A stretch of DNA of 64,000 nucleotides, taken from Leptolyngbya sp. NIES-2104 (GTDB lineage: Bacteria > Cyanobacteriota > Cyanobacteriia > Leptolyngbyales > Leptolyngbyaceae). The notes below the pieces were generated by a model that worked only from the letters and a program-made list of their open reading frames with translations, made no database searches and was not told where the DNA came from. The stretch spans positions 4,712,001 to 4,776,000 of the forward strand of contig NZ_BBWW01000001.1 in assembly GCF_001485215.1 (NCBI RefSeq). The letters run 5' to 3'. The translations under genes and the position numbers were made by a program. The first letter of the stretch is position 1. Each line of letters starts with the position of its first letter. Positions 1-64,000 of the stretch are shown one piece after another.

Positions 1-1
1 C

Positions 2-1822
2 GGCATGAGAACGAACGGCGACCTGTATCAAGGTTCGATCTTCTTGCTGATTCTGTCGGCAGTCCTCCTGTTCGCAGGTTGGTTGCACCTCCAGCCGAAA
101 TTCCGTCCGAGTTTGGCTTGGTTCAAGAACGCTGAATCGCGCCTGAACCACCACTTGGCTGGATTGTTCGGAGTCAGTTCGCTGGCTTGGGCAGGTCACT
201 TGATTCACGTTGCGATTCCCGAATCTCGCGGACAGCATGTGGGCTGGGATAACTTCCTGACCACGATGCCGCACCCGGCAGGGTTGGGACCGTTCTTCTC
301 TGGTAACTGGAGCGCGTATTCCGAAAATCCGGATACCGCAAACCATATCTTCGGAACGGCGCAAGGATCGGGTTCTGCGATCTTGACTTTCCTCGGTGGA
401 TTCCATCCGCAAACAGAATCGCTGTGGTTGACCGACATGGCTCATCACCACTTAGCGATCGCGGTAATCTTCATCGTGGCGGGTCATATGTACCGCACCA
501 ACTTTGGAATCGGTCACAGCATTCGGGACATTCTGAACGCACACAAGCCGCCTGCGGGTGGTTTGGGTGACGGTCACACCGGATTGTATGACACCGTAAA
601 CAACTCGCTGCACTTCCAATTGGGTCTTGCCCTGGGTGCTTTGGGAACGGTGACTTCTCTGGTGGCACAACACATGTACTCGATGCCGCCTTATGCGTTC
701 ATGGCGAAGGACTTCACCACTCAAGCAGCACTGTACACTCATCACCAGTACATTGCAGGCTTCCTGATGGTTGGAGCATTTGCACACGGCGCGATCTTCT
801 GGGTTCGTGATTACGACCCAGACCAAAACAAAAACAACGTGCTTGCACGAATCTTGGGACACAAGGAAGCCATCATCTCGCACTTAAGCTGGGTGTCGCT
901 CTTCTTGGGCTTCCATACTCTCGGTCTGTACGTCCACAACGATGTCGTCGTTGCGTTCGGTACTCCTGAGAAACAAATCCTGATCGAGCCTGTGTTCGCA
1001 CAGTTCGTTCAAGCTGCTCACGGTAAGGCACTGTACGGTTTCAATACCTTACTGTCGAACGCTGACAGCATCGCGTCTAACTCTGGTGCAGCTTATCTGC
1101 CCGGTTGGTTGGATGGAATCAATAGCGGCGTGAACTCGCTGTTCTTGACGATCGGACCTGGTGACTTCTTAGTTCACCATGCGATCGCGCTCGGTCTGCA
1201 CACCACCACCTTGGTCTTGGTCAAGGGCGCGTTGGATGCTCGTGGATCGAAACTGATGCCTGATAAGAAAGACTTCGGATATGCCTTCCCTTGTGATGGT
1301 CCGGGTCGTGGTGGTACTTGCGATATCTCCGCATGGGACTCCTTCTATCTGGCGATGTTCTGGATGTTGAATACGATCGGTTGGGTTACGTTCTACTGGC
1401 ACTGGAAACATCTGTCGATCTGGTCTGGTAACGTGGCTCAGTTTAACGAAAGCTCGACCTATCTGATGGGTTGGCTGCGTGACTACCTCTGGCAGTATTC
1501 GGCTCCGCTGATCAACGGCTACAACCCGTATGGCATGAATAACCTGGCGGTTTGGGCTTGGATGTTCCTCTTCGGGCACCTGGTCTGGGCGACTGGATTT
1601 ATGTTCTTGATCTCGTGGCGTGGCTACTGGCAAGAATTGATCGAAACGCTGGTGTGGGCACATGAGCGCACTCCGTTAGCGAACTTAATTCGCTTTAAGG
1701 ATAAGCCAGTTGCATTGTCGATCGTTCAAGGTCGGTTAGTCGGTTTGGTTCACTTCGCCGCTGGGTATGTGCTGACGTATGCAGCCTTCCTGATTGCAGC
1801 GACCGCTGGTAAGTTCGGTTGA
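2..1822 (+). CDS. psaB: Photosystem I P700 apoprotein A2 (PsaB), 5'-truncated by window edge
   Basis: PsaB is one half of the photosystem I core heterodimer in the thylakoid membrane; it binds P700, chlorophylls, quinone and, with PsaA, the 4Fe-4S cluster FX. The reading frame is open from base 2 and enters at the IGMRTNGD segment, so about 130 N-terminal residues lie outside the window; the visible 605+ residues run to the normal C-terminus (AATAGKFG). Numerous His-rich membrane helices are visible, and the FX loop with [12 protein letters not shown] (about bases 1287-1322) carries both conserved cysteines. The truncation is a window artefact, not a gene defect. A hairpin terminator follows at once. 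psaA would be expected upstream. Confidence 0.98.
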
Positions 1823-1850
1823 TCCGACTGACTGTGGTAGATAAATAAGG

Positions 1851-1880
1851 AAATCCCTCGCCTTCGGGTGGGGGATTTTT
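1851..1880 (+). terminator. Rho-independent terminator of psaB
   Basis: A 12-bp stem (AAATCCCTCGCC paired with GGTGGGGGATTT, with G-U pairs) closes over a TTCG tetraloop and is followed by a T run. It lies 29 bases after the psaB stop codon. Confidence 0.85.
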
Positions 1881-1947
1881 GGTTTGAAGGGGAAATTGCA
1901 ATTCAAGAAGGGAACAATTAGTCTGTCAATCTCAAGCCCCTTCTGCT

Positions 1948-2871
1948 ATGCAAGTATTTTTCATTCATGGTGTTGCGACTAAAGATGCTGCTTATTCAAA
2001 GCGTTTACAGACTCTCTTGAAGGAGGAGTTTTCTAACAGAGACAAGCAACTTCCATATTTTTACGGAAGCTTCTGGGGCACTGTTGTAAATGAGAAGGGC
2101 AGGCTGTGGAACTGGGTACATCAAGACCTGAAGGAACTTAAGAAAAATTACCCGCACCTGGACACGAAGGATGTTTTCAGATATCAGGAATTTCGAGAAG
2201 ATTTCATTTCTGATTTTTTTGGAGATGTTTTAACGTATTTCAACACAGAACGTGGCAGAGACGTAAGGGGGATCATTGCAGAACAGCTTCGTAAATTTCT
2301 ACAACATCTACCTCAAGATGAAGAACTGCATATCATTGCTCATTCACTCGGTACAGTAGTGCTTTGGGATGTCCTATTTTCTGATCGCTTTTCAGAGGGT
2401 GATCCAGCTCATACCATTCGTGAACTGATTCAAGTTCCTGACGCTTCTGTAAATACTTCTAGGATGCGGCTTAAAAGTATTACAACTATGGGATCTCCAG
2501 TGCTGTTTTTCAATATGATGCTGGATGTTCAACCAGAAAAAGTGAAAGCCTTTGCTTCTCAGTATCAACCTAGTGAACTTCGCTGGATTAACATCATTCA
2601 TGCTTCTGACATTATTGCCTATCCCCTTCAATCGGCGATGAATGCTAGATTAATGCCAAACTTCTTTTTCCGCGATAAGTATATTTGGGCGGATAGAAAT
2701 GGAGCGGAGAAGGCGGCTCGTACTTTTGGTCAAGCTCACGCTGCTATGGGGGTTGGACTTGCCGACGCTCACAGTTCATATTGGACAAGTCGTGGTGCAG
2801 CTCGTTTAATTACGGCAAACTTGCTCGACGATCGTGGTGAAATTGATTCTGCTAAAGTAGACACAGAGTAG
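1948..2871 (+). CDS. Alpha/beta-hydrolase (lipase-like serine hydrolase)
   Basis: 307-residue soluble protein with the outline of an alpha/beta-hydrolase. Residues 4-9 (FFIHGV) form the usual HG oxyanion-hole strand. Residues 129-136 (IIAHSLGT) form the nucleophile elbow with Ser133. HASD around residue 220 and ADAHSSYW near residue 270 could supply the acid and the His. No signal peptide is seen, so it is probably cytoplasmic. The substrate cannot be told from sequence. It starts 126 bases after the psaB stop and has lower GC and fewer HIP1 sites than psaB. It is followed within a few bases by a toxin-antitoxin pair, so this may be an accessory insertion. It could equally be a lipase, esterase or acyl-transferring hydrolase. 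Confidence 0.7.
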   Translation: MQVFFIHGVATKDAAYSKRLQTLLKEEFSNRDKQLPYFYGSFWGTVVNEKGRLWNWVHQDLKELKKNYPHLDTKDVFRYQEFREDFISDFFGDVLTYFNTERGRDVRGIIAEQLRKFLQHLPQDEELHIIAHSLGTVVLWDVLFSDRFSEGDPAHTIRELIQVPDASVNTSRMRLKSITTMGSPVLFFNMMLDVQPEKVKAFASQYQPSELRWINIIHASDIIAYPLQSAMNARLMPNFFFRDKYIWADRNGAEKAARTFGQAHAAMGVGLADAHSSYWTSRGAARLITANLLDDRGEIDSAKVDTE

Positions 2872-2924
2872 GTCTATTGGCTCTCGCGCTAGAATTGACT
2901 AACTCAGCTTTCAATGAAATCAAT

Positions 2925-3167
2925 ATGTCGATCGTCAATCTCCAAGTTTCATTTGAATCGCTAATTGAGGCTGTCACTTCATTAAGCCTAGAAGACAAGC
3001 GGAAACTAGCTGATATTTTAGAAGACGCTATCTTCGAGACAGAGGAGGACTTAGAAAACGATCCAGAAGTGTTGGCGGAGGTAGAGGAGGCTCGAAAGGA
3101 TTATCGAGAAGGTAATTATCAAACAATTCAGGAATATGCTGCTCAACGCTCTGAGCGCGAAACATGA
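2925..3167 (+). CDS. Antitoxin-like protein of a RelE/ParE-type pair
   Basis: An acidic 80-residue protein from ATG 2925 (MSIVNLQVSFESL). A TTG at 2877 would add 16 residues, but the ATG is the more likely start. The N-terminal half looks like a short helical region (LSLEDKRKLADIL), and the C-terminal half is highly acidic and probably disordered until it binds toxin, as in many type II antitoxins. It overlaps the next gene by ATGA at 3164-3167, the usual translational coupling for toxin-antitoxin operons. The assignment rests mainly on this partner. Confidence 0.65.
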   Translation: MSIVNLQVSFESLIEAVTSLSLEDKRKLADILEDAIFETEEDLENDPEVLAEVEEARKDYREGNYQTIQEYAAQRSERET

Positions 3168-3427
3168 GCTATGCTGTCAATGTGCCAAAAGCTGTTGGAA
3201 AGCAGCTTGATAAATTACCGACTGACGTTCGAGAAAGGCTAGTTGAGAAAATTTTATTGCTGACAGATGATGCTCGCCCTGATGGAGTCAAGAAGCTGAA
3301 GGGATCTGAGAGCGAGTATCGGCTCAGGGTTGGGAATTACCGAATACGTTACGAGATTGACGATGAAGCGTTGTCTATCACGATATTGAGTTGCAGACAT
3401 CGTAAGGAAAGTTATCGCAATAAGTAG
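3164..3427 (+). CDS. RelE/ParE-superfamily toxin
   Basis: 87-residue basic protein with the RelE/ParE fold pattern: N-terminal strand and two helices (VPKAVGKQLDKLPTDVRERL), then the core GVKKLKGSESEYRLRVGNYRIRY and a C-terminal strand ending in CRHRKESYRN. The R-x-R-x-G-x-Y-R-x-x-Y motif and terminal basic residues are typical of RelE-type mRNA interferases. Family members cleave mRNA at the ribosome and are neutralised by the upstream antitoxin. Full length, no visible defects. Whether it is active cannot be judged. Confidence 0.8.
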   Translation: MSYAVNVPKAVGKQLDKLPTDVRERLVEKILLLTDDARPDGVKKLKGSESEYRLRVGNYRIRYEIDDEALSITILSCRHRKESYRNK

Positions 3428-3523
3428 CGCGATCGGGCAATAAACTTCCTCAATGTCGGCTAAAACACCTGCCAAAATTAAAACCCTCGTGTACAACTGC
3501 ACAAATGCTTGAGGGTTCATTCG

Positions 3524-4510
3524 ATGACTCAGAATAGTTTCAAGGTTGGAACGTTTAACGTCTACAATCTATCGCTGGCAAACGTTCCTTTCTACAATCA
3601 GAAATACAGCGAATCCGTTTATGCTAAGAAGATTCGATGGATTGGGCATCAGCTTGATTCGATGAAAGCTGACGTTGTGGGATTTCAGGAAGTTTGGCAG
3701 CAGCAAGCGCTCCAAGATGCGATCGACCAAAGCGAATTTCTTAAAGATGCCAATGTCGTTCTCGCGAAGGAACAAACGACTACACCCTCTGTTGCGATCG
3801 CGTCTCGTTTCCCGATAATCAGCCATGAAGCGATCGCTGATTTTCCCGAAGCTGCATTGCTCAAAATTGAAGGGGAAGAGTTAGCGCTAAAACAGTTCTC
3901 GCGTCCGGTGCTGTGTGTTCGAGTTGAACTTCGAGAAGGTGTGGAATGCACATTTGTTGTGGCGCATCTGAAATCGAAGCGACCAGACATAGCAGAAGGG
4001 GCTGATCCGAATGATCCATTAGAGCAAGCAAAGGGACAAGTTCGATCGCTGATTCGTCGATCGGCAGAATCCGTTGCACTGCGATCAATTTTGATCAATC
4101 TGATGCAAGGGAACAATCATCCAGTGATTGCAATGGGCGATTTGAATGATGAAAGCTTAGCTGTGACGACACAATTGATTTCGGGTGAGCCGCCGTTTAG
4201 AAGATTGTCGATCGAGCGCAAAAAAGCGGTGTGGGATGTGTTGCTCTATCACGTCAAAGATATTCAGGCACGTCAAAGCTATGGCGATTTCTACTACACC
4301 CACATCCACAACGGACATTATGGGAGCCTCGATCACATTTTGGTGAGCCAAGAATTTGTTGAGCAGAACCGCGATCGCGTGGGTCGAGTGGGATATGTTT
4401 CAGTGTTCAATGATCATCTAATTGATGAAACGCTGAGCAAAGATGAGGTCGAAGATTGGCAATCGGATCATGGTCAGGTGGTGGCATTGATCGAACTTGC
4501 AAAGCTGTAG
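3524..4510 (+). CDS. Endonuclease/exonuclease/phosphatase (EEP) family protein
   Basis: 328 residues from ATG 3524; a TTG at 3509 is in frame but less likely. The DNase I/AP endonuclease-like motifs appear in order: GTFNVYNL with the metal-coordinating Asn, GFQEVWQ with the catalytic Glu, AHLKSKRP with the catalytic His, GDLNDE with the Asp-Asn pair, and the C-terminal SDHGQV. All catalytic positions are present, so an active Mg2+-dependent phosphodiesterase or phosphatase is likely. No signal peptide is seen. Substrate (nucleic acid, lipid phosphate or inositol phosphate) cannot be assigned. A second EEP protein lies at 14488-15468 but has a membrane anchor. Confidence 0.8.
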   Translation: MTQNSFKVGTFNVYNLSLANVPFYNQKYSESVYAKKIRWIGHQLDSMKADVVGFQEVWQQQALQDAIDQSEFLKDANVVLAKEQTTTPSVAIASRFPIISHEAIADFPEAALLKIEGEELALKQFSRPVLCVRVELREGVECTFVVAHLKSKRPDIAEGADPNDPLEQAKGQVRSLIRRSAESVALRSILINLMQGNNHPVIAMGDLNDESLAVTTQLISGEPPFRRLSIERKKAVWDVLLYHVKDIQARQSYGDFYYTHIHNGHYGSLDHILVSQEFVEQNRDRVGRVGYVSVFNDHLIDETLSKDEVEDWQSDHGQVVALIELAKL

Positions 4511-4775
4511 TTTCATCTAATACAAATCTGCTGCAACTGGAAAATCAACCGATTCCAAAAGGCTATCAAGTGCAGGCTTATCGCTGTCAGAAACGATATG
4601 GCTGTGATTGGGTGTGGAGCCGTTAGTGGACAGTCCTGAGATACCAGAAATTAGCGATCGACGATTTCGCCAACTGCACGAATTCTATGAGCCTTGGAAA
4701 AATCTTACCCGTGAGGGTAATGGCAGAGAGCAGTCACATAATGCCAAAGTTTTATTAGATAACCAAAGAGGGTAA
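4511..4775 (+). pseudogene. Possible decayed coding fragments
   Basis: Two adjacent open stretches in different frames look protein-like but have no proper start. The first (about 4528-4626) encodes QPIPKGYQVQAYRCQKRYG and ends at TAG 4624. The second (4626-4775, GTG start possible) encodes a 49-residue peptide containing RRFRQLHEFYEPW and ends three bases before the next gene. They may be remnants of one disrupted gene, or the second may be a real small ORF. I do not recognise a family. Confidence 0.3.
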
Positions 4776-4778
4776 TTT

Positions 4779-5618
4779 ATGCCAGACGGACTTCTAGAAG
4801 ACGATATTCAGATTAAAGCTCCTGCATTGGATGCCGCTCAACACCCATCACTACGAGGTGTAACGGCTGACAAGGGATCAGGAGTTGTTGGGGTTAGCCA
4901 CTCTAAAAAGAGTTTAGGACTACTAGGCGGAAGCGATCGTGTTTTCCGTCAGAGTGCAGGTGTGTATGGTGAGAGTATTCAGCAAGGAGTTTTTGGACAC
5001 TCTACTGATCCGACTGGGACTGGGGTATATGGTAACAGCGTCGGTTCTGGTTTTGGGGTTCGCGGTGAGAGCACTGATGGTATTGCCGTACAGGGACAAA
5101 GTTTTGGTGGTGGACTTGCTGGGAAATTTATCGGCAATGTTGAGGTTACAGATAACTTGGTTGTTCAAGGCAGAAATATCAATGCTCTTTTCTCACAGAT
5201 ACAATCGTTGGGAAATCTTGTAGGACGAGTGCAAGGACTAGAAGGGCGAGTGCAAACACTAGAACAGGAAAATCAGCGACTTAAGCAAGAGATTGCAGAA
5301 CTCAAGAACCAATCATCTGGAGGGAAACTACCAGCGGGTTCTCCAAATCCGCAAATTTCAGTCACGAAGAAAGATGGCAAGTTTGTAGTGACAGGATCTG
5401 GGTTTTTAGCAAGTACAACAATTTCTATTCGCGTTGTAGATACAAATCAGCCTCAGAGCTATTTTACATACTCACAAAGTTCAGAATCAGATGGAGCACT
5501 AAATTTTCAGCAATCGATTAGTTGTGTCATGGGTGCTTCTCTCTCTTTCAGCGCATCGGATGGGCGTGTCACTTCAGGCAATCAGATTTGGAGCAATATT
5601 TTTCGGATCACTTGTTGA
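4779..5618 (+). CDS. Fibre-like protein: Gly-rich beta-repeats, coiled coil, C-terminal beta domain
   Basis: 279 residues. Residues 30-115 hold short repeats of the type G-V-x-G-x-S (GVVGVSHS, GVYGESIQ, GVFGHSTD, GVYGNSVG, GVRGESTD, AVQGQSFG), about 15-20 residues apart, as in beta-helical stalks of phage tail fibres and some secreted proteins. About residues 140-178 form a heptad coiled coil (VQGLEGRVQTLEQENQRL). The C-terminal 100 residues look like a beta-sandwich with two Cys. No classical signal peptide is seen. The overall plan of shaft, trimerising coil and head resembles fibre or adhesin proteins, but no phage genes are nearby. Function unknown. Confidence 0.55.
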   Translation: MPDGLLEDDIQIKAPALDAAQHPSLRGVTADKGSGVVGVSHSKKSLGLLGGSDRVFRQSAGVYGESIQQGVFGHSTDPTGTGVYGNSVGSGFGVRGESTDGIAVQGQSFGGGLAGKFIGNVEVTDNLVVQGRNINALFSQIQSLGNLVGRVQGLEGRVQTLEQENQRLKQEIAELKNQSSGGKLPAGSPNPQISVTKKDGKFVVTGSGFLASTTISIRVVDTNQPQSYFTYSQSSESDGALNFQQSISCVMGASLSFSASDGRVTSGNQIWSNIFRITC

Positions 5619-5718
5619 TCATTAAAGTTGGTATCTCCTCTGCTAGAAATCTTCTTTTGAAGAAAGTTCTATATCGGGTAAATGTATTGATGTGGAACAG
5701 CGATCGCGTAACCAAAAG

Positions 5719-7197
5719 CTATTTCGCATTTGACTGACTTGCTTTCGCTTGTCGATCGTGAAGATCGAGCTTTGCCCGAAGCTCATCTTTAATGCGATTC
5801 ATAATCGAATCCTCATCCAACGAAGCCAAAATTCTCGTCACAACCGCTTTCGGGCTTTCTGTGCCCCAAGAGGCATCATTGGCAAGATACGCTTTGGTTA
5901 CTTGAGCGATCGCATAAGTCGAAACCCCCGCCACCGCGCCCTGAGTCAAAGCCACCGATAGATAAGGCGCGATCGACAATCCCCCCGTTGCCGGAGCCGA
6001 TAACCCTAACAAGCCTTTCAGCGAACTCAATCCCAAGTTCGTCAACAATTCAGTCGCGCTAATGCCACCCATCGCGATCGCAATACGCTGCAACAATTTG
6101 ATTGCACCTTGTTGAGTCATGTGGATGCCGTAGAGCTTCGATAAGCTCATGATCATTGCAACATCGATCGCGGCACTGCTGATGATATCGAGAACCATGA
6201 TTGGATTAACCGCAGTTGCGATCGCTTTCGTCATCACACCGTTCCAAATCACGCGATTGGCGTTTTGTTCGCGAATGGAGAGTTTGCGCTGGAGTAAGCG
6301 ATCGTGAACGTCATCTGCAAACAGCATCGAATTCAGGGCAACTAAAGATTTTCCTTCTCGATGCAAGACTTCAAGGATTTTCAGTTTGAGATCTTGAACT
6401 TGCGGTTCTGTTCTAATCATTTGCGGGGACATGCGACCATCAGGACGTTTGACCGCTCGTGCAACTAGTGGAGAAGCCGCCGCCATCACGATTTCATCGG
6501 GTGAGAGCAGTTCTTTGACGCGCTCATCGCGGATTTTTTGATAGATGCTCATGCGATCGGCATCGGGGTATTGATCAATCTTGTTGAACACTAAAATGAT
6601 CGGTTTCCCAACTTCGCGCAGTTCTGAGAGTGCTTGAAATTCGACTTTGGTGATGTCACCGGAAACAATAAAGAGTAAGAGATCGGCTTGTTGAGCAACT
6701 TGACGCGCTAAGGCTTCTCTGGCTTCGCCGTTGACTTCATCGATTCCAGGAGTGTCAATTAATTCGATTTGAGAGTTGGTAGTACTGGGGAGTTTGACGC
6801 GCAGGATTTCTTGATCGCTGCCCTCGATCGCTTCAGTTGCCACAGTCCACTGAGCGGATTGCTGCGATCGCGTCACGCCATGAATTGCGCCTGTTTCAAA
6901 AATTTGCTGACCGAGTAACGCATTGAGTAACGAAGACTTACCGCGCCCGACCATTCCAAAGGCTGCGATTTGAACCACGAGACGATCGAGCTTTTCTAGC
7001 ATCGTCCCTAGTCCGTGAATTTCTGACTCCAGCCCCGATCGCTCTTGATCAGTTAAATCGAGATTTTCAACTAGCTCCCGTAGCGTCGTTTGAGCCTGTC
7101 GATAATTTAGCTCAGCTTGGATCTCATCGAATCCGGAGATCGCTTCGTCTAGCTCCTCATCCAAAGGTTTGCCAGTATCGGAAATGGAGTCAGTCAT
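5719..7197 (-). CDS. Era-like GTPase with DUF697-type C-terminal membrane domain
   Basis: 492 residues from ATG 7197; an upstream GTG at 7230 is possible. After an acidic helical N-terminus, the G domain has P-loop GMVGRGKSS (81-89), G3 DTPG (148-151) and G4 FNKIDQ. The C-terminal half (about 320-440) has hydrophobic helices rich in Gly and Ala (AMGGISATELLTNLG), as in DUF697 proteins. Cyanobacteria commonly encode several such GTPases; their exact roles are not established, with membrane remodelling or stress functions suggested. Followed upstream on the same strand by rpsU, but with a separate leader. Confidence 0.8.
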   Translation of the reverse strand: MTDSISDTGKPLDEELDEAISGFDEIQAELNYRQAQTTLRELVENLDLTDQERSGLESEIHGLGTMLEKLDRLVVQIAAFGMVGRGKSSLLNALLGQQIFETGAIHGVTRSQQSAQWTVATEAIEGSDQEILRVKLPSTTNSQIELIDTPGIDEVNGEAREALARQVAQQADLLLFIVSGDITKVEFQALSELREVGKPIILVFNKIDQYPDADRMSIYQKIRDERVKELLSPDEIVMAAASPLVARAVKRPDGRMSPQMIRTEPQVQDLKLKILEVLHREGKSLVALNSMLFADDVHDRLLQRKLSIREQNANRVIWNGVMTKAIATAVNPIMVLDIISSAAIDVAMIMSLSKLYGIHMTQQGAIKLLQRIAIAMGGISATELLTNLGLSSLKGLLGLSAPATGGLSIAPYLSVALTQGAVAGVSTYAIAQVTKAYLANDASWGTESPKAVVTRILASLDEDSIMNRIKDELRAKLDLHDRQAKASQSNAK

Positions 7198-7303
7198 AAA
7201 TTCACGGGAGAAGTAATCTGCACTCCTCACATCCTAGCAATGCTGCCGATAAACGGTCTGAGACCAAAAAATCGATCCTTATGACAAGAATCGACTGATA
7301 CCG

Positions 7304-7483
7304 TTAGCGGTAGCGGCGATTGCGTCGGGCGACGATCGCTTTGCGCTTGCGCTTTTCCAGCGGGGTTTCAAAATGACGGTGCGATCGCAGATCTGCCAAA
7401 ATTCCAGCTTTTGAGACTTGGCGCTTAAAGCGGCGCAACGCTGAATCGATGCCTTCGTTTTCTCCTAAAACCACTTGGGTCAT
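7304..7483 (-). CDS. rpsU: 30S ribosomal protein S21
   Basis: 59 residues from ATG 7483, preceded by the strong ribosome-binding sequence TTGGAGGATC. The protein ([19 protein letters not shown] then a very basic tail ending [13 protein letters not shown]) is a normal S21, a small late-assembling 30S protein that helps base pairing of mRNA with 16S rRNA. A longer reading frame upstream to 7567 has no support. It sits alone between the GTPase gene and a conserved unknown gene. Confidence 0.95.
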
Positions 7484-7628
7484 GCTTGATCCTCCAATTA
7501 AATTCAGATTTGTAGATTCCAACGGACTAAAAATCGCTGTCCACACGGCTGTTCTTGTACAGAACAAGTATGCACAGCTTCTTAAAGAACGCGCAACCTA
7601 CCATCATGAAGGTTAGCACAAATCTCAT

Positions 7629-8888
7629 CTAAGAGCGCATTAACTGATTCACAAAACACAGATTCAAAGCGCTGAAGTTTGTACTGAGTGCGAGTTGTAG
7701 GTTTTCCATTGCGGCAATCAGCCACTGAACGCGATCGCGACTGTAGCTTTCATAGTGATGAAATAAGATCGAAAATCGCTTTTCTAAATAAGGCTTCACC
7801 CGCCGACACAGTAGAACAATTTGAAGTAAAAGCTGCGTGGTTGAAGTCGCCCCTAAATTCGAGAGGAGATCGACAAAAACAAAATGCTGGGGTCGATGGA
7901 CGCTCTCGACAACGAGGAAGTTTAACAATTGGCTGCAAGTCCGCACCATGAGGAAATCGGTGAGCGGCTGTGAGTCGCTTTGTGGATAAGTATTGATTAA
8001 TAAGTTGCCAAGTTGCTGATTGAAATGGCGCTTTCCGTAGGCGGGATTCACACTATTTGTGAGGTAGTGGTATAGCTCAGCTTTGAATTCTTTGTACGAT
8101 CGAACTTCCTGGCAATGGGTTAAAAATCGCTGTGCCACCTCGCGGCAGGTATCGTTTCCGTTTACTTTTCCGGTGAATTGATGAAGTGCAGCACTGAGAG
8201 AGCGATCGTCTAACAGAGTTGGATTCTGTACCGGGTGAATTTCACGATCGCTAGAATTACGCCGTACCTGATAAGTCACATATTTAGACAGGTCAATCTC
8301 GAATTGCTTTTGTCGATCGGCTTGAAGTTGTCGGATCGAAACTTGTTGAATGTCAGGGGTTCCCTCAGCGACAAGGCAATGTTCGTACAGATAAGGATAG
8401 CGACGGATGAGCGTGTCAAACGACTCGGTTTCGGTCGGCGCGGGCTGTAGAACGGTTGCGAGACGTTTGAGAGTGAGATATTGCTCAGTTTGTTGAAACT
8501 CCTGAATGAGAGTGCGCTGCTGTTTGATGATGCGCGATCGACCAAAATCTGCGGTAACTGGACGGGTCGGAGTCGAGTCGAATGAAGAAATCAGTTCTGC
8601 GATCGCGCTCTGATGTTGAGGGCGAGACTGCCAGCGGTTGATCAGAATATGGCAGCAGCGATTCAGGATAAAACGAAATTCTTGCGCGGAAGTGCTGGAC
8701 TGAATTAAGCGATCGAGGTCTTGCTGAAAAGCGAGGTCTGGATAGCCAGTTCCTTCGACAAACAAGAGGCGAAACCGCTCGTTCAAGGCTTGAGGCGATT
8801 CAGTTTGAACCAGATTTAGTAAATGATCATAAAGTCGCTGTTCTTCTGGCGTAATTCCGCGACTTTGATAAATCGATCCAGCATTCAT
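7629..8888 (-). CDS. Conserved cyanobacterial-type hypothetical protein, helical
   Basis: 419 residues from ATG 8888, with GAGGAG at good distance upstream. The protein is soluble, predicted mostly helical, and rich in Gln, Arg and Leu, with no metal or nucleotide motif I recognise. Local patterns include EFRFILNRCCHILINRW near residue 75 and a C-terminal helical region (VKPYLEKRFSILFHHYESY). There are no membrane segments. Base composition and HIP1 frequency match the neighbours, suggesting a long-resident gene. Function unknown. Confidence 0.7.
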   Translation of the reverse strand: MNAGSIYQSRGITPEEQRLYDHLLNLVQTESPQALNERFRLLFVEGTGYPDLAFQQDLDRLIQSSTSAQEFRFILNRCCHILINRWQSRPQHQSAIAELISSFDSTPTRPVTADFGRSRIIKQQRTLIQEFQQTEQYLTLKRLATVLQPAPTETESFDTLIRRYPYLYEHCLVAEGTPDIQQVSIRQLQADRQKQFEIDLSKYVTYQVRRNSSDREIHPVQNPTLLDDRSLSAALHQFTGKVNGNDTCREVAQRFLTHCQEVRSYKEFKAELYHYLTNSVNPAYGKRHFNQQLGNLLINTYPQSDSQPLTDFLMVRTCSQLLNFLVVESVHRPQHFVFVDLLSNLGATSTTQLLLQIVLLCRRVKPYLEKRFSILFHHYESYSRDRVQWLIAAMENLQLALSTNFSALNLCFVNQLMRS

Positions 8889-9178
8889 GGTTTCAGCACT
8901 CCTCAACCCCAGACTTCAGGAACATCAATTAGATAGGAATCGGACTCGACCGGGGCAAGGTCAAAGTATGGCGATCGTAATGAAATCCGTGAAGACTCAG
9001 TGTAACCTGTGTCACTTCATCAAGACTTTACACAAAGATCCGCATTGTCTTCACGTAGCTTTTACTACCGCTCCTGTTTCTAGTTTTCCGCGATTAATGG
9101 TTTTGATCCGGATCAGTACCGAGAATCTACCTACGCTTCAAGAATATTAAGCGGAGCAAGAAAATTTTTCAAACGTCA

Positions 9179-9557
9179 CTATGCCAGTTCGTTCAGGACT
9201 TCTCGTTTAGTGGCATGAGAAGCCGCGATCGCGCCGACTTCCCCGATCAGTTCATCTGAAACACCAAGCGATTTTAGGGTTGCGACCAAGTTTTCAACCA
9301 CTGCATCAAAATGAGCGCTACTCAATCCGCTATTTTCCACAAGATGCTGATGCCTCACGAAGCATTCTGCCGTCATATCCAGATGATCCCCCAAAAGCGT
9401 AGGTGAGAAATGCCTTCTGATGCTGTCGCTGTTTCTGCATATCGACACCCGTAAAGAAGTGACTGATGCGATCGTCGTCTAAAACTCGCTGATAAAACTG
9501 ATCCACAGCAGCCTCGATCGCAGCTTTCCCACCGAGCTTTTCGTACAAAGTCGCCAT
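9179..9557 (-). pseudogene. glbN: Truncated haemoglobin (group I, GlbN type) with frameshift
   Basis: The first frame (from ATG 9557) gives a typical group I 2/2 haemoglobin start, MATLYEKLGGKAAIEAAVDQ, continues through AFLTYAFGGSSGYDGRM, then meets a stop at 9330. The C-terminal part (HQHLVENSGLSSAHFDAVV to LNELA) continues in another frame to 9179. Comparing with the family pattern REAHxxLVE, two bases are missing next to GAGGCATCAGCATC around 9345-9355; restoring them gives a 126-residue globin of normal length with the proximal-His region intact. GlbN binds haem and is linked to reactive nitrogen and oxygen defence in cyanobacteria. It may be a pseudogene or a sequencing error. Confidence 0.85.
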
Positions 9558-9626
9558 ACACTCTCCAAGTTTTCAACAAGAATAGATCGACTTGGGAGCG
9601 AATGCGGTGTTTTCAGAAACAGACAT

Positions 9627-10730
9627 TTATGCCATTACAGGATGGAAATAAAAGGCAAGTCCGAGAACTAGATAAGCTGCGAGTAATAACGTTCCTTCAA
9701 GCCAATTCGATCGACCATCTGAGCTAATCGAATTTGTAATCAAGACCGCGACTGCAACCGCAACTAATTCAAATGGATTGAAATCGAGATCCATCGGCTG
9801 CCCAATAAACCAACCGACGATGACCAACACTGGAGCGACAAAGAGCGCGATTTGCAAACTTGATCCCACGGCAACCGAGAGTGACAAATCCATCTTGTCC
9901 TTCATTGCTACGGTTACAGCGGTCGCGTGTTCTGCGGCATTTCCAACGATCGGCAACAGAATTACTCCGGTAAACAGCGCTGTCAGTCCTAGTTTCTCAG
10001 TTGCAACTTCCAGACTATCGACGAGCAATTCTGATTCGATCGCAACAAAAATCGTACAGACCAGCAGCACGATCGACCACAGCGCAATATTTGGCTTCTT
10101 GCCGTCATGTGACAGATTCGCTTCTGCAAGTTCTTCGTTCCCACTCTCTAAGGTTCCCACGTCATACAAATACGTGTGAGTCTTCATCGAGAATAAAAGC
10201 GTGAGAGCGTAAACCGTAATCAGCACGATCGCGACTGCCACCGAGAGCGTTTGTAAAGTCTTCGAGTCAATTCCACTTGAAGTGATATTCACCGCTGTTG
10301 GTAACAAGAGCGCGATCACGGCAAGATTCATTGAGGACGCATTGACTCGTGCCACGATCGGCTGAAATTCCTGCTCTTTGTAGCGCAATCCGCCAAGCAG
10401 CATCGACAAGCCCATCACCAAAAGTAAATTACCAATGATTGAACCTGTAAGGCTGGCTTTTACGACATCCACAAAGCCCGCATTGAGGGCGACTAAAGCG
10501 ATGATTAACTCCGTTGCATTGCCAAAGGTCGCATTCATCAAACCGCCTAATGTCGGACCGACTACCACGGCGATCTCTTCGGTTGCAGTGCCCATCCAGG
10601 CGGCGAGCGGTAAGATCGCCACAGCAGCCGTTCCAAAGACAACAAGCGCTCCCCATTCGAGGTAGTGAGCCGCGATCGACACCGGGATCATCACGAGTAA
10701 TGCTGTAAAAACCGTATTCTTGACTGACAT
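9627..10730 (-). CDS. cax: Calcium/proton exchanger (CaCA/CAX family)
   Basis: 367-residue inner-membrane protein with about 11 hydrophobic helices. The two inverted family repeats are clear: GNATELIIALVALNAG near residue 70 in the first half and GNAAEHATAVTVAMKDK near residue 260 in the second, each carrying the conserved Glu needed for cation exchange. CAX proteins use the proton gradient to extrude Ca2+, and in cyanobacteria contribute to salt and alkaline tolerance. The length is normal and it begins at ATG 10730. It lies upstream of the globin gene on the same strand, 69 bases apart. Confidence 0.92.
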   Translation of the reverse strand: MSVKNTVFTALLVMIPVSIAAHYLEWGALVVFGTAAVAILPLAAWMGTATEEIAVVVGPTLGGLMNATFGNATELIIALVALNAGFVDVVKASLTGSIIGNLLLVMGLSMLLGGLRYKEQEFQPIVARVNASSMNLAVIALLLPTAVNITSSGIDSKTLQTLSVAVAIVLITVYALTLLFSMKTHTYLYDVGTLESGNEELAEANLSHDGKKPNIALWSIVLLVCTIFVAIESELLVDSLEVATEKLGLTALFTGVILLPIVGNAAEHATAVTVAMKDKMDLSLSVAVGSSLQIALFVAPVLVIVGWFIGQPMDLDFNPFELVAVAVAVLITNSISSDGRSNWLEGTLLLAAYLVLGLAFYFHPVMA

Positions 10731-11168
10731 GCGCGTTTCGAGAGTGAGGGTTTCGTCCTCAATAGGATACTCACGATCGACGCATTTCGGCAGAGGAATT
10801 CCGGATCATTCATCACAAAAAATAAATTTTGGTGGCGCGATCGTAAACTCACATACAAAATTCTTAAGGGATTCTAAAAATCAGTTCAGAGTACGGTTCA
10901 ATCGAAAGAGATGATTGCAGGACGGTGGATCGGAGCCATTCAATTCATCAATCTGCTTTCACATCAGCATTGTCACAATCTAGCTCTGGCGTGGATTCCA
11001 CTGGACTCTGAGCTAAGTTGTGGTTTTTTCAGTCTTGTTATGGTGGGATTGCTCGTCTCAGCACGAAGCTGCCTCCGCTCTAGTCTTTTTCTGAGTTTGA
11101 TACCGTCTGCTGACTCTGCGATTTGGAGATATCGCAGATGAGCATATTTTCAATGTGGAAATTAACCC
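10731..11168. other. Intergenic region between divergent cax and GH57 genes
   Basis: 438 bases without a convincing gene. It should hold the promoters of both flanking genes. A small hairpin with arms 11116-11122 and 11131-11137 (CTGCGAT/ATCGCAG) lies 30 bases before the GH57 start and could affect its leader. A 76-codon open frame at 10911-11141 has no family features and looks like chance. Confidence 0.5.
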
Positions 11169-13673
11169 ATGACTTCACTTTCTGATACTTCCTCCCGTTT
11201 AGTGCCTGTCGATTTGAATGCTCATGATCCCGTTAGCGATCCCCTCAATACTGCGATCGGGGTTTACGTCACGGTTCACGGGCATTTCTATCAGCCACCC
11301 CGCGAAAATCCGTATTTAGATGCGATCGAGCGTCAACCGAGTGCTGCTCCGTTTCACAACTGGAATGAGCGGATTCATCACGAGTGTTATCGCCCGAATG
11401 CGTTCGCCAGAGTGCTAAACGATCAGGGTCAACTCTTGGGGATCGTTAATAATTTCGAGTATTTAAGCTTCAATATTGGTCCGACGTTGATGAGTTGGAT
11501 TGAGCGGCACGATGTTGAGGTCTATCAGCGGATTGTGGAAGCCGATCGTAAAAGTTGCGATCGCTTAAACGGGCATGGAAACGCGATCGCGCAAGTTTAC
11601 AATCACATCATCTTGCCGCTGGCGAATGAACGCGATAAACGAACGCAGATTCGCTGGGGAAAAGCGGATTTTCGATCGCATTTCGGACGTGATCCTGAAG
11701 GGATGTGGTTGGCTGAAACTGCTGTCGATTACCCCACAGTAAAGGTGTTGATCGAAGAGGGGATCAAGTTCATTGTGCTGGCTCCATCTCAAGCAGAACG
11801 GTGCAGAGAGCAGAATGATCCCCACTGGCAAGAAGTCGGCGGCGGACAGATTGATCCGACTCGTCCGTATCGTTGTTATTTGCGATCGAATGATCCCGAC
11901 TCTCCGTATATTGATGTTTTCTTCTATGACGGTCCGATTTCTCGCGATATGGGATTCGATACGGCTCTGAGCAGTTCACACCATCTTGCTAGTCGATTAG
12001 GTCAAGCGGTTCGCGGGGATCATCGCCCGACTCAGTTAATTTCAGTTGCAACCGACGGGGAAACCTTCGGACATCATAAAGGAGGTACTGAGAAATGTTT
12101 GGCGTATGCGTTTACCAAAGAATTCTCTAACCGGGATTGGACGGTGACGAATTTCGCGCATTATCTCAGTTTGAATCCGCCGACTTGGGAAGTTGAATTG
12201 AAGCCTGTGACGGCTTGGAGTTGTTCGCATGGAGTCGATCGCTGGCAAGAAGATTGTGGATGTGGTGGGGGCGGTTTGTGGCATCAGAAATGGAGACGAC
12301 CGCTCAGAGAAGCACTCGATTGGTTGCGGGATCAGTTGATTCGGGTGTACGAGGAAGAAGGGAAAAAGCGATTTAATGATCCCTGGCTGGCGCGGGATGA
12401 GTATGTCCAAGTGATTCGCGATCGCGCTTCTGTGCAAAAATTCCTCTCTCGCCATCAGTCGCACAAATTGAGTAATGTCGATCGCCTAGATGCGCTTCGT
12501 TTGCTCGAAATGCAGCGTCACGCACTCTTGATGTATACGAGTTGTGGCTGGTTTTTTGAAGAGCTTTCCCGACCAGAAGGAGTTCAGATTCTCCGGTACG
12601 CCTCACGCGCTTTAGAACTTGCTGGAGATGTATCAGGTATTCAGCTTGAGAAAAATTTCATCAAGCGACTGACATCGGCTCCGAGTAATGTCGATTGCTT
12701 CAAGAATGGCGCGGAAGTTTACCGGCAGTTGGTGATCCCCGCGCAAATCACTTTCGAGCAAGTTGCAGCACACTACGCGATTTCGTCTTTGTTTACTTCT
12801 TACTCACGGGAGCAGCGCGTTTATTGCTACACCGCGAATCAGTTAGATTATCAGATTCAGCGAATGGGATCGGTGACACTCGCGATCGGGCAACTCCAGC
12901 TAACGTCAGAAATCACCCGCGAAAGTCAGCATTTCGTCTTCGCGGTATTGCATCTGTGCGGTTGGGATTTCCACTGCTGCATTCAACCGTTTGCAGGGCG
13001 GCGGAGCTATACCCAAGTGAAAGAACAGCTTTTCGAGGCGTTGAATCATGGTAGTGCTGCCCAAACGATCCTAAAAATGAATCAAGTGTTTGGAGATGTT
13101 GCTTACAGCTTGCAAGACTTGTTTGCGGAAGAGCGGCATCGAATCATGCGGTTACTGAGTCAAGAGACTTTGACGCGGTTGGATCAGCTTTATACGCAGG
13201 TTTATCGCGATAACTATGGCGTGTTGATGGCATTTCACCGGGATGAATTGCCAGTGCCGCAAGAATTACAAGTCGCGGCTGAGATCGCATTAGGGCATCG
13301 ATTGTTGTTGACGCTGCGATCGCTTGAACAAGATTCGGATGAGCCAGATGCGGTGATGATGCACTTGGGGCATTTGGACGCGATCGCAACTGAGGCGATT
13401 CATTTACGCTGTCATCTGCAACAGCCCGAAGCCCGCGAGATTTTACAGCGATTTATTGAGCGATCGCTGTGGGTGCTGTTTAACGAGAGTGAGATCGATG
13501 GGGCGGAGACTCAGATCCGCGTTCTAGAGCGGTTGATTGTCCTGAGTGGGCAGTTTGAATTGGGTGTTGCTCTATCGAAGAGTCAGGAACTGTTTCATCA
13601 GTGGTTAAATCGGTCGCCCTCTCTTACGCCTGCAATTCGAGGTTTGGCTGAGAAATTAGCGATCGTGATTTAG
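11169..13673 (+). CDS. Glycoside hydrolase family 57 protein with DUF3536-type C-terminus
   Basis: 834-residue cytoplasmic enzyme. The N-terminal GH57 barrel opens with VYVTVHGHFYQPPRENPY (about residues 30-50) followed by FHNWNERIHHECYRPN. GMWLAETAVDYPTVKVL (about 177-193) carries the Glu expected as nucleophile, and the later segment SVATDGETFGHH holds conserved Asp/Glu/His residues. GH57 enzymes act on alpha-glucans (amylase, branching enzyme, alpha-galactosidase-like). The remaining 450 residues are helical and match the DUF3536 arrangement usual for the long cyanobacterial form. A role in glycogen turnover or branching is plausible, but the exact activity is not shown. Confidence 0.9.
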   Translation: MTSLSDTSSRLVPVDLNAHDPVSDPLNTAIGVYVTVHGHFYQPPRENPYLDAIERQPSAAPFHNWNERIHHECYRPNAFARVLNDQGQLLGIVNNFEYLSFNIGPTLMSWIERHDVEVYQRIVEADRKSCDRLNGHGNAIAQVYNHIILPLANERDKRTQIRWGKADFRSHFGRDPEGMWLAETAVDYPTVKVLIEEGIKFIVLAPSQAERCREQNDPHWQEVGGGQIDPTRPYRCYLRSNDPDSPYIDVFFYDGPISRDMGFDTALSSSHHLASRLGQAVRGDHRPTQLISVATDGETFGHHKGGTEKCLAYAFTKEFSNRDWTVTNFAHYLSLNPPTWEVELKPVTAWSCSHGVDRWQEDCGCGGGGLWHQKWRRPLREALDWLRDQLIRVYEEEGKKRFNDPWLARDEYVQVIRDRASVQKFLSRHQSHKLSNVDRLDALRLLEMQRHALLMYTSCGWFFEELSRPEGVQILRYASRALELAGDVSGIQLEKNFIKRLTSAPSNVDCFKNGAEVYRQLVIPAQITFEQVAAHYAISSLFTSYSREQRVYCYTANQLDYQIQRMGSVTLAIGQLQLTSEITRESQHFVFAVLHLCGWDFHCCIQPFAGRRSYTQVKEQLFEALNHGSAAQTILKMNQVFGDVAYSLQDLFAEERHRIMRLLSQETLTRLDQLYTQVYRDNYGVLMAFHRDELPVPQELQVAAEIALGHRLLLTLRSLEQDSDEPDAVMMHLGHLDAIATEAIHLRCHLQQPEAREILQRFIERSLWVLFNESEIDGAETQIRVLERLIVLSGQFELGVALSKSQELFHQWLNRSPSLTPAIRGLAEKLAIVI

Positions 13674-14099
13674 CGAGGTCTATCCGGGGCAGGGCTTTGC
13701 TTCGGATAATCAAAAATTGGTTCAAACTTTATTAGATAAGTCGCAATTCTTTGGTTTCCGTTCCTAATTAATGAGTTAAAATTTCTCCCAGATTTTGCCT
13801 GAATCTCTAGAAGAAGACCAGAGTTTATAATCTTGCGTTCATTCAAACGTGGTGGGATTTAGTAAGTTATCGACAGGTTAAGCAGTGGCTTCTCGCATCT
13901 GCCGATATCGCAATTATTAGCAATGCACTTTCAAAGAATCAACCCCTTGAAAGTGCTTTTTCGGACATAAATTTGGACAAAAATATCGTAATTTCGACCT
14001 TTTATTTTAGGACGCAATTCGAGTTCAATAACATTAGAAACGGGTGATTCTACCTAACGATTAGCGATCGCGCATTGTATTTGTTAGGGAGTGTGTTCC
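13674..14099 (+). other. Intergenic region with decayed-looking ORF and orphan terminator
   Basis: 426 bases between two plus-strand genes. A start-less open frame from about 13811 to 14043 reads protein-like (contains WWDLVSYRQVKQWLL), which suggests a gene remnant. The same stretch contains a strong terminator at 13925-13961. No intact gene is supported. Confidence 0.4.
13925..13961 (+). terminator. Strong rho-independent terminator, 250 bases after GH57 gene
   Basis: Perfect 10-bp arms GCACTTTCAA (13925-13934) and TTGAAAGTGC (13947-13956), loop of 12, then TTTTT. Its distance from the GH57 stop leaves room for a long 3' UTR or an independent small transcript. Confidence 0.8.
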
Positions 14100-14414
14100 A
14101 TGTCGAAAAGTATCAATTTATATCAGCAGGATGATTGGGGCAATCAACCTGTCGGACGACCAAAAACAATCAACGATGAGTATCTCGCTCGCCTCAAAGA
14201 ACTGGTGAGCCAGAGTCCGAAACAGTTTGGCTATCCGTTCGATCGCTGGACAGCCCACTGGCTACGAAAACATTTGCTACAAGAAACCGGAGTTGCTATT
14301 AGCGATCGACATATCAATCGATTGCTAAAACAAATGGGCTTGTCTACTCGCGCCCGGATTCACATGAGCCGATTCGGCATCACGATCGACAATTTGAATT
14401 CGTCTCAAGGTTAA
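14100..14414 (+). CDS. Winged-helix (transposase-type HTH) small protein
   Basis: 104 residues from ATG 14100. The central part (RPKTINDEYLARLKELV, then QFGYPFDRWTAHWLRKHL and ISDRHINRLLKQMGLS) matches the winged helix-turn-helix found at the N-terminus of IS630/Tc1-like transposases. Here the protein ends soon after the domain, with no DDE catalytic region downstream, and no terminal inverted repeats are visible around it. It may be a domesticated DNA-binding protein rather than a broken transposon; the open frame, clean start and cyanobacterial codon style support a working gene. DNA target unknown. Confidence 0.7.
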   Translation: MSKSINLYQQDDWGNQPVGRPKTINDEYLARLKELVSQSPKQFGYPFDRWTAHWLRKHLLQETGVAISDRHINRLLKQMGLSTRARIHMSRFGITIDNLNSSQG

Positions 14415-14487
14415 TCTGTCCTGAATCCTCCGCGTCTGGAGGGTTCACCCGTTTGATTCTCGCTTCTAACACGCCTTACGGAATTGT

Positions 14488-15468
14488 TCAAGGCATTTTG
14501 AAACTTGCAACGACTGGGAGATGGTCAGAACCTCCATCCGATCCAACGAATGCTTGAATGGGCTGTAGGTCGCCTGTGTGCCAAATATAATCTAGTCGTT
14601 GAACCGGAAGCCAGGGAATGCTGCTATTTATTAACGTATGCCCAATTCCCTGACCGCGCTCTTGAAAACTATCTTTTAACACCTTTCGGAGTTCATGATA
14701 AGTTTCAGAACTGTCCGTCATATTGCAATCACACAACATCAGAGTTGGCAAGGTTTGTTCTGGAATGTACTTCTTCAAGAACTCTGTTTCTGCGGCTCTT
14801 TTTGTGTATCGATCGATAGTCTCCACAACTAATCGATCAAGCGGAATATTATTTGGCGTAAGATGCGTCACTAATACATTAATGTGCTGATTTCCAGCAT
14901 AAATCGTTGCTTGTAATCCTCGCTCGATCGGTGGACTAGATAACGGTTTGACAGCTTCAAGCGGCAACCGACTAAACAATGCAACGGTATGAAAGCGATC
15001 GACCGGATGAATCGCATGATAGGGATAAATCGGCGAAATTGCTTTCAATAAATTAGGAAGTTCTTTCGGTTGTAGCTCTTGTATCCCAATAACATCCACA
15101 TCCATCGCCCTTATCATCTGAGTAACTTTGGGATAGTCCTGATTGCTCCATAGAAGATTGAACGACATTACCCTAAGCAGGGTGTCTCTTCGTGCAACAG
15201 TTGGAAAGTTTAACCTTGGTGGGAACAGCCCAACGAAGAGCAAACAGCCCAACATCAGCCCGATCAACAAACGCTTCCTTCGACTCCAAAACGCCAGTGG
15301 TAGAAGAACAACGATCGGTAAAAATAGATAAGGCGCAAATGTATTGAGCAGTGCTAACCACCAGAAGCGATCAAAAAAGAGCGATCGCAAACTCAACCAG
15401 AGCAAAAGGCTACCCAGGTAACTCCAGCCCAATACACCAATTGCAGATCGAAAGAAAGCGAACATCAT
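14488..15468 (-). CDS. Membrane-anchored endonuclease/exonuclease/phosphatase family protein
   Basis: 326 residues. The first 90 residues hold two or three hydrophobic helices (VLGWSYLGSLLLWLSLRSL, FLPIVVLLPLAFW, LMLGCLLFVGLF). An EEP catalytic domain follows, with MSFNLLWSN, GIQELQP (catalytic Glu), VTHLTP (His), CDCNMTDSS (Asp-Asn) and GSDHLPV at the C-terminus. All catalytic residues are present. The arrangement resembles YafD-type membrane phosphodiesterases. The enzyme domain is probably outside the cytoplasmic membrane, but topology is inferred. Substrate unknown. Confidence 0.8.
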   Translation of the reverse strand: MMFAFFRSAIGVLGWSYLGSLLLWLSLRSLFFDRFWWLALLNTFAPYLFLPIVVLLPLAFWSRRKRLLIGLMLGCLLFVGLFPPRLNFPTVARRDTLLRVMSFNLLWSNQDYPKVTQMIRAMDVDVIGIQELQPKELPNLLKAISPIYPYHAIHPVDRFHTVALFSRLPLEAVKPLSSPPIERGLQATIYAGNQHINVLVTHLTPNNIPLDRLVVETIDRYTKRAAETEFLKKYIPEQTLPTLMLCDCNMTDSSETYHELRKVLKDSFQERGQGIGHTLINSSIPWLPVQRLDYIWHTGDLQPIQAFVGSDGGSDHLPVVASFKMP

Positions 15469-16051
15469 TGCTCCTCATGTGAGGCTGCGATCGTAAATTG
15501 CACACTATGCATCGGTCTAGAACGTTACCTTGTCTCTTTATCAATTTCTTAAGTTACGCTTTAAATCAGTAAAGTTCCGAACTGCAAGAACGGCTGCATC
15601 GCCTGAGAATTGCTCAGGAAATCATTGAGTAATTCAGGCAAACGAAATCAGTTTTCATAAAGTTCTGCAACGGTACGGATCAGATGAGAATCGACGGCGA
15701 AATGGATGTTGGGGAACATTTTCGCGATCGCGTCTCCCTCAAGATCTCGCCACGGCAATCTTTTCGACCCTATTAAGCCCAACCTCAGCCGCTCTCATTT
15801 CTGTCGCAACCTTAATTCAGCCCGAATTCACCGAAGCCCTGCACGCCCAAATCTTTCACGAGCTTTTCTCTCAATAGGCAAGGGAAAGGACTCGATCGAG
15901 CCGAAATTCGGTTATCGTTCTGACCTACACCTTTAGACGGAGAATCCTGAAATATTTGTTAACATGCTTTACAAATCGAAATCATCTCTGTAATATGTAA
16001 AGTGTGGTTAACACCACATTAATCATTCCTTCAAACAGTAATTATCCAACC
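15469..16051 (+). other. Long psbA upstream region
   Basis: 583 bases between a divergent gene and psbA. The last 90 bases hold the psbA promoter and leader. The stretch 15500-15950 has no recognisable gene; an open frame at 15706-15936 lacks family features and a good start. Several AT-rich and inverted stretches (for example CCTGAGAATTGCTCAGG at 15601-15617) could be binding sites. Confidence 0.5.
15968..15996 (+). promoter_or_regulatory. psbA promoter (-35 TTTACA, -10 TAATAT)
   Basis: TTTACA at 15968-15973 and TAATAT at 15991-15996 are separated by exactly 17 bases, as expected for the main vegetative sigma factor. Transcription would start near 16003, giving a leader of about 50 bases. 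A hairpin TGTGGT-TAAC-ACCACA (16003-16018) would be at the very 5' end of the mRNA, where it could protect the message. Confidence 0.8.
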
Positions 16052-17134
16052 ATGACAACCACCTTACAGAGACGCGAAAGCGCCAACCTGTGGGCGCAGT
16101 TCTGCAACTGGGTCACCTCCACCGAAAACCGCCTGTACGTAGGCTGGTTCGGCGTGTTGATGATCCCCACCTTGCTCGCTGCCACCATCTGCTACATCGT
16201 TGCCTTCATCGCAGCACCCCCCGTGGACATCGACGGCATCCGCGAACCCGTTGCAGGTTCGTTGATGTTCGGTAACAACATCATCTCCGGTGCAGTCGTT
16301 CCTTCATCGAACGCAATTGGCTTGCACTTCTACCCGATCTGGGAAGCAGCATCACTCGACGAGTGGCTGTACAACGGTGGACCTTACCAACTGGTCGTGT
16401 TCCACTTCCTCATCGGAGTCTTCTGCTACATGGGACGTGAATGGGAACTCTCCTACCGTCTCGGCATGCGTCCTTGGATCTGCGTTGCTTACTCTGCCCC
16501 TGTTGCAGCCGCAACCGCAGTCTTCTTGATCTACCCGATCGGACAAGGCTCGTTCTCCGATGGTATGCCCCTCGGAATCTCTGGAACCTTCAACTTCATG
16601 TTGGTGTTCCAAGCAGAGCACAACATCTTGATGCACCCCTTCCACATGCTCGGCGTAGCAGGTGTATTCGGCGGCAGCTTGTTCAGTGCAATGCACGGTT
16701 CGTTGGTCACCTCCTCGTTGGTTCGTGAAACCACCGAAGCAGAAAGCCAAAACTACGGCTACAAGTTCGGACAAGAAGAAGAGACCTACAACATCGTTGC
16801 AGCACACGGCTATTTCGGTCGGTTGATCTTCCAATACGCATCGTTCAACAACTCACGCGCATTGCACTTCTTCTTGGGAGCATGGCCCGTGGTTGGTATC
16901 TGGATGACCGCCTTGGGTGTGTCCACGATGGCATTCAACCTGAACGGATTCAACTTCAACCAATCGATCATCGACTCGCAAGGTCGTGTGGTCAGCACCT
17001 GGTCTGACGTGATCAACCGTGCGAACTTGGGTATGGAAGTGATGCACGAGCGGAACGCTCACAACTTCCCGCTCGACTTGGCGGCAGGTGAAGCGGCACC
17101 GGTTGCACTGAGTGCACCTGCAATCCACGGCTAA
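16052..17134 (+). CDS. psbA: Photosystem II D1 protein, Glu130 (high-light) form
   Basis: 360 residues from ATG 16052; an in-frame GTG at 16004 lies in the leader. D1 binds P680, pheophytin, QB and the Mn4CaO5 cluster in thylakoid photosystem II. Tyr161 ([11 protein letters not shown]), Asp170, Glu189 (QAEHN) and His198 are all in place. Residue 130 is Glu ([10 protein letters not shown]), the variant of cyanobacterial high-light-type D1; the low-light type has Gln. The C-terminus ends in the processed extension after DLA ([16 protein letters not shown]), removed by CtpA. Codon use is strongly biased, as for a highly expressed gene. Other psbA copies would lie elsewhere in the genome. Confidence 0.98.
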
Positions 17135-17153
17135 TTCTCAACAGAACTAGCAC

Positions 17154-17182
17154 AAAGCCCTCCACGACTGGGGGGCTTTTTC
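17154..17182 (+). terminator. psbA terminator
   Basis: Stem AAAGCCCTCC with GGGGGGCTTT and a T run, 20 bases after the psbA stop. The T run of the other strand could also serve the converging miaA. Confidence 0.85.
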
Positions 17183-17186
17183 GCGT

Positions 17187-18149
17187 TTAAATCGCTTTGT
17201 AGAACTCTTGAACCCGTAACCAGACTCGATCGACTAAATCAGCCGCATCCGAATCGAACCATTCAATCTCCGAAACTGCCCGAAACCAAGTTCGCTGGCG
17301 TTTCGCAAACTGTCGAGTATGTAGTACTGTTAACCGCTCCGCTTCAGATAGTGAAATTTCACTCCGCAAATACTGCCGCATCTCTGCATATCCCAACGTA
17401 TTTAACAGCGGTAACGCTTCCCCGTACTTTTCACATAGCGTTTTGACTTCCTCGACAAATCCCATTTCGAGCATTTGTCCAGTCCGTTTCGCGATCCGTT
17501 GTTCTAAGCGATCGCTATCCAATGCAAGATACAAAATCGGAAAATTCGGCGGCTCTTCTCCTTGCTGCTCTGAAATCGGGCGACCTGTGACGTAAAAAAC
17601 TTCTAAGGCTCTAAGCGTTCGCACCTGATCATTAGCGTGAATTCGACTCGCTGCGATCGCGTCCACTTGCCGCAGCATTTCATAAAGTGTTTTTTGTCCC
17701 AATTGTTCAAGCTGCGATCGCAATTCCTGTTGAGGTGCGACTCTCGGAATTTTCATGCCACGAGCGATCGCTTTAATATATAGCCCAGTTCCACCTACGA
17801 GAAACTGAACGCCACCACGATCGAGAACTTCCTGCACTCTCATCTGATAATCCGCCACCGTCAGTGTTTCAGTCGGATCGCAGATGTCGATTAAAAAATG
17901 CGGTATGCGATTTTGCTCTTGGAGGGTTGGTTTTGCCGTTCCGATGGTAAACTCTCGGTACACTTGACGCGAATCGGCGCTGAGGATGATCGAACTCATA
18001 CGATCGGCAAGTTCGATCGCTAATCCAGATTTTCCTGTTGCCGTCGCGCCACCGATTATAATAAGTACAGATGTATTGTTAAAGATTTTTGGTTCATTCT
18101 GGAAATTTTGAGTCAAAATAGACCGATCCATCCTACTTTCAAAATTCAT
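17187..18149 (-). CDS. miaA: tRNA dimethylallyltransferase MiaA
   Basis: 320 residues; start ATG 18149 (a second ATG at 18131 is possible). MiaA transfers a dimethylallyl group to A37 of tRNAs that read UNN codons. The P-loop GGATATGKSGLA lies at about residues 33-44, followed by LSADSRQVYREFTIGTAKP, DYQMRVQEVLDRG and GGTGLYIKAI, all family signatures. The C-terminal RQFAKRQRTWFR motif is present. Length is normal. It is divergent from gyrB with a 106-base promoter region and converges on psbA. Confidence 0.95.
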   Translation of the reverse strand: MNFESRMDRSILTQNFQNEPKIFNNTSVLIIIGGATATGKSGLAIELADRMSSIILSADSRQVYREFTIGTAKPTLQEQNRIPHFLIDICDPTETLTVADYQMRVQEVLDRGGVQFLVGGTGLYIKAIARGMKIPRVAPQQELRSQLEQLGQKTLYEMLRQVDAIAASRIHANDQVRTLRALEVFYVTGRPISEQQGEEPPNFPILYLALDSDRLEQRIAKRTGQMLEMGFVEEVKTLCEKYGEALPLLNTLGYAEMRQYLRSEISLSEAERLTVLHTRQFAKRQRTWFRAVSEIEWFDSDAADLVDRVWLRVQEFYKAI

Positions 18150-18187
18150 CCGAAATTGCTCTAAAACCCCTTATAAGCCATTTGTGC

Positions 18188-18193
18188 TATAAT
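18188..18193 (+). promoter_or_regulatory. gyrB -10 element
   Basis: A perfect TATAAT lies 63 bases before the gyrB start. The -35 position 17 bases upstream (AACCCC) is weak, so activation or an alternative sigma factor is possible. Confidence 0.45.
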
Positions 18194-18255
18194 TTTGGTA
18201 GAAATTGCCTTTTGAAGTTTAGTTTCGCTTCCAATTGCCCTAAAGAACGCTTCCT

Positions 18256-20178
18256 ATGACGACAAACTACGATGCCCAACAGATCCAAGTCCTTGAAGGT
18301 CTTGAAGCGGTGCGGAAACGCCCCGGTATGTATATCGGTAGTACCGGACCTCGCGGCTTGCATCACCTTGTATACGAAGTAGTCGATAACTCGGTTGATG
18401 AAGCACTGGCGGGCTACTGTAAAGCGATCGACATTTCGATCAATGCGGATGGCTCTGTCACGGTTACCGATGACGGGCGTGGTATTCCCACCGGAATCGT
18501 TGCCAAGACTGGAAAGTCCGGTCTCGAAACCGTGCTAACAATCTTACACGCTGGCGGGAAGTTCGGCGGCGGTGGCTACAAGGTTTCTGGCGGTCTTCAC
18601 GGGGTTGGTATTTCGGTTGTAAACGCGCTTTCAGAATGGGTCGAAGTCACCGTCTGGCGCGATAAGCAAGTTCATCTGATGCGATTCGAGCGCGGTGTTC
18701 CGATCGGTGAATTGCAGGTGAAGCCCTATCCTCATGCGAGAACGGGAACCTCAGTCACATTTTTGCCGGACAACACGATTTTTACAGAAACGACGCAGTT
18801 CGATTACACGACGCTTTCTGGACGCTTGAGAGAATTGGCGTACCTGAATGGCGGCGTGAGAATTACATTTAGCGATCGTCGTCCTGATTTAGAGCGCGAA
18901 GAAACCTATTTCTACGAAGGCGGCATCCGCGAATACATTTCCTACATGAATCGCGAGAAGCAACCGCTCCATGAAGAAGTGATCTTTGTGCAGGGTGAGC
19001 GCAGCAATATTCAAGTTGAAGTTGCGCTGCAATGGTGTTCTGATGCGTATAACGACAATATCATTGGATTTGCGAACAATATTCGTACCGTTGACGGTGG
19101 AACGCACTTAGAAGGATTGAAAGCGGTTCTGACGCGGACGCTCAATACGATCGCTCGTAAGCGCAACAAGATTAAAGAAAACGAATCGAACCTTGCAGGT
19201 GAGAACATTCGGGAAGGCTTAACGGCTGTGATCTCGGTGAAAGTGCCTGATCCAGAATTTGAAGGTCAAACCAAGACGAAGCTTGGAAACACTGAAGTTC
19301 GCGGAATCGTTGATTCGCTTGTGGGTGAAGTGCTGACTGAATATCTCGAATTTCGTCCGAATGTTTCGGATGCGATTATCGAGAAAGCAGTTCAAGCGTT
19401 CAAAGCAGCAGAAGCCGCTCGCCATGCGCGGGAAATGGTTCGCCGGAAGTCAGTGTTAGAATCTTCGACGCTGCCTGGAAAATTGGCGGATTGTGCTTCT
19501 CGTGATCCGAGCGAATCGGAAATCTACATCGTGGAAGGTGATTCTGCGGGTGGGTCGGCGAAGCAAGGACGCGATCGCAGATTCCAAGCAATTCTTCCTC
19601 TACGCGGTAAGATTCTCAACATCGAGAAAACCGATGACGCGAAGATCTACAAAAACACTGAAATTCAAGCACTGATCACAGCACTGGGATTAGGAATCAA
19701 AGGCGAAGAATTTGATGTGTCTCAATTGCGCTATCACCGTATCATCATCATGACTGACGCGGACGTGGACGGAGCACACATTAGAACTTTGTTGCTGACC
19801 TTCTTCTATCGCTATCAGCGGATGATGGTTGACCAAGGCTATGTGTATATTGCTTGTCCTCCGTTGTACAAAGTAGAGCGCGGACGCAATCACTACTATT
19901 GTTACAGTGAGCGCGATTTGCAAGAACGCTTATCGACTTTCCCGGACAATGCCAGCTATCACATTCAGCGCTTCAAAGGGTTGGGTGAAATGATGCCTCA
20001 GCAGCTTTGGGATACCACGATGAATCCTGAAACTCGGACGCTCAAGCGAGTGGAAATCGAAGATGCTGCGGAAGCCGATCGCGTCTTTACGGTATTGATG
20101 GGCGATCGCGTTGCACCTCGTCGGGAATTCATCGAAACCTATGGCTCGAAGCTGAACCTGACTGACCTCGACATCTAA
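18256..20178 (+). CDS. gyrB: DNA gyrase subunit B
   Basis: 640 residues. The GHKL ATPase domain shows [17 protein letters not shown] (about 35-51), DDGRGIPTG and [15 protein letters not shown]. The transducer domain follows. The TOPRIM region has [15 protein letters not shown] and [19 protein letters not shown] with the metal-binding Glu and Asp residues. The short C-terminal part lacks the long insert of enterobacterial GyrB, which is normal for cyanobacteria. No intein is present. The enzyme introduces negative supercoils with GyrA. A Uma2 gene starts 5 bases after the stop, likely co-transcribed. Confidence 0.97.
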
Positions 20179-20182
20179 GCCT

Positions 20183-20809
20183 ATGAGTGCAACTCTGATT
20201 CAAAGTCCCGATCGAGTCATCTTACGAAACATTAGCTGGCAGTCTTACCAGTCTCTTGTGCGTGACTTTGAGTCAGAGCCTTGTTTGCGTCTGACTTACG
20301 ATCGTGGAACTTTAGAAATTCGGATGCCACTTGATCCACACGAATCCTTTAAGAAATTGCTGGGACGATTGATCGAGGCAGCGACCGAAGAACTTGATCT
20401 AGAGATTCGCAGTCTGGGATCTCGGACGTGCGATCGCGAAGATTTATCCAAAGGATTAGAGCCGGATCAGTGCTATTACATTCAAAACGAAGCACAGGTT
20501 CGCGGTGTTGCTCAAATTAATTTAGGGCACTTTCCGCCGCCTGATTTAGCGGTTGAAGTGGACATTACTTCGAGTTCACTCAATCGCTTCTCGATTTATG
20601 CTGCTTTGAACGTGCCGGAAGTGTGGCGATTTGATGGGGAATCGTTGACGATTTACTCGTTGCAAGCAGGAGAATATCAGATTTGCGATCGCAGTCTTGC
20701 GTTACCGATTCTCACCGCAGCGGATGTGATGCGCTTTCTGGGACAGTATTCTAGTATTGGTGAGAATCGTTTGATTAAGCAGTTTCGGCAGTGGGTTCGT
20801 AATCACTGA
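20183..20809 (+). CDS. Uma2 family (DUF820) restriction-endonuclease-like protein
   Basis: 208 residues. The PD-(D/E)XK-like core is visible: LTYDRGTLEIRMPLDPHE (N-terminal part), then a GLEPDQCYYI segment, PPPDLAVEVDITSSS with the Asp and Glu of the active site, and VPEVWRFDGESLTIY. Cyanobacteria encode dozens of these proteins; they are predicted nucleases of unknown role. It follows gyrB by 5 bases and its end overlaps the converging rRNA methylase by 7 bases. A second family member is at 32700-33251. Confidence 0.85.
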   Translation: MSATLIQSPDRVILRNISWQSYQSLVRDFESEPCLRLTYDRGTLEIRMPLDPHESFKKLLGRLIEAATEELDLEIRSLGSRTCDREDLSKGLEPDQCYYIQNEAQVRGVAQINLGHFPPPDLAVEVDITSSSLNRFSIYAALNVPEVWRFDGESLTIYSLQAGEYQICDRSLALPILTAADVMRFLGQYSSIGENRLIKQFRQWVRNH

Positions 20810-21579
20810 CCGCGCTGCCTTCGGGCTTCATAAAGCATTAGAGCAGTCGCGATCGCAACATTCAAAGATTCAACGCCTTCCGCTAACGGAATTGTCGCTT
20901 GGACATCCGCGAGGTTTAATAATTCGGGTGAAAGTCCGGCTCCTTCGTTTCCCATCAGAATTAAACTCGGTTGAGAAAAGTCGATTTCCCAATAGGTTTT
21001 TGTTGCTGTGGGAACGGTGGCGATGATTTGCATTCCTTGGGATTTCGCGATCGCAATCTCGCTTTTCAAACTAGACCGAATGGACATCGGTAAACGAAAC
21101 CATTGACCCGCTGACGATCGTAAAACTTTCGGATTTTCGATATCCGCACAGTCTTCATTTAACCAAAGTCCTTCAACTCCAGCAGCAGCGGCAGTTCGGA
21201 TAATCGTGCCTAGATTGCCAGGATCTTGAATCGTTTCGAGGACTAAACCGAGTTGAGAAAATTCGACTGGGCGAGTGTGAAAATGCTTGATCGTGGCAAC
21301 AATTCCATCCGGTTCGACGGTGGTGGCGATCGCTTTTAGCACTTCTGGGCTAACGAGTTCCAATCGCTCGGATCGATCGGGCAATTGTTCAAACAAATTC
21401 TGATGCTGAGCTTGCCAAGATTCGGTGCAGCAGACCGTGAGAAAAGAGAGATCGATCGCTAAAGCTTCCTCAATTAAATGCGTTCCTTCGAGTAAGAAAA
21501 CTTGTTGCTCCCGTCGTTCTTTGGTGCGGTGAAGCTTTCGGAGTTGTTTAATTAACGGGTTTTGCAGACTGGTTAACAT
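20803..21579 (-). CDS. SpoU/TrmH-family 23S rRNA or tRNA 2'-O-methyltransferase
   Basis: 258 residues from ATG 21579 (MLTSLQNPLIKQLRKLH, the usual start for this family); a GTG at 21594 is less likely. The N-terminal substrate-binding domain (EGTHLIEEAL) is followed by the SPOUT knot motifs: DPGNLGTIIRTAAAAGVEG, ILMGNEGAGLSPEL and IPLAEGVESLNVAIATALMLYE. The enzyme methylates a ribose 2'-OH using S-adenosylmethionine. The exact nucleotide target is not determined by sequence alone. Divergent from the oligopeptide-binding protein gene. Confidence 0.9.
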   Translation of the reverse strand: MLTSLQNPLIKQLRKLHRTKERREQQVFLLEGTHLIEEALAIDLSFLTVCCTESWQAQHQNLFEQLPDRSERLELVSPEVLKAIATTVEPDGIVATIKHFHTRPVEFSQLGLVLETIQDPGNLGTIIRTAAAAGVEGLWLNEDCADIENPKVLRSSAGQWFRLPMSIRSSLKSEIAIAKSQGMQIIATVPTATKTYWEIDFSQPSLILMGNEGAGLSPELLNLADVQATIPLAEGVESLNVAIATALMLYEARRQRGQ

Positions 21580-21662
21580 CTTAGTTCTTGGCACTTAAAC
21601 GAATTGTAGAGCGTCGCTGGATTCCTGCTACACTCAAAAAACTTAATTTTGGCGCTCTTGTA

Positions 21663-23258
21663 ATGCTGAGAAAAATTTGGCGATCGCTGATCCTCTCTGT
21701 TCTCTGCTTGTCCGTTCTGATCGGTTGCACTCCATCTGAAACGGCAACCACCGAAACCGGACGAATTACGATCGGTACCACTGCCACGGTTAGCACACTC
21801 GATCCAGCCGATGCTTACAACACGTTTGCAGGCAACTTATTGTATAACTTAGGCGATCGACTTTATCGCTACAAACCGGGTACAGGTGAGTTAGAGCCAC
21901 AATTAGCAACAGCATTACCTAAAGTGAATGCGGATCGGTTGACTTATACGATTCCATTGCGAAAGGGAGTTGTATTTCATGATGGTGAACCGTTTAATGC
22001 AAAAGCGATGGAGTTTTCGTTGAAGCGGTTTATTGAAAATGGTGGAGGACCTTCGTTTTTATTAGCAGATGTGATTGATTCAGTTTCTGCTGTCGGAGAC
22101 GATCAATTAGTCATTAAGTTACAAAAACCGTTTGCTGGATTCCCTTCACTACTTGCATTTTCGGGCGCATGTGCAGTTTCTCCCAAAGCTTACAAAATTG
22201 GAGAGAAAGCTTTCGAGTCGAAAACGTTTGTTGGGACTGGACCTTACAAATTGGTGAAGTTTGGCAATGATTCGATCGTGTTCGATGCCAATGATCAGTA
22301 TTGGGGTGGTAAACCTGCGAATCGGGGCGTGAATGTTCAGTTTTTCTCAAGTGCTGCAAATTTATTTAATGCGTTTCGGACAGGTGCGATCGATGTTGCA
22401 GGTCAAGGTCTTGCGATCGAACAAGTTCGTAATCTCAGAGAGAACGCAAGTGAGAATACTTGGAAGATGCTTGAGCGATCAGGAAGTGGAATCGATTATT
22501 TAAGCTTGAATGTGAAATCTCCGCCGCTCGATCGCCTTGAAGTGCGACAAGCGATCGCGGCAATGGTCGATCGTCCCATTCTCGAAAGTCGGATTTTTCG
22601 GGGGCAGGTTGAGCCTTTATACAGCTTGCTTCCAAATAGTTTGCGTGAACAGAAACCTGTGTTTAAGGAATTGGGCGATCGCAATATCGATAAAGCTCGA
22701 AAGCTATTAACCAAAGCGGGCTATTCTGAATCGAAGCCGCTGCAAGTTGAACTGTGGTATCGATCGAACGTTTCGAGTGATGGACTGGCAGCGACGACTT
22801 TAAGAGCGATCGTGCAAAAGTATCTTGGTAATTTGATGCAAGTTCAACTTAATAGCGTTGAATCGGTGACAGCAAACGCGAATGTAGAGAGTGGTGCATA
22901 TCCGATCTTTTTGTGGGATTGGTCGCCGGATTTTCTCGATGCAGATAACTATATTCAGCCGTTTATGGAATGTGCTAAAGGGTCAGCACAGAAAGGCTGT
23001 GAGAAAGGATCAACCGTGGTGCAAGGGTCGTTTTATTACAACGATCGAGTGAATGAATTAATCGATCGAAGTCGCAAAGAACAGAATCCGGAAGCTCGGA
23101 AGCGGCTATTTGAAGAGCTACAAACGATTTTGGTGAATGAGGTGCCATTCATTCCGCTGTGGCAAAACAAAGATGTTTTATTTGTGCAGAAGAACATTCA
23201 AAATGCGACTTTGGAAGTGACGCAGAAGGTTCCATTTGCAACGATGAAGAAGGTTTAA
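21663..23258 (+). CDS. ABC transporter oligopeptide/dipeptide-binding lipoprotein (SBP_bac_5)
   Basis: 531 residues from ATG 21663. A lipoprotein signal peptide ends in the lipobox LIGC (Cys near residue 22). The mature protein starts ITIGTTATVSTLDPADAYNT, the classical opening of family 5 solute-binding proteins, and contains RKGVVFHDGEPFNAKAMEFS and DNYIQPFMECAKGS. It would sit in the periplasm and deliver peptides or similar solutes to a permease encoded elsewhere; no permease or ATPase gene is adjacent. The C-terminus (EVPFIPLWQNKDVLFV) is complete. Confidence 0.9.
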   Translation: MLRKIWRSLILSVLCLSVLIGCTPSETATTETGRITIGTTATVSTLDPADAYNTFAGNLLYNLGDRLYRYKPGTGELEPQLATALPKVNADRLTYTIPLRKGVVFHDGEPFNAKAMEFSLKRFIENGGGPSFLLADVIDSVSAVGDDQLVIKLQKPFAGFPSLLAFSGACAVSPKAYKIGEKAFESKTFVGTGPYKLVKFGNDSIVFDANDQYWGGKPANRGVNVQFFSSAANLFNAFRTGAIDVAGQGLAIEQVRNLRENASENTWKMLERSGSGIDYLSLNVKSPPLDRLEVRQAIAAMVDRPILESRIFRGQVEPLYSLLPNSLREQKPVFKELGDRNIDKARKLLTKAGYSESKPLQVELWYRSNVSSDGLAATTLRAIVQKYLGNLMQVQLNSVESVTANANVESGAYPIFLWDWSPDFLDADNYIQPFMECAKGSAQKGCEKGSTVVQGSFYYNDRVNELIDRSRKEQNPEARKRLFEELQTILVNEVPFIPLWQNKDVLFVQKNIQNATLEVTQKVPFATMKKV

Positions 23259-23288
23259 AGATGTTTGAGCAATCTTCGTTCGTTGCTA

Positions 23289-23420
23289 CATCCCGCCCTG
23301 AAATGAATTTCGGGCTAATCGACGAAAGTCCATTAGAAATGGACTAAGAATCTGAAACTCTCTTAGTCTACTTCAGTAGACTTTCCACTATTAGCCCGAA
23401 ATTCATTTCAGGGCGGGATG
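23289..23420. repeat. 132-bp cruciform-forming repeat, copy 1
   Basis: Perfect 31-bp terminal inverted repeats (23289-23319 and 23390-23420, outer part ATCCCGCCCTGAAATGAATT) enclose two smaller hairpins: AGTCCATT/AATGGACT (about 23327-23345) and AGTCTACT/AGTAGACT (about 23365-23382). The whole would fold as a four-way structure in DNA or RNA. A second copy is at 27159-27290 in the same orientation. It lies between the ends of two converging genes and could also act as a bidirectional terminator. Confidence 0.85.
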
Positions 23421-23503
23421 CAAACGAGAGCGAAGGGACTGTTTATATCTTTGAGGCAGCCTCGTAGTGACATTACTAGATTGAGTGTCCGCCTCAATCA
23501 AAG

Positions 23504-26500
23504 CTAATTTCGATCGCTCATTTGATGCAATTCACCCATTGCCGCTACGATCGTTTCCGCTTCTCCACTAATCCGCCATAAAGTGCGACTCGCTTCCTTA
23601 CTCACTAGCTCATATTCACCCCGAAACGCCTCGATTAGTGCTGGAATCGCTGATTTTGCTTCATGACCAATACAGCCAAGTGCATAAGCCGCCACCCATC
23701 GAACTTGCCAATCTTCATCCTTCAGTGCAGCGATCAGTGCTGGAATCGCAGGTTTTGCGGCTGAATTAAAACTTGCTAACACCCAAGCTGCACTGCTACG
23801 AACATAAGGCGCTTTTGCATCTAAAGCGCTCACTAAAGCAGGAATCGAACTCACACCCAATTTTCCAAGGGTTGCGATCGCTTCACTGCTGACTCGTCGA
23901 TCGTCATCCCGCAACCGTTCGACCAGTGCTGGAATTGCCGTCCGCGCTTCAGGACCGATATGCCCGATCGCTCTTGCGACTTCCCGCCGAATGCACCAAT
24001 CGCGATCTTGAAATTCCCGCACTAAAGCAGGCAACACATCTTTAGAAGCAGACCCTAGTTCGCCCAGTTCTCGAATCGCTTCTACGCGAGCGATCGTATC
24101 TCCAGCGGAAAGCATCGGAGTGAGTCGTCTCAGGCGTTGATCAACCTGCGATTTGCGTAAGACTTCTGCACTCAGTCCAACTCGCTGCCCTAATTGTTCC
24201 ATTACAAAGTCGGGCACATCTATCTCAGTACTACGAGTCAGACAACAATCACGCATGGCTAAGAGAAAGCCTTGAATCGTGTCAGGTGAACCGGGCATCG
24301 CGTCTGCTTGCATTAACCACTGACTCCACAATGCTCGATCGCTTTGATATTGTTCAACTAAATGCAGCGCTGCCAAACATTCTGCAAGTGGATCGAGCGC
24401 GAAACAGATTTGATCTTGAGCCGGACCGATCGCTTGAACAATCCGCAATCGCTTTTCTAAATGTTTTAGTCTAGCTTTAACGGTTTCCTCATCAGCTTCA
24501 GTTTGAGATTGTAGTGCATTTAGAATCGCTTCTCGTTTTGTAGGAGCGGGACGGTAATAGTGTTTCAGACATTCCCAAGCAATAATCTTGGTATCTTCGT
24601 GAACGGTTAAATTGTCTGGTTCATCTTCTGCGGTGTCGCGATTTAACTCATTGAGATAGCTCAACATTAAGTCTGGAATGTTATCCGGCAAAATGCCTTC
24701 ACTACCTTCTTTCTTCGCGATCATCTGCTCAGCGTAGAGCTTTGCTAAGAGAACGGTGATGTTTCGCTGTCCGACCATTCTCGATAGCTGTCCGCAGGCA
24801 TCAAAATATTCTGGATCGGTGAACAGTTCTCGCTTGTGTCGTTGATTGAGATAAGCTTCGAGAAATGACGATAAGCGATTCCCTTCAATTCGGAGCGGTT
24901 TTACAGTCGTTTTGGGAACTTCGTCTAGCGTTTCTTCCACTCGCGAAGTCACGATCAGCGCATTAGCGGGAAAATCTGGGTGTCCGGGACGAATTTCTTG
25001 ACGCGTTTCTTCGCTTAGTTCAGATAAGCGATCGACAATTACTAAAATCCGTCGCTGCCTCAAAAGCTTTTCGAGAAACTCATCGGTAATCGGCTCTGCC
25101 GCATCGATTAGAGCTTGCAACTGTCCGCGAATGGCTTCCCGAAATGGACTCTTTTCTCCTGGCAGCTTGAAGTCTAATTCTTGCTCGATCAACACAGGTA
25201 ACATGCGATGACGACTTAACCGCTCGAATTTGCTATCAGACATTGCCCATTTTGCTAACTGACAGGCGAGACTCGTTTTACCGATACCGCCTTCGCCCCA
25301 GATTAGTAAGCATTGCCGCCCATCCCAGAATGTCATGTGCAAATCATAGCTACAGAGTTCTGCGATCGCAGTTCCATCCATCACCACCGGAATCGGAATG
25401 TAGACTTTACGATCGCTGACCGTATTCTTATGCGCGAATGCTTCTCGTGCAACTTCAATTTGCTTTTTCACCCAAGAATCTAACACGCGAGGATGATAGT
25501 GAAGCCAACCAATAAACAACACAAAGCGCAACGGAATTTTGATACTTCCTCCTAAAGGGCTGGGAATTTCAAAATCTGTATAAGGTTGCAGTGCGTTATT
25601 GAGTTTGAGTAACCAGAGCGGACGAATAAGCAATACTATCAACCATAGAGATGGCATCGATAATATATACAGACCGATTAATGCGATCGCAGGATTCGCC
25701 TGTGACCACTCTAGAACCCGCTCAAACAGACGGGAATCCTTTTCGTTTCTCAACGATTTGACCGCTCGACGAACCATATCCGTCACATCTTCGTTAAATC
25801 GAGCGCTTGGATCTTCTAACGTCGTTAAAGCCATTTCCAAAGCTCCGAAAGCGGTCACTAAATCGGTCGCTGATAACTTTGCCGCTTTATCCTGCAACAC
25901 GCCTGCCAGTCGAGAAATTGATGCTGCCGCGTTCGTTCGTACACCCGCGTTTTCATCTTTTAGTCCATTGACTAAATCGGGTAACGCCGATCGCGCTTCG
26001 AGTCCAATTCGACCGAGTGCAATCGTCGCCTGCGATCGCACATCTTTATCTGGATCTTTTAACGCTTGAGTGAGTTCGGGCACCGCTAATTTTGCATCGG
26101 CTCCGATGCGACCGAGTGCGACTGCCGCCCAAGACCGAGTATTGCGATCGGGATGCTGCAATGCCTGTCTGAGTTGCGGAACGGCTGCGATCGCTTCTTT
26201 CTCAAAGCTTCCGAGTGTGGATGCCGTTTTCACCCGAATTTCTAAATCTGGATCGCTGAGCAATTTTGCTAAGAGCGGAACGGCTGATTTGGCTTCTACT
26301 CCTAACTTTCCAAGCGTCACGATCGCGGCGAGTCGCACGTCTCGTTCTGGTGCATTTAACGCATCGGTCAACGGTGACACCGCTAGTTTTGCCTCGGTTC
26401 CGATTGCCCCGATCGCATTAATCGCTTTCACTTGCACAGTTCGATTCGGATCAGTCAATCGATTGATTAGCTCTGGAACTACATCTTTTGCCGCACTGCC

Positions 26501-26959
26501 AAAATTCCCCAAAGCTTGAACGGCTCCGATTCGGATATCGGCATCTTTATCACGCAGCACGCTTACCAACGGCGGAATGGCTTCTTTTCCAGGCTCTTCG
26601 ATTTTTGATAACGCCGCCAGAGTCGCTAAGCGAACTTCCTTAGAAGGACTCTCGATCGCTTCCATCAACACCGGAGTTGCAGTCCGGGCGTTTAGTTCAC
26701 CCAGTGCCCAGATTGCAAATACTCTCGATCGCTGTGGTTCTTTTGAATTCTTCGCAAGACTGACTAAATTATCGATCGCAGGTTTGCCGAGCTTTCTAAG
26801 AGCCGCGATCGCCGATTGAGACTGTTCTGTCGCTGCTAATTTGCGAATTTCTGCGGGGCTGGTTTGGGCAGAAACTGCGATCGGACTGAAAGCAACGGTC
26901 AAACAAAGTAACGTAACCTGGCTGGCAAATGAGAACAGTTGACGGGTGCGCGATGCCAT
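23504..26959 (-). CDS. HEAT-repeat / transmembrane / NACHT-like NTPase / HEAT-repeat protein
   Basis: 1151 residues from ATG 26959 (a TTG at 26974 is also in frame). Order of parts: signal peptide (1-31, ending AVSAQT), about nine HEAT/PBS-lyase-like repeats (35-350; units such as AVPLLAKLLSDPDLEIRVKT), a hydrophobic segment (about 423-447), a second short one (about 475-487), a STAND-type NTPase with Walker A GEGGIGKTS (555-563), Walker B RILVIVDRL (637-645) and sensor-like ALIVTSR (667-673), a helical region, and four or five further HEAT repeats (about 955-1130). The predicted topology puts the first HEAT array outside the cytoplasm and the NTPase inside. STAND NTPases work as ligand-triggered switches. 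Ligand and output are unknown. Confidence 0.85.
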   Translation of the reverse strand: MASRTRQLFSFASQVTLLCLTVAFSPIAVSAQTSPAEIRKLAATEQSQSAIAALRKLGKPAIDNLVSLAKNSKEPQRSRVFAIWALGELNARTATPVLMEAIESPSKEVRLATLAALSKIEEPGKEAIPPLVSVLRDKDADIRIGAVQALGNFGSAAKDVVPELINRLTDPNRTVQVKAINAIGAIGTEAKLAVSPLTDALNAPERDVRLAAIVTLGKLGVEAKSAVPLLAKLLSDPDLEIRVKTASTLGSFEKEAIAAVPQLRQALQHPDRNTRSWAAVALGRIGADAKLAVPELTQALKDPDKDVRSQATIALGRIGLEARSALPDLVNGLKDENAGVRTNAAASISRLAGVLQDKAAKLSATDLVTAFGALEMALTTLEDPSARFNEDVTDMVRRAVKSLRNEKDSRLFERVLEWSQANPAIALIGLYILSMPSLWLIVLLIRPLWLLKLNNALQPYTDFEIPSPLGGSIKIPLRFVLFIGWLHYHPRVLDSWVKKQIEVAREAFAHKNTVSDRKVYIPIPVVMDGTAIAELCSYDLHMTFWDGRQCLLIWGEGGIGKTSLACQLAKWAMSDSKFERLSRHRMLPVLIEQELDFKLPGEKSPFREAIRGQLQALIDAAEPITDEFLEKLLRQRRILVIVDRLSELSEETRQEIRPGHPDFPANALIVTSRVEETLDEVPKTTVKPLRIEGNRLSSFLEAYLNQRHKRELFTDPEYFDACGQLSRMVGQRNITVLLAKLYAEQMIAKKEGSEGILPDNIPDLMLSYLNELNRDTAEDEPDNLTVHEDTKIIAWECLKHYYRPAPTKREAILNALQSQTEADEETVKARLKHLEKRLRIVQAIGPAQDQICFALDPLAECLAALHLVEQYQSDRALWSQWLMQADAMPGSPDTIQGFLLAMRDCCLTRSTEIDVPDFVMEQLGQRVGLSAEVLRKSQVDQRLRRLTPMLSAGDTIARVEAIRELGELGSASKDVLPALVREFQDRDWCIRREVARAIGHIGPEARTAIPALVERLRDDDRRVSSEAIATLGKLGVSSIPALVSALDAKAPYVRSSAAWVLASFNSAAKPAIPALIAALKDEDWQVRWVAAYALGCIGHEAKSAIPALIEAFRGEYELVSKEASRTLWRISGEAETIVAAMGELHQMSDRN

Positions 26960-27125
26960 AGAAAAAGCCTGCAAACGAACTTAATCGATTGCAGGGCTGC
27001 AATTCGGATTTGGATGCGAGTGAACTTTACAGAAAAGCTCTCCGTAAAATTCCAGTTCTTCAAACACGATGCAACCCTGACTCCGTAATAGTTCCCAGAG
27101 CGATCGACCAAATAACGTTCTCTAG

Positions 27126-27321
27126 GGCGTGTTTTAAGAGGGGTTCACTTCGTTATCCTCCCGCCCTGAAATAGAATTTCGGGCTAATCGACGAAAGTCC
27201 ATTTCAATGGACTAAGAGCATTGAAATGGGTTCGGAGTCTACTTTTAGTAGACTTTCGCTCATTAGCCCGAAATTCATTTCAGGGCGAGACAGAATCGGA
27301 GCGAAAAAGTTTTAAAGCGCC
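27126..27321. mobile_element. Possible MITE around repeat copy 2
   Basis: Imperfect terminal inverted repeats GGGCGTGTTTTAA (27125-27137) and TTTTAAAGCGCCC (27310-27322) enclose repeat copy 2, and each is flanked by CTA, which would fit a 3-bp target duplication of the kind made by IS5-family transposases. Copy 1 lacks these ends. The call is an inference from short matches. Confidence 0.35.
27159..27290. repeat. 132-bp cruciform-forming repeat, copy 2
   Basis: Same design as copy 1: outer arms 27159-27188 and 27261-27290 (one inserted base and one mismatch), inner hairpins AGTCCATT/AATGGACT and AGTCTACTTTTAGTAGACT. Flanking bases TTCG on the left and GAGCGAA on the right are shared with copy 1 and lengthen the stem. 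It lies 200 bases upstream of the HEAT-NTPase gene. Confidence 0.85.
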
Positions 27322-27576
27322 CCTAACCTGACGCTTCGCGCTCTTCGATCGAATTTCACTTTCGTTAAGTATTTATTCTTAATGCTGAGCCTTTCTGGGG
27401 TTCAGTGATTTCACTCAATCGTTTGCATAGATTAATTCAGAGTTTAAACTTTCTTTAATTTGTATTCACCTTTTCTAATCATTTCCCTATACTGATTTGC
27501 ATGAGAGCGGCAACTGAACCGCCAGCGAACAAGTTTTCGTACTACCAAATAAACCTTATTTACTAGGAGTAAAGTG

Positions 27577-27951
27577 ATGACCTTGGCAAACAGTCAAAGC
27601 CTGGAAAATTCTGCTATCTTGTTTAACCTCAAAAGCTTCTCTGTTTGGGTTTTTACGCTGACTGTCTGCATGATTGTGGTCGGATTTCCAATGTTTATTT
27701 TGGTGGTTTCGCTTAGTGCTTTAGCAGCATTTGTTCTCGATGCGATTCTGCCGTTTAGTTCGATTCTGTTTGTCTCCGCTCTGGTCATTGGGGTTCATGC
27801 GTTCGGCATTATGTTTGCCTCGGCTTGGCTAACCTCCAAAGGCATTCATCCTCAAGAAGTTGAAATGTTCCGCTGGTTAAACGGTAAGGAAAATCCTTTA
27901 CATACTTCTGTGTATGCGTCCTGCCCGCTGACCTGCGAAATCGCTGAATAA
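27577..27951 (+). CDS. Small membrane protein, unknown
   Basis: 124 residues from ATG 27577, with AGGAG seven bases upstream. Two or three hydrophobic helices are clear (VWVFTLTVCMIVVGFPMFIL, and FVSALVIGVHAFGIMFASA). The C-terminal 35 residues are polar with two Cys near the end. I do not recognise a family. A terminator directly follows, so it is probably transcribed alone. Confidence 0.65.
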   Translation: MTLANSQSLENSAILFNLKSFSVWVFTLTVCMIVVGFPMFILVVSLSALAAFVLDAILPFSSILFVSALVIGVHAFGIMFASAWLTSKGIHPQEVEMFRWLNGKENPLHTSVYASCPLTCEIAE

Positions 27952-27984
27952 GCGAACTGTCATTCGGTGAACTGGTCTGACTCC

Positions 27985-28007
27985 CCCGGCTTCGGTCGGG
28001 CTTTTTT
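27985..28007 (+). terminator. Terminator of small membrane protein gene
   Basis: CCCGGC paired with GTCGGG around a TTCG loop, then CTTTTTT. Confidence 0.85.
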
Positions 28008-28146
28008 ATGAGAAACAACTTTACATTTCTTAATTCTATTTCGATGCCGAATCCCGAATGATGGGGGTGGCACGATCGAGCAATGCTCCGGATTTTTACG
28101 GGCAAAATAGAAAAATTGATCGTTCCTTGTTGTTGGGTGAGTTCTG

Positions 28147-29271
28147 ATGCTTAAGTTGCCGATTCCAGTTTGTCTGATTGTGGGAACGCGTCCCGAAGCG
28201 ATTAAGATGGCTCCGGTGATTCAGGCGTTTGCACGATCGCCCCTGTTCGAGACGCAAGTTGTGCTCACCGGTCAGCACCGCGAAATGGTCGATCAAGTGA
28301 TGCAACTGTTCGATCTATCAGCACAGCATGATCTCGCGATTATGCAACCGAAGCAGACCCTGACCGATATTACCTGCTGGGCATTGCGCGGATTGGAGGA
28401 ACTGTTTCAAACGATCCAGCCCAAAATGGTCTTGGTGCAGGGAGATACAACGACTGCTTTTGCTGCGGCGCTGGCTGCGTTTTATCAGAAAATTCTGGTG
28501 GGTCATGTGGAAGCGGGATTGCGAACCGAGAATGTTTTCAATCCGTATCCTGAAGAGGCAAATCGAAGATTGGTTTCGCAAATTACACAGCTTCACTTCG
28601 CGCCGACAGCGTTATCAGTTGAGAATTTAAAGCGATCGAACGTTTTGGGCGAGATTCATCAAACCGGAAATACAGTGATCGATGCGCTGCTGGCGGTTGC
28701 CGATCGCAATCCTCCCTGTGATATCCCCGGTTTAGATTGGTCGAAGTACCGGACGATTTTGGCAACGGTGCATCGTCGAGAAAACTGGGGGCAACCGCTA
28801 GAAGATATTGCCCAAGGATTTCTCAAAGTCCTGAATCAGTTTGAAGATACGGCTTTGCTGCTTCCGCTTCATCGCAATCCGACGGTTCGCGAACCATTGA
28901 CCGCAATTTTGGGCAATCATCCGCGAGTCTTTCTCACTGAACCATTGGATTATACCGATCTCGTTGGCGCGATGAAACGATCGTATTTATTGCTGACCGA
29001 TTCGGGAGGCATCCAAGAAGAAGCACCGAGTTTGGGTAAACCTGTCTTGGTGCTGCGGGAAACGACGGAGCGCCCTGAAGCAGTGATGGCGGGAACAGCG
29101 AAATTAATCGGGACGGATTCGGACAATATCTTGAAAGAGGCGGGCGAACTATTGAGTAGTTCGATCGCCTATCAAACAATGGCAAATGCGGTCAGTCCGT
29201 TTGGGGATGGATTGGCTTCGGAACGCATTGTGCAAATCGTGGAACGCTATTTGTCTGAGCGTTTAAGCTAA
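28147..29271 (+). CDS. wecB: UDP-N-acetylglucosamine 2-epimerase (non-hydrolysing)
   Basis: 374 residues. It interconverts UDP-GlcNAc and UDP-ManNAc for surface polysaccharides. Family motifs: GTRPEAIKMAPVIQAF (14-29), QGDTTTAFAAALAAFY, HVEAGLRT, and TDSGGIQEEAPSLGKPVLV with RETTERPEA near the C-terminus. Length is normal for the GT-B-fold enzyme. It is not in the galactofuranose operon but could supply the same surface-glycan pathways. Its stop codon lies inside the left arm of an inverted repeat. Confidence 0.95.
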   Translation: MLKLPIPVCLIVGTRPEAIKMAPVIQAFARSPLFETQVVLTGQHREMVDQVMQLFDLSAQHDLAIMQPKQTLTDITCWALRGLEELFQTIQPKMVLVQGDTTTAFAAALAAFYQKILVGHVEAGLRTENVFNPYPEEANRRLVSQITQLHFAPTALSVENLKRSNVLGEIHQTGNTVIDALLAVADRNPPCDIPGLDWSKYRTILATVHRRENWGQPLEDIAQGFLKVLNQFEDTALLLPLHRNPTVREPLTAILGNHPRVFLTEPLDYTDLVGAMKRSYLLLTDSGGIQEEAPSLGKPVLVLRETTERPEAVMAGTAKLIGTDSDNILKEAGELLSSSIAYQTMANAVSPFGDGLASERIVQIVERYLSERLS

Positions 29272-29322
29272 CGCGAATTCGATGAATGTCTTCGCCGCCA
29301 AAAGACCGATCGAATTCGCGTT
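29270..29322. repeat. 14-bp perfect inverted repeat between wecB and rsmB
   Basis: AACGCGAATTCGAT (29270-29283) and ATCGAATTCGCGTT (29309-29322), loop of 25. No T run follows, so it is not a standard terminator. It could stabilise the wecB mRNA end or act on rsmB, which starts 35 bases later. Confidence 0.7.
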
Positions 29323-29357
29323 ATTCTGGATAAGCCCTTTCGCCTCTTTGTCGATCG

Positions 29358-30704
29358 TTGTCCCCGAATCCCCGCCAACTTGCATTTACCGCGCTCCGAT
29401 CGATTCACAAAGGAGCGTTTGCCGATGTTGCCGTTGATCAAGCGTTGCAGCAGGCTGAGATGTCATTGCTCGATCGACGTTTATTCACCGAACTCGTTTA
29501 CGGCACGATTCGCCGCCAAAGAACGTTAGATGCGCTGATTGATCAATTCGCCAGAAAGAACAATCAACCGCCCGATCTCCGTTTGATTCTGCAATTGGGA
29601 CTGTACCAACTGCGCTACCTTGATCAAATTCCCGAATCGGCAGCCGTTGATACCAGTGTAGAACTGGCAAAGCGAAACAAGCTAAGTGGACTAATGGGCG
29701 TTGTGAATGGGTTGCTGCGGCAGTATTTGAGAACGCAAACAATTCTGAAAGCTGATCCGCTGGAATTACCGGAACATTCGGGCACCTGTAGCGGAGCGAT
29801 CGCACGTCTCGGCATCTTACACAGCTATCCGGATTGGATTGTTCAAACTTGGTGTGACCAGTTTGGAATTGCAGAAACCGAAAAGCTCTGTGAATGGATG
29901 AATCGTCCACCGCAGATTGATTTGAGAGTGAATACGCTGAAGACGAACATCGATCAAGTCGAAGCAGCCATGAGAGCTAAGAACATTCATGTCGATCGTA
30001 TTCCAAACGTTCCTAATGCCCTTCGATTGCCTCCGAGCACAGGCGCAATTCAGAACCTACCCGGCTATACCGAAGGCTGGTGGATTGTGCAAGATAGCAG
30101 CGCTCAGTTAGTCGGTCACTTGGTCGATCCACAACCTGAAGAAATTGTGGCAGATGCGTGTGCGGCTCCAGGTGGAAAAACCTTGCATTTAGCAGAATTG
30201 ATGCACGATCGCGGTACGGTATGGGCGATCGATAAAACAGCCTCCCGCCTCAAAAAACTCCAGCAAAATGTCGATCGCTTAGCGTTAACCTCAATTCACA
30301 CATTGACCTGTGATAGCCGCGATGTGCCGCAATTGAAAGAACAGTGCGATCGCGTTTTAGTCGATGCCCCTTGCTCTGGACTTGGAACCTTAAATCGTCA
30401 TGCCGATGCTCGCTGGCGACAGACTCCACAAAGTGCAGCAGGACTCGCACAACTCCAGCAAGAAATTCTCACCGAAGCGGCAACTTGGGTTAAACCTCAA
30501 GGCGTATTAGTTTACTCAACTTGTACCTTGAATTCGATCGAAAATGAATCGGTTGTGAAACAGTTTTTAGCTCAACACCCAGACTGGTCAATTGAAGTCC
30601 CGAATCAATTTTCAGCCCTGACCACTTCAGAAGGTTGGATCAAAGTTCTGCCCCACTGCCACAATATGGACGGATTCTTTATGGTCAGACTAAAACATGG
30701 ATGA
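29358..30704 (+). CDS. rsmB: 16S rRNA cytosine-967 C5-methyltransferase RsmB
   Basis: 448 residues. TTG 29358 is the only start codon between the upstream in-frame stop (29331) and the conserved region (PRQLAFTALRSIHKGAFADV), so a TTG start is well supported. An N-terminal NusB-like RNA-binding domain (to about residue 150) is followed by a Rossmann methylase: ADACAAPGGKTLHLAELM (SAM site), VDAPCSGLGTLNRH and the catalytic VYSTCTLNSIENE with the nucleophile Cys. The next gene overlaps its end by 8 bases. Confidence 0.93.
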   Translation: MSPNPRQLAFTALRSIHKGAFADVAVDQALQQAEMSLLDRRLFTELVYGTIRRQRTLDALIDQFARKNNQPPDLRLILQLGLYQLRYLDQIPESAAVDTSVELAKRNKLSGLMGVVNGLLRQYLRTQTILKADPLELPEHSGTCSGAIARLGILHSYPDWIVQTWCDQFGIAETEKLCEWMNRPPQIDLRVNTLKTNIDQVEAAMRAKNIHVDRIPNVPNALRLPPSTGAIQNLPGYTEGWWIVQDSSAQLVGHLVDPQPEEIVADACAAPGGKTLHLAELMHDRGTVWAIDKTASRLKKLQQNVDRLALTSIHTLTCDSRDVPQLKEQCDRVLVDAPCSGLGTLNRHADARWRQTPQSAAGLAQLQQEILTEAATWVKPQGVLVYSTCTLNSIENESVVKQFLAQHPDWSIEVPNQFSALTTSEGWIKVLPHCHNMDGFFMVRLKHG

Positions 30705-31110
30705 AACAAAAACACTGGTGAAAATCCTAATCGGAGTCGCATGGCTCGATGGCAGAATTCAGCCTGAAGAGCGATCGTATCTTCAGCGGATTGCGAAAGA
30801 AAAAGGGGTAGAGAGCGATCGCGAAATTCAGCCGATTCTCTACGAACTGCGATCGGTGAAATCCGAAGAATGCTATCAGTGGGTGCAAGAATACTTAGGC
30901 GATGCTCCCACTTCTGAGCGCTGTCATCAATTGATTGAAGAGATCAGCGGATTAATTTATCTCGATGGCTCGATCGATAGCGAAGAAGCAAAACTCTTAA
31001 CTCGACTGCAAATTCTCGAATCTGAACCCGCTCCAAATTTGCATACGAAAGTCGTAGATGCGATTCGCAAACTTTACCAGCAAGGACTCGCAAAAATTGA
31101 AAAGCTTTGA
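30697..31110 (+). CDS. TerB-like protein
   Basis: 137 residues, all helical, with the TerB (tellurite resistance B) pattern occurring twice: VAWLDGRIQPEERSYLQRIA near the start and LIYLDGSIDSEEAKLL in the second half. These carry acidic residues that bind metal in TerB. The start overlaps the rsmB end, which suggests co-translation. Cyanobacteria have several such short TerB-domain proteins, without an established role; tellurite resistance itself should not be assumed. Confidence 0.8.
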   Translation: MDETKTLVKILIGVAWLDGRIQPEERSYLQRIAKEKGVESDREIQPILYELRSVKSEECYQWVQEYLGDAPTSERCHQLIEEISGLIYLDGSIDSEEAKLLTRLQILESEPAPNLHTKVVDAIRKLYQQGLAKIEKL

Positions 31111-31275
31111 ACGTGTGAGAACAGCAGGTACTTTTTCTTGCGATCGGAGGTTTCAAATCCCCACGAGGATTTAAGCAGGCAGTGTGGGTCAGTTCATCGG
31201 TTTTCAGACCAATATTCGATACAATCTGATCTGCACTGCTTGTGTTTAGATCTAGACCCATTCTGATTAACCGCC

Positions 31276-32565
31276 ATGATCCATGAAATTTTCATGCCCG
31301 CTCTCAGTTCCACGATGACCGAAGGAAAAATCGTGTCCTGGACTAAATCACCGGGCGACAAAGTTGAAAAAGGCGAAACCGTCGTGGTGGTGGAATCGGA
31401 CAAAGCCGACATGGATGTCGAATCGTTCTACGAAGGCTATCTCGCCACGATCGTGACTCAAGCGGGCGAATCCGCTCCCGTCGGAGCCGCGATCGCGCTT
31501 CTGGCAGAAACCGAAGCCGAAATCGAACTCGCCAAACAGCAAGCCACCTCAACTGCTGCCCCCGCTGATTCACCCGCTGCGCCCGCTGCCGCTCCTGAAC
31601 CTGTTGCCGTTGCCGCTTCGACCAATGGCAGTAGTGCTGCTGCAAAAAATGGTCGAACCGTGGCTTCTCCTCGCGCTCGTAAACTCGCAAAAGATCTGAA
31701 AGTCAATCTTGAAACCCTAGTGGGTACAGGTCCTCACGGTCGCATCGTGGCAGAAGATGTCGAAACGGCGGCTGGAAAAACCGTGACGAAGCCTGCGGTT
31801 CCTGCCGCACCGACTCCGGTTCCTGCTGTTCCTGCTCGCGTTGCCGCCGTTGCACCGACTCCCAGACCTGCCGCACCCGCGCCCACGCAGCCCGGTCAGA
31901 TTCAACCGATGAATACGCTCCAAACAGCGGTTGTACGGAACATGATGGCAAGTCTCGATGTTCCTGTGTTCCGAGTCGGTTATACGATTACAACTGATGC
32001 GCTGGACAAACTCTACAAGCAGGTGAAATCAAAAGGAGTCACGATGACTGCACTCCTCGCGAAAGCAGTTGCGGTAACGTTGAAAAAACATCCATTACTG
32101 TATTCAAGCTATGTTGAAAATGGCATTCACTTTAATGCTGGAATCAATGTTGCGGTTGCTGTTGCGATGGAAGATGGAGGACTGATCACGCCTGTATTGA
32201 AAAATGCAGAGCAGCAAGATCTCTATTCGCTGTCTCGTAGCTGGAAAGATTTAGTCGATCGAGCACGTTCTAAACAACTCCAACCCGACGAGTACAGTTC
32301 TGGAACCTTTACGCTCTCGAATCTAGGAATGTTCGGAGTTGATACGTTTGACGCGATTTTGCCACCGGGACAGGGATCAATTTTAGCGATCGGGGCTTCT
32401 CGTGCGAATGTCGTCGCGACCGATGACGGAATGCTAGGCGTTCGTCGTCAAATGCAGGTGAATATCACTTGCGATCACCGGATTATTTATGGTGCAGATG
32501 CGGCTGCATTTTTACGGGATCTAGCGAAATTGATTGAAACGGATGCTCAATCGTTGACCCTATAG
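31276..32565 (+). CDS. pdhC: Pyruvate dehydrogenase E2 (dihydrolipoamide acetyltransferase)
   Basis: 429 residues with one lipoyl domain (1-75; the lipoylated Lys is in ESDKADMDV), an Ala/Pro linker, an E3-binding domain (SPRARKLAKDLKVNLETL), a second Ala/Pro-rich linker (about 175-210) and the acyltransferase core ending in CDHRIIYGADAAAFL. The core transfers acetyl groups to CoA. The usual His-x-x-x-Asp-Gly motif reads His-Arg-Ile-Ile-Tyr-Gly here, a form I believe is common in cyanobacterial and plastid E2. Length fits a single-lipoyl cyanobacterial enzyme. Confidence 0.93.
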   Translation: MIHEIFMPALSSTMTEGKIVSWTKSPGDKVEKGETVVVVESDKADMDVESFYEGYLATIVTQAGESAPVGAAIALLAETEAEIELAKQQATSTAAPADSPAAPAAAPEPVAVAASTNGSSAAAKNGRTVASPRARKLAKDLKVNLETLVGTGPHGRIVAEDVETAAGKTVTKPAVPAAPTPVPAVPARVAAVAPTPRPAAPAPTQPGQIQPMNTLQTAVVRNMMASLDVPVFRVGYTITTDALDKLYKQVKSKGVTMTALLAKAVAVTLKKHPLLYSSYVENGIHFNAGINVAVAVAMEDGGLITPVLKNAEQQDLYSLSRSWKDLVDRARSKQLQPDEYSSGTFTLSNLGMFGVDTFDAILPPGQGSILAIGASRANVVATDDGMLGVRRQMQVNITCDHRIIYGADAAAFLRDLAKLIETDAQSLTL

Positions 32566-32584
32566 AAAATCGAGTCAATCTAAA

Positions 32585-32620
32585 GAGAACTCCAAACAGT
32601 TGAATGCTTGGAGTTCTTTA
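32585..32620 (+). terminator. pdhC terminator
   Basis: GAACTCCAA (32587-32595) pairs with TTGGAGTTC (32608-32616), followed by TTTATAT. Confidence 0.75.
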
Positions 32621-32699
32621 TATAATGCGCTTATGGTCTAGTGCAATTGTTTCGATGCTGCTAGATTTTGCATTCCTTAAAAAATCTGAGTTTGGAATC

Positions 32700-33251
32700 A
32701 TGACGATCAGCACACTGAAATGGACGATCGAACACTATCACCAAGCTGTAGAGGCGGGCGTATTCGATGATGTTCACGTTGAATTATTAGATGGAGAATT
32801 AGTTGAAATGCCGCCGGAAGGTCTGCCTCATGCCAGTTTAAGCAGTGATGCGGGTGATTATTTGCGCGATCGACTTAGAAATCGCGTCAAAATTCGAGAA
32901 GGACACCCCGTAACGTTATCGAACAATTCTGAGCCAGAACCGGATTTAGCGATCGTTCAACCGCTGGGAGAAGTCTATAAAACTGAACATCACCCTTATC
33001 CTGAAAATATCTTTTGGCTAGTCGAATACTCAGAATCGAGCCTTGAAAAAGATTTGAAACTGAAAGCGAGAATCTATGCGGCAGCAAACATTCTTGAGTA
33101 CTGGGTGATTAATCTCAGAACGAGAGAACTGATTGTGTTTCGCGATTCATTGAATGGAGAATACCAGTCGCGATCGACCTTAACCAGCGGCATGATTCGC
33201 CCGATCGCTTTTCCAGATGTCGAAATTGAAGTCACACGCCTGATTCGATGA
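32700..33251 (+). CDS. Uma2 family (DUF820) restriction-endonuclease-like protein
   Basis: 183 residues from ATG 32700; longer frames upstream include the pdhC terminator region and are unlikely. Core motifs: VELLDGELVEMPPEG (N-terminal), SEPEPDLAIVQP with an active-site Asp, FWLVEYSESSLEKDLKLKARIYAAA with Glu and Lys, and ILEYWVINLRTRELIVFRD. This is a more canonical Uma2 protein than the one beside gyrB. Predicted nuclease; biological role unknown. Confidence 0.88.
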   Translation: MTISTLKWTIEHYHQAVEAGVFDDVHVELLDGELVEMPPEGLPHASLSSDAGDYLRDRLRNRVKIREGHPVTLSNNSEPEPDLAIVQPLGEVYKTEHHPYPENIFWLVEYSESSLEKDLKLKARIYAAANILEYWVINLRTRELIVFRDSLNGEYQSRSTLTSGMIRPIAFPDVEIEVTRLIR

Positions 33252-33256
33252 GCATC

Positions 33257-33294
33257 AAAAATCCCCCAAACTCCTAGAGTCGAGGGATTTTTTT
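33257..33294. terminator. Bidirectional terminator
   Basis: AAAAATCCC pairs with GGGATTTTTTT across a short loop, directly after the Uma2 stop. A and T runs on both sides allow use by the converging small gene as well. Confidence 0.75.
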
Positions 33295-33340
33295 GATCTT
33301 ATTCATAGCGCGATCGTGTCTGTAACGCTATCAATCCAAT

Positions 33341-33526
33341 CTAGACATCTGCTGCGCCTTCAGAGACTCGGTTCTCACCTTGATCGCCTTCGTTCTCGTC
33401 ACGGTTGCCATCGAATCGTCTACCCCGGTTGCCAAACCGACCTGTATTTGTCCGTTTGCGGAACTTACGAGCGTACGCTTGGTTACGCAGCGCTTTTTCT
33501 TTCTTCTGGTTGCGGCGTTTAGCCAT
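33341..33526 (-). CDS. Small basic conserved protein (MAKRRNQKKEKALRNQAYA type)
   Basis: 61 residues with AAGGGG upstream of ATG 33526. The first 25 residues are extremely basic (RRNQKKEKALRNQAYARKF), the rest is Arg/Gly/Asp/Glu-rich and probably disordered. Such a N-terminus looks ribosome- or nucleic-acid-associated. I recall similar short proteins in cyanobacteria, but not a named function. Confidence 0.65.
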   Translation of the reverse strand: MAKRRNQKKEKALRNQAYARKFRKRTNTGRFGNRGRRFDGNRDENEGDQGENRVSEGAADV

Positions 33527-33683
33527 TTTTTACCCCTTACTTGTCACAGTCTTAAACTGAATTTAGACACAGTTGACGATTATATTTCATAACTGAAGGT
33601 TTTATCTAGTCCCTTGCAGCGATTCAGGCAGTCAAAACCGTTATCCAGAATACAGCTTAACGGATTTTGTCGATTTACAAACC

Positions 33684-34985
33684 TTAGACGAAAGATTTTG
33701 CAAACTCGATCGCATCTTCACGCGTCGAAATTTTCCCTTCCGCCCGCGCCAACTGCAACGCTGCCAAAATTTTCCCAATCTGCGGACTCGGCGGAATCTG
33801 CAACAAACTAATCAAATCTTGCCCGGTTAAAATTGGACTCGGATGCGCGACCGGATCAGCCGGATTGAGAAATCGATCGATCAGCATCGCGACACCTTCA
33901 ACCGGAAGCTTGATCGCAAATCCCAACAGCGCGATCGCTGGAAATACTGCACCGACACCCTGGAAAAATTGATACTGCTCAGCGAGTGACCAATTGATGA
34001 TCGCACAATCCGATTTCAACTGCGGTAACGCCTTCAAAGCAGTACAAACCGCTTGAATTTCCGCTCGACTGTACTTCAATCGCCACAATTGCGCCTCTGC
34101 CATTTCGGGATCATCAGGTAAAAGACTGGCGAGTTTTGCGATCGTGACCCAAGTCCGGACTGATCCCTTCGCTTCTGAAGCTTTGGGAGTGCCCCGAACT
34201 GTTCGGCTCAGTTCTGACCAAAATTCTGTCCAGGTTTCTTGAAGATGAACCGTGACATGATCGATCGCAGCAATTTGAGCCAATTTCTCGATCGACGCAC
34301 TTGGAAACCAATCGTTCAATAAACCATCTTCCCAAGCCGTCTTAATCCAGTGCGTTCCCCGCGCCGTTCCTAGCAAATAATTCAACTCAGACTGCACTCG
34401 TTCCGCTGCAATGCGATTCAAATTTGGTGCTAGTTCTCGAATCGCTTGCTGAGTCTCTAATTCCAGCGAAAATCCAAGCTGAGCCGCTTGACGATACGCC
34501 CGCAACAATCGCAGCGGATCTTCTGCCAAATTCTCGACAGAAACCATTCTGAGCCGTTTCTGCTGCAAATCCTCATAGCCGTGGAGCGGATCGAGCAAAT
34601 CTTTTGTATGGGGATTGTACGCGATCGCATTCACCGTAAAATCGCGCCGCCGCAAATCCGCTTCGAGCGTGTCCCCGACTTGTAACGCAAAATCCGCTGT
34701 CCCCTGTTCAAACACGACCCGCGCAATTTGGCGCTCCGCATCGAGCACGACAAACCCAGCCCGATAATGACGAGCGATCGCTTGCGCCGTCTCGACCGCA
34801 TCCGAGGGCAAAACAAAATCAAGATCAAGATATTCAGAATGTCGATCAAGCAACGCATCTCGCACTGTCCCGCCCACTAAACACGCGGATTTTGGCAACC
34901 ACTTTAAGCTAAAGGGCCACGTCTCCGGAGATAGAGCAGATGAAACCAATGCCACGTTGCGATAATGTTCTAACTGCAAATTCAC
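33684..34985 (-). CDS. cca: CCA tRNA nucleotidyltransferase / poly(A) polymerase family
   Basis: 433 residues. The class II nucleotidyltransferase head shows LVGGTVRDALL, LDLDFVLP with the metal-binding DxD, and LRRRDFTVNAIAYN, followed by the template motif EDPLRLLRAYRQAAQLGF and a helical RNA-binding region. The enzyme adds or repairs the 3' CCA of tRNA. In cyanobacteria the CC- and A-adding functions can be split between two such proteins, so this might be one half of a pair; sequence alone does not tell. Confidence 0.88.
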   Translation of the reverse strand: MNLQLEHYRNVALVSSALSPETWPFSLKWLPKSACLVGGTVRDALLDRHSEYLDLDFVLPSDAVETAQAIARHYRAGFVVLDAERQIARVVFEQGTADFALQVGDTLEADLRRRDFTVNAIAYNPHTKDLLDPLHGYEDLQQKRLRMVSVENLAEDPLRLLRAYRQAAQLGFSLELETQQAIRELAPNLNRIAAERVQSELNYLLGTARGTHWIKTAWEDGLLNDWFPSASIEKLAQIAAIDHVTVHLQETWTEFWSELSRTVRGTPKASEAKGSVRTWVTIAKLASLLPDDPEMAEAQLWRLKYSRAEIQAVCTALKALPQLKSDCAIINWSLAEQYQFFQGVGAVFPAIALLGFAIKLPVEGVAMLIDRFLNPADPVAHPSPILTGQDLISLLQIPPSPQIGKILAALQLARAEGKISTREDAIEFAKSFV

Positions 34986-35168
34986 GCGCTTGCTAACCTA
35001 GATCGAAGTCGTACTGTAACAAAAAAACTGTGTGGGAGAAAACTTTCCCCGGTTCAGCCGCAACATAATGCAACCTGAGATCAGGTGATCATTTGATTGC
35101 GCCTGAGCTAGAGTAACAGAAAAGGAAGCGACCTATCCCTCTATTGTGAATCAGAGGAACTGGAAATC

Positions 35169-35417
35169 ATGTGTATTTGCGTCAATTGCCACTATGTCGA
35201 TCGCTGTACCACTTATAACGCGGTCGAAACCCAGCACGAACAAGCTCATTTAACTGAAACTCCAGATTTTGAAGCGACCGAACCTACGATCAATGTGAAT
35301 ATTCGCGATCGCAGTGACTACATCGAAATGGAATGGGATGTCGTCGGCTGTCTCAGTTTTAAAGAAGAAAAAGGGAAGTGGGCAAAACTCAGACCCGGCG
35401 AACTCATCCCAACTTAA
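35169..35417 (+). CDS. ycf34: Ycf34 family protein
   Basis: 82 residues beginning MCICVNCHYVDRCTTYN; four Cys cluster in the first 13 positions and an additional Cys lies near the end (VVGCLSF). Ycf34 is a conserved cyanobacterial and red-algal plastid protein reported to bind an iron-sulfur cluster and to influence photosynthetic electron transport. The acidic middle part (ETPDFEATEPTINVNIRD) is typical. Single gene with an upstream AT-rich promoter region. Confidence 0.92.
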   Translation: MCICVNCHYVDRCTTYNAVETQHEQAHLTETPDFEATEPTINVNIRDRSDYIEMEWDVVGCLSFKEEKGKWAKLRPGELIPT

Positions 35418-35523
35418 CAAAGATATCCGTAAATTCCGAATGGTGATGTCAGTTGAAACCTGGTTTGCGGGAACGTTAAGGGCAAAGAGAACCTTAACCG
35501 ATGCGCGAATCAGGTTTTAAGCT

Positions 35524-36912
35524 ATGCGTTTTATTCGTCTTCCGTTTCATCTTGCCGCGATTGCGGCTTTAGGGCTATCTGTTTCACCTGCGATTGCTCA
35601 AGAATCCAAGCCCGCTCCCGAAGTGGCGAACCGACTTCAGCAATCTCAAAACTTCTTCAGCCAGGGCGAAAATCGCGTCCGGGATACTCAATATCGCGAG
35701 GCATTAGAAGCCTACAATCACGCGATTCAACTGAATCCGACTTGGGGCAGTCCTTATGTCAGCCGGGGAGCCGTACGATCGAAGCTCGGAGATTACCAAG
35801 GCGCAATCCAAGACCTCGACCAAGCCGCGCAACTGAATCCGACCGATGCCCTGATTTACGCTCATCGGGGCAGTGCGCGGTTTAATTTGGGAGACATTGA
35901 GGCAGCGCTGGCAGACTTGAACGAAGCGATCTCACTCAATCCAAATTTAGCAATTGCCTACGTAAATCGCGGGTTTATACGGAGTCAATCACGAAGCTGG
36001 GATGAAGCGATCGCAGATTTTGACCAAGCCCTGAAAGTCGAGCCGAAATCCGTTCCTGCTCTGGTAAATCGTGGTTTTGCCAAATCACAAAAAGGCGATC
36101 AACAAGCGGCTTTAACTGATTTGAATGAAGCGATCAAACTGCAACCCAATTCCGCTGATGCGTTTCTAGCTCGTGGCACCCTCCAGCACGAAATTGGAGA
36201 TTCAGAAAAAGCGATCGCCGATTTTTCCCAAGCAATTCGCCTGAAACCAAATTTATCCGATGCCTACTACAATCGCGCTCAAGTCAATGCCCAACTCGGT
36301 TATCTCGAAGCCGCTGAAGCAGATTTAACCAAATTGGCAACGCTGACTCCCGATCGTGCAACGGTCTTTCATCAGCGCGGTATGATTCGAGCAGCTTTGG
36401 AGAATTCCGAAGGCGCGATCGCAGATTACAACCAGGCATTGAAACTTGATCCGAATTTCGCCCCTGCGATTAAGAGCCGAGGAGATTTAAGAGCGGCATC
36501 CGGTGACAAACAGGGCGCGATCGCGGATTATTCTCAAGCAGTTCAGATTCAACCAAATTTCGCTGCTGCCCTGACCCAACGGGCAGAACTGAGAGCGAAG
36601 TTAGGCGATCGATTTGGTGCAACTCAAGATTTTAGCGCTGCGGCTGATGTCGATAGCAACAATCCAGACGCTTTTGAGAATCGAGGTGAAGCGAGAATGA
36701 AAACTGGGGATTTGCAGGGTGCGATCGCGGATTTCAATCAAGCGATTCGCCTCGATTCCAATCGACCGAACGCCTTTTATCAGCGTGGCGTTTTATTGAT
36801 GCGAATGGGCAATCGGCAAAGTGCGATCGTCGATTTACAACGTGCTGCCGATTTGTATCTGCAAAAAGGTGATGCGGAAGGCTACCGGAACGCATTGGCA
36901 CAAATGAACTAA
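35524..36912 (+). CDS. Secreted/periplasmic TPR-repeat protein
   Basis: 462 residues. A signal peptide (1-26, ending SPAIAQ) is followed by about 11-12 tandem TPR units of 34 residues, from residue 55 on, each with the pattern AIADFNQAIxLxPNxAxAYxNRG. TPR arrays bind protein partners. The periplasmic location is inferred from the signal peptide. The repeats are diverged at DNA level, so they are old, not a recent tandem amplification. Partner unknown. Confidence 0.88.
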   Translation: MRFIRLPFHLAAIAALGLSVSPAIAQESKPAPEVANRLQQSQNFFSQGENRVRDTQYREALEAYNHAIQLNPTWGSPYVSRGAVRSKLGDYQGAIQDLDQAAQLNPTDALIYAHRGSARFNLGDIEAALADLNEAISLNPNLAIAYVNRGFIRSQSRSWDEAIADFDQALKVEPKSVPALVNRGFAKSQKGDQQAALTDLNEAIKLQPNSADAFLARGTLQHEIGDSEKAIADFSQAIRLKPNLSDAYYNRAQVNAQLGYLEAAEADLTKLATLTPDRATVFHQRGMIRAALENSEGAIADYNQALKLDPNFAPAIKSRGDLRAASGDKQGAIADYSQAVQIQPNFAAALTQRAELRAKLGDRFGATQDFSAAADVDSNNPDAFENRGEARMKTGDLQGAIADFNQAIRLDSNRPNAFYQRGVLLMRMGNRQSAIVDLQRAADLYLQKGDAEGYRNALAQMN

Positions 36913-36930
36913 ATGTAAGTCTCAAATTAA

Positions 36931-36980
36931 GACATTAAGATAAAATCTAAACGCTAATAGGCAGGTTTTATCTTAATGTC
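36931..36980. repeat. 15-bp inverted repeat overlapping a small-ORF start
   Basis: Arms GACATTAAGATAAAA (36931-36945) and TTTTATCTTAATGTC (36966-36980), loop of 20. It lies 18 bases after the TPR gene. The right arm contains the ATG (36976) of the next small ORF, so folding would hide that start codon. Confidence 0.75.
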
Positions 36981-37146
36981 CGACTCCTTACCGCCACTAG
37001 AACAGACCGATCTTCATACTTTGTTGTCTCAGTCCCCCTTGAGCGAATTAGACTTTGAGTGCCTTAGTGTTCAGTCTCCTGTTCGCGATGTTGAACTGTC
37101 TGTTGATTGCTCGAAACAAGCTTCCTTTCCGAATCAGGAGAATTGA
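36976..37146 (+). CDS. Possible small protein (56 residues)
   Basis: ATG 36976 to TGA 37146 encodes a Ser/Leu-rich acidic peptide (MSDSLPPLEQTDLHTLLSQS start, two Cys). Its end overlaps the converging methyltransferase by 13 bases. No family recognised, no good ribosome-binding site outside the hairpin. It may be real and hairpin-controlled, or a chance ORF. Confidence 0.35.
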   Translation: MSDSLPPLEQTDLHTLLSQSPLSELDFECLSVQSPVRDVELSVDCSKQASFPNQEN

Positions 37147-38048
37147 GCAATTAAAGTTCGATGGCGCGGAGAATTACAAGTGAGCGTCGGTTGATTGAAC
37201 CCTGCTTGAACGATCGCATTTTCCAAATCCAACGCAAAATATTGATCTAAATACGGCTCTGTACTCTTCAATAAAGTCAGAATATAAGGCGGCATTTTGG
37301 CGTGAACTTCAGACCGTGGATTCATATCCATCATTGCCAAATGTCCACCGGGACGAAGTAATCTTCTCGCTTCTTGAAGAATCGCGATCGCGGCTTCTTG
37401 CGGCAATTCATGAAACAACAAACAAGCCGAAACCAAATCATACGAAGCCGCAGGTAAACCCGTTGATTCCGCTGCCGCATGGAGCCAATGAATATTTTGA
37501 CGGTCTCCGGTTTGATACTCTGCAACTGCTAGAAAATAGGGCGAAAGATCAACACCTGTTACCGTCGAATTCGGGAATGTTTCTTGCAGCGAAAACGTAC
37601 TCATTCCCACGCTACAACCGAAATCAACGATATCTTTTGGTGCAGTAGAAATCTGAGTTTTCAAAACCTCGTGATAACTTTCGCGTAAACGTCGATCGCC
37701 ATCTTTTCCCGCATCTTTCCAAATTCGAGCATGAACCGCATACGCCGCAACCTCTACTTCTGTTGCAGGTTCCCAGCCTAAATTTCCTTTCTCATACGCA
37801 TGGAACGGACGCAAATAATATTCGGGATATTCCAAACTCGGATTATTTACTTTTTCAAATTCAGTTGACCAATCGCGTTCTTGCAAATCCGCCACAATTT
37901 TTGTCCAAGGAACACCGATCGATTCCGCCCGTTTGATCATCATATTTCGAGCACGAACCCTCGCCAGATTGAACACAGGCGGAATCGATAAAAGACCGCT
38001 CACGAGGCGGGAAGTCAGTCTAGGCTTGGTTTCGCGAATTGCTGTCAT
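37134..38048 (-). CDS. Class I SAM-dependent methyltransferase
   Basis: 304 residues from ATG 38048 (MTAIRETKPRL); the longer frame to 38183 runs through the promoter area. The Rossmann core has IVDFGCSVGMSTFSLQ (SAM loop), VTGVDLSPYFLAVAE (acidic residue after strand 2), DLVSACLLFHEL and LRPGGHLAMMDM. The N-terminal 110 residues are a family-specific extension. The substrate is likely a small molecule or lipid, but it is not assigned. The gene is divergent from lexA and shares a region with two LexA-box-like sites. Confidence 0.85.
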   Translation of the reverse strand: MTAIRETKPRLTSRLVSGLLSIPPVFNLARVRARNMMIKRAESIGVPWTKIVADLQERDWSTEFEKVNNPSLEYPEYYLRPFHAYEKGNLGWEPATEVEVAAYAVHARIWKDAGKDGDRRLRESYHEVLKTQISTAPKDIVDFGCSVGMSTFSLQETFPNSTVTGVDLSPYFLAVAEYQTGDRQNIHWLHAAAESTGLPAASYDLVSACLLFHELPQEAAIAILQEARRLLRPGGHLAMMDMNPRSEVHAKMPPYILTLLKSTEPYLDQYFALDLENAIVQAGFNQPTLTCNSPRHRTLIAQFS

Positions 38049-38120
38049 GTTTAAATTTCGGATTTGATCAACAGTTTTAATTTTACAGGGTGCGATCGCT
38101 AGACAAATGATCAAAATGAC

Positions 38121-38134
38121 GATACAAATGTTCT
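38121..38134. promoter_or_regulatory. LexA-box-like site 1
   Basis: GATACAAATGTTCT agrees with the cyanobacterial LexA consensus RGTACNNNDGTWCB at all but one defined position. It lies between the methyltransferase start and lexA. Confidence 0.5.
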
Positions 38135-38176
38135 GAGAATGATAAACAAATTTACTAGACGAACGTGTAAAATCGT

Positions 38177-38190
38177 GATACAAGTGTTCT
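38177..38190. promoter_or_regulatory. LexA-box-like site 2
   Basis: GATACAAGTGTTCT, a direct repeat of site 1 (13 of 14 bases identical, start-to-start 56 bp), 39 bases before the lexA start. The pair suggests autoregulation by LexA. Confidence 0.5.
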
Positions 38191-38228
38191 AAAATCCTCT
38201 AGTTATTTTGTAATTCTCACAGGAGTTT

Positions 38229-38849
38229 ATGGAACCCCTTACCGAAGCCCAACAACAACTTTATGACTGGCTGGTCGATTACATCCGCGACCACCAACAT
38301 GCTCCCTCGATTCGGCAAATGATGACCGCGATGAATCTGAAGTCTCCGGCTCCCGTCCAAAGCCGCTTGGAGCACCTCCGCAACAAGGGCTACATCGGTT
38401 GGACAGAGGGGCAAGCTCGCACGATTCGGATTCTCAACCCCTTGCCACAAGGAGTCCCGATCCGAGGCGCGATCGCAGCAACGAGCTTAGTTGAAACCTT
38501 CCCGGATGTAGAAGTCGAATACCTCGACTTATCGAATCTGCTCTTGAAGCCGAATCATTTCGCGCTGAAAGTCCGGGGTCACAGCATGATCGATGCCTTG
38601 ATCGACGATGGCGATATTGTGATTTTGCAGCCTGTGAACGATGCGAGAACGATCAAGAATGACACGATCGTGGCAGCACACCATCAAGGCAAAGCAACCC
38701 TGAAATACTTTGAGCGCAAAGGAAACAAAGTCATTCTCAAACCGGGCAACCCGAACCGTGAACTGTATCCAATGACCGAAGTTCCCGCTTCAGAAGTCGA
38801 AATCCAAGGCGTTCTAGTCGGCGTTTGGCGCGGCTACGGCAAGATCTAG
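38229..38849 (+). CDS. lexA: LexA repressor with altered cleavage site
   Basis: 206 residues. The N-terminal winged helix (MEPLTEAQQQLYDWLVDYI, SIRQMMTAMNLKSPAPVQSR) is followed by an S24 peptidase-like domain. The catalytic pair is present: Ser119 (RGHSM) and Lys159 (ATLKYF). The Ala84-Gly85 scissile pair of E. coli reads Ala84-Thr85 here (AIAATS), so RecA-stimulated self-cleavage may be weak or absent. Some cyanobacterial LexA proteins are known to regulate non-SOS genes. GGAG at good distance before ATG supports the start. Confidence 0.93.
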   Translation: MEPLTEAQQQLYDWLVDYIRDHQHAPSIRQMMTAMNLKSPAPVQSRLEHLRNKGYIGWTEGQARTIRILNPLPQGVPIRGAIAATSLVETFPDVEVEYLDLSNLLLKPNHFALKVRGHSMIDALIDDGDIVILQPVNDARTIKNDTIVAAHHQGKATLKYFERKGNKVILKPGNPNRELYPMTEVPASEVEIQGVLVGVWRGYGKI

Positions 38850-38869
38850 ATTGAAACCGACTAAAATTA

Positions 38870-38900
38870 AGGGGCGTTGGTTAACACCGCCCCTGTTTTT
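38870..38900 (+). terminator. lexA terminator
   Basis: AGGGGCG (38870-38876) pairs with CGCCCCT (38888-38894), followed by GTTTTT. Confidence 0.85.
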
Positions 38901-38923
38901 GCTATCAAACCGGAGGCAGAGCG

Positions 38924-39097
38924 ATTCCGACACTGGCACAGAAAGAGAAATGCTACGAGCTATGTTGTCGATTCACCAAAATGTATCTGTTGATCAACCT
39001 TGTTCGACTAGATGAGCGAACTGGAAATATCTTTTTCTTAGCAGGTGAAGAAAATATCATCGAAATTTACCCCAACGGGAAATGGAGGTACCTCTGA
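38924..39097 (+). CDS. DUF6888-like small protein, probable ATT start
   Basis: 57 residues if started at ATT 38924. GGAGG (38912-38916) sits seven bases before this ATT. The coding sense continues upstream of the first ATG (38981): LAQKEKCYELCCRFTKMYL leads straight into INLVRLDERTGNIFFLAGEE and ends IYPNGKWRYL, matching my recollection of the DUF6888 family over its whole length. Starting at ATG 38981 would remove the first third. The stop overlaps the next start (TGATG 39095-39099), so the two genes are coupled. Function unknown; such pairs recur in cyanobacteria. Confidence 0.6.
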   Translation: MPTLAQKEKCYELCCRFTKMYLLINLVRLDERTGNIFFLAGEENIIEIYPNGKWRYL

Positions 39098-39315
39098 TGA
39101 ACAAGCCGAACTTTGCTGCAATGAGCCAAAAAGAATTAAGACAGTATGTGATGGCTCATCGAGAAGACGACGAAGCTTTCTATGCGTACGTCGATCGAGT
39201 CGATGCTGAAGGAGACTGGACTGAGATGCCTGCTGATGCAGATTTAGATAGCCATGCCGAGTTTCAATCGTGGCTCAGAAAGATTTCGCAATCGTGGAAC
39301 AATCGAGCATCGTGA
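39097..39315 (+). CDS. DUF6887-like small protein, paired with upstream gene
   Basis: 72 residues from ATG 39097 (MNKPNFAAMSQKELRQYVMAH); an ATG at 39082 in the same frame is less likely because it lies inside the upstream gene. The HREDDEAFYAYVDRV segment is characteristic of the DUF6887 group. It is acidic overall and probably helical. Coupling to the upstream 57-residue protein suggests that the two products form a complex. A toxin-antitoxin role is possible but not shown. Confidence 0.7.
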   Translation: MNKPNFAAMSQKELRQYVMAHREDDEAFYAYVDRVDAEGDWTEMPADADLDSHAEFQSWLRKISQSWNNRAS

Positions 39316-39384
39316 ACGATCGAGAAACGCAGATCTCGCGCTCTATGCGATGATGGCTAACGTTCTCGATCCCGCTTCAATCCC

Positions 39385-40725
39385 GTGAATATTCAACCGT
39401 ATCTTCGAGTGTTTCAGAGTCGAAAAATGGCGGCTCTGATTCTGTTGGGCTTCTCATCTGGCTTACCGCTTTACTTAACTGGAAAAGAGCCGCTTCAAGC
39501 CTGGTTAAGTCAAGAAGGAGTTGATCTGAAAGTGATCACAGCCTTTAGCGTGGCGGCAATCCCCTACTCGCTGAAATTCCTCTGGTCGCCGTTGCTCGAT
39601 CGCTTTGTTCCGCCCTTACTCGGTCGCCGTCGCGGTTGGCTGATTGTTAGTCAGATTATTTTACTTTTAGCGATCGCTTGGATGGCATTTCAAGATACGA
39701 GCCAACTCCAGCAAGTCGCTGTCAACTCCGGAGACGCGTGCCGCAATGAAACTGTATTCAGAGGCTTTTGTGAGTTTTGGAATACGATCAAAGCGCTCTC
39801 GATTAGTCCATTCTTTTTGGCGGCGTTGGTTGTAGCATTTTTTAGCGCCAGTCAAGATATCGTCGCAGATGCGTATCGGACGGAAGTGTTACAAGAATAC
39901 GAACGGGGTGCGGGTGCGTCGGTCTTTCTGCTGGGGTATCGGGTGGCGATTCTGGTGGCGGGAGCAATTACGTTTTATTTAGCGGGTGTGATGCCGTGGC
40001 GGTGGGTGTATGTGGTCATGGCGCTGCTAATGTCGATCGGTATTGTTAGTTCTCTCATTGCACCGGAACCGACACGAGAAATTCGACCCCCGGAAACCCT
40101 AAGAGAATCAGTAGTGTTACCGTTTCAGGATTTTATCGGGAGAAATGGAGCAGGACGAGCACTGGCAATTCTTGTGTTTATCGTGGTTTATCGATTGGGA
40201 GATTCTCTGCTGCGAAACGTGGCAACGCCGTTTTTATTAGATAAAGGATTGAAGTTTAGCCCGGAAGATCTAGCATCACCGAGAGCGTTGAGTATTGTGG
40301 CGATCATTGTGGGAACGCTGGCAGGTGGCGCGATTATGACGCGAATTGGGGTGAATCGATCGCTGTGGTTTTTCGCCGTTCTGCAAGCAGGTGGAAACTT
40401 ACTCTACGTTTTACTTGCAGAAGTGGGAAAGAATTTTCCATTAATGATTTTGGCAATTAATCTAGAAAACTTTTGTGCGGGATTAGAATCAGCGGCGTTT
40501 GTGGCATTTTTGATGGGACTTTGTAATCCCGGATTGTCTGCAACTCAGTACGCCTTGCTGTCCAGTTTAGCGGCATTTAGTCGCGATATTTTGGTTGCAC
40601 CTGCGGGACAGTGGGCGCAGTCGATGGGCTGGACGGCTTTCTTTTTGCTGACTGCGGTTTTGGCGGTACCGGGATTATTACTGCTGCCATTTTTTGCACC
40701 TTGGAAAGAGCAAAAGGCAGACTGA
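39385..40725 (+). CDS. AmpG-like MFS transporter
   Basis: 446 residues, 12 predicted membrane helices. GTG 39385 is the start. The opening (LILLGFSSGLPLYLTGKEPLQAWL) and loop (LKFLWSPLLDRFVPPLLGRRRGW) match AmpG/BT1-type major facilitator proteins, with the conserved DRF...GRRRGW motif between helices 2 and 3. AmpG imports anhydromuropeptides in enterobacteria; in cyanobacteria the substrate is not established and peptidoglycan fragments or other solutes are both possible. Confidence 0.85.
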   Translation: MNIQPYLRVFQSRKMAALILLGFSSGLPLYLTGKEPLQAWLSQEGVDLKVITAFSVAAIPYSLKFLWSPLLDRFVPPLLGRRRGWLIVSQIILLLAIAWMAFQDTSQLQQVAVNSGDACRNETVFRGFCEFWNTIKALSISPFFLAALVVAFFSASQDIVADAYRTEVLQEYERGAGASVFLLGYRVAILVAGAITFYLAGVMPWRWVYVVMALLMSIGIVSSLIAPEPTREIRPPETLRESVVLPFQDFIGRNGAGRALAILVFIVVYRLGDSLLRNVATPFLLDKGLKFSPEDLASPRALSIVAIIVGTLAGGAIMTRIGVNRSLWFFAVLQAGGNLLYVLLAEVGKNFPLMILAINLENFCAGLESAAFVAFLMGLCNPGLSATQYALLSSLAAFSRDILVAPAGQWAQSMGWTAFFLLTAVLAVPGLLLLPFFAPWKEQKAD

Positions 40726-40788
40726 TTTCTCAGGCGACTGAACCTTTTACAATAAAGGAGTGAATAAAACCAGCCATAGGATCGTCTC

Positions 40789-41352
40789 ATGGATATTGTG
40801 GAATTTTTTGAACAAAGTGCGGGCAAATGGTCGTCGATGCGAACCAGTCATCATCTCGCGTTTAAGCAACAAGAAGGCGGAAAATCAACGATCGAGATCG
40901 AGTTATTAGATAAGACTGATCCGGCTGTGATTCAGCTTTGTCAAATGTACGAAATTGATCCCACAACGGCTTTGTGCGGTGCACGAGTGACTTGGGATGG
41001 CACGATGGAATGGGATGAGGAAAAGCATTCGGGTTCAACGGTTCTAGTCCCGATCGCTGATCCAGAAAATTCCAATCAAGGCAAACTTCTCCGTGAGATG
41101 GGATATGCAGAAAAGGCTCCGGTTGCAGGGCGCTATGAAATGGCAGATAACAACGAACTGTCACTGATTACGGAATATGACACGATGTATTCCAAGGAGC
41201 GGCTGTGGTTTGAAAGTCCGAATGTGCGCTTACGTCACAGCATTCTGAAACGATTTGGTGGTTTTAGTATGGCTTCGTTCTGTTCTGAGGTGAGAATGGG
41301 TGGAATCAAGCCCGACCCGCAGACGGCGGATGCCGCAACGACGAATAGTTAG
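40789..41352 (+). CDS. cpcS: Phycobiliprotein lyase, CpcS/CpeS family
   Basis: 187 residues. The lipocalin-like lyase starts [25 protein letters not shown], the family signature, and contains [20 protein letters not shown] and [23 protein letters not shown]. CpcS-type lyases attach phycocyanobilin to Cys84-type sites of phycobiliprotein subunits. The extension after SEVRMGG is short and Ala/Thr-rich. Whether it acts alone or with a CpcU partner cannot be seen here. No phycobiliprotein gene is nearby. Confidence 0.93.
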
Positions 41353-41364
41353 TGCACGATCGCG

Positions 41365-41403
41365 AAAAAGAGCAAGCCTGAAGAATCAGAACTTGCTCTT
41401 TTT
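41365..41403. terminator. cpcS terminator
   Basis: AAAAAGAGCAAG (41365-41376) pairs with CTTGCTCTTTTT (41392-41403). The symmetric A and T runs could serve both strands. Confidence 0.85.
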
Positions 41404-41482
41404 CATCTTTAGAAGATTTGTCTGTTCAAACGCTCGAATTGTGAGGAGGTACGATCTGAATGTCGATCGTACCTCTTCAAAT

Positions 41483-41752
41483 TTACGCTCCAGTCGGAGC
41501 CTCGTTGCTCAATTCTGCCAGTGCTTGATCAGCAGTTTTATTCAAAAACACAGCACTCTCATCCACTGCCCGAACCCAACTGATCGGGAACCAATGCGGC
41601 TTGCCATCAGGAGAATCGAATTTCTTAATCTTGATATAGTTACCTGCCTCAACTGCCTCAACCGTCCCAAGATGAACGTCTGATGCGCCATCTAGTCCAC
41701 CTGGACCTTCAGCATAAACCGCTAAATCGGCTCTAATTTCAGAAATATCCAT
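41483..41752 (-). CDS. DUF2171-type protein
   Basis: 89 residues with a small beta-barrel pattern like the PRC/DUF2171 group: MDISEIRADLAVYAEG, HLGTVEAVEAGNYIKI, and HWFPISWVRAVDE. Such proteins are stress-related in some bacteria, with no defined activity. It lies 14 bases after the preceding secreted protein gene on the same strand, so the two are probably co-transcribed. Confidence 0.75.
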   Translation of the reverse strand: MDISEIRADLAVYAEGPGGLDGASDVHLGTVEAVEAGNYIKIKKFDSPDGKPHWFPISWVRAVDESAVFLNKTADQALAELSNEAPTGA

Positions 41753-41766
41753 GATTGTTTCCTCGT

Positions 41767-42108
41767 TTATTTGCCTGTCACTTTCTGAGTGAGTTCCCGA
41801 ACTTTACTCACCGAAGTCTCAATTAGACTGGTCTGAGGCACTTCTTTGCCTTCTGCATCCACAATCCGCTTAAAAGGCTTCGGCATCTTTTCAGGATTTT
41901 CTCCCTCTCGCAGACGTTGTTGATAAATCTCTTCTTGAATCCCTGCTGCCTCAGTTTCTTCATAAGCTCGATCGATTTGCTCTTGCGAACTGACTCCACT
42001 TGAAGATGCCGCATGAGCAGGCAGAGTGAGAACCCCAAAACTCGTCATCGCAACCAATGCAATGATCGTCGCGATCGTCATGATCCGACGCAATAAAAAT
42101 ACTGGCAT
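41767..42108 (-). CDS. Secreted small protein, unknown
   Basis: 113 residues from ATG 42108, with GGCGAGG upstream. A signal peptide runs to AHAASS (about residue 35). The mature part is short, charged and helical (QEQIDRAYEETEAAGIQEEI, then SLIETSVSKVRELTQKVTGK). No family recognised. Forms a likely two-gene operon with the DUF2171-type gene. Confidence 0.65.
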   Translation of the reverse strand: MPVFLLRRIMTIATIIALVAMTSFGVLTLPAHAASSSGVSSQEQIDRAYEETEAAGIQEEIYQQRLREGENPEKMPKPFKRIVDAEGKEVPQTSLIETSVSKVRELTQKVTGK

Positions 42109-42255
42109 AAATAAACCTCGCCACATTTGACTGATTGGCAGTGTAAAAGAACGCGATTGCCATCACTTCTCCTGATAGAGAGACACGATCGCATCACGAG
42201 GCAGAATTTGATCATTCATTACGCTCAATTAGTGACGTAATCAAAAACCACACGC

Positions 42256-42261
42256 TATAAT
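42256..42261 (+). promoter_or_regulatory. ssrA -10 element
   Basis: A perfect TATAAT lies 13 bases before the mature 5' end of tmRNA; the -35 region (about 42233) is weak. Confidence 0.6.
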
Positions 42262-42274
42262 GAGAGAACGTCTT

Positions 42275-42661
42275 GGGGCTGTAACGGTTTCGACAGGTTG
42301 GCGAACGTTCTATCGAGATGCAGGTCGAGAGGGAGTCCACTCTCGTAAATCTAGGCTCAAAACAATAGATGCAAACAACATCGTACCTTTTGCTCGTAAA
42401 ACTGCACCTGTTGCAGCATAAAACACCTCTAATTCAGGTTCGAGCGCTTACGGTCTGACACCGTTAAAGGCAGTAAGCAAACCCCCAACGGTCGCTCTAG
42501 GACTTCACCTCTGGTTGGCGTTCTAGCTAAGACAATACCAGAGCATCCTATTGTCCGGGATAAAGGACAGTTCCCGCTTCGAGGATCAGAGAAGCTAAAC
42601 CTGTGAACGATCGAGGAATCAATACCCAGTTTGGACACGGGTTCGACTCCCGTCAGCTCCA
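42275..42661 (+). ncRNA. ssrA: Transfer-messenger RNA (tmRNA)
   Basis: The 5' end GGGGCTGTAACGGTTTCGAC and 3' end GGGTTCGACTCCCGTCAGCTCC are the tRNA-like halves; GGGGCTG pairs with CAGCTCC as the acceptor stem. The CCA is not encoded. The internal frame beginning at about 42370 gives the tag ANNIVPFARKTAPVAA followed by TAA, a typical cyanobacterial SsrA tag. tmRNA with SmpB rescues stalled ribosomes and marks the peptide for proteolysis. One-piece form, not permuted. Confidence 0.98.
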
Positions 42662-42676
42662 CTTTAATTTACAGCT

Positions 42677-42704
42677 TGCCTGATGTGCGATCGTACGTCA
42701 GGCA
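42677..42704. terminator. Near-perfect 28-bp palindrome between ssrA and the converging glycan operon
   Basis: TGCCTGATGTGCGATCG followed by TACGTCAGGCA, then TTAATGTTTT. It contains a GCGATCG HIP1-type core. Position between two 3' ends fits a shared terminator. Confidence 0.65.
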
Positions 42705-44549
42705 TTAATGTTTTAGATTCAGATAGGTTTTCCAAAACTCCAGAGTTGTCATCTCAGGGCGCATGTCTCGATATTGTTGTTTGAGGGCGGGAAAGCTGAG
42801 AAGTAGCTTCCAAGAAATGACGATCGCGCTCCACAAGACTCGAAAAAACTCAATTCTAGAAAACTGTACTGTAAACCCTTCTCGCGTCGTGGGTTGATAA
42901 TACAAAACAGTTTTTGCTCTAAAGACATTAACTGGACGATATTGATGAATCGGAGCAATTCGATATCCTTTACTCTTCAAAGCTGTGTCACTAAAAAATA
43001 GAAATAAAGGAAGTAAATGTCCATTCAGCGTCGCTAATCTAAACCATCGATGCAGCGTTGTTTCCGATTGTTCAACGCTTTCTTGATACTTACTTTGGAT
43101 AAATTGTTGGATTGAGTTTCTGACTGGTTTTTCACCCAAACTAATCAACTCTAAGTTCTTTTGTTCAGGATCGATCGATTTAATGTAAGTCGGTCCTGCT
43201 AAAAAATCGTTAACCGCCTTTAAGACAAGGTTCGCATTTTTATAGCGGTAACAAAAGGCTTCACGAATACTAAATTTGAAGGCTTGCTTTGCTGCTTGAA
43301 TCCCACTAAATTCATCTGAAACTAAAGACTTTAGAATTAATTCATTTCGTCGCAAGTAGTAATTGATTAAGGGAGAGTATTTATTTTCTAGTGGTTCATG
43401 CCAAACGCAAATACTATTAAGCGTGATAATTTGATACTGTAAACGGATTGGCAATTCCATATCGTCCATTTTGATGAAAAATGGATAAGGTAAATTATCG
43501 CGATCGATCACCGTTAACGGAAAACAAAAGAACCACCAGCCATTGTAGTTAATGTATTCTTCTACTTCATTCAATAAGATATTTTCAACTTCTCTTAAAT
43601 CTAAATCGGGCTTTAAGCAAATCGTGCCATCGTCCCAGATTGCGCCGTTTTCATGCTGAATGTATTTCGTGTCTAGCTTCAACATGCTACCGCCTAGACA
43701 TAACGTTTTACTGTTAATTAGGCGTTGAAAACTATAGACGCGCTTCACCACTTCTGGATCGATAATGACATCATCATCCATAAATATAATGTGCGTAAAT
43801 TCGTCTTCGCGTTCCAAAACTTCGATGACACCGCGTGTATATCCACCGCTGCCACCCGCATTTTTATTGGGAATCACATGAATACAAGAGTGATTAAATT
43901 CTTTGAGCGTTCTACCGTTATCGATAATGAATATTTCAAAATTATTTTGTGAATCATTTAGTAACGTCGATCGCAAAGCTTGTACATTTCGCTGCACATA
44001 CGCTTCTCTACGATAAGTACAAATGACGATCGCAATTTTCGGTGTTTTCTGTTCATCAAGCTCTGTTGTTGTTCCGATCCATCCACCCGTGAAAAGACAA
44101 TTCTCCTCTAAAGCTTCAAGCTCAAGATAAAGTAGTCCTTGATAAGCATGAATATCAATATCAGAAAATAGGCACTCTTCATACAAGGTTTGGTGTTCAA
44201 GAATTTTCTGACTCACCAAAACCGGAGAACTTGAGAATTGACCCAGATTAAGAAGTTTAATTCTGAATTTTCCTTTGAATTTTAAGTAGAAATGAATAGC
44301 TTTTACGCTAGTATAATTCTTCCATTTATCAACAGAAAAAGCATTGAAGTAAGTATCAAAACTGAGCTTTCCGTTTGGTTTGAATTCAATTTGATTTTGC
44401 TCATAATCTAAAAAACAATCGTCATCCAGGCGAATGTATAGCGCTTCGACTGTACAAATTTCTAGGTTTGGTAACACGATCGCTTGAAGCTGAAAGACCT
44501 CAGTTTTGTCGTTTGCTTTTAGAAGTGGCGTAATCAACATGTCCGTCAT
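42705..44549 (-). CDS. GlfT2-like galactofuranosyltransferase (GT2 family)
   Basis: 614 residues; AAGGAG lies eight bases before ATG 44549. An N-terminal beta domain (1-160) is followed by a GT-A domain: IAIVICTYRREAYVQ (173-187), NKNAGGSGGYTRG (228-240), IFMDDDVIID (255-264) with the DDD metal motif, MDDMELPIR as the catalytic-base region and WHEP. The helical C-terminal part resembles that of mycobacterial GlfT2. The presence of glf in the same operon makes UDP-galactofuranose the likely donor. Acceptor unknown. Last gene of a five-gene operon; 29 bases after the ATPase gene. Confidence 0.82.
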   Translation of the reverse strand: MTDMLITPLLKANDKTEVFQLQAIVLPNLEICTVEALYIRLDDDCFLDYEQNQIEFKPNGKLSFDTYFNAFSVDKWKNYTSVKAIHFYLKFKGKFRIKLLNLGQFSSSPVLVSQKILEHQTLYEECLFSDIDIHAYQGLLYLELEALEENCLFTGGWIGTTTELDEQKTPKIAIVICTYRREAYVQRNVQALRSTLLNDSQNNFEIFIIDNGRTLKEFNHSCIHVIPNKNAGGSGGYTRGVIEVLEREDEFTHIIFMDDDVIIDPEVVKRVYSFQRLINSKTLCLGGSMLKLDTKYIQHENGAIWDDGTICLKPDLDLREVENILLNEVEEYINYNGWWFFCFPLTVIDRDNLPYPFFIKMDDMELPIRLQYQIITLNSICVWHEPLENKYSPLINYYLRRNELILKSLVSDEFSGIQAAKQAFKFSIREAFCYRYKNANLVLKAVNDFLAGPTYIKSIDPEQKNLELISLGEKPVRNSIQQFIQSKYQESVEQSETTLHRWFRLATLNGHLLPLFLFFSDTALKSKGYRIAPIHQYRPVNVFRAKTVLYYQPTTREGFTVQFSRIEFFRVLWSAIVISWKLLLSFPALKQQYRDMRPEMTTLEFWKTYLNLKH

Positions 44550-44577
44550 TGTTCTGTCTCCTTGATCAAGTTTTGGC

Positions 44578-45327
44578 TTAAATCATTGATGCCGTCCAAG
44601 TCGATTTCAAATACGCATCAACAACCTGCTGTGCATCACCTGCTTGCTTCACCCTGCCCTTGTCCAACCAAATTGCAGAGTCACAAGACTGCTGAATAAA
44701 CTGCAAATCATGAGAAACGACAAGAACCGTTGCATCGACCTTCCAGAATTGCTGAATGCGCTGTTTGCACTTATTTCTAAAGCTTTCATCGCCGACCGAT
44801 AGCACCTCGTCCAAAATCAAAATGTCCGGTCGTACATCCGTTGCGATCGCAAATCCCAATCGTGCTGCCATCCCGGATGACAAGGCTTTCACCGGAACGA
44901 AAGCATATTCTTCGAGTTCCGCAAACGCTAAAACAGAATCAATTCTAGTCTTCATTTCTGTCCGGGAAAATCCCAGCAAAACGCCGTAAAGCACAATATT
45001 ATCGATTACGGATAGCTCTAGGTCAAATCCTGCTCCAAGTTCGATCAAAGGTGCAATCTTGCCCGCAACATTGACCCGACCTTGAGTCGGCTGCAAAATG
45101 CCGCAAATGACTTTGAGCAAAGTTGATTTTCCTGCACCGTTTGCACCGATGATGCCGATCTTTTCACCTGCATGAACGACAAAATCAACTCGATCGAGCA
45201 CTAGCTTTCTGGCAGGACGGCGAAACTTTCCTTCCGCGATCGACAAGAGCGTTTTCTTCAAATCGTAAGAAAACTCTTCTTGAGTGCGTCGCCAAAGCGA
45301 AACTTGATTGAGTCGTATAGCTTCCAT
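44578..45327 (-). CDS. Polysaccharide ABC transporter, ATP-binding subunit (Wzt/TagH-like)
   Basis: 249 residues from ATG 45327, which overlaps the permease stop as TGATG. P-loop GANGAGKST, signature LSSGMAARLGFAI and Walker B DILILDEVLSVGDE are all of the polysaccharide-export type. There is no C-terminal carbohydrate-binding domain, so export may be coupled to synthesis without recognition of a capped end. Acts with the upstream permease at the cytoplasmic membrane. Confidence 0.93.
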   Translation of the reverse strand: MEAIRLNQVSLWRRTQEEFSYDLKKTLLSIAEGKFRRPARKLVLDRVDFVVHAGEKIGIIGANGAGKSTLLKVICGILQPTQGRVNVAGKIAPLIELGAGFDLELSVIDNIVLYGVLLGFSRTEMKTRIDSVLAFAELEEYAFVPVKALSSGMAARLGFAIATDVRPDILILDEVLSVGDESFRNKCKQRIQQFWKVDATVLVVSHDLQFIQQSCDSAIWLDKGRVKQAGDAQQVVDAYLKSTWTASMI

Positions 45328-46133
45328 CACAGCAAATCCATAAACGAGTGTCGCCACGCCTGAAAACAAAAGAAACCGATCGCCCAAAAAATGACTCCGG
45401 TTAAGAGTGCCTGCCCGATCAAGTGAAAATCTGGCTGCATTCCTGACAGCGTAACTTGACGAATGCTTTCAATCACAGGCAAAAGTGGATTGAGCACCAA
45501 AAAAGCGCGAACCGATGCAGGCACGATCGCGGCTGGATAAAAAATCGGACTACTCAACCACAACACAAATACCGTTAACTCATAGAAGTAAGGTAAATCT
45601 CGGAAAAAGACAAACAAAGCACTAATGAGCAGCCCAACCCCAAGACAAACAAGAGCAAGTGCAAGCAACGGCAACACTAACACGAACACATTAAGTAAGC
45701 TCTTTGAGTTAATCAGCGTCATGACCGCCAGTAAAGGCAACACTCCCACCATGAATTGAAAGATATTTGCCGCAATCATCGAGGTCGGAAAAACGCTGGT
45801 CGGTAGAGCAATCTTATTGAGTAATGCACCATTGTTAACAACACTCCAGAGCGCTTGGTTCGTGCAAGCCGAGAAAAAGTTAATCACTACAAGCCCGGTA
45901 AACACGGCTAAAACATAGTTCAGAATCGAATTGCCATAGTAGGTAGCAAAAGCAGTTCCAAAGATAGCCGTATAAACCGCTGTCATCAGCAACGGATTGA
46001 GTAATGACCAATACACACCCAGAAATGAGCCGCGATAGCGCACTTTCAGATTGCGACTGACGAGAACTCGCAGCAATTCCCAGTAGTGCTGAAACTGTAT
46101 CCAAGATGGATTTTTTTTAGCTGATAGAAACAT
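45327..46133 (-). CDS. Polysaccharide ABC-2 transporter permease (Wzm/TagG-like)
   Basis: 268 residues from ATG 46133; the longer frame to 46241 overlaps the preceding gene. Six membrane helices follow the typical cytoplasmic start (LVSRNLKVRYRGSFLGVYWS). WLSSPIFYPAAIVPAS is the usual segment before the last helices. It would move lipid-linked glycan across the cytoplasmic membrane with the next gene's ATPase. Confidence 0.92.
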   Translation of the reverse strand: MFLSAKKNPSWIQFQHYWELLRVLVSRNLKVRYRGSFLGVYWSLLNPLLMTAVYTAIFGTAFATYYGNSILNYVLAVFTGLVVINFFSACTNQALWSVVNNGALLNKIALPTSVFPTSMIAANIFQFMVGVLPLLAVMTLINSKSLLNVFVLVLPLLALALVCLGVGLLISALFVFFRDLPYFYELTVFVLWLSSPIFYPAAIVPASVRAFLVLNPLLPVIESIRQVTLSGMQPDFHLIGQALLTGVIFWAIGFFCFQAWRHSFMDLL

Positions 46134-46165
46134 CTCACACCACGCATAAATATGACTTGGCAACC

Positions 46166-48385
46166 TTACAAAGACGACACATCGATTTGCGGAACCGATG
46201 ATCCTGCACTCGATCGATACCGTTCCAATCCTGAAGTCCAACCGACCCGAACGCCTGCGATCGCTTGCTGAAGATAATCCACGATCGTGCTCATGGGTAG
46301 ACGGTGAGTCAACTTAAGCCGCAGAATTCTTAGTCCACATCGATAAACAAGAATTCGGGCTAATCGAATCACTAACACTGGAAATGGCAGACGTTTGAAG
46401 CCGTGTTTCAAAGCAAAATAAGTTGTGTTCTTAGCCAGTGAATACCAGCAAGTTAGATGTTTTTGATCAATTCGATTGTGATTTGCGGCTGGATAATGAT
46501 CGACAACACTGTCTGTGTACTGCACTTCATATCCTGCCTGAATCAATCGCAAACACACATCGGTTTCATCTAGAAAATAGTCAAAAAACTCGTCATACCC
46601 ATTGATTTTTTCTAACAGGTCTTTACGAAATGAGGCATTTGTCCCCATCAAGCCGTTAAACCAGAATCCGTTAGGGTGATTATAGTTTGTCGCATGGCGC
46701 GATCGAATCGATCGAGTTTCACTCAAGACATTTGTGATTCCTCGCTGAAACTGCGTAGGATGACCGGGACGGGTTAAATCTCGTACGGTTCCACCCACGG
46801 CTGCACAGTTCTCCCCAAAGCGTAAATAGCTCGTCAGTAATTGATTGATCCAATCGCTCGGAAGCACAGCATCATCATCAAAAAACGCTACAATCTGACC
46901 CGCCGCCAGTTTAACGCCAACATTACGCGAGAAGCTGATATTTCGAGTCGTCACCTTTTGGAATTTAACCGCAAATTGACTATGACGACTAAAGCAATCT
47001 ACTAGCTGACTTGTGGCGGACGTAGTTGAAGCATCTACAATGATGGTTTCAAAATTAGAATCGTTCAACTGCTTGACTGAATTCAGTGCCCGTTCTAAAA
47101 CGTGCGGACGATCGACTGTGCAAATGATGATAGAAACTAATGGTTTTTGTGGAAGTGACACAACTAACCTCGCTGAATTCTGAATTGCATAAGCTTGCCA
47201 ATACATTCGCCAAAGTTGACCGAGCGTTCGAGCAACTGCCGTCATCAGTGAAACCGGGTGTAAATCAAGCAACACGCAACCGCTCCCCGTGAAGCAATAC
47301 ACTTGTTGAGCGAAAAGCGCGATCGACAAAGCAGGAAGGCGATAGTGCACGATTGCAATGTCGATCGAGTTCCCTCGACTCGTAACTTCAGGGTTCTGAT
47401 GCGGCTGATCTAGCTCGATTGTCGGTTGCACCCAAACAGACAGCGATAGATTGAGAAGTTCTGCTAACGAAAGCTCGATGTGATCGAACGGCTTGGGCTT
47501 TTTCCCTTGGATGTTTTCGATAAAATCTTGATAGCCTGCTAGTGCGATCGCGCTGAGAAAATAGCGTCCGGTTGCAGCATAGTAAACTAGCCGAGGTACA
47601 CTCACCAGAATGCGCTTGGAAACCAACTCAGGACGGTGTTTTTGCCAGCAGTAACAGATATTTCGCTCATCGTAATAGCTGATCCAAGCTCTACCCTTGC
47701 AGTCTGGAGCATCATGCCAGATTCGCGATCGAGGATTCACAGCAACAATCCACCCCGCTTGTTGAGCACGTAGGCACCATTCGACATCATCAAAGTGCAG
47801 AAAATAGTTCTCAAACCCCCCGATCTGTTGAGCAACTCCGCGACGAACTAACACTGAAGCAGCCGCACACACATCAACTTGAATGTACGGTTTGCTCAGA
47901 ATTGACTCAACAGAATGAGCAGGACAATTGCCAAAATGAATCTTCAAATGTGCTTTTACTGGATCAACAAAGCTACCCACTTCCTGAATGGTCTCAGGTT
48001 CCTGCAATTTGCGAATTTGTGATCCGACTAATCCAACTTCAGAATGCGTTTCGAGGGTCTGAACGAGTTCTGTCAGAGTCATCTCATCGAGACAAACATC
48101 ATTGTCGAGCAGCCATAGATAGTCATAATCTAACGAGCTGACCTGTGCTAACCCATAGGAAAAGCCACCAGAACCACCCAGGTTTTCGCCTGTTTGCAGA
48201 ACTTGAATGGTGTTGTATTTCTGTTCTAAAAAGTGCTGAGTGCCATCGATCGAGGCGTTATCAATCACGTAAATCTCTAGCTCGATTTCATGCAATTGCA
48301 ACTGATGTAACGCTTCAATGAGTCGATCGACAGCGTTCCGCTTGTTCCAAGTAACAATAATGCTCGCGACTCTAATCTTCTTCAT
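46166..48385 (-). CDS. Two-domain GT2 glycosyltransferase
   Basis: 739 residues from ATG 48385, four bases after the glf stop. The first GT-A domain (ASIIVTWNKRNAVDRLI; LWLLDNDVCL; HFDDVEWCLRAQQAGW) resembles GlfT1/rhamnosyltransferase-type enzymes acting with galactofuranose. The second GT-A domain starts near residue 430 (VSIIICTVDRPHVLERAL; FFDDDAVLPSDW; FFDYFLDETDVCLRL). Two active sites in one chain suggest transfer of two sugars or alternation of linkage. Donors not determined, though operon context points to UDP-Galf for at least one. Confidence 0.85.
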   Translation of the reverse strand: MKKIRVASIIVTWNKRNAVDRLIEALHQLQLHEIELEIYVIDNASIDGTQHFLEQKYNTIQVLQTGENLGGSGGFSYGLAQVSSLDYDYLWLLDNDVCLDEMTLTELVQTLETHSEVGLVGSQIRKLQEPETIQEVGSFVDPVKAHLKIHFGNCPAHSVESILSKPYIQVDVCAAASVLVRRGVAQQIGGFENYFLHFDDVEWCLRAQQAGWIVAVNPRSRIWHDAPDCKGRAWISYYDERNICYCWQKHRPELVSKRILVSVPRLVYYAATGRYFLSAIALAGYQDFIENIQGKKPKPFDHIELSLAELLNLSLSVWVQPTIELDQPHQNPEVTSRGNSIDIAIVHYRLPALSIALFAQQVYCFTGSGCVLLDLHPVSLMTAVARTLGQLWRMYWQAYAIQNSARLVVSLPQKPLVSIIICTVDRPHVLERALNSVKQLNDSNFETIIVDASTTSATSQLVDCFSRHSQFAVKFQKVTTRNISFSRNVGVKLAAGQIVAFFDDDAVLPSDWINQLLTSYLRFGENCAAVGGTVRDLTRPGHPTQFQRGITNVLSETRSIRSRHATNYNHPNGFWFNGLMGTNASFRKDLLEKINGYDEFFDYFLDETDVCLRLIQAGYEVQYTDSVVDHYPAANHNRIDQKHLTCWYSLAKNTTYFALKHGFKRLPFPVLVIRLARILVYRCGLRILRLKLTHRLPMSTIVDYLQQAIAGVRVGWTSGLERYRSSAGSSVPQIDVSSL

Positions 48386-48389
48386 GGTT

Positions 48390-49508
48390 CTAGTGACGAA
48401 TTGCGACTTCAAGCACTTGCTTCTGAACCAATTGCTGATAAAGCGTAAGTGCCTGAGCAATCACCTGATCCATGTTGTAGTACTTATAAGTTGCTAATCG
48501 CCCCACAAAATGGACATCAGGGGTTGAATCAGCTAGAGCTTTGTACTTTTTATAGAGTTCGGTATTCTCCGGACGCGGAACCGGATAGTAAGGATCGCCC
48601 TCAGCACGGGGAAATTCGTACACAATGCTCGTCTTTGAGTGCTCTTGCCCAGTGAGATATTTAAACTCAGTAATGCGAGTGTAAGGGTGCTCGTTGGGAT
48701 AGTTTACGACGGGTGCAGATTGATACACTGGACAGTTCAGAGTCTCATGTTTGAACCGGAGCGATCGATAAGGCAGAATGCCGAATTGATAGTCGAAAAA
48801 TTCGTCAATCGGACCTGTGTAGATCATTTCTCGATACGGAATGATCGGCTGAATCTCGCGATAGTCTGTGTTCAACATGACTTTGATGTTTGGATGCGCC
48901 AACAAATTTTCAAACAAGCGCGTATACCCGTGTAGCGGCATTGCCTGATAAGTATCGGTGAAATAGCGATCGTCGCGATTGAGCCGTGTCGGAACTCTAG
49001 CCGTCACTGATTTATCGAGTTCTGAAGGATCGATGCCCCATTGCTTGCGCGTATAGTTCCGAAAGAATTTTTCGTAAAGCTCACGCCCAACTTTACTGAC
49101 CACTACGTCTTCGGAGGTGCGGATATAGTCTTTCGGTTCAGCGACCGTATCAAAAAACTGCTTTAGCTCGAAGGCATTTAAGTTAAGCCCGTACAGTCGA
49201 TTAATCGTATCGAGATTGATCGGGATCGGGACGAGTTGCCCTTCAACGCTGGCACGAACTCGATGTTCATAAGGTCGCCACTGCGTGAAGTTTGATAGAT
49301 ACTCAAACACCTCGTGAGAGTTGGTATGAAAGATGTGCGGACCATATTTATGAATCAGGATGCCATCTTCGTTGTACTGATCGTAAGCGTTACCGCCGAT
49401 GTGATTACGACGATCGCAAATTAAAATTCTCTTTCCCGCCTGACTTGCCAAACGTTCTGCAAGCACACTACCTGCAAACCCCGCACCAACAATTAAGTAG
49501 TCAAACAT
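48390..49508 (-). CDS. glf: UDP-galactopyranose mutase
   Basis: 372 residues. The FAD-binding start YLIVGAGFAGSVLAERLA is followed by ICDRRNHIGGNAYD, GPHIFHTN and later YTGPIDEFFDYQFG and PYYPVPRPENTELYKKY, all UGM signatures. The enzyme converts UDP-galactopyranose to UDP-galactofuranose using reduced FAD. It is the first gene of the operon, and its role fixes the sugar type made by the downstream transferases. Confidence 0.96.
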   Translation of the reverse strand: MFDYLIVGAGFAGSVLAERLASQAGKRILICDRRNHIGGNAYDQYNEDGILIHKYGPHIFHTNSHEVFEYLSNFTQWRPYEHRVRASVEGQLVPIPINLDTINRLYGLNLNAFELKQFFDTVAEPKDYIRTSEDVVVSKVGRELYEKFFRNYTRKQWGIDPSELDKSVTARVPTRLNRDDRYFTDTYQAMPLHGYTRLFENLLAHPNIKVMLNTDYREIQPIIPYREMIYTGPIDEFFDYQFGILPYRSLRFKHETLNCPVYQSAPVVNYPNEHPYTRITEFKYLTGQEHSKTSIVYEFPRAEGDPYYPVPRPENTELYKKYKALADSTPDVHFVGRLATYKYYNMDQVIAQALTLYQQLVQKQVLEVAIRH

Positions 49509-49972
49509 TCTAGCCTTATGGGTAAGAAGACTGCGTTACTTTGATTTCTGTCCTAGTGACTTACTACAATGTGCAACAAAAATTTTACAAGTCGAAGACA
49601 GCGGAGCAATGATTTCAACTAACAAGAAACCATGTAGTCAAACAAACCTTAAAAATGCCCCCGATCTCTGATCCGTTCTACCAAACTTGAGCAGTTAGAT
49701 TGCTGATGAAAGTAATAGTTGATACCTTGTTACTTACAAAATTGATCATGAACAATTTGCTGATATCTTGTCAGAAGTACTCACAAACGTCAGAATGCAA
49801 TTTTTTAGAGTGACATTGATTTAGAACAGTAAGCTTGGTATTTCACTGCTGCCTCTACCCTAAGATATAGCCTCGCGAACAGGAACAATTCTGAGCATCA
49901 TTCTGTTGATAGATAGACTTTTATAGGGGTATCCCGAAAGAATAGAATCCAAGCTTTCTCAGCGAGAAGATC
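49509..49972. other. Intergenic region between divergent glf operon and methyltransferase
   Basis: 464 AT-rich bases that must contain both promoters. No clear -35/-10 pair, RNA gene or repeat stands out. Confidence 0.45.
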
Positions 49973-50932
49973 ATGCCTATTAACGTTGAGTACGAAACAT
50001 TTTACTCAGTTCAAGAACTGTCTCAAATTCTGCATACAACTGATGAGGAAGTCATCGCGCTTTTAACAAGTGGAAGTTTTAGAAGTGATGAGATACAAGG
50101 AAGATTGCACCTCAATAAAGGCGATTTGGAGAAATTTTTTGACCACTATTTCGCTGTAAAAGGTATCTCAGACGACAGGCAATATCGAATTCCAAAATAC
50201 TTAAAATCTTCACCTGAACCTTGGGCGAATACATTGAGTCAAATGTATGAAAAGAAGGTCAATTGCCCCGCTTCTATCTCACCAGAGCAAGGCGAATTCT
50301 TAAAAAGCCTCGTTGCTAACATCAATCCGAGTACTGTTGTAGAAATCGGTTGTTTTACGGGAGTTTCTACGATTTGGATGGCAGCAGGGTTAGAGCAGAT
50401 TGCGAGTTCAGCGGTGATTCACGCGATCGACTTATTCGATGAAATTTTGCCGTGGATGCCCACTCGCCACGGTTGCTTACTTGATCCTTATAGCTATGCG
50501 ACTGAGCGCGTTGCTGAAGCTCAGCTTTCCCATCGCATCAAGTTCCATAAGATGAACTCGATCGAGGCTGGGCATCGTCTAGATCAAATTGTCGATCGAC
50601 CGATTGACTTTCTGTTTATCGATGGCGATCACACAAGACAAGGCTGTCTAACAGATTGGATGCTATTTTACCCGCAGGTTAGTGTGGGTGGATATATTGT
50701 GCTACACGACATCTATCCAGAACATTGCGGCTGGGAAGGTCCTAGATATGTCTTAGATGAGTGCATTAAAAACAATCATCAGTTTGCCATGACTGAGATT
50801 AAGACGAGTCCCTGCAATTTTGGGATGGCGATCGTTCAAAAGTTAGCAGATTCCCCTGTCCCTTCACCCTCGGTGCAACAAATTCCATTGATGACAAAAC
50901 TACTCAAAAAGTTAAGTCTTCAAGCAAAATAG
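49973..50932 (+). CDS. Class I methyltransferase with N-terminal helix-turn-helix-like domain
   Basis: 319 residues. Residues 10-55 (FYSVQELSQILHTTDEEVIALL, then GRLHLNKGDLEKFF) look like an excisionase/MerR-type DNA- or ligand-binding fold. From residue 95 comes a Methyltransferase_24-like domain: VVEIGCFTGVSTIWMAAGL (SAM loop), IHAIDLFDEI, and DFLFIDGDHTRQGCLTDWML with VGGYIVLHDIYPE. The metal-binding DGDH-type motif resembles O-methyltransferases of small molecules or sugars. Divergent from the galactofuranose operon, so glycan methylation is possible, but this is an inference. Confidence 0.78.
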   Translation: MPINVEYETFYSVQELSQILHTTDEEVIALLTSGSFRSDEIQGRLHLNKGDLEKFFDHYFAVKGISDDRQYRIPKYLKSSPEPWANTLSQMYEKKVNCPASISPEQGEFLKSLVANINPSTVVEIGCFTGVSTIWMAAGLEQIASSAVIHAIDLFDEILPWMPTRHGCLLDPYSYATERVAEAQLSHRIKFHKMNSIEAGHRLDQIVDRPIDFLFIDGDHTRQGCLTDWMLFYPQVSVGGYIVLHDIYPEHCGWEGPRYVLDECIKNNHQFAMTEIKTSPCNFGMAIVQKLADSPVPSPSVQQIPLMTKLLKKLSLQAK

Positions 50933-51031
50933 CGAATTTCGACAGAAAGAATGCAATTCTTCTGAGAGACGACGCGATCGCTGTGGATTGACTACACTGC
51001 TGAGCATCCTTGCAACTCTAGAGTAGTCATC

Positions 51032-51313
51032 ATGAAAGCAACCGCAGAACCAACCTTGTTCGATCGCTTCTTCCGTGACCCAGAAGGCAACATTGTCATT
51101 GCACAAAAGCCGAATCTGCCAATTCTGATTTGGGGGGCAACGACGGCACTTCAATTTCTCAACTTTGGCGGTAAATTTCAGACCGGGCTGGAACTAGTTT
51201 CTTTCGGAATATTATTCACATGGGCTTGGCTGGAAATTTTCCAGGGTGTGAATTACTTCCGTCGCTCATTAGGTCTCGTAGTGCTAGTTGGAATGCTCGC
51301 ACTTAGTCTTTAA
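51032..51313 (+). CDS. Small membrane protein, conserved unknown
   Basis: 93 residues with a polar start (LFDRFFRDPEGNIVIAQKPN) and two or three hydrophobic helices (LPILIWGATTALQFLNF, LVSFGILFTWAWLEIF, LGLVVLVGMLALSL). I recall similar short proteins in cyanobacteria but no function. A strong terminator directly follows. Confidence 0.7.
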   Translation: MKATAEPTLFDRFFRDPEGNIVIAQKPNLPILIWGATTALQFLNFGGKFQTGLELVSFGILFTWAWLEIFQGVNYFRRSLGLVVLVGMLALSL

Positions 51314-51318
51314 TCCTA

Positions 51319-51361
51319 AAAAAACGATCGCGCTCAGTCTTCTGTAACGCGATCGTTTTTT
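51319..51361. terminator. Bidirectional terminator built on a HIP1 core
   Basis: Perfect 14-bp arms AAAAAACGATCGCG (51319-51332) and CGCGATCGTTTTTT (51348-51361) between two converging genes. Confidence 0.88.
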
Positions 51362-51369
51362 ATTTGAAA

Positions 51370-52038
51370 TTAATCCGAAGTCGTTTCAACCGAAACCATC
51401 GCTAACGCAGTGCCTGCCTGAACTCGGACTTCTAAATCCGCATCTTGGGTTAATTGATTTAGCAGAGCGACAACTTGGTCGATCGCTTGCCCTTGTTTTG
51501 CCAGTTCTCCCAGTTCAACTGCAACCGACAATCGCACCAAATGATCGGAATCCGTTGCTTGATGCTGGAGTTGGCGCAGTCGATCATCAAAATGATCGAG
51601 CTGTCCGACTTCATCAATCACTGAGTAAGCATGATGTGCTTCGGGCTTAGACTCGATCAACAAATCCGAGTCCACCACATCCGAAATTCTCAGCGATGTT
51701 GCTAAAGAGATTTCGGGTTCAGCGATCGGCATCATTGGCGGAACTGCGATCGTCGAAACTTCAGAAGCCTTTTGTGGATGGGAAGCCTCGATCGATTCCT
51801 GCTCAGAGACTGGAGAACCCATTGAGACTTCAGGAGATTGAACCGGAGCTTCAACAGGCTCGGAGCGTTCAGAATCCAAATCCGGTTGCAATCTTGGCTG
51901 ATCGGCTTCTTGAGATTTTGCCTCTTGTACGGTCTTAAAGGATTGCGGTTGTGGCTTTAATTTCGTGTAGGTGCGGGCAGCGGCACTGATGGCACCCGCG
52001 ATCGCAGCAATTACTGTCAAAAATAGTGCAATAGTCAT
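51370..52038 (-). CDS. Membrane-anchored HEAT-like protein, unknown
   Basis: 222 residues. One N-terminal hydrophobic helix (IALFLTVIAAIAGAISAAA) is followed by a long Pro/Glu/Ser-rich linker (25-130) and a C-terminal helical part with HEAT-like pairs (HLVRLSVAVELGELAKQG, DLEVRVQAGTALAMVSV). The short HEAT array probably binds a protein partner at the membrane. Function unknown. Confidence 0.7.
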   Translation of the reverse strand: MTIALFLTVIAAIAGAISAAARTYTKLKPQPQSFKTVQEAKSQEADQPRLQPDLDSERSEPVEAPVQSPEVSMGSPVSEQESIEASHPQKASEVSTIAVPPMMPIAEPEISLATSLRISDVVDSDLLIESKPEAHHAYSVIDEVGQLDHFDDRLRQLQHQATDSDHLVRLSVAVELGELAKQGQAIDQVVALLNQLTQDADLEVRVQAGTALAMVSVETTSD

Positions 52039-52125
52039 TCTTCTTTACGCTTCAAATTCAATGCTTCTATTGGACAGCAATTGATCTGAGCGAAACATCT
52101 GACTTGATGAAGACTTTTTCCAAAC

Positions 52126-52153
52126 AAAAAGCCCCCGCACGAGGCGGAGGCTT
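52126..52153 (-). terminator. psbD-psbC terminator
   Basis: On the minus strand AAGCCTCCGCC pairs with GCGGGGGCTT and a run of T follows, 20 bases after the psbC stop. Confidence 0.85.
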
Positions 52154-52173
52154 AAAGAGGATTTGACTAAAAA

Positions 52174-53556
52174 TTAGTCAAGGTTCGGCATCGACAACAC
52201 GGGTTCAGTTTCGCGATCGATTCCTTTCTCGAAGCCTGCAACTGCCGCACGTGCGCGACCTGCATGCCACAAGTGACCGACCAAGAAGAAGAAGCCCATG
52301 ATGAAGTGGAAGCTTGCCAACCAAGCACGGGGGTTCACATAGTTGAACGAGTTGATTTCCGTTGCAACACCACCCACCGAGTTGATCGAACCCAAAGGTG
52401 CGTGAGTCATGTACTCAGCCGCACGGCGAACTTGCCAAGGCTGAATATCGTTCTTGATCTTGTTCAGGTCAAGACCGTTCGGACCCCGCAGCGGTTCCAA
52501 CCAAGGACCCCGGAAATCCCAGAAGCGCATGGTTTCACCACCGAAGATGATTTCACCAGTCGGCGAGCGCATCAGGTACTTACCAAGACCCGTCGGACCT
52601 TGAGCAGAACCCACATTCGCACCCAGCTTTTGGTCACGAATCAAGAAGGTCATTGCTTGCGCTTGTGATGCCTCAGGACCCGTCGGACCGTAGAACTCAC
52701 TGGGGTAAGCGGTGTTGTTGTACCAAACGAAGATAGAAGCGATGAAGCCCATTAAGGACAATGCGCCCAAGCTGTAGGACAGGTAGGCTTCACCTGACCA
52801 GACCAATGCACGACGCGCCCAGCCAAACGGTTTGGTCAAGATGTGCCAGATACCGCCTGCAATACAGACGATTCCAACCCAGATATGACCGCCCACGATG
52901 TCTTCGAGGTTGTCTACGCTGACGATCCAGCCTTCACCACCGAAGGGAGCCTTGGTGAGATAGCCGAAGATCTTAGCAGGGTTCAGAGTCGGGTTCGTGA
53001 CCAAACGGACATCACCACCACCGGGTGCCCAAGTGTCATACAAACCACCGAAGAACATTGCTTTCGCAACCAACAACAGCGCACCTGCACCCAACAGGAT
53101 CAAGTGATAGCCGATGATGTTGGTCATTTGGTTCTTGTCTTTCCAGTCGTAGCCGAAGAAAGACGAGTACTCTTCAAGGGTTTCAGGTCCGCGAACTGCG
53201 TGGTAGATTCCACCCAAACCGAGAACGGCAGAGGAAATCAAGTGCAGAACGCCCACAACGAAGTAAGGGAAGGTGTCAATCACTTCACCACCCGGTCCCA
53301 CACCCCAACCTTGGGAAGCCAAGTGAGGCAGCAAGATCAGACCTTGCTCGTACATCGGTTTTTCGGGGATAAAGTGCGCGACCTCAAACAAGGTCATGGC
53401 ACCCGCCCAAAACACGATCAGACCAGCGTGGGCGACGTGAGCACCCAGTAATTTACCAGAGAGATTGATTAAACGAGCATTACCAGCCCACCAAGCGAAT
53501 CCAGATGATTCTTGGTCGCGGTTGCCTGCAAATGAAGGATTAGAGAGCGTTACCAC
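52174..53556 (-). CDS. psbC: Photosystem II CP43 antenna protein
   Basis: 460 residues from GTG 53556 ([11 protein letters not shown]), inside the psbD end; AAGAGG nine bases before this GTG supports it. An ATG at 53592 would add 12 residues ([12 protein letters not shown]) and is the alternative. CP43 binds chlorophyll and gives ligands to the Mn cluster; the loop with [14 protein letters not shown] has the needed Glu and Arg. Six membrane helices with conserved His are present. It overlaps psbD by 17 bases with the GTG start, an arrangement conserved in cyanobacteria and plastids. Confidence 0.95.
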
Positions 53557-54598
53557 GGGGGAGAACCTCTTCAGGGAATACAAAGTGTTCATGCGGCTGA
53601 TCCTGAGATGCCATCCACGCCCGGATGCCCTCGTTCAGCAAAATGTTCTTCGTGTAGAACGTTTCAAATTCCGGGTCTTCGGCTGCACGTAACTCTTGCG
53701 AGACGAAGTCATACGCCCGCAGGTTCAAGGCAATCCCGATGATGCCCACCGATGCCATCCACAGTCCGGTGACCGGAACGAACAGCATGAAGAAGTGCAA
53801 CCACCGTTTGTTACTGAACGCAATCCCGAAGATCTGCGACCAGAAGCGGTTCGCGGTCACCATCGAGTATGTTTCTTCCGCTTGTGTCGGGTTGAACGCC
53901 CGGAAGGTGCTCGACCCATCGCCGTCTTCAAACAAGGTGTTCTCCACCGTGGCTCCGTGAATCGCACACAAGAGTGCACCACCGAGAATGCCCGCGACTC
54001 CCATCATGTGGAACGGGTTCAGGGTGAAGTTGTGGAAGCCTTGGATGAACAGAATGAAGCGGAAAATAGCAGCGACACCAAAACTCGGTGCGAAGAACCA
54101 CGAGGATTGTCCGAGTGGGTACATCAAGAAGACCGACACGAATACGGCGATCGGTCCGGTGAACGCGATCGCGTTGTAGGGACGAATGCCGACGAGGCGG
54201 GCGATCTCAAGCTGACGCAGACAGAAGCCAATCAGACCGAACGCGCCGTGTAGGGCGACGAAGGTCCAGAGTCCGCCAAGTTGACACCAGCGGGTGAAGT
54301 CGCCTTGCGCTTCGGGTCCCCAGAGCAGCAGCAAGGAGTGTCCTAAGCTGTCCGCGGGAGTGGAAACGGCAACGGTGAGAAAGTTACAGCCTTCGAGGTA
54401 CGAGGAGGCGAGTCCGTGGGTGTACCAGGAGGAAACGAAGGTGGTGCCGGTCATCCAGCCGCCGAGTGCCATGAACGCACAGGGGAAGAGCAGGATGCCA
54501 GACCAGCCGACGAAGACGAATCTATCGCGTTTGAGCCAGTCGTCGAGGGCATCGAAAATGCCTCTCTGCGCTGGTGCGCGACCTACTGCGATGGTCAT
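53540..54598 (-). CDS. psbD: Photosystem II D2 protein
   Basis: 352 residues, full length. D2 pairs with D1 in the reaction centre and binds QA, P680 chlorophyll and the non-haem iron. The sequence starts [20 protein letters not shown]; the TyrD region ([16 protein letters not shown]) and the His-rich helix D region ([12 protein letters not shown]-type) are intact. Codon use is strongly biased as in psbA. First gene of the psbDC operon. Confidence 0.98.
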
Positions 54599-54666
54599 GA
54601 ATCAAAATCCTCTAGCTTTACTAAAATTGCGAGCTGTCTAGAGTGAACGAGTTTATATGTCTACTC

Positions 54667-54694
54667 ATAATAGGAGAAATTAAGAAATTTACAA
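54667..54694 (-). promoter_or_regulatory. psbD promoter (-35 TTGTAA, -10 TATTAT)
   Basis: Read on the minus strand, TTGTAA and TATTAT are separated by 16 bases, about 70 bases upstream of the psbD start. Match and spacing are good for the main sigma factor. Confidence 0.6.
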
Positions 54695-54808
54695 ACCGAT
54701 ACGTGAAATCTCAGCTAAATTTTTTTGAACTTTTCTGCGATCGCGAGTTGAGCCACGGATTTCAGCGTTTCTGTTAAAAACTCACTTCCTGAGAAAGTTC
54801 AATTGTCA

Positions 54809-54826
54809 ATAAGTATCTATACTTAT
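54809..54826. promoter_or_regulatory. 18-bp palindrome, possible operator
   Basis: ATAAGTAT-CT-ATACTTAT, perfect 8-bp arms. Symmetry and size suit a dimeric transcription factor acting on psbD, ycf4 or both. Confidence 0.5.
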
Positions 54827-54964
54827 GTTTACGCTCACGATACGAAGCGTTGTAGGGAGTATACTGATGAGTGTTGTTTTTAAGATTGTAGAACGCTCTG
54901 GGACACGGTTCGGGAGCGATCGACAAAGTAGAAAGTTTTGAAATTTTTTAGGTAGTCAAGCGCT

Positions 54965-55531
54965 ATGGCGACAGAAACCACGTCTTCAGAAAATCTCGTT
55001 TTACGACAGTCGGTGTTGGGGGCGCGGCGGTTTAGTAACTATTTTTGGGCGACGATTGTTTCGATCGGGGCAATGGGATTTTTCCTCGCCGCAATTTCGA
55101 GCTATACCAAGGTGAATTTGTTGCCGTTCTCTGATCCGACTCAGCTTTTATTCGTTCCGCAAGGGATCGCCATGGGCTTTTATGGAACCGCTGGATTGCT
55201 TTTAGCAAGCTACTTGTGGTTATCGATCGTTTGGGATTTGGGCGGCGGATACAACGAATTCAATAAGGAAACCGGGGAAGTGAAGATCTTTCGCTGGGGG
55301 TTTCCTGGAAAGAATCGACGGGTAGAGCTTGATCTCAAAACCTCGGATGTGCAAGCGGTGAAAGCGACGTTGAGAGAGGGTGTGAATCCACGTCGATCGC
55401 TTTATCTCAGAGTCAAAGGAATGCGAGATATTCCTTTGACTCGAGTGGGGCAGCCGATGACACTGGCAGAACTGGAAAATGAAGCGGCAGGACTGGCTCG
55501 ATTTCTCAGTGTGCCGCTCGAAGGACTGTAA
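54965..55531 (+). CDS. ycf4: Photosystem I assembly protein Ycf4
   Basis: 188 residues. Two N-terminal membrane helices (YFWATIVSIGAMGFFLAA, IAMGFYGTAGLLLASYLWL) are followed by the conserved WDLGGGYNEFNKETGEVKIF and RWGFPGKNRRVEL and a stroma/cytoplasm-facing domain. Ycf4 helps assemble newly made PSI subunits; it is important but not essential in cyanobacteria. First gene of a likely long plus-strand cluster; divergent from psbDC. Confidence 0.95.
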   Translation: MATETTSSENLVLRQSVLGARRFSNYFWATIVSIGAMGFFLAAISSYTKVNLLPFSDPTQLLFVPQGIAMGFYGTAGLLLASYLWLSIVWDLGGGYNEFNKETGEVKIFRWGFPGKNRRVELDLKTSDVQAVKATLREGVNPRRSLYLRVKGMRDIPLTRVGQPMTLAELENEAAGLARFLSVPLEGL

Positions 55532-55652
55532 ACTCTAATCTTTAAGACGAAACGAGGTTTGTAGAGGAGAATTCTACAAGCCTTTTTTTGTCGATTCATC
55601 TCGGCAATTGTGCGTAAGATGTTAGATGGTTTGTTGGAATAGGTATCTAGAA

Positions 55653-56459
55653 ATGCAGACAAAACTCCAGAATTGGCTAGTGTGCCTTGTAATCGTCTCG
55701 ATGTTTGCTCTTGTGGGATGTAATGGAGAGCAGGGAACCTCGGCTGCACCCACTGGATCGCCTACTCCAAGTGCTTCCCCGACGGCTTTAGCAACTCCGT
55801 CTCCTCAAGCGGGTGTGTTGCCGCGATTGGAAGGAAAAGCGACTGTGGTGATGACAGTGAAGGGTTCGCCGATCACGATGGAAATCGATGGCACGAATGC
55901 ACCGATCACAGCCGGAAATTTTGTTGATTTGGTGAATCGGAAAGTGTATGACGGATTGGTTTTTCACCGAGTCGTGAGAGAGCCACAGCCGTTTGTGGTG
56001 CAGGGAGGCGACCCGCAGAGTAAAGATCCGAATGTGCCGATCGATCGTTTAGGAACTGGCGGATTTATTGATCCAGCGACAAAGCAGGCGCGTGATATTC
56101 CGCTAGAAATTACGCCTCAGAATGCGAAAGAGCCGATTTACAGTCGAACCTTTGCGGAAGCGGGGGTGAATGTGCCGCCGAGATTGAAACATACTCGTGG
56201 AGCGGTGGCGATGGCTCGATCGATGAATCCCGATTCGGCTTCTTCTCAGTTCTATGTTGCTTTAGCAGATTTGCAGTTTCTTGATGGAAACTATGGGGTG
56301 TTTGGCTATGTGACTCAGGGAATGGAAGCGGTGGATAAGATTCAACAGGGCGATCGCATTGAGTCCGCGACTGTGACAAAAGGAATTGAGAATTTGAAAA
56401 CGGGTGGGGCTACGAGTTCTACCGCGAGTCCGTCTCCGAGTCCAACCACTTCGCCTTAG
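55653..56459 (+). CDS. Cyclophilin-type peptidyl-prolyl isomerase, lipoprotein
   Basis: 268 residues from ATG 55653. The lipobox ALVGC (Cys near residue 23) follows a hydrophobic signal, then a Ser/Thr/Pro linker. The cyclophilin domain shows ITAGNFVDLVNRKVYDGLVFHRV with the active-site Arg, FVVQGGDPQSKD, RGAVAMARSMNPDSASSQFYVAL and GYVTQGMEAVDKI. It would catalyse proline isomerisation at the outer face of a membrane. The next gene starts at the base after the stop. Confidence 0.92.
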   Translation: MQTKLQNWLVCLVIVSMFALVGCNGEQGTSAAPTGSPTPSASPTALATPSPQAGVLPRLEGKATVVMTVKGSPITMEIDGTNAPITAGNFVDLVNRKVYDGLVFHRVVREPQPFVVQGGDPQSKDPNVPIDRLGTGGFIDPATKQARDIPLEITPQNAKEPIYSRTFAEAGVNVPPRLKHTRGAVAMARSMNPDSASSQFYVALADLQFLDGNYGVFGYVTQGMEAVDKIQQGDRIESATVTKGIENLKTGGATSSTASPSPSPTTSP

Positions 56460-57572
56460 ATGAATGTTGCGGTTACTGGCATTGGATTGGTTTCAGCGTT
56501 AGGAGATCTAACGCAAACTTGGGAAAGGTTGGTAGAAGGGCGTTCAGGCGTTCAGCTCTACCAGCCTTTTTCGTCGTTGGAGCCGAAACCGATCGCATTA
56601 ATCGGAAAGCATCCCGCAGAGATTTTCAGTTTGACTCGGCAAGTGGTTTCAGATGCGGTGAATGATGCTGGATTAGAAATTCCATTGTTTGACTGTGGCG
56701 TTGTGGTGGGGTCGAGTCGGGGAAATCAGGCACAGTGGGAACGATTCACGACCGGACAGGGGGATCTTGCAAACTGGTTGAAGACTTTGCCGAATGGGAG
56801 CGCGATCGAGACGGCTCAATTGATTCAATCTCAAGGGATTGTTTTAGCTCCGATGGCAGCTTGTGCAACGGGACTTTGGGCGATCGCACGAGGAGCCGAA
56901 CTCATTTGGAGTGGGCAGTGTGAGCGGGTGATTTGTGGAGCGATCGAGGCTCCGATTACGCCGTTGACGCTGATTGGGTTTGAACGGATGGGAGCGCTGG
57001 CGAAAGATGGAGCGTTTCCGTTTGATGTCGATCGACAAGGGTTAGTGTTGGGCGAAGGTGGCGCGGTTTTTGTGTTGGAATCAGAAGAATTGGCGCGACA
57101 ACGAAAGGCGAAAATTTACGGGCGAGTTTTGGGATTTGGGCTGACCGCAGATGGATATCATGTCAGCGCACCAGAGCTGGGAAGTCGAGCGGCGATCGCG
57201 GCTATGAATCAGTGTCTTAAGCGCAGTGGTTTAACGGCAGATCAAATCGATTACATTCACGCGCATGGAACGGCGACACAGTTAAACGATCGTAATGAAG
57301 CGCATCTGATTCAACAGTGTTTTTCTCACTCGGTTTGGATTAGTTCAACGAAAGGGGCAACCGGACACACGTTAGGGGGATCGGGAGCGTTGGGAGCGGC
57401 GTTTTGTTTGATGGCGTTGAAGCATCAGACTGTGCCGCCGAATGTCGGGATTAGACGTAGCGAATTTGGGATTGCGATCGCACAATCTGCGAAATCAGCA
57501 GACCTTGAGAATGTTTTGTGCTTTAGTTTTGGGTTTGGGGGACAAAATGCGATCGTGGCGTTCAGTCGATAA
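56460..57572 (+). CDS. Beta-ketoacyl-ACP synthase-like enzyme (short FabF type)
   Basis: 370 residues. Thiolase fold with the triad Cys135 (PMAACATGLW), His268 (HAHGTAT) and His302 (GATGHTLGGSGA), plus Lys297. The enzyme would elongate acyl-ACP by condensation with malonyl-ACP. It is about 40 residues shorter than usual FabF, with the loss mostly before the active Cys. In cyanobacteria this is probably a second KAS beside housekeeping FabF. Translationally abutting the cyclophilin gene (TAG-ATG). Confidence 0.88.
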   Translation: MNVAVTGIGLVSALGDLTQTWERLVEGRSGVQLYQPFSSLEPKPIALIGKHPAEIFSLTRQVVSDAVNDAGLEIPLFDCGVVVGSSRGNQAQWERFTTGQGDLANWLKTLPNGSAIETAQLIQSQGIVLAPMAACATGLWAIARGAELIWSGQCERVICGAIEAPITPLTLIGFERMGALAKDGAFPFDVDRQGLVLGEGGAVFVLESEELARQRKAKIYGRVLGFGLTADGYHVSAPELGSRAAIAAMNQCLKRSGLTADQIDYIHAHGTATQLNDRNEAHLIQQCFSHSVWISSTKGATGHTLGGSGALGAAFCLMALKHQTVPPNVGIRRSEFGIAIAQSAKSADLENVLCFSFGFGGQNAIVAFSR

Positions 57573-57586
57573 ATTATGATGGGTGA

Positions 57587-59122
57587 ATGTCAATCACTGA
57601 AGAAGTTTTAGCCAAAATTCCGGGAAGTCCACTGGAAGGGTTACGTCGAGTTGATGCTTTGTGGAAGGCATTGAGAGAAGAGACGATCCCCGTTCCAAAT
57701 GTGGTCGATACTTGTGGTAGCGATTTAGACTCCGTCGATTGGGATATTGTCATCTGTGGCGGGACTTTAGGAATTTTGATCGGGGCTGCATTGGTTCGGA
57801 AAGGTTGGCGGGTGACGCTGATCGAACGTGGAATCCTGAAAGGACGTGAGCAGGAATGGAATATTTCACGACAGGAATTGAATACCTTCATTGAGTTGGG
57901 ATTGTTGAGTGAAGAAGAGTTAGAAAATGCGATCGCAACTCAATTTAATCCCGTTCGAGTCAGCTTTTCTGAAGGCGCAGATATCTTTGTTAAAGATGTT
58001 TTAAACACTGGCGTTAATCCAGTTTATTTGTTAGAAAAACTGAAACAATTCTTTCTTGAAAATGGTGGAAATCTAATTGAGAATACGCCGTTTGAGAATG
58101 TAGTGATTCATCCGAATGGCGTTTGTGTAAATCGATCGATTACTGCTCGTCTGATGCTTGATGCAATGGGATATTTTTCGCCTGTTGTTCAACAAGCAAG
58201 ACAAGGGAAAAAGCCCGATGGTGTTTGCTTGGTCGTGGGGACTTGTGCGAAAGGTTTTACTCAGAATGAATCGGGCGATTTGATTGCATCATTCACGCCG
58301 ATTCAGAAACAGTGTCAGTATTTTTGGGAAGCATTCCCGGCACGAGATGGGAGAACGACTTATCTGTTTACTTATTTAGATGCAGATCGCGATCGCTTTT
58401 CGTTAGAAACTCTATTCGATGACTATTTCAAACTGCTACCTGAATATCAAAACATCGAACTCGATCAACTCGAATTCGTCCGAGCGTTATTCGGTTTCTT
58501 TCCCTGTTATCGTCAAAGTCCGCTCAAATTAGAGTGGGATCGAATTCTAGCCATTGGTGATAGTAGTGGCAGTCAATCACCACTTAGTTTTGGTGGATTT
58601 GGTGCAATGGTTAGACACTTAAAGCGATTGACGAATGGAATTGATGAGGCGCTACAGTCTGAAATGCTCAATTACTCGGCTTTATCTTTATTGCAACCTT
58701 ATCAGCCGAATTTATCAGTGACTTGGTTGTTTCAGCGATCGATGAGTGTCGGTATGAATCAAAAAGCGACACCCGATCAAATTAATCAATTATTAGTTGC
58801 TGTATTTGCAGAAATGCAGCAATTAGGTGAGCCTGTTTTGAAGCCATTTTTACAGGACGTTGTGCAGTTTATTCCGCTGTCTCAAACATTGCTGAAGACG
58901 GGAATTTCTCATCCTGGACTGGTCTTAAAAATTATTCCCCACGTTGGGATCTTTGCTCTGCTAGATTGGATGCTGCACTATTTCAATCTGGCAGTTTTCA
59001 GTGCGCTTTATGCGATCGCTCAACATTTCAAGCCTCCTCTATCTCCTACACAGCAATACGTGTGGAATCGATGGGTAGACGCTTGGCAGTACGGCTCAGG
59101 AAACGATTACGTAGGATATTAA
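57587..59122 (+). CDS. cruP: CruP-like FAD protein (lycopene-cyclase paralogue)
   Basis: 511 residues. An N-terminal Rossmann FAD site (DIVICGGTLGILIGAALVRK, ERG) is followed by the GREQEWNISRQEL motif shared by the CruA/CruP group. Later motifs are RILAIGDSSGSQSPLSFGGFG and a helical C-terminal part. CruA family enzymes cyclise lycopene; CruP has been linked to limiting carotenoid epoxides or oxidative damage rather than being the main cyclase. The length and the C-terminal HYFNLAVFSALYAIAQHF fit CruP. 15 bases after the KAS gene. Confidence 0.85.
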   Translation: MSITEEVLAKIPGSPLEGLRRVDALWKALREETIPVPNVVDTCGSDLDSVDWDIVICGGTLGILIGAALVRKGWRVTLIERGILKGREQEWNISRQELNTFIELGLLSEEELENAIATQFNPVRVSFSEGADIFVKDVLNTGVNPVYLLEKLKQFFLENGGNLIENTPFENVVIHPNGVCVNRSITARLMLDAMGYFSPVVQQARQGKKPDGVCLVVGTCAKGFTQNESGDLIASFTPIQKQCQYFWEAFPARDGRTTYLFTYLDADRDRFSLETLFDDYFKLLPEYQNIELDQLEFVRALFGFFPCYRQSPLKLEWDRILAIGDSSGSQSPLSFGGFGAMVRHLKRLTNGIDEALQSEMLNYSALSLLQPYQPNLSVTWLFQRSMSVGMNQKATPDQINQLLVAVFAEMQQLGEPVLKPFLQDVVQFIPLSQTLLKTGISHPGLVLKIIPHVGIFALLDWMLHYFNLAVFSALYAIAQHFKPPLSPTQQYVWNRWVDAWQYGSGNDYVGY

Positions 59123-59125
59123 AGA

Positions 59126-59950
59126 ATGGAATTCTCGCTGGCTCGACAACGGTTTTATCAAGAAGTGCGTCAAGAAGACGAAAAAATTGACTTAGAAAAA
59201 GCCGCGCTATATATCGCGCAAGAAGAATATCCAGACTTAGAAGTCGAGAAATATTTAAGCGCGATCGACAAAATGGCAGTGGAAATTCAAGCGAGACTTC
59301 CTGAAGAACCGTATCCATTACGAATCGTTCAAACGATTAATCAATATCTGTACAAAGAATTAGGATTCTGTGGAAATTCAGAAGATTATTACGATCCTCA
59401 AAATAGTTTTTTGAACGATGTCATCGATCGTAAAACGGGAATTCCAATTTCATTAGCGTTGTTGTATTTAGCGATCGCGAAACGGATTAATTTTCCAATG
59501 GTTGGGATCGGAATGCCGGGACATTTTCTGATTCGTCCGGTTGCGAATGACGAAATGGATATCTTTGTCGATGCGTATCACGATGGAGAAATTCTTTTTC
59601 CTCAAGACTGTCAAGATCGGCTCAATCAATTAGCGGGTCAACCTGTCGAAATGCGTCCTCAATTTGTGGAAGCAGTGACACCCAAACAATTTTTGGCGCG
59701 AATGTTGACCAATTTGAAAGGAATTTATTTGAACCAAGGCAAGATTGGAAAATGCCTGACTACGATCGAACGAATTCTGATTCTGTTCCCGGATACCCCG
59801 TTTGAACTGCGCGATCGCGGAATTATTTACTTTCAAACGCATCGCTGGATTGAAGCGCGTCAGGATTTAGAAAGCTATCTCGACAGCGTTCCGAATGCGA
59901 ACGATCGGGATGTGATTCAGCAATTACTCGATCGCATCGAAGGCAACTAG
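59126..59950 (+). CDS. SirB1 family protein (transglutaminase-like plus TPR)
   Basis: 274 residues. The SirB1/transglutaminase-like core shows FCGNSEDYYDPQNSFLNDV, RKTGIPISLALLYLAIAKR and GIGMPGHFLIRP with the His. The classic Cys is replaced in this group. A TPR-like C-terminus (LRDRGIIYFQTHRWIEARQ) completes it. Function is unknown, although the family is widely conserved. It starts three bases after cruP and ends overlapping the converging gene by four bases. Confidence 0.88.
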   Translation: MEFSLARQRFYQEVRQEDEKIDLEKAALYIAQEEYPDLEVEKYLSAIDKMAVEIQARLPEEPYPLRIVQTINQYLYKELGFCGNSEDYYDPQNSFLNDVIDRKTGIPISLALLYLAIAKRINFPMVGIGMPGHFLIRPVANDEMDIFVDAYHDGEILFPQDCQDRLNQLAGQPVEMRPQFVEAVTPKQFLARMLTNLKGIYLNQGKIGKCLTTIERILILFPDTPFELRDRGIIYFQTHRWIEARQDLESYLDSVPNANDRDVIQQLLDRIEGN

Positions 59951-60384
59951 CGCAACGTTTCCGCGACTCGCTTTAGACGACGAAGCTGTGCCTGCATATC
60001 TTCCTGCGTCCACTTTGCCGCGAATTGATTGAAGCCAAAACGAACGATCGGATTCGGAATCTCGAATTCAAACCGATTGAGTAAGCGCGTTCCTTTCTCT
60101 TCGGGGCTACACTCCCATCGATCGCGCCCCTTAAAAAAACCCTCGAATTGCCAAACAATTAAGCCGGGTTGCCGTTCTGCAACCACATTGTTCAGCGTCG
60201 GTTGCAGAACTGGGACTTGAATCACAAAACGGCTCTTGCTGCCGATCGCGGTTGACCATTGCTCGATCGGCTCACAGCGCAATGCCGGATTTAGCCAGCG
60301 GTGCATCAAATTCAAATCGGTAAAACATCGCTCCACATCGGTTGCACTCGCCTGAATCAAAATCGATTGCTCAAAAATCTCCAT
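59947..60384 (-). CDS. SRPBCC-fold (START-like) protein
   Basis: 145 residues of the hydrophobic-ligand-binding SRPBCC fold: FEQSILIQASATDVERCFTD, MHRWLNPALRCEP, FEGFFKGRDRWECSPEEKG and RFEFEIPNPIVRFGFNQFA. This is the general form of cyclase/dehydrase-like proteins of cyanobacteria; ligands can be lipids, pigments or polyketides. No specific function is shown. Converges on the SirB1 gene. Confidence 0.85.
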   Translation of the reverse strand: MEIFEQSILIQASATDVERCFTDLNLMHRWLNPALRCEPIEQWSTAIGSKSRFVIQVPVLQPTLNNVVAERQPGLIVWQFEGFFKGRDRWECSPEEKGTRLLNRFEFEIPNPIVRFGFNQFAAKWTQEDMQAQLRRLKRVAETLR

Positions 60385-60829
60385 CAGTCTGCCTCCTAGA
60401 ACACACCACTTATTTTTCTACACATCAAACAATTTGGGACTGAGATCACAAGACATCTCTCTCTGGAGTGAAGATAAATCAATTTAGGAAGTGGGATACT
60501 CGGCACAAACTTGTGCGATTCAGCAAGAAAGCGGGTTAAGCACGAGTTCCGCGCATTTATATTCTCGATCGATTCGCCAAGCACTTCATCGAAAGTTCAA
60601 AAAAGTGTTTCCAAGAGCTTTTCTCCAACGAGAGATACGAGTACTCTTAGGATGCAACCGTATTTTTCATGAGATCTGGCGGCTTGCGTTGAACAAATTC
60701 CATGGTTTTAACCCTGGGCGTTGTGAAAGGCAGGTGAAGCAATTTCTCTGAAAATCATGATTGTCATCTATCTACAAAAGCGATCGAGAAGCGCTTTATT
60801 TGAAAGCGAAAGGGGTTTATCAAAACACC
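60385..60829. other. Intergenic region upstream of the TM-repeat protein
   Basis: 445 bases containing two promoters. Open frames here (60491-60751 plus strand; in-frame TTG 60761) have no family features. No RNA or repeat recognised. Confidence 0.45.
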
Positions 60830-62485
60830 ATGAACGAGTTCTGGCAACATATTGAACCGTTGGGGGGAATGCGACTCACGAGGAATCTGGAGTTAGCTCA
60901 ACTCCCACCCGGAGAAGCACCGTTTGGCTACATTCAAGGGGTCAACGTCGCGAATCTATTAATTCAGTTAGGCGGTGCGCTCCTAATCTTATTAATCGGA
61001 GCGCTGATTGCTGCGTTTGTGTCGAGTATCGTGCGCGGATTGCTGAAGAAAACCACGATCGATAATCGGTTGGCAGGTTGGGTTTCAGGCGGACGAGGAC
61101 AGACAAATTTCAACGTCGAAGGATTGATCAGCTCGATCGTCTTTTGGGTGATCTTGATTCTGGCTGTGGTGGCAGCGTTGAACGTTTTGGGACTCAATAC
61201 AGTCTCACAGCCGCTCAACAACTTTTTGAATCAAATTTTTGCCTTCCTGCCTCAGTTGGGTGCAGCGGCACTTTTAGCAGGGTTGGCTTGGGTCGTGGCA
61301 ACGATCGCGAAAACGATCGTCGTTCGGACTTCAGAGTCATTCGGCTTGGATGAGAAAGTCTCTGATCCCAGCGATACCTCTCTGGGTGCAAGCTCATTCC
61401 GCCTCAGCGATACGTTAGGAAATGCAGTTTACTGGTTCGTTTTCCTATTTTTCTTACCGCTAATTTTGGGTGTTTTGAACTTGCAGGGTCCGCTCCAGCC
61501 CGTTCAAAACTTGCTGAATGATATTCTAAGTGCCCTTCCCAACATTATTAAGGCGCTGGCGATCGCGGCAATTGGTTGGTTTGTAGCGCGGACGGTTCGC
61601 GGTATCGTGACGAATTTGTTGGCGGCGATCGGAACCGATCAAATCGGTGCAAGAATCGGGCTGAATCGAGCAAGAGGCGGTCAATCGCTGTCCTGGATCT
61701 TAGGCACGATCGTTTATGTGTTGATTCTGATCCCGACCGCGACCGCAGCATTGGACGCATTGCGAATTCCTGCGATTTCTGGTCCTGCGACCGCAATGTT
61801 GAATCAGATCTTGAACGCGTTGCCGTTGATCTTTACCGCAGTTGCAATTTTAGCGATCGCGTTTGCAGTCGGTAAGTTTGTAGCGGATTTAGTCTCTAGC
61901 ATTCTTGCGAGTGTTGGATTCGACAATCTGTTCTACTGGCTCGGACTTCAATCCGCGCCTCCTACGCCAACGGTTGCACCGGAGCAGTACAGCACTGAGT
62001 TTCAAACAGGTGAAACGATGCTGCAACCGGAAGGAAAGTCCGGAGTGCGATCGCCGTCTGAAATTGTCGGTGTAATCGTGCTTGTGGGCATTATGCTGTT
62101 TGCGACAGTCGCGGCGGTTGATGTTCTGGGTATCGGAGCCTTGGCTGCGTTAGTGGCTGGTTTGCTCGTGATTTCGGGGCGGATTTTGTCTGGATTGGTC
62201 GTATTTGCGATCGGCTTATATCTAGCGAATTTTGCTTATCGATTGATCACGAGTTCTGGCAGTCGGCAGGCGAACTTGTTGGGGCAAACGGCGCGAGTCG
62301 CAATTCTCGGATTTGTGGCAGCGTTGGCACTTCAGCAGATTGGCATTGCGCCAAACATTGTTAATTTGGCGTTTGGTCTATTGCTCGGTGCGATTGCGGT
62401 GGCGATTGCGATCGCGTTTGGTCTGGGCGGTCGTGACGTGGCTGGTGAACAGTTGCGCGAATGGTTGAAAGACTTTAAGCGTTAA
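60830..62485 (+). CDS. MscS-related conserved TM-helix repeat protein
   Basis: 551 residues from ATG 60830 (MNEFWQHIEPLGG). About 12 hydrophobic segments form at least four copies of a unit with two helices and the pattern AIGWFVARTVRGIVTNLLAAIGTD, interrupted by amphipathic links (for example LNNFLNQIFAFLPQLGAAAL). This is the conserved TM-helix repeat found in the MscS superfamily, but no MscS beta-domain follows. The protein may form or modulate a mechanosensitive pore. A terminator follows 20 bases later. Confidence 0.85.
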   Translation: MNEFWQHIEPLGGMRLTRNLELAQLPPGEAPFGYIQGVNVANLLIQLGGALLILLIGALIAAFVSSIVRGLLKKTTIDNRLAGWVSGGRGQTNFNVEGLISSIVFWVILILAVVAALNVLGLNTVSQPLNNFLNQIFAFLPQLGAAALLAGLAWVVATIAKTIVVRTSESFGLDEKVSDPSDTSLGASSFRLSDTLGNAVYWFVFLFFLPLILGVLNLQGPLQPVQNLLNDILSALPNIIKALAIAAIGWFVARTVRGIVTNLLAAIGTDQIGARIGLNRARGGQSLSWILGTIVYVLILIPTATAALDALRIPAISGPATAMLNQILNALPLIFTAVAILAIAFAVGKFVADLVSSILASVGFDNLFYWLGLQSAPPTPTVAPEQYSTEFQTGETMLQPEGKSGVRSPSEIVGVIVLVGIMLFATVAAVDVLGIGALAALVAGLLVISGRILSGLVVFAIGLYLANFAYRLITSSGSRQANLLGQTARVAILGFVAALALQQIGIAPNIVNLAFGLLLGAIAVAIAIAFGLGGRDVAGEQLREWLKDFKR

Positions 62486-62504
62486 ACTAACGTTAAATTT
62501 CAAT

Positions 62505-62539
62505 AAAGTGCGCTGGGTAAAATCCTCAGCGCACTTTTT
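62505..62539 (+). terminator. Terminator after the TM-repeat gene
   Basis: AAAGTGCGCTG (62505-62515) pairs with CAGCGCACTTT (62527-62537), then a T run. Confidence 0.88.
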
Positions 62540-62638
62540 GTATTAAGCCAATCAAAATCAATCTCCCGCGATTTCTCGGAGGAAGCAACTTCGATTCAGA
62601 GGTAAAAGAAGAGGGTTGATTTCCCGTGTCGATCGTTT

Positions 62639-63382
62639 ATGACTCAGGTTCTGAATCGTCCACCGTCTGTCCCTACCCGTGATGAGTCTCAATCTAAGCC
62701 TGCTGAGGCGCTGATTCAACTCCGTCAGGTCAGCAAAACCTATTCAAACGGAAGCTCTGCGCTCACAGGCGTTTCGCTCGATGTGAAGGTGGGCGATTTT
62801 TTGTTTATCACAGGACCGTCTGGCTCTGGGAAATCAACCCTTCTTAAATTACTGTATGGGGCAGAACTGCCATCATCTGGGGAAATTTTGGTCGATCGAC
62901 AAAATCCCGCTCGACTTCGAGGCAATCAACTCGCGTTTCTGCGTCGTCGAATCGGGGTTGTGTTTCAAGATTACAAACTGATCCCACGTCGAACGGTGTC
63001 GGAAAATGTTTCGTTTGTGTTGTGGGCGCAGGGTTATTCTCGATCGGAAATTCAACGGCGATTACAGCCCGCACTCAAAATGGTTGGATTAGTTCACAAA
63101 GCTGATAGTTTCCCAGAGGAGCTTTCCGGGGGAGAACAGCAGCGGGTGAGTATTGCACGTGCGATCGTAGGAACGCCGCCGATTCTTTTAGCGGATGAGC
63201 CGACTGGAAATCTAGATGCTGATAATTCTTGGCAGGTGATCAAGATTCTGAAAAAACTGAACCAGATCGGAATCACGGTTCTAGTAACGACGCACGATGA
63301 GAATTTAATTCGGTTAGCCAATCATCCAGTCGTACAGATTCGGAATGGACGGTTATATCAGGTTGCAGGAATGGGCGGATGA
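62639..63382 (+). CDS. ftsE: Cell-division ATP-binding protein FtsE
   Basis: 247 residues. ABC ATPase with Walker A GPSGSGKST, GVVFQDYKLIPRRTVSENV (Q-loop, as in FtsE), signature ELSGGEQQRVSIARAI and Walker B ILLADEPTGNLD. FtsE works with FtsX at the divisome to control peptidoglycan hydrolases. The N-terminus is extended by about 25 residues. Here ftsX does not follow; the next gene is on the other strand. It could instead belong to a related MacB/LolD-type exporter, but the Q-loop region fits FtsE best. Confidence 0.88.
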   Translation: MTQVLNRPPSVPTRDESQSKPAEALIQLRQVSKTYSNGSSALTGVSLDVKVGDFLFITGPSGSGKSTLLKLLYGAELPSSGEILVDRQNPARLRGNQLAFLRRRIGVVFQDYKLIPRRTVSENVSFVLWAQGYSRSEIQRRLQPALKMVGLVHKADSFPEELSGGEQQRVSIARAIVGTPPILLADEPTGNLDADNSWQVIKILKKLNQIGITVLVTTHDENLIRLANHPVVQIRNGRLYQVAGMGG

Positions 63383-63398
63383 GATACCGCATCGGAAT

Positions 63399-63590
63399 TT
63401 AGGCTTTCTCCAGCCAATCGAAGATTTGATCCAATTGGTTCAGGGTAATTAAGCCGTATTGCCAAAGCACCATCGGCAGGGGAGCGAGTTCAGGCTGACT
63501 GTGTTTCACGGCAAGATCGATCGCGGAAGTTGGAAGCGCCAGTTCTTCCCGAAGAAACTGAATTAAGTTCGATCGCTTTTTCGCTTCCAT
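63399..63590 (-). CDS. DUF2949 family protein
   Basis: 63 residues from ATG 63590 (MEAKKRSNLIQFLREELALP). The C-terminal half PMVLWQYGLITLNQLDQIFDWL is the family hallmark. These small helical proteins occur in cyanobacteria, without a known function. A TTG/other start giving 72 residues is less likely. Confidence 0.85.
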   Translation of the reverse strand: MEAKKRSNLIQFLREELALPTSAIDLAVKHSQPELAPLPMVLWQYGLITLNQLDQIFDWLEKA

Positions 63591-63861
63591 GTCGCTGCCC
63601 TGCTTTATGAGAATCAATTTAACTTATGTAAACAAATTCTAGCAATCTCGTAATCATCCAAAAGTTTAAGATTCTCCTCAGAAAGCGCGTCTCCTCTCTA
63701 TCCTGAAAAATACGCACACGCTTTTTGAATTCTTCATGAGTTGCCTCGAAATTACGCAACCACTTCATCAAACCCGCTGGTTAACCTGAGAAAGTCAAAT
63801 GTTTCGGCAGGAAATTAAGACTTGTTGAAACTGATTATTGATTTTCTGAGGAGATCGCAAA

Positions 63862-64000
63862 ATGACAACGCTGCCGCAACTATTGATCTGGAGAAAGCAA
63901 GCAGTCGATCGCATTGGGCAATTAATCCTGAGCGGGACTACGAATGATCTTCAGCCGAATGATGCTCACGCAGATACCTTATTGCGGCAGTTAAGTAAGC
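63862..64000 (+). CDS. Unidentified protein, truncated by window end
   Basis: ATG 63862 preceded by GAGGAG (63849-63854) opens a frame that runs to the window edge, at least 46 codons. The visible part is MTTLPQLLIWRKQAVDRIGQ and continues with a helical, Leu/Gln-rich stretch. No family is recognisable from this short piece. Confidence 0.6.
   Translation, partial: MTTLPQLLIWRKQAVDRIGQLILSGTTNDLQPNDAHADTLLRQLSK

Follow-up and report, generated by a model that had tools for sequence, protein, structure and literature searches.

Does the gene at 23504–26959 of this window (the whole stretch of 64,000 nucleotides analysed here, from Leptolyngbya sp. NIES-2104) encode an NLR-like switch that is anchored in the membrane and carries its sensor outside the cytoplasm? 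NTPases of the NLR type are regarded as monitors of the cell interior. The original prediction had proposed that an outer HEAT array could sense an extracytoplasmic partner and signal through the membrane to a STAND NTPase. We examined this proposal by comparing the predicted protein with its relatives and by structure prediction.

Gene and domain layout

The open reading frame ran on the minus strand from an ATG at 26959 to a stop at 23504, and the opposite (plus) strand was full of stops and non-coding. The coordinates and the length of 1151 residues predicted earlier were correct, and so was the anatomy (a signal peptide, about nine HEAT repeats, a transmembrane (TM) segment, a STAND-type Walker A, Walker B and sensor, and about five more HEAT repeats), as judged by Pfam, hydropathy, AF2 models and motifs; an NCH4 domain had been absent from that description. 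The gene was present in seven of eight genomes of the genus, source genome included, and the full-length orthologues kept the whole architecture at 78–86% identity, more than chance would give. The source genome is 6.4 Mb in size. In the gene tree, its closest relatives with names were Pseudanabaenaceae cyanobacterium LEGE 13415, Phormidium tanganyikae and strain FACHB-63. The features were as follows.

23504–26959, minus strand: CDS of the SP-HEAT-TM-NACHT-NCH4-HEAT protein, 1151 aa (ORF; orthologues in 7/8 genus genomes)
26867–26959, minus strand: predicted Sec signal peptide, residues 1–31, cut between VSA and QT (sequence; family comparison with controls)
25733–26857, minus strand: predicted extracytoplasmic HEAT array, residues 35–409, about nine repeats in a 33-residue register, zero cysteine (Pfam, AF2, cysteine count, register)
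25625–25693, minus strand: predicted TM helix, residues 423–445 (hydropathy, isolated helix in AF2, family position and charge bias)
25340–25624, minus strand: conserved, predicted cytoplasmic juxtamembrane region, residues 446–540, motifs RPLWLLK and YHPRVLDAWV (alignments)
24350–25339, minus strand: NACHT-type STAND NTPase, residues 541–870 (AF2 core pTM 0.79; PDB fold search)
25274–25297, minus strand: Walker A GEGGIGKT, residues 555–562 (48-member alignment)
25019–25045, minus strand: Walker B LVIVDRLSE, residues 639–647 (48-member alignment)
24941–24958, minus strand: sensor motif LIVTSR, residues 668–673 (TSR in 48/48 aligned members)
24170–24298, minus strand: NCH4 (PF22731), residues 888–930 (70.9 bits against a cut-off of 27)
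23534–24097, minus strand: predicted cytoplasmic C-terminal HEAT array, residues 955–1142, about five repeats (AF2 helices, Pfam)

The signal peptide reads MASRTRQLFSFASQVTLLCLTVAFSPIAVSA, with QT following the cleavage site. The N-terminal array matched Pfam HEAT_2 at 3.6e-75, and the ~18 helices modelled by AF2 across residues 35–409 correspond to about nine HEAT repeats. Hydropathy of the TM segment reached a KD mean of 2.36 at residues 427–445, the AF2 helix spanning 423–445.

Identity of the core

The core was modelled on its own with AF2, since a full-chain fold search against the PDB was swamped by HEAT/importin folds. The best solved PDB matches of residues 447–950 were NAIP5, NLRP3, NOD2 and NLRC4, which together with the core pTM satisfied the expectation of a NACHT fold (NBD-HD1-WHD-HD2); because TM-scores reached just 0.50, the match is one of fold only.

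In an alignment of 48 members, Walker A followed the pattern GxxGxGK[ST] (GEGGxGKT in the family), with E556, G557, G558, G560, K561 and T562 invariant and G555 found in 47. Walker B residues D643, S646 and E647 were invariant; the residue following its aspartate was R or H in 47 of the 48, where the STAND/NACHT pattern hhhhD expects a small residue, with acidic residues further downstream (a Rhizobium relative has DGLSE). The invariant TSR agreed with the sensor 1 pattern hhhTSR. In the motif LDPLAEYLAA, D856 (D in 44 of 48) occupied the position where NLRs usually have the WHD histidine. The Pfam NACHT score of the window protein, 23.2, lay just below the gathering cut-off of 26.7, and several relatives exceeded it (up to 37.3). 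NCH4 was well above its own cut-off and served as a family marker, all its matches in 41 family-level genomes lying in family members. Distant NACHT-like ORFs at three loci (L197–L199) did not match the Walker A patterns applied and were dropped as uninformative outgroups. On motifs, fold search and NCH4, the core is a NACHT-type STAND NTPase, as the original prediction had identified it, and resembles that of NLRs; ligand-driven ADP/ATP exchange and oligomerisation are inferred, without biochemistry.

Predicted membrane topology

Signal peptides and TM segments were assigned by crude hydropathy rules written for this analysis. Under one rule for all proteins, a signal-peptide-like N-terminus was found in 84 of 93 family members, compared with 105 of 396 neighbouring proteins and two of 107 internal controls. 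Among the nine members that failed, five had a visible signal peptide just beyond the rule and four were broken, contig-edge or IS-disrupted ORFs, so that homologues genuinely lacking the signal peptide and TM segment, which would have refuted the topology, were not met. Cleavage sites across the family were of the type A-x-A followed by Q. A search for orthologues with the same TM position placed the segment ~128 residues upstream of Walker A in the majority of members, and the predicted cytoplasmic flank of the TM was net positive (mean +2.2 against +0.8 on the other side).

Cysteine made up 0.12% of the N-terminal outer domain and 1.55% of the remainder, a 13-fold difference, and in 82 of 82 members the outer domain had the smaller share. 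The HEAT fold alone does not explain this depletion, because the C-terminal, predicted cytoplasmic HEAT arrays of the family contain 1.10%. In the full-chain AF2 model (mean pLDDT 84.7, pTM 0.51), residues 423–445 formed a separate helix behind a low-confidence hinge (411–419) and were not buried in a soluble fold, the second outcome that would have spoken against a membrane segment; at this pTM the relative placement of domains is left undetermined by the model. A second TM after residue 445 was considered at a hydrophobic stretch near 476–490, stronger in some relatives, and was rejected, since the models gave two short helices there and a second crossing would place the NTPase outside. By comparison and prediction, this is a single-pass membrane protein whose N-terminal HEAT array is exported to the periplasm or the thylakoid lumen, two compartments that could not be distinguished.

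Distribution and modular architectures

Of 42 genomes in its own taxonomic family, 22 carried the core, as did 70 of 218 in another cyanobacterial family and 15 of 386 in a phylum-wide sample. As far as names tell, the best 80 named loci belonged to filamentous cyanobacteria, except one Planctomycetota and one Chromatiaceae MAG; samples of these two groups (392 and 369 genomes) returned only the seed genome in each.

A quick tree of 90 members put the proteins whose core is flanked by two HEAT arrays into one supported clade of 17 rows (SH-aLRT 100), 16 of them labelled with both arrays and the 17th (L063) having an N-terminal array interrupted by a frameshift. Sixty-two of the 90 carried an N-terminal array but no domain beyond the core, which leaves these proteins no other repeat array for recognition. 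A few members (L136 and L137) had no N-terminal HEAT and only a short, apparently disordered outer linker, with signal peptide and TM kept. Four relatives in two separate clades had a C-terminal FGE-sulfatase domain, called by Pfam in L132 and L139 and by sequence motifs in L138 and L157. In the Rhizobium phaseoli plasmid protein WP_257784980.1, a predicted signal peptide was followed by a YCF48/BNR propeller, a TM near 729–747 and a NACHT core 26% identical to that of the window protein, with the TM-side and core motifs and the TM position kept; as read from its sequence, a YCF48-type beta-propeller is what stands in place of the outer HEAT array.

The outer domain as the variable part

Within the genus, dN was 0.222 for the N-terminal HEAT array, against 0.042 for NACHT and 0.062 for the C-terminal HEAT array, at similar dS; all segments were under purifying selection (dN/dS well below 1), and no dS step separated outer from inner parts. 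Substitutions in the window's genus were not clearly concentrated on either face of the HEAT repeats, and a recognition-face reading was not supported. These and the following divergence figures are simple Nei-Gojobori counts from one genome per species, and repeat alignment is uncertain at 45% identity.

Sharper differences were seen in relatives. One genome (G1339) contained five family genes in tandem (locus L237), four of which had outer domains 44–56% identical and cores 82–98% identical. For three of these copies the TM and core were 95–97% identical (dS 0.10–0.17) and the outer domains 45–51% (dS 0.71–0.86), identity stepping from ~0.3 to ~1.0 at EKDSRL, 18 residues ahead of the TM marker. 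Such a step is as expected if gene conversion homogenises the inner part and the outer parts stay distinct. A two-gene version of the tandem array was present at another locus (L238). Independently of this array, in Planktothrix sp. PCC 11201 (L123) and two relatives (L166 and L167), the gene lay at one shared locus, where the flanks and the signal-peptide end were ~90–92% identical as DNA and the core was 92–95% identical; the outer domains between them were 36–51% identical, and much of their length was not alignable as DNA. On these comparisons the TM-NACHT core is conserved and the outer domain behaves like a cassette that can be exchanged, identity changing abruptly at the membrane.

Genomic context

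The neighbours were housekeeping genes (gyrB, miaA, a SpoU methylase, rsmB, a 2-oxoacid dehydrogenase E2 and an epimerase), and within the genus the gene was single-copy, vertically kept and syntenic. That no effector domain or partner gene is adjacent, as noted originally, held on wider comparison, which gave no effector profile and no neighbour, effector or partner gene conserved across the family. A small membrane gene (27574–27951), divergent and adjacent in the genus, was rejected as a partner; 38 of 41 family genomes carry it, irrespective of whether they have the NACHT gene, which makes it a core gene.

Neither defence-island context nor mobility, the marks looked for in an anti-phage system, was met in these housekeeping surroundings without a conserved partner. 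No phage or viral-contig relatives were found, and plasmid relatives were few. PADLOC matches were only HEAT or P-loop cross-matches, none of them specific to a known defence family, and the window protein gave no Avs profile match with E up to 1. Where Avs proteins have an N-terminal enzymatic effector, no effector profile was found and SP-HEAT-TM stands in its place. Targeting of the FGE relatives by DGRs was not supported, with no RT or TR at the loci read and no template match in the genome of the one FGE relative tested (G022).

Comparison with known systems

The NACHT core fold is shared with animal NLRs (NAIP5, NLRC4, NLRP3 and NOD2), in which adaptor domains are N-terminal and LRRs C-terminal. 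We know of no NLR with an exported N-terminal ectodomain and a single-pass TM.

Avs and bNACHT25 defence proteins are likewise bacterial NACHT or STAND NTPases, some with NACHT C-terminal helical domains; bNACHT25 carries NCH1 (PMC12169576) and the window protein NCH4. Unlike these, the window protein lacks any effector of the nuclease, protease or SIR2 type, is predicted to span the membrane, and has its recognition-like domain at the N-terminus. The KAP family, including Tmn, comprises membrane-associated P-loop NTPases that are anti-phage in one case (PMC11846954), and the title of Aravind et al. 2004, as cited there, describes TM segments inserted in the NTPase domain. The window protein does not fit this arrangement: its single predicted TM (423–445) lies ~110 residues upstream of Walker A at 555, an exported domain precedes it, and the core model has no insert.

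FGE- and CLec-STAND proteins are diversified by DGRs (PMC10907252, PMC8195603). The combination of STAND and FGE is common to our four relatives, and a diversified sensor on a conserved NTPase is a shared idea; unlike those proteins, the window protein has no FGE domain by Pfam, so that it is not a DGR-diversified STAND sensor of this kind, and diversification concerns the outer HEAT domain. Some DGR-target NACHT proteins of Thiohalocapsa have been predicted at the membrane or in the periplasm (PMC10907252), and the idea of a NACHT protein at the membrane is therefore not wholly new. NblB, CpcE and CpeY have HEAT_PBS-type repeats like those of the window protein, which differs in being predicted as exported and fused to TM-NACHT; all NCBIfam scores lay far below their cut-offs (120 against 300 and 88 against 330 bits), so that the protein does not qualify as an NblB/CpcE HEAT lyase. 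We found no description of an SP-HEAT-TM-NACHT architecture in the open-access literature (subscription papers were outside the scope).

Receptor or alternative functions

The reading that we favour, at odds only somewhat better than even, is an NLR-like receptor that spans the membrane and whose extracytoplasmic sensor is diversifying. The signal peptide would export the N-terminal HEAT array and the helix at 423–445 would cross the membrane, a conserved juxtamembrane segment of 95 residues linking it to the cytoplasmic NACHT core, which has NCH4 at its end. If a ligand bound outside the cytoplasm, or the outer arrays clustered, the signal might then pass via the TM helix and let NACHT leave its closed ADP state and form an ATP-bound oligomer; in the window's clade, the C-terminal HEAT array may offer a docking surface in the cytoplasm or a second input. 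The cysteine bias and the outer diversification lend independent support to the original interpretation; ligand binding and outside-to-inside signalling remain inference. A constant export signal, TM and NLR-like switch with an exchangeable outer domain, as deduced across the relatives, form a receptor-family pattern that supports this reading more strongly than the window alone.

Several points weigh against a receptor. Data on ligand, activity and localisation are lacking, neither an effector nor a partner gene is conserved, and the genus shows no clear repeat-face bias; L136 and L137 keep signal peptide and TM without the N-terminal HEAT; and repeat turnover can diverge arrays without selection for recognition. 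Characterised antiviral STAND proteins usually sense C-terminally and act N-terminally (PMC10907252), a polarity opposite to that of an outer sensor which, by analogy, counts against it.

The main rival adopts this polarity: the cytoplasmic C-terminal parts (HEAT, or FGE/C-type lectin in some relatives) would sense, and NACHT assembly would cluster the TM and outer array as a membrane-disturbing effector. It draws on the dispensable N-terminal HEAT of L136 and L137 and on the C-terminal FGE-sulfatase domain of four relatives, a fold proposed elsewhere as an antigen sensor (PMC10907252). It must also accommodate the 62 of 90 members without any C-terminal domain past the core, and the outer exchange for a beta-propeller, which resembles a recognition-domain swap. 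Effectors are usually conserved, and the hypervariable part here is the N-terminal, not the C-terminal domain. We regard this alternative as unlikely.

An ATP-driven scaffold or assembly factor of the envelope or thylakoid, its outer HEAT array a chaperone-like clamp and its variation a matter of repeat turnover under weak constraint, would involve no signalling switch at all. The single-copy, vertically kept, syntenic gene among housekeeping genes, the dN/dS well below 1 in every segment and the propellers of YCF48 type, by name photosystem assembly factors, all suit such a role; the patchy distribution, the paralogue arrays and the sharp, recombination-like boundary at the membrane would be unusual for an assembly factor. 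We consider it rather improbable. In the lineage of the window itself, with its single-copy, syntenic gene and no dS step, a housekeeping scaffold with drifting repeats is not excluded.

That the protein is simply cytoplasmic, its hydrophobic N-terminus and 423–445 helix not being membrane segments, can still be argued only in that the topology is supported by prediction alone, and is scarcely credible given the family-wide signal peptides with their common cleavage type, the fixed TM position, the depletion of outer cysteine, the isolated helix in the AF2 model and the TM kept where a propeller replaces the outer domain.

Significance

Returning to the receptor reading, the sharp difference of outer domains from gene to gene in the relatives, next to a near-identical switch, is as expected of a surface receptor family, the function being inferred. 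If true, a bacterial family in which one TM links an NLR-like NACHT with an exported, exchangeable domain would represent the NLR in the form of a surface receptor. Such a family would offer a simple system for studying the passage of a membrane signal into a STAND switch, and whether receptor repertoires are kept by multicellular bacteria; the hypervariable-cassette pattern opens the sensor hypothesis to direct testing. As a tentative extension, which we hold possible but doubtful, multicellular cyanobacteria may keep an envelope repertoire of such receptors, with a constant signal peptide and TM-NACHT and a hypervariable exported recognition cassette kept distinct by recombination and diversification, for recognition of non-self (allorecognition, or phages, predators or competitors) before cell entry.

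Relatives of the NACHT protein

At locus L237 (2578–17650), five family genes were arranged in tandem; their inner parts were almost identical and their outer domains divergent. A relative of this type with a propeller-TM-NACHT architecture was found in a protein annotated as "YCF48-related" on a Rhizobium phaseoli plasmid (L202:3523–7323). Further relatives (at loci L132, L138, L139, L157 and L203:5338–8655) carried a C-terminal FGE-sulfatase domain, which terminated in a variable-looking RGGSW...GFRVV stretch. The gene of an FGE-type relative on plasmid p057_J of Nostoc sp. C057 was broken into two ORFs. The family member at L155 (genome G022) ended prematurely within the HEAT array, beside transposase-like sequence, and is probably a pseudogene.

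Other genes and RNAs

The following features were located in the window:
20183–20809 (+), Uma2 gene
27574–27951 (+), gene for a 125-aa membrane protein
32604–33251 (+), Uma2 gene
42275–42664 (+), tmRNA, encoded tag ANNIVPFARKTAPVAA
52174–53592 (-), 472-aa ORF
52959–53145 (+), IsrR antisense RNA (Rfam match, 163 bits)

The 472-aa ORF lay antisense to the IsrR RNA and is presumably isiA or a relative of it. The two Uma2 genes, whose products have a putative restriction endonuclease fold, flanked the NACHT gene, one on each side and at most 12 kb away. The 125-aa membrane protein matched no Pfam family above the cut-off; its gene was found in 38 of 41 related genomes and is an uncharacterised core gene of this group.
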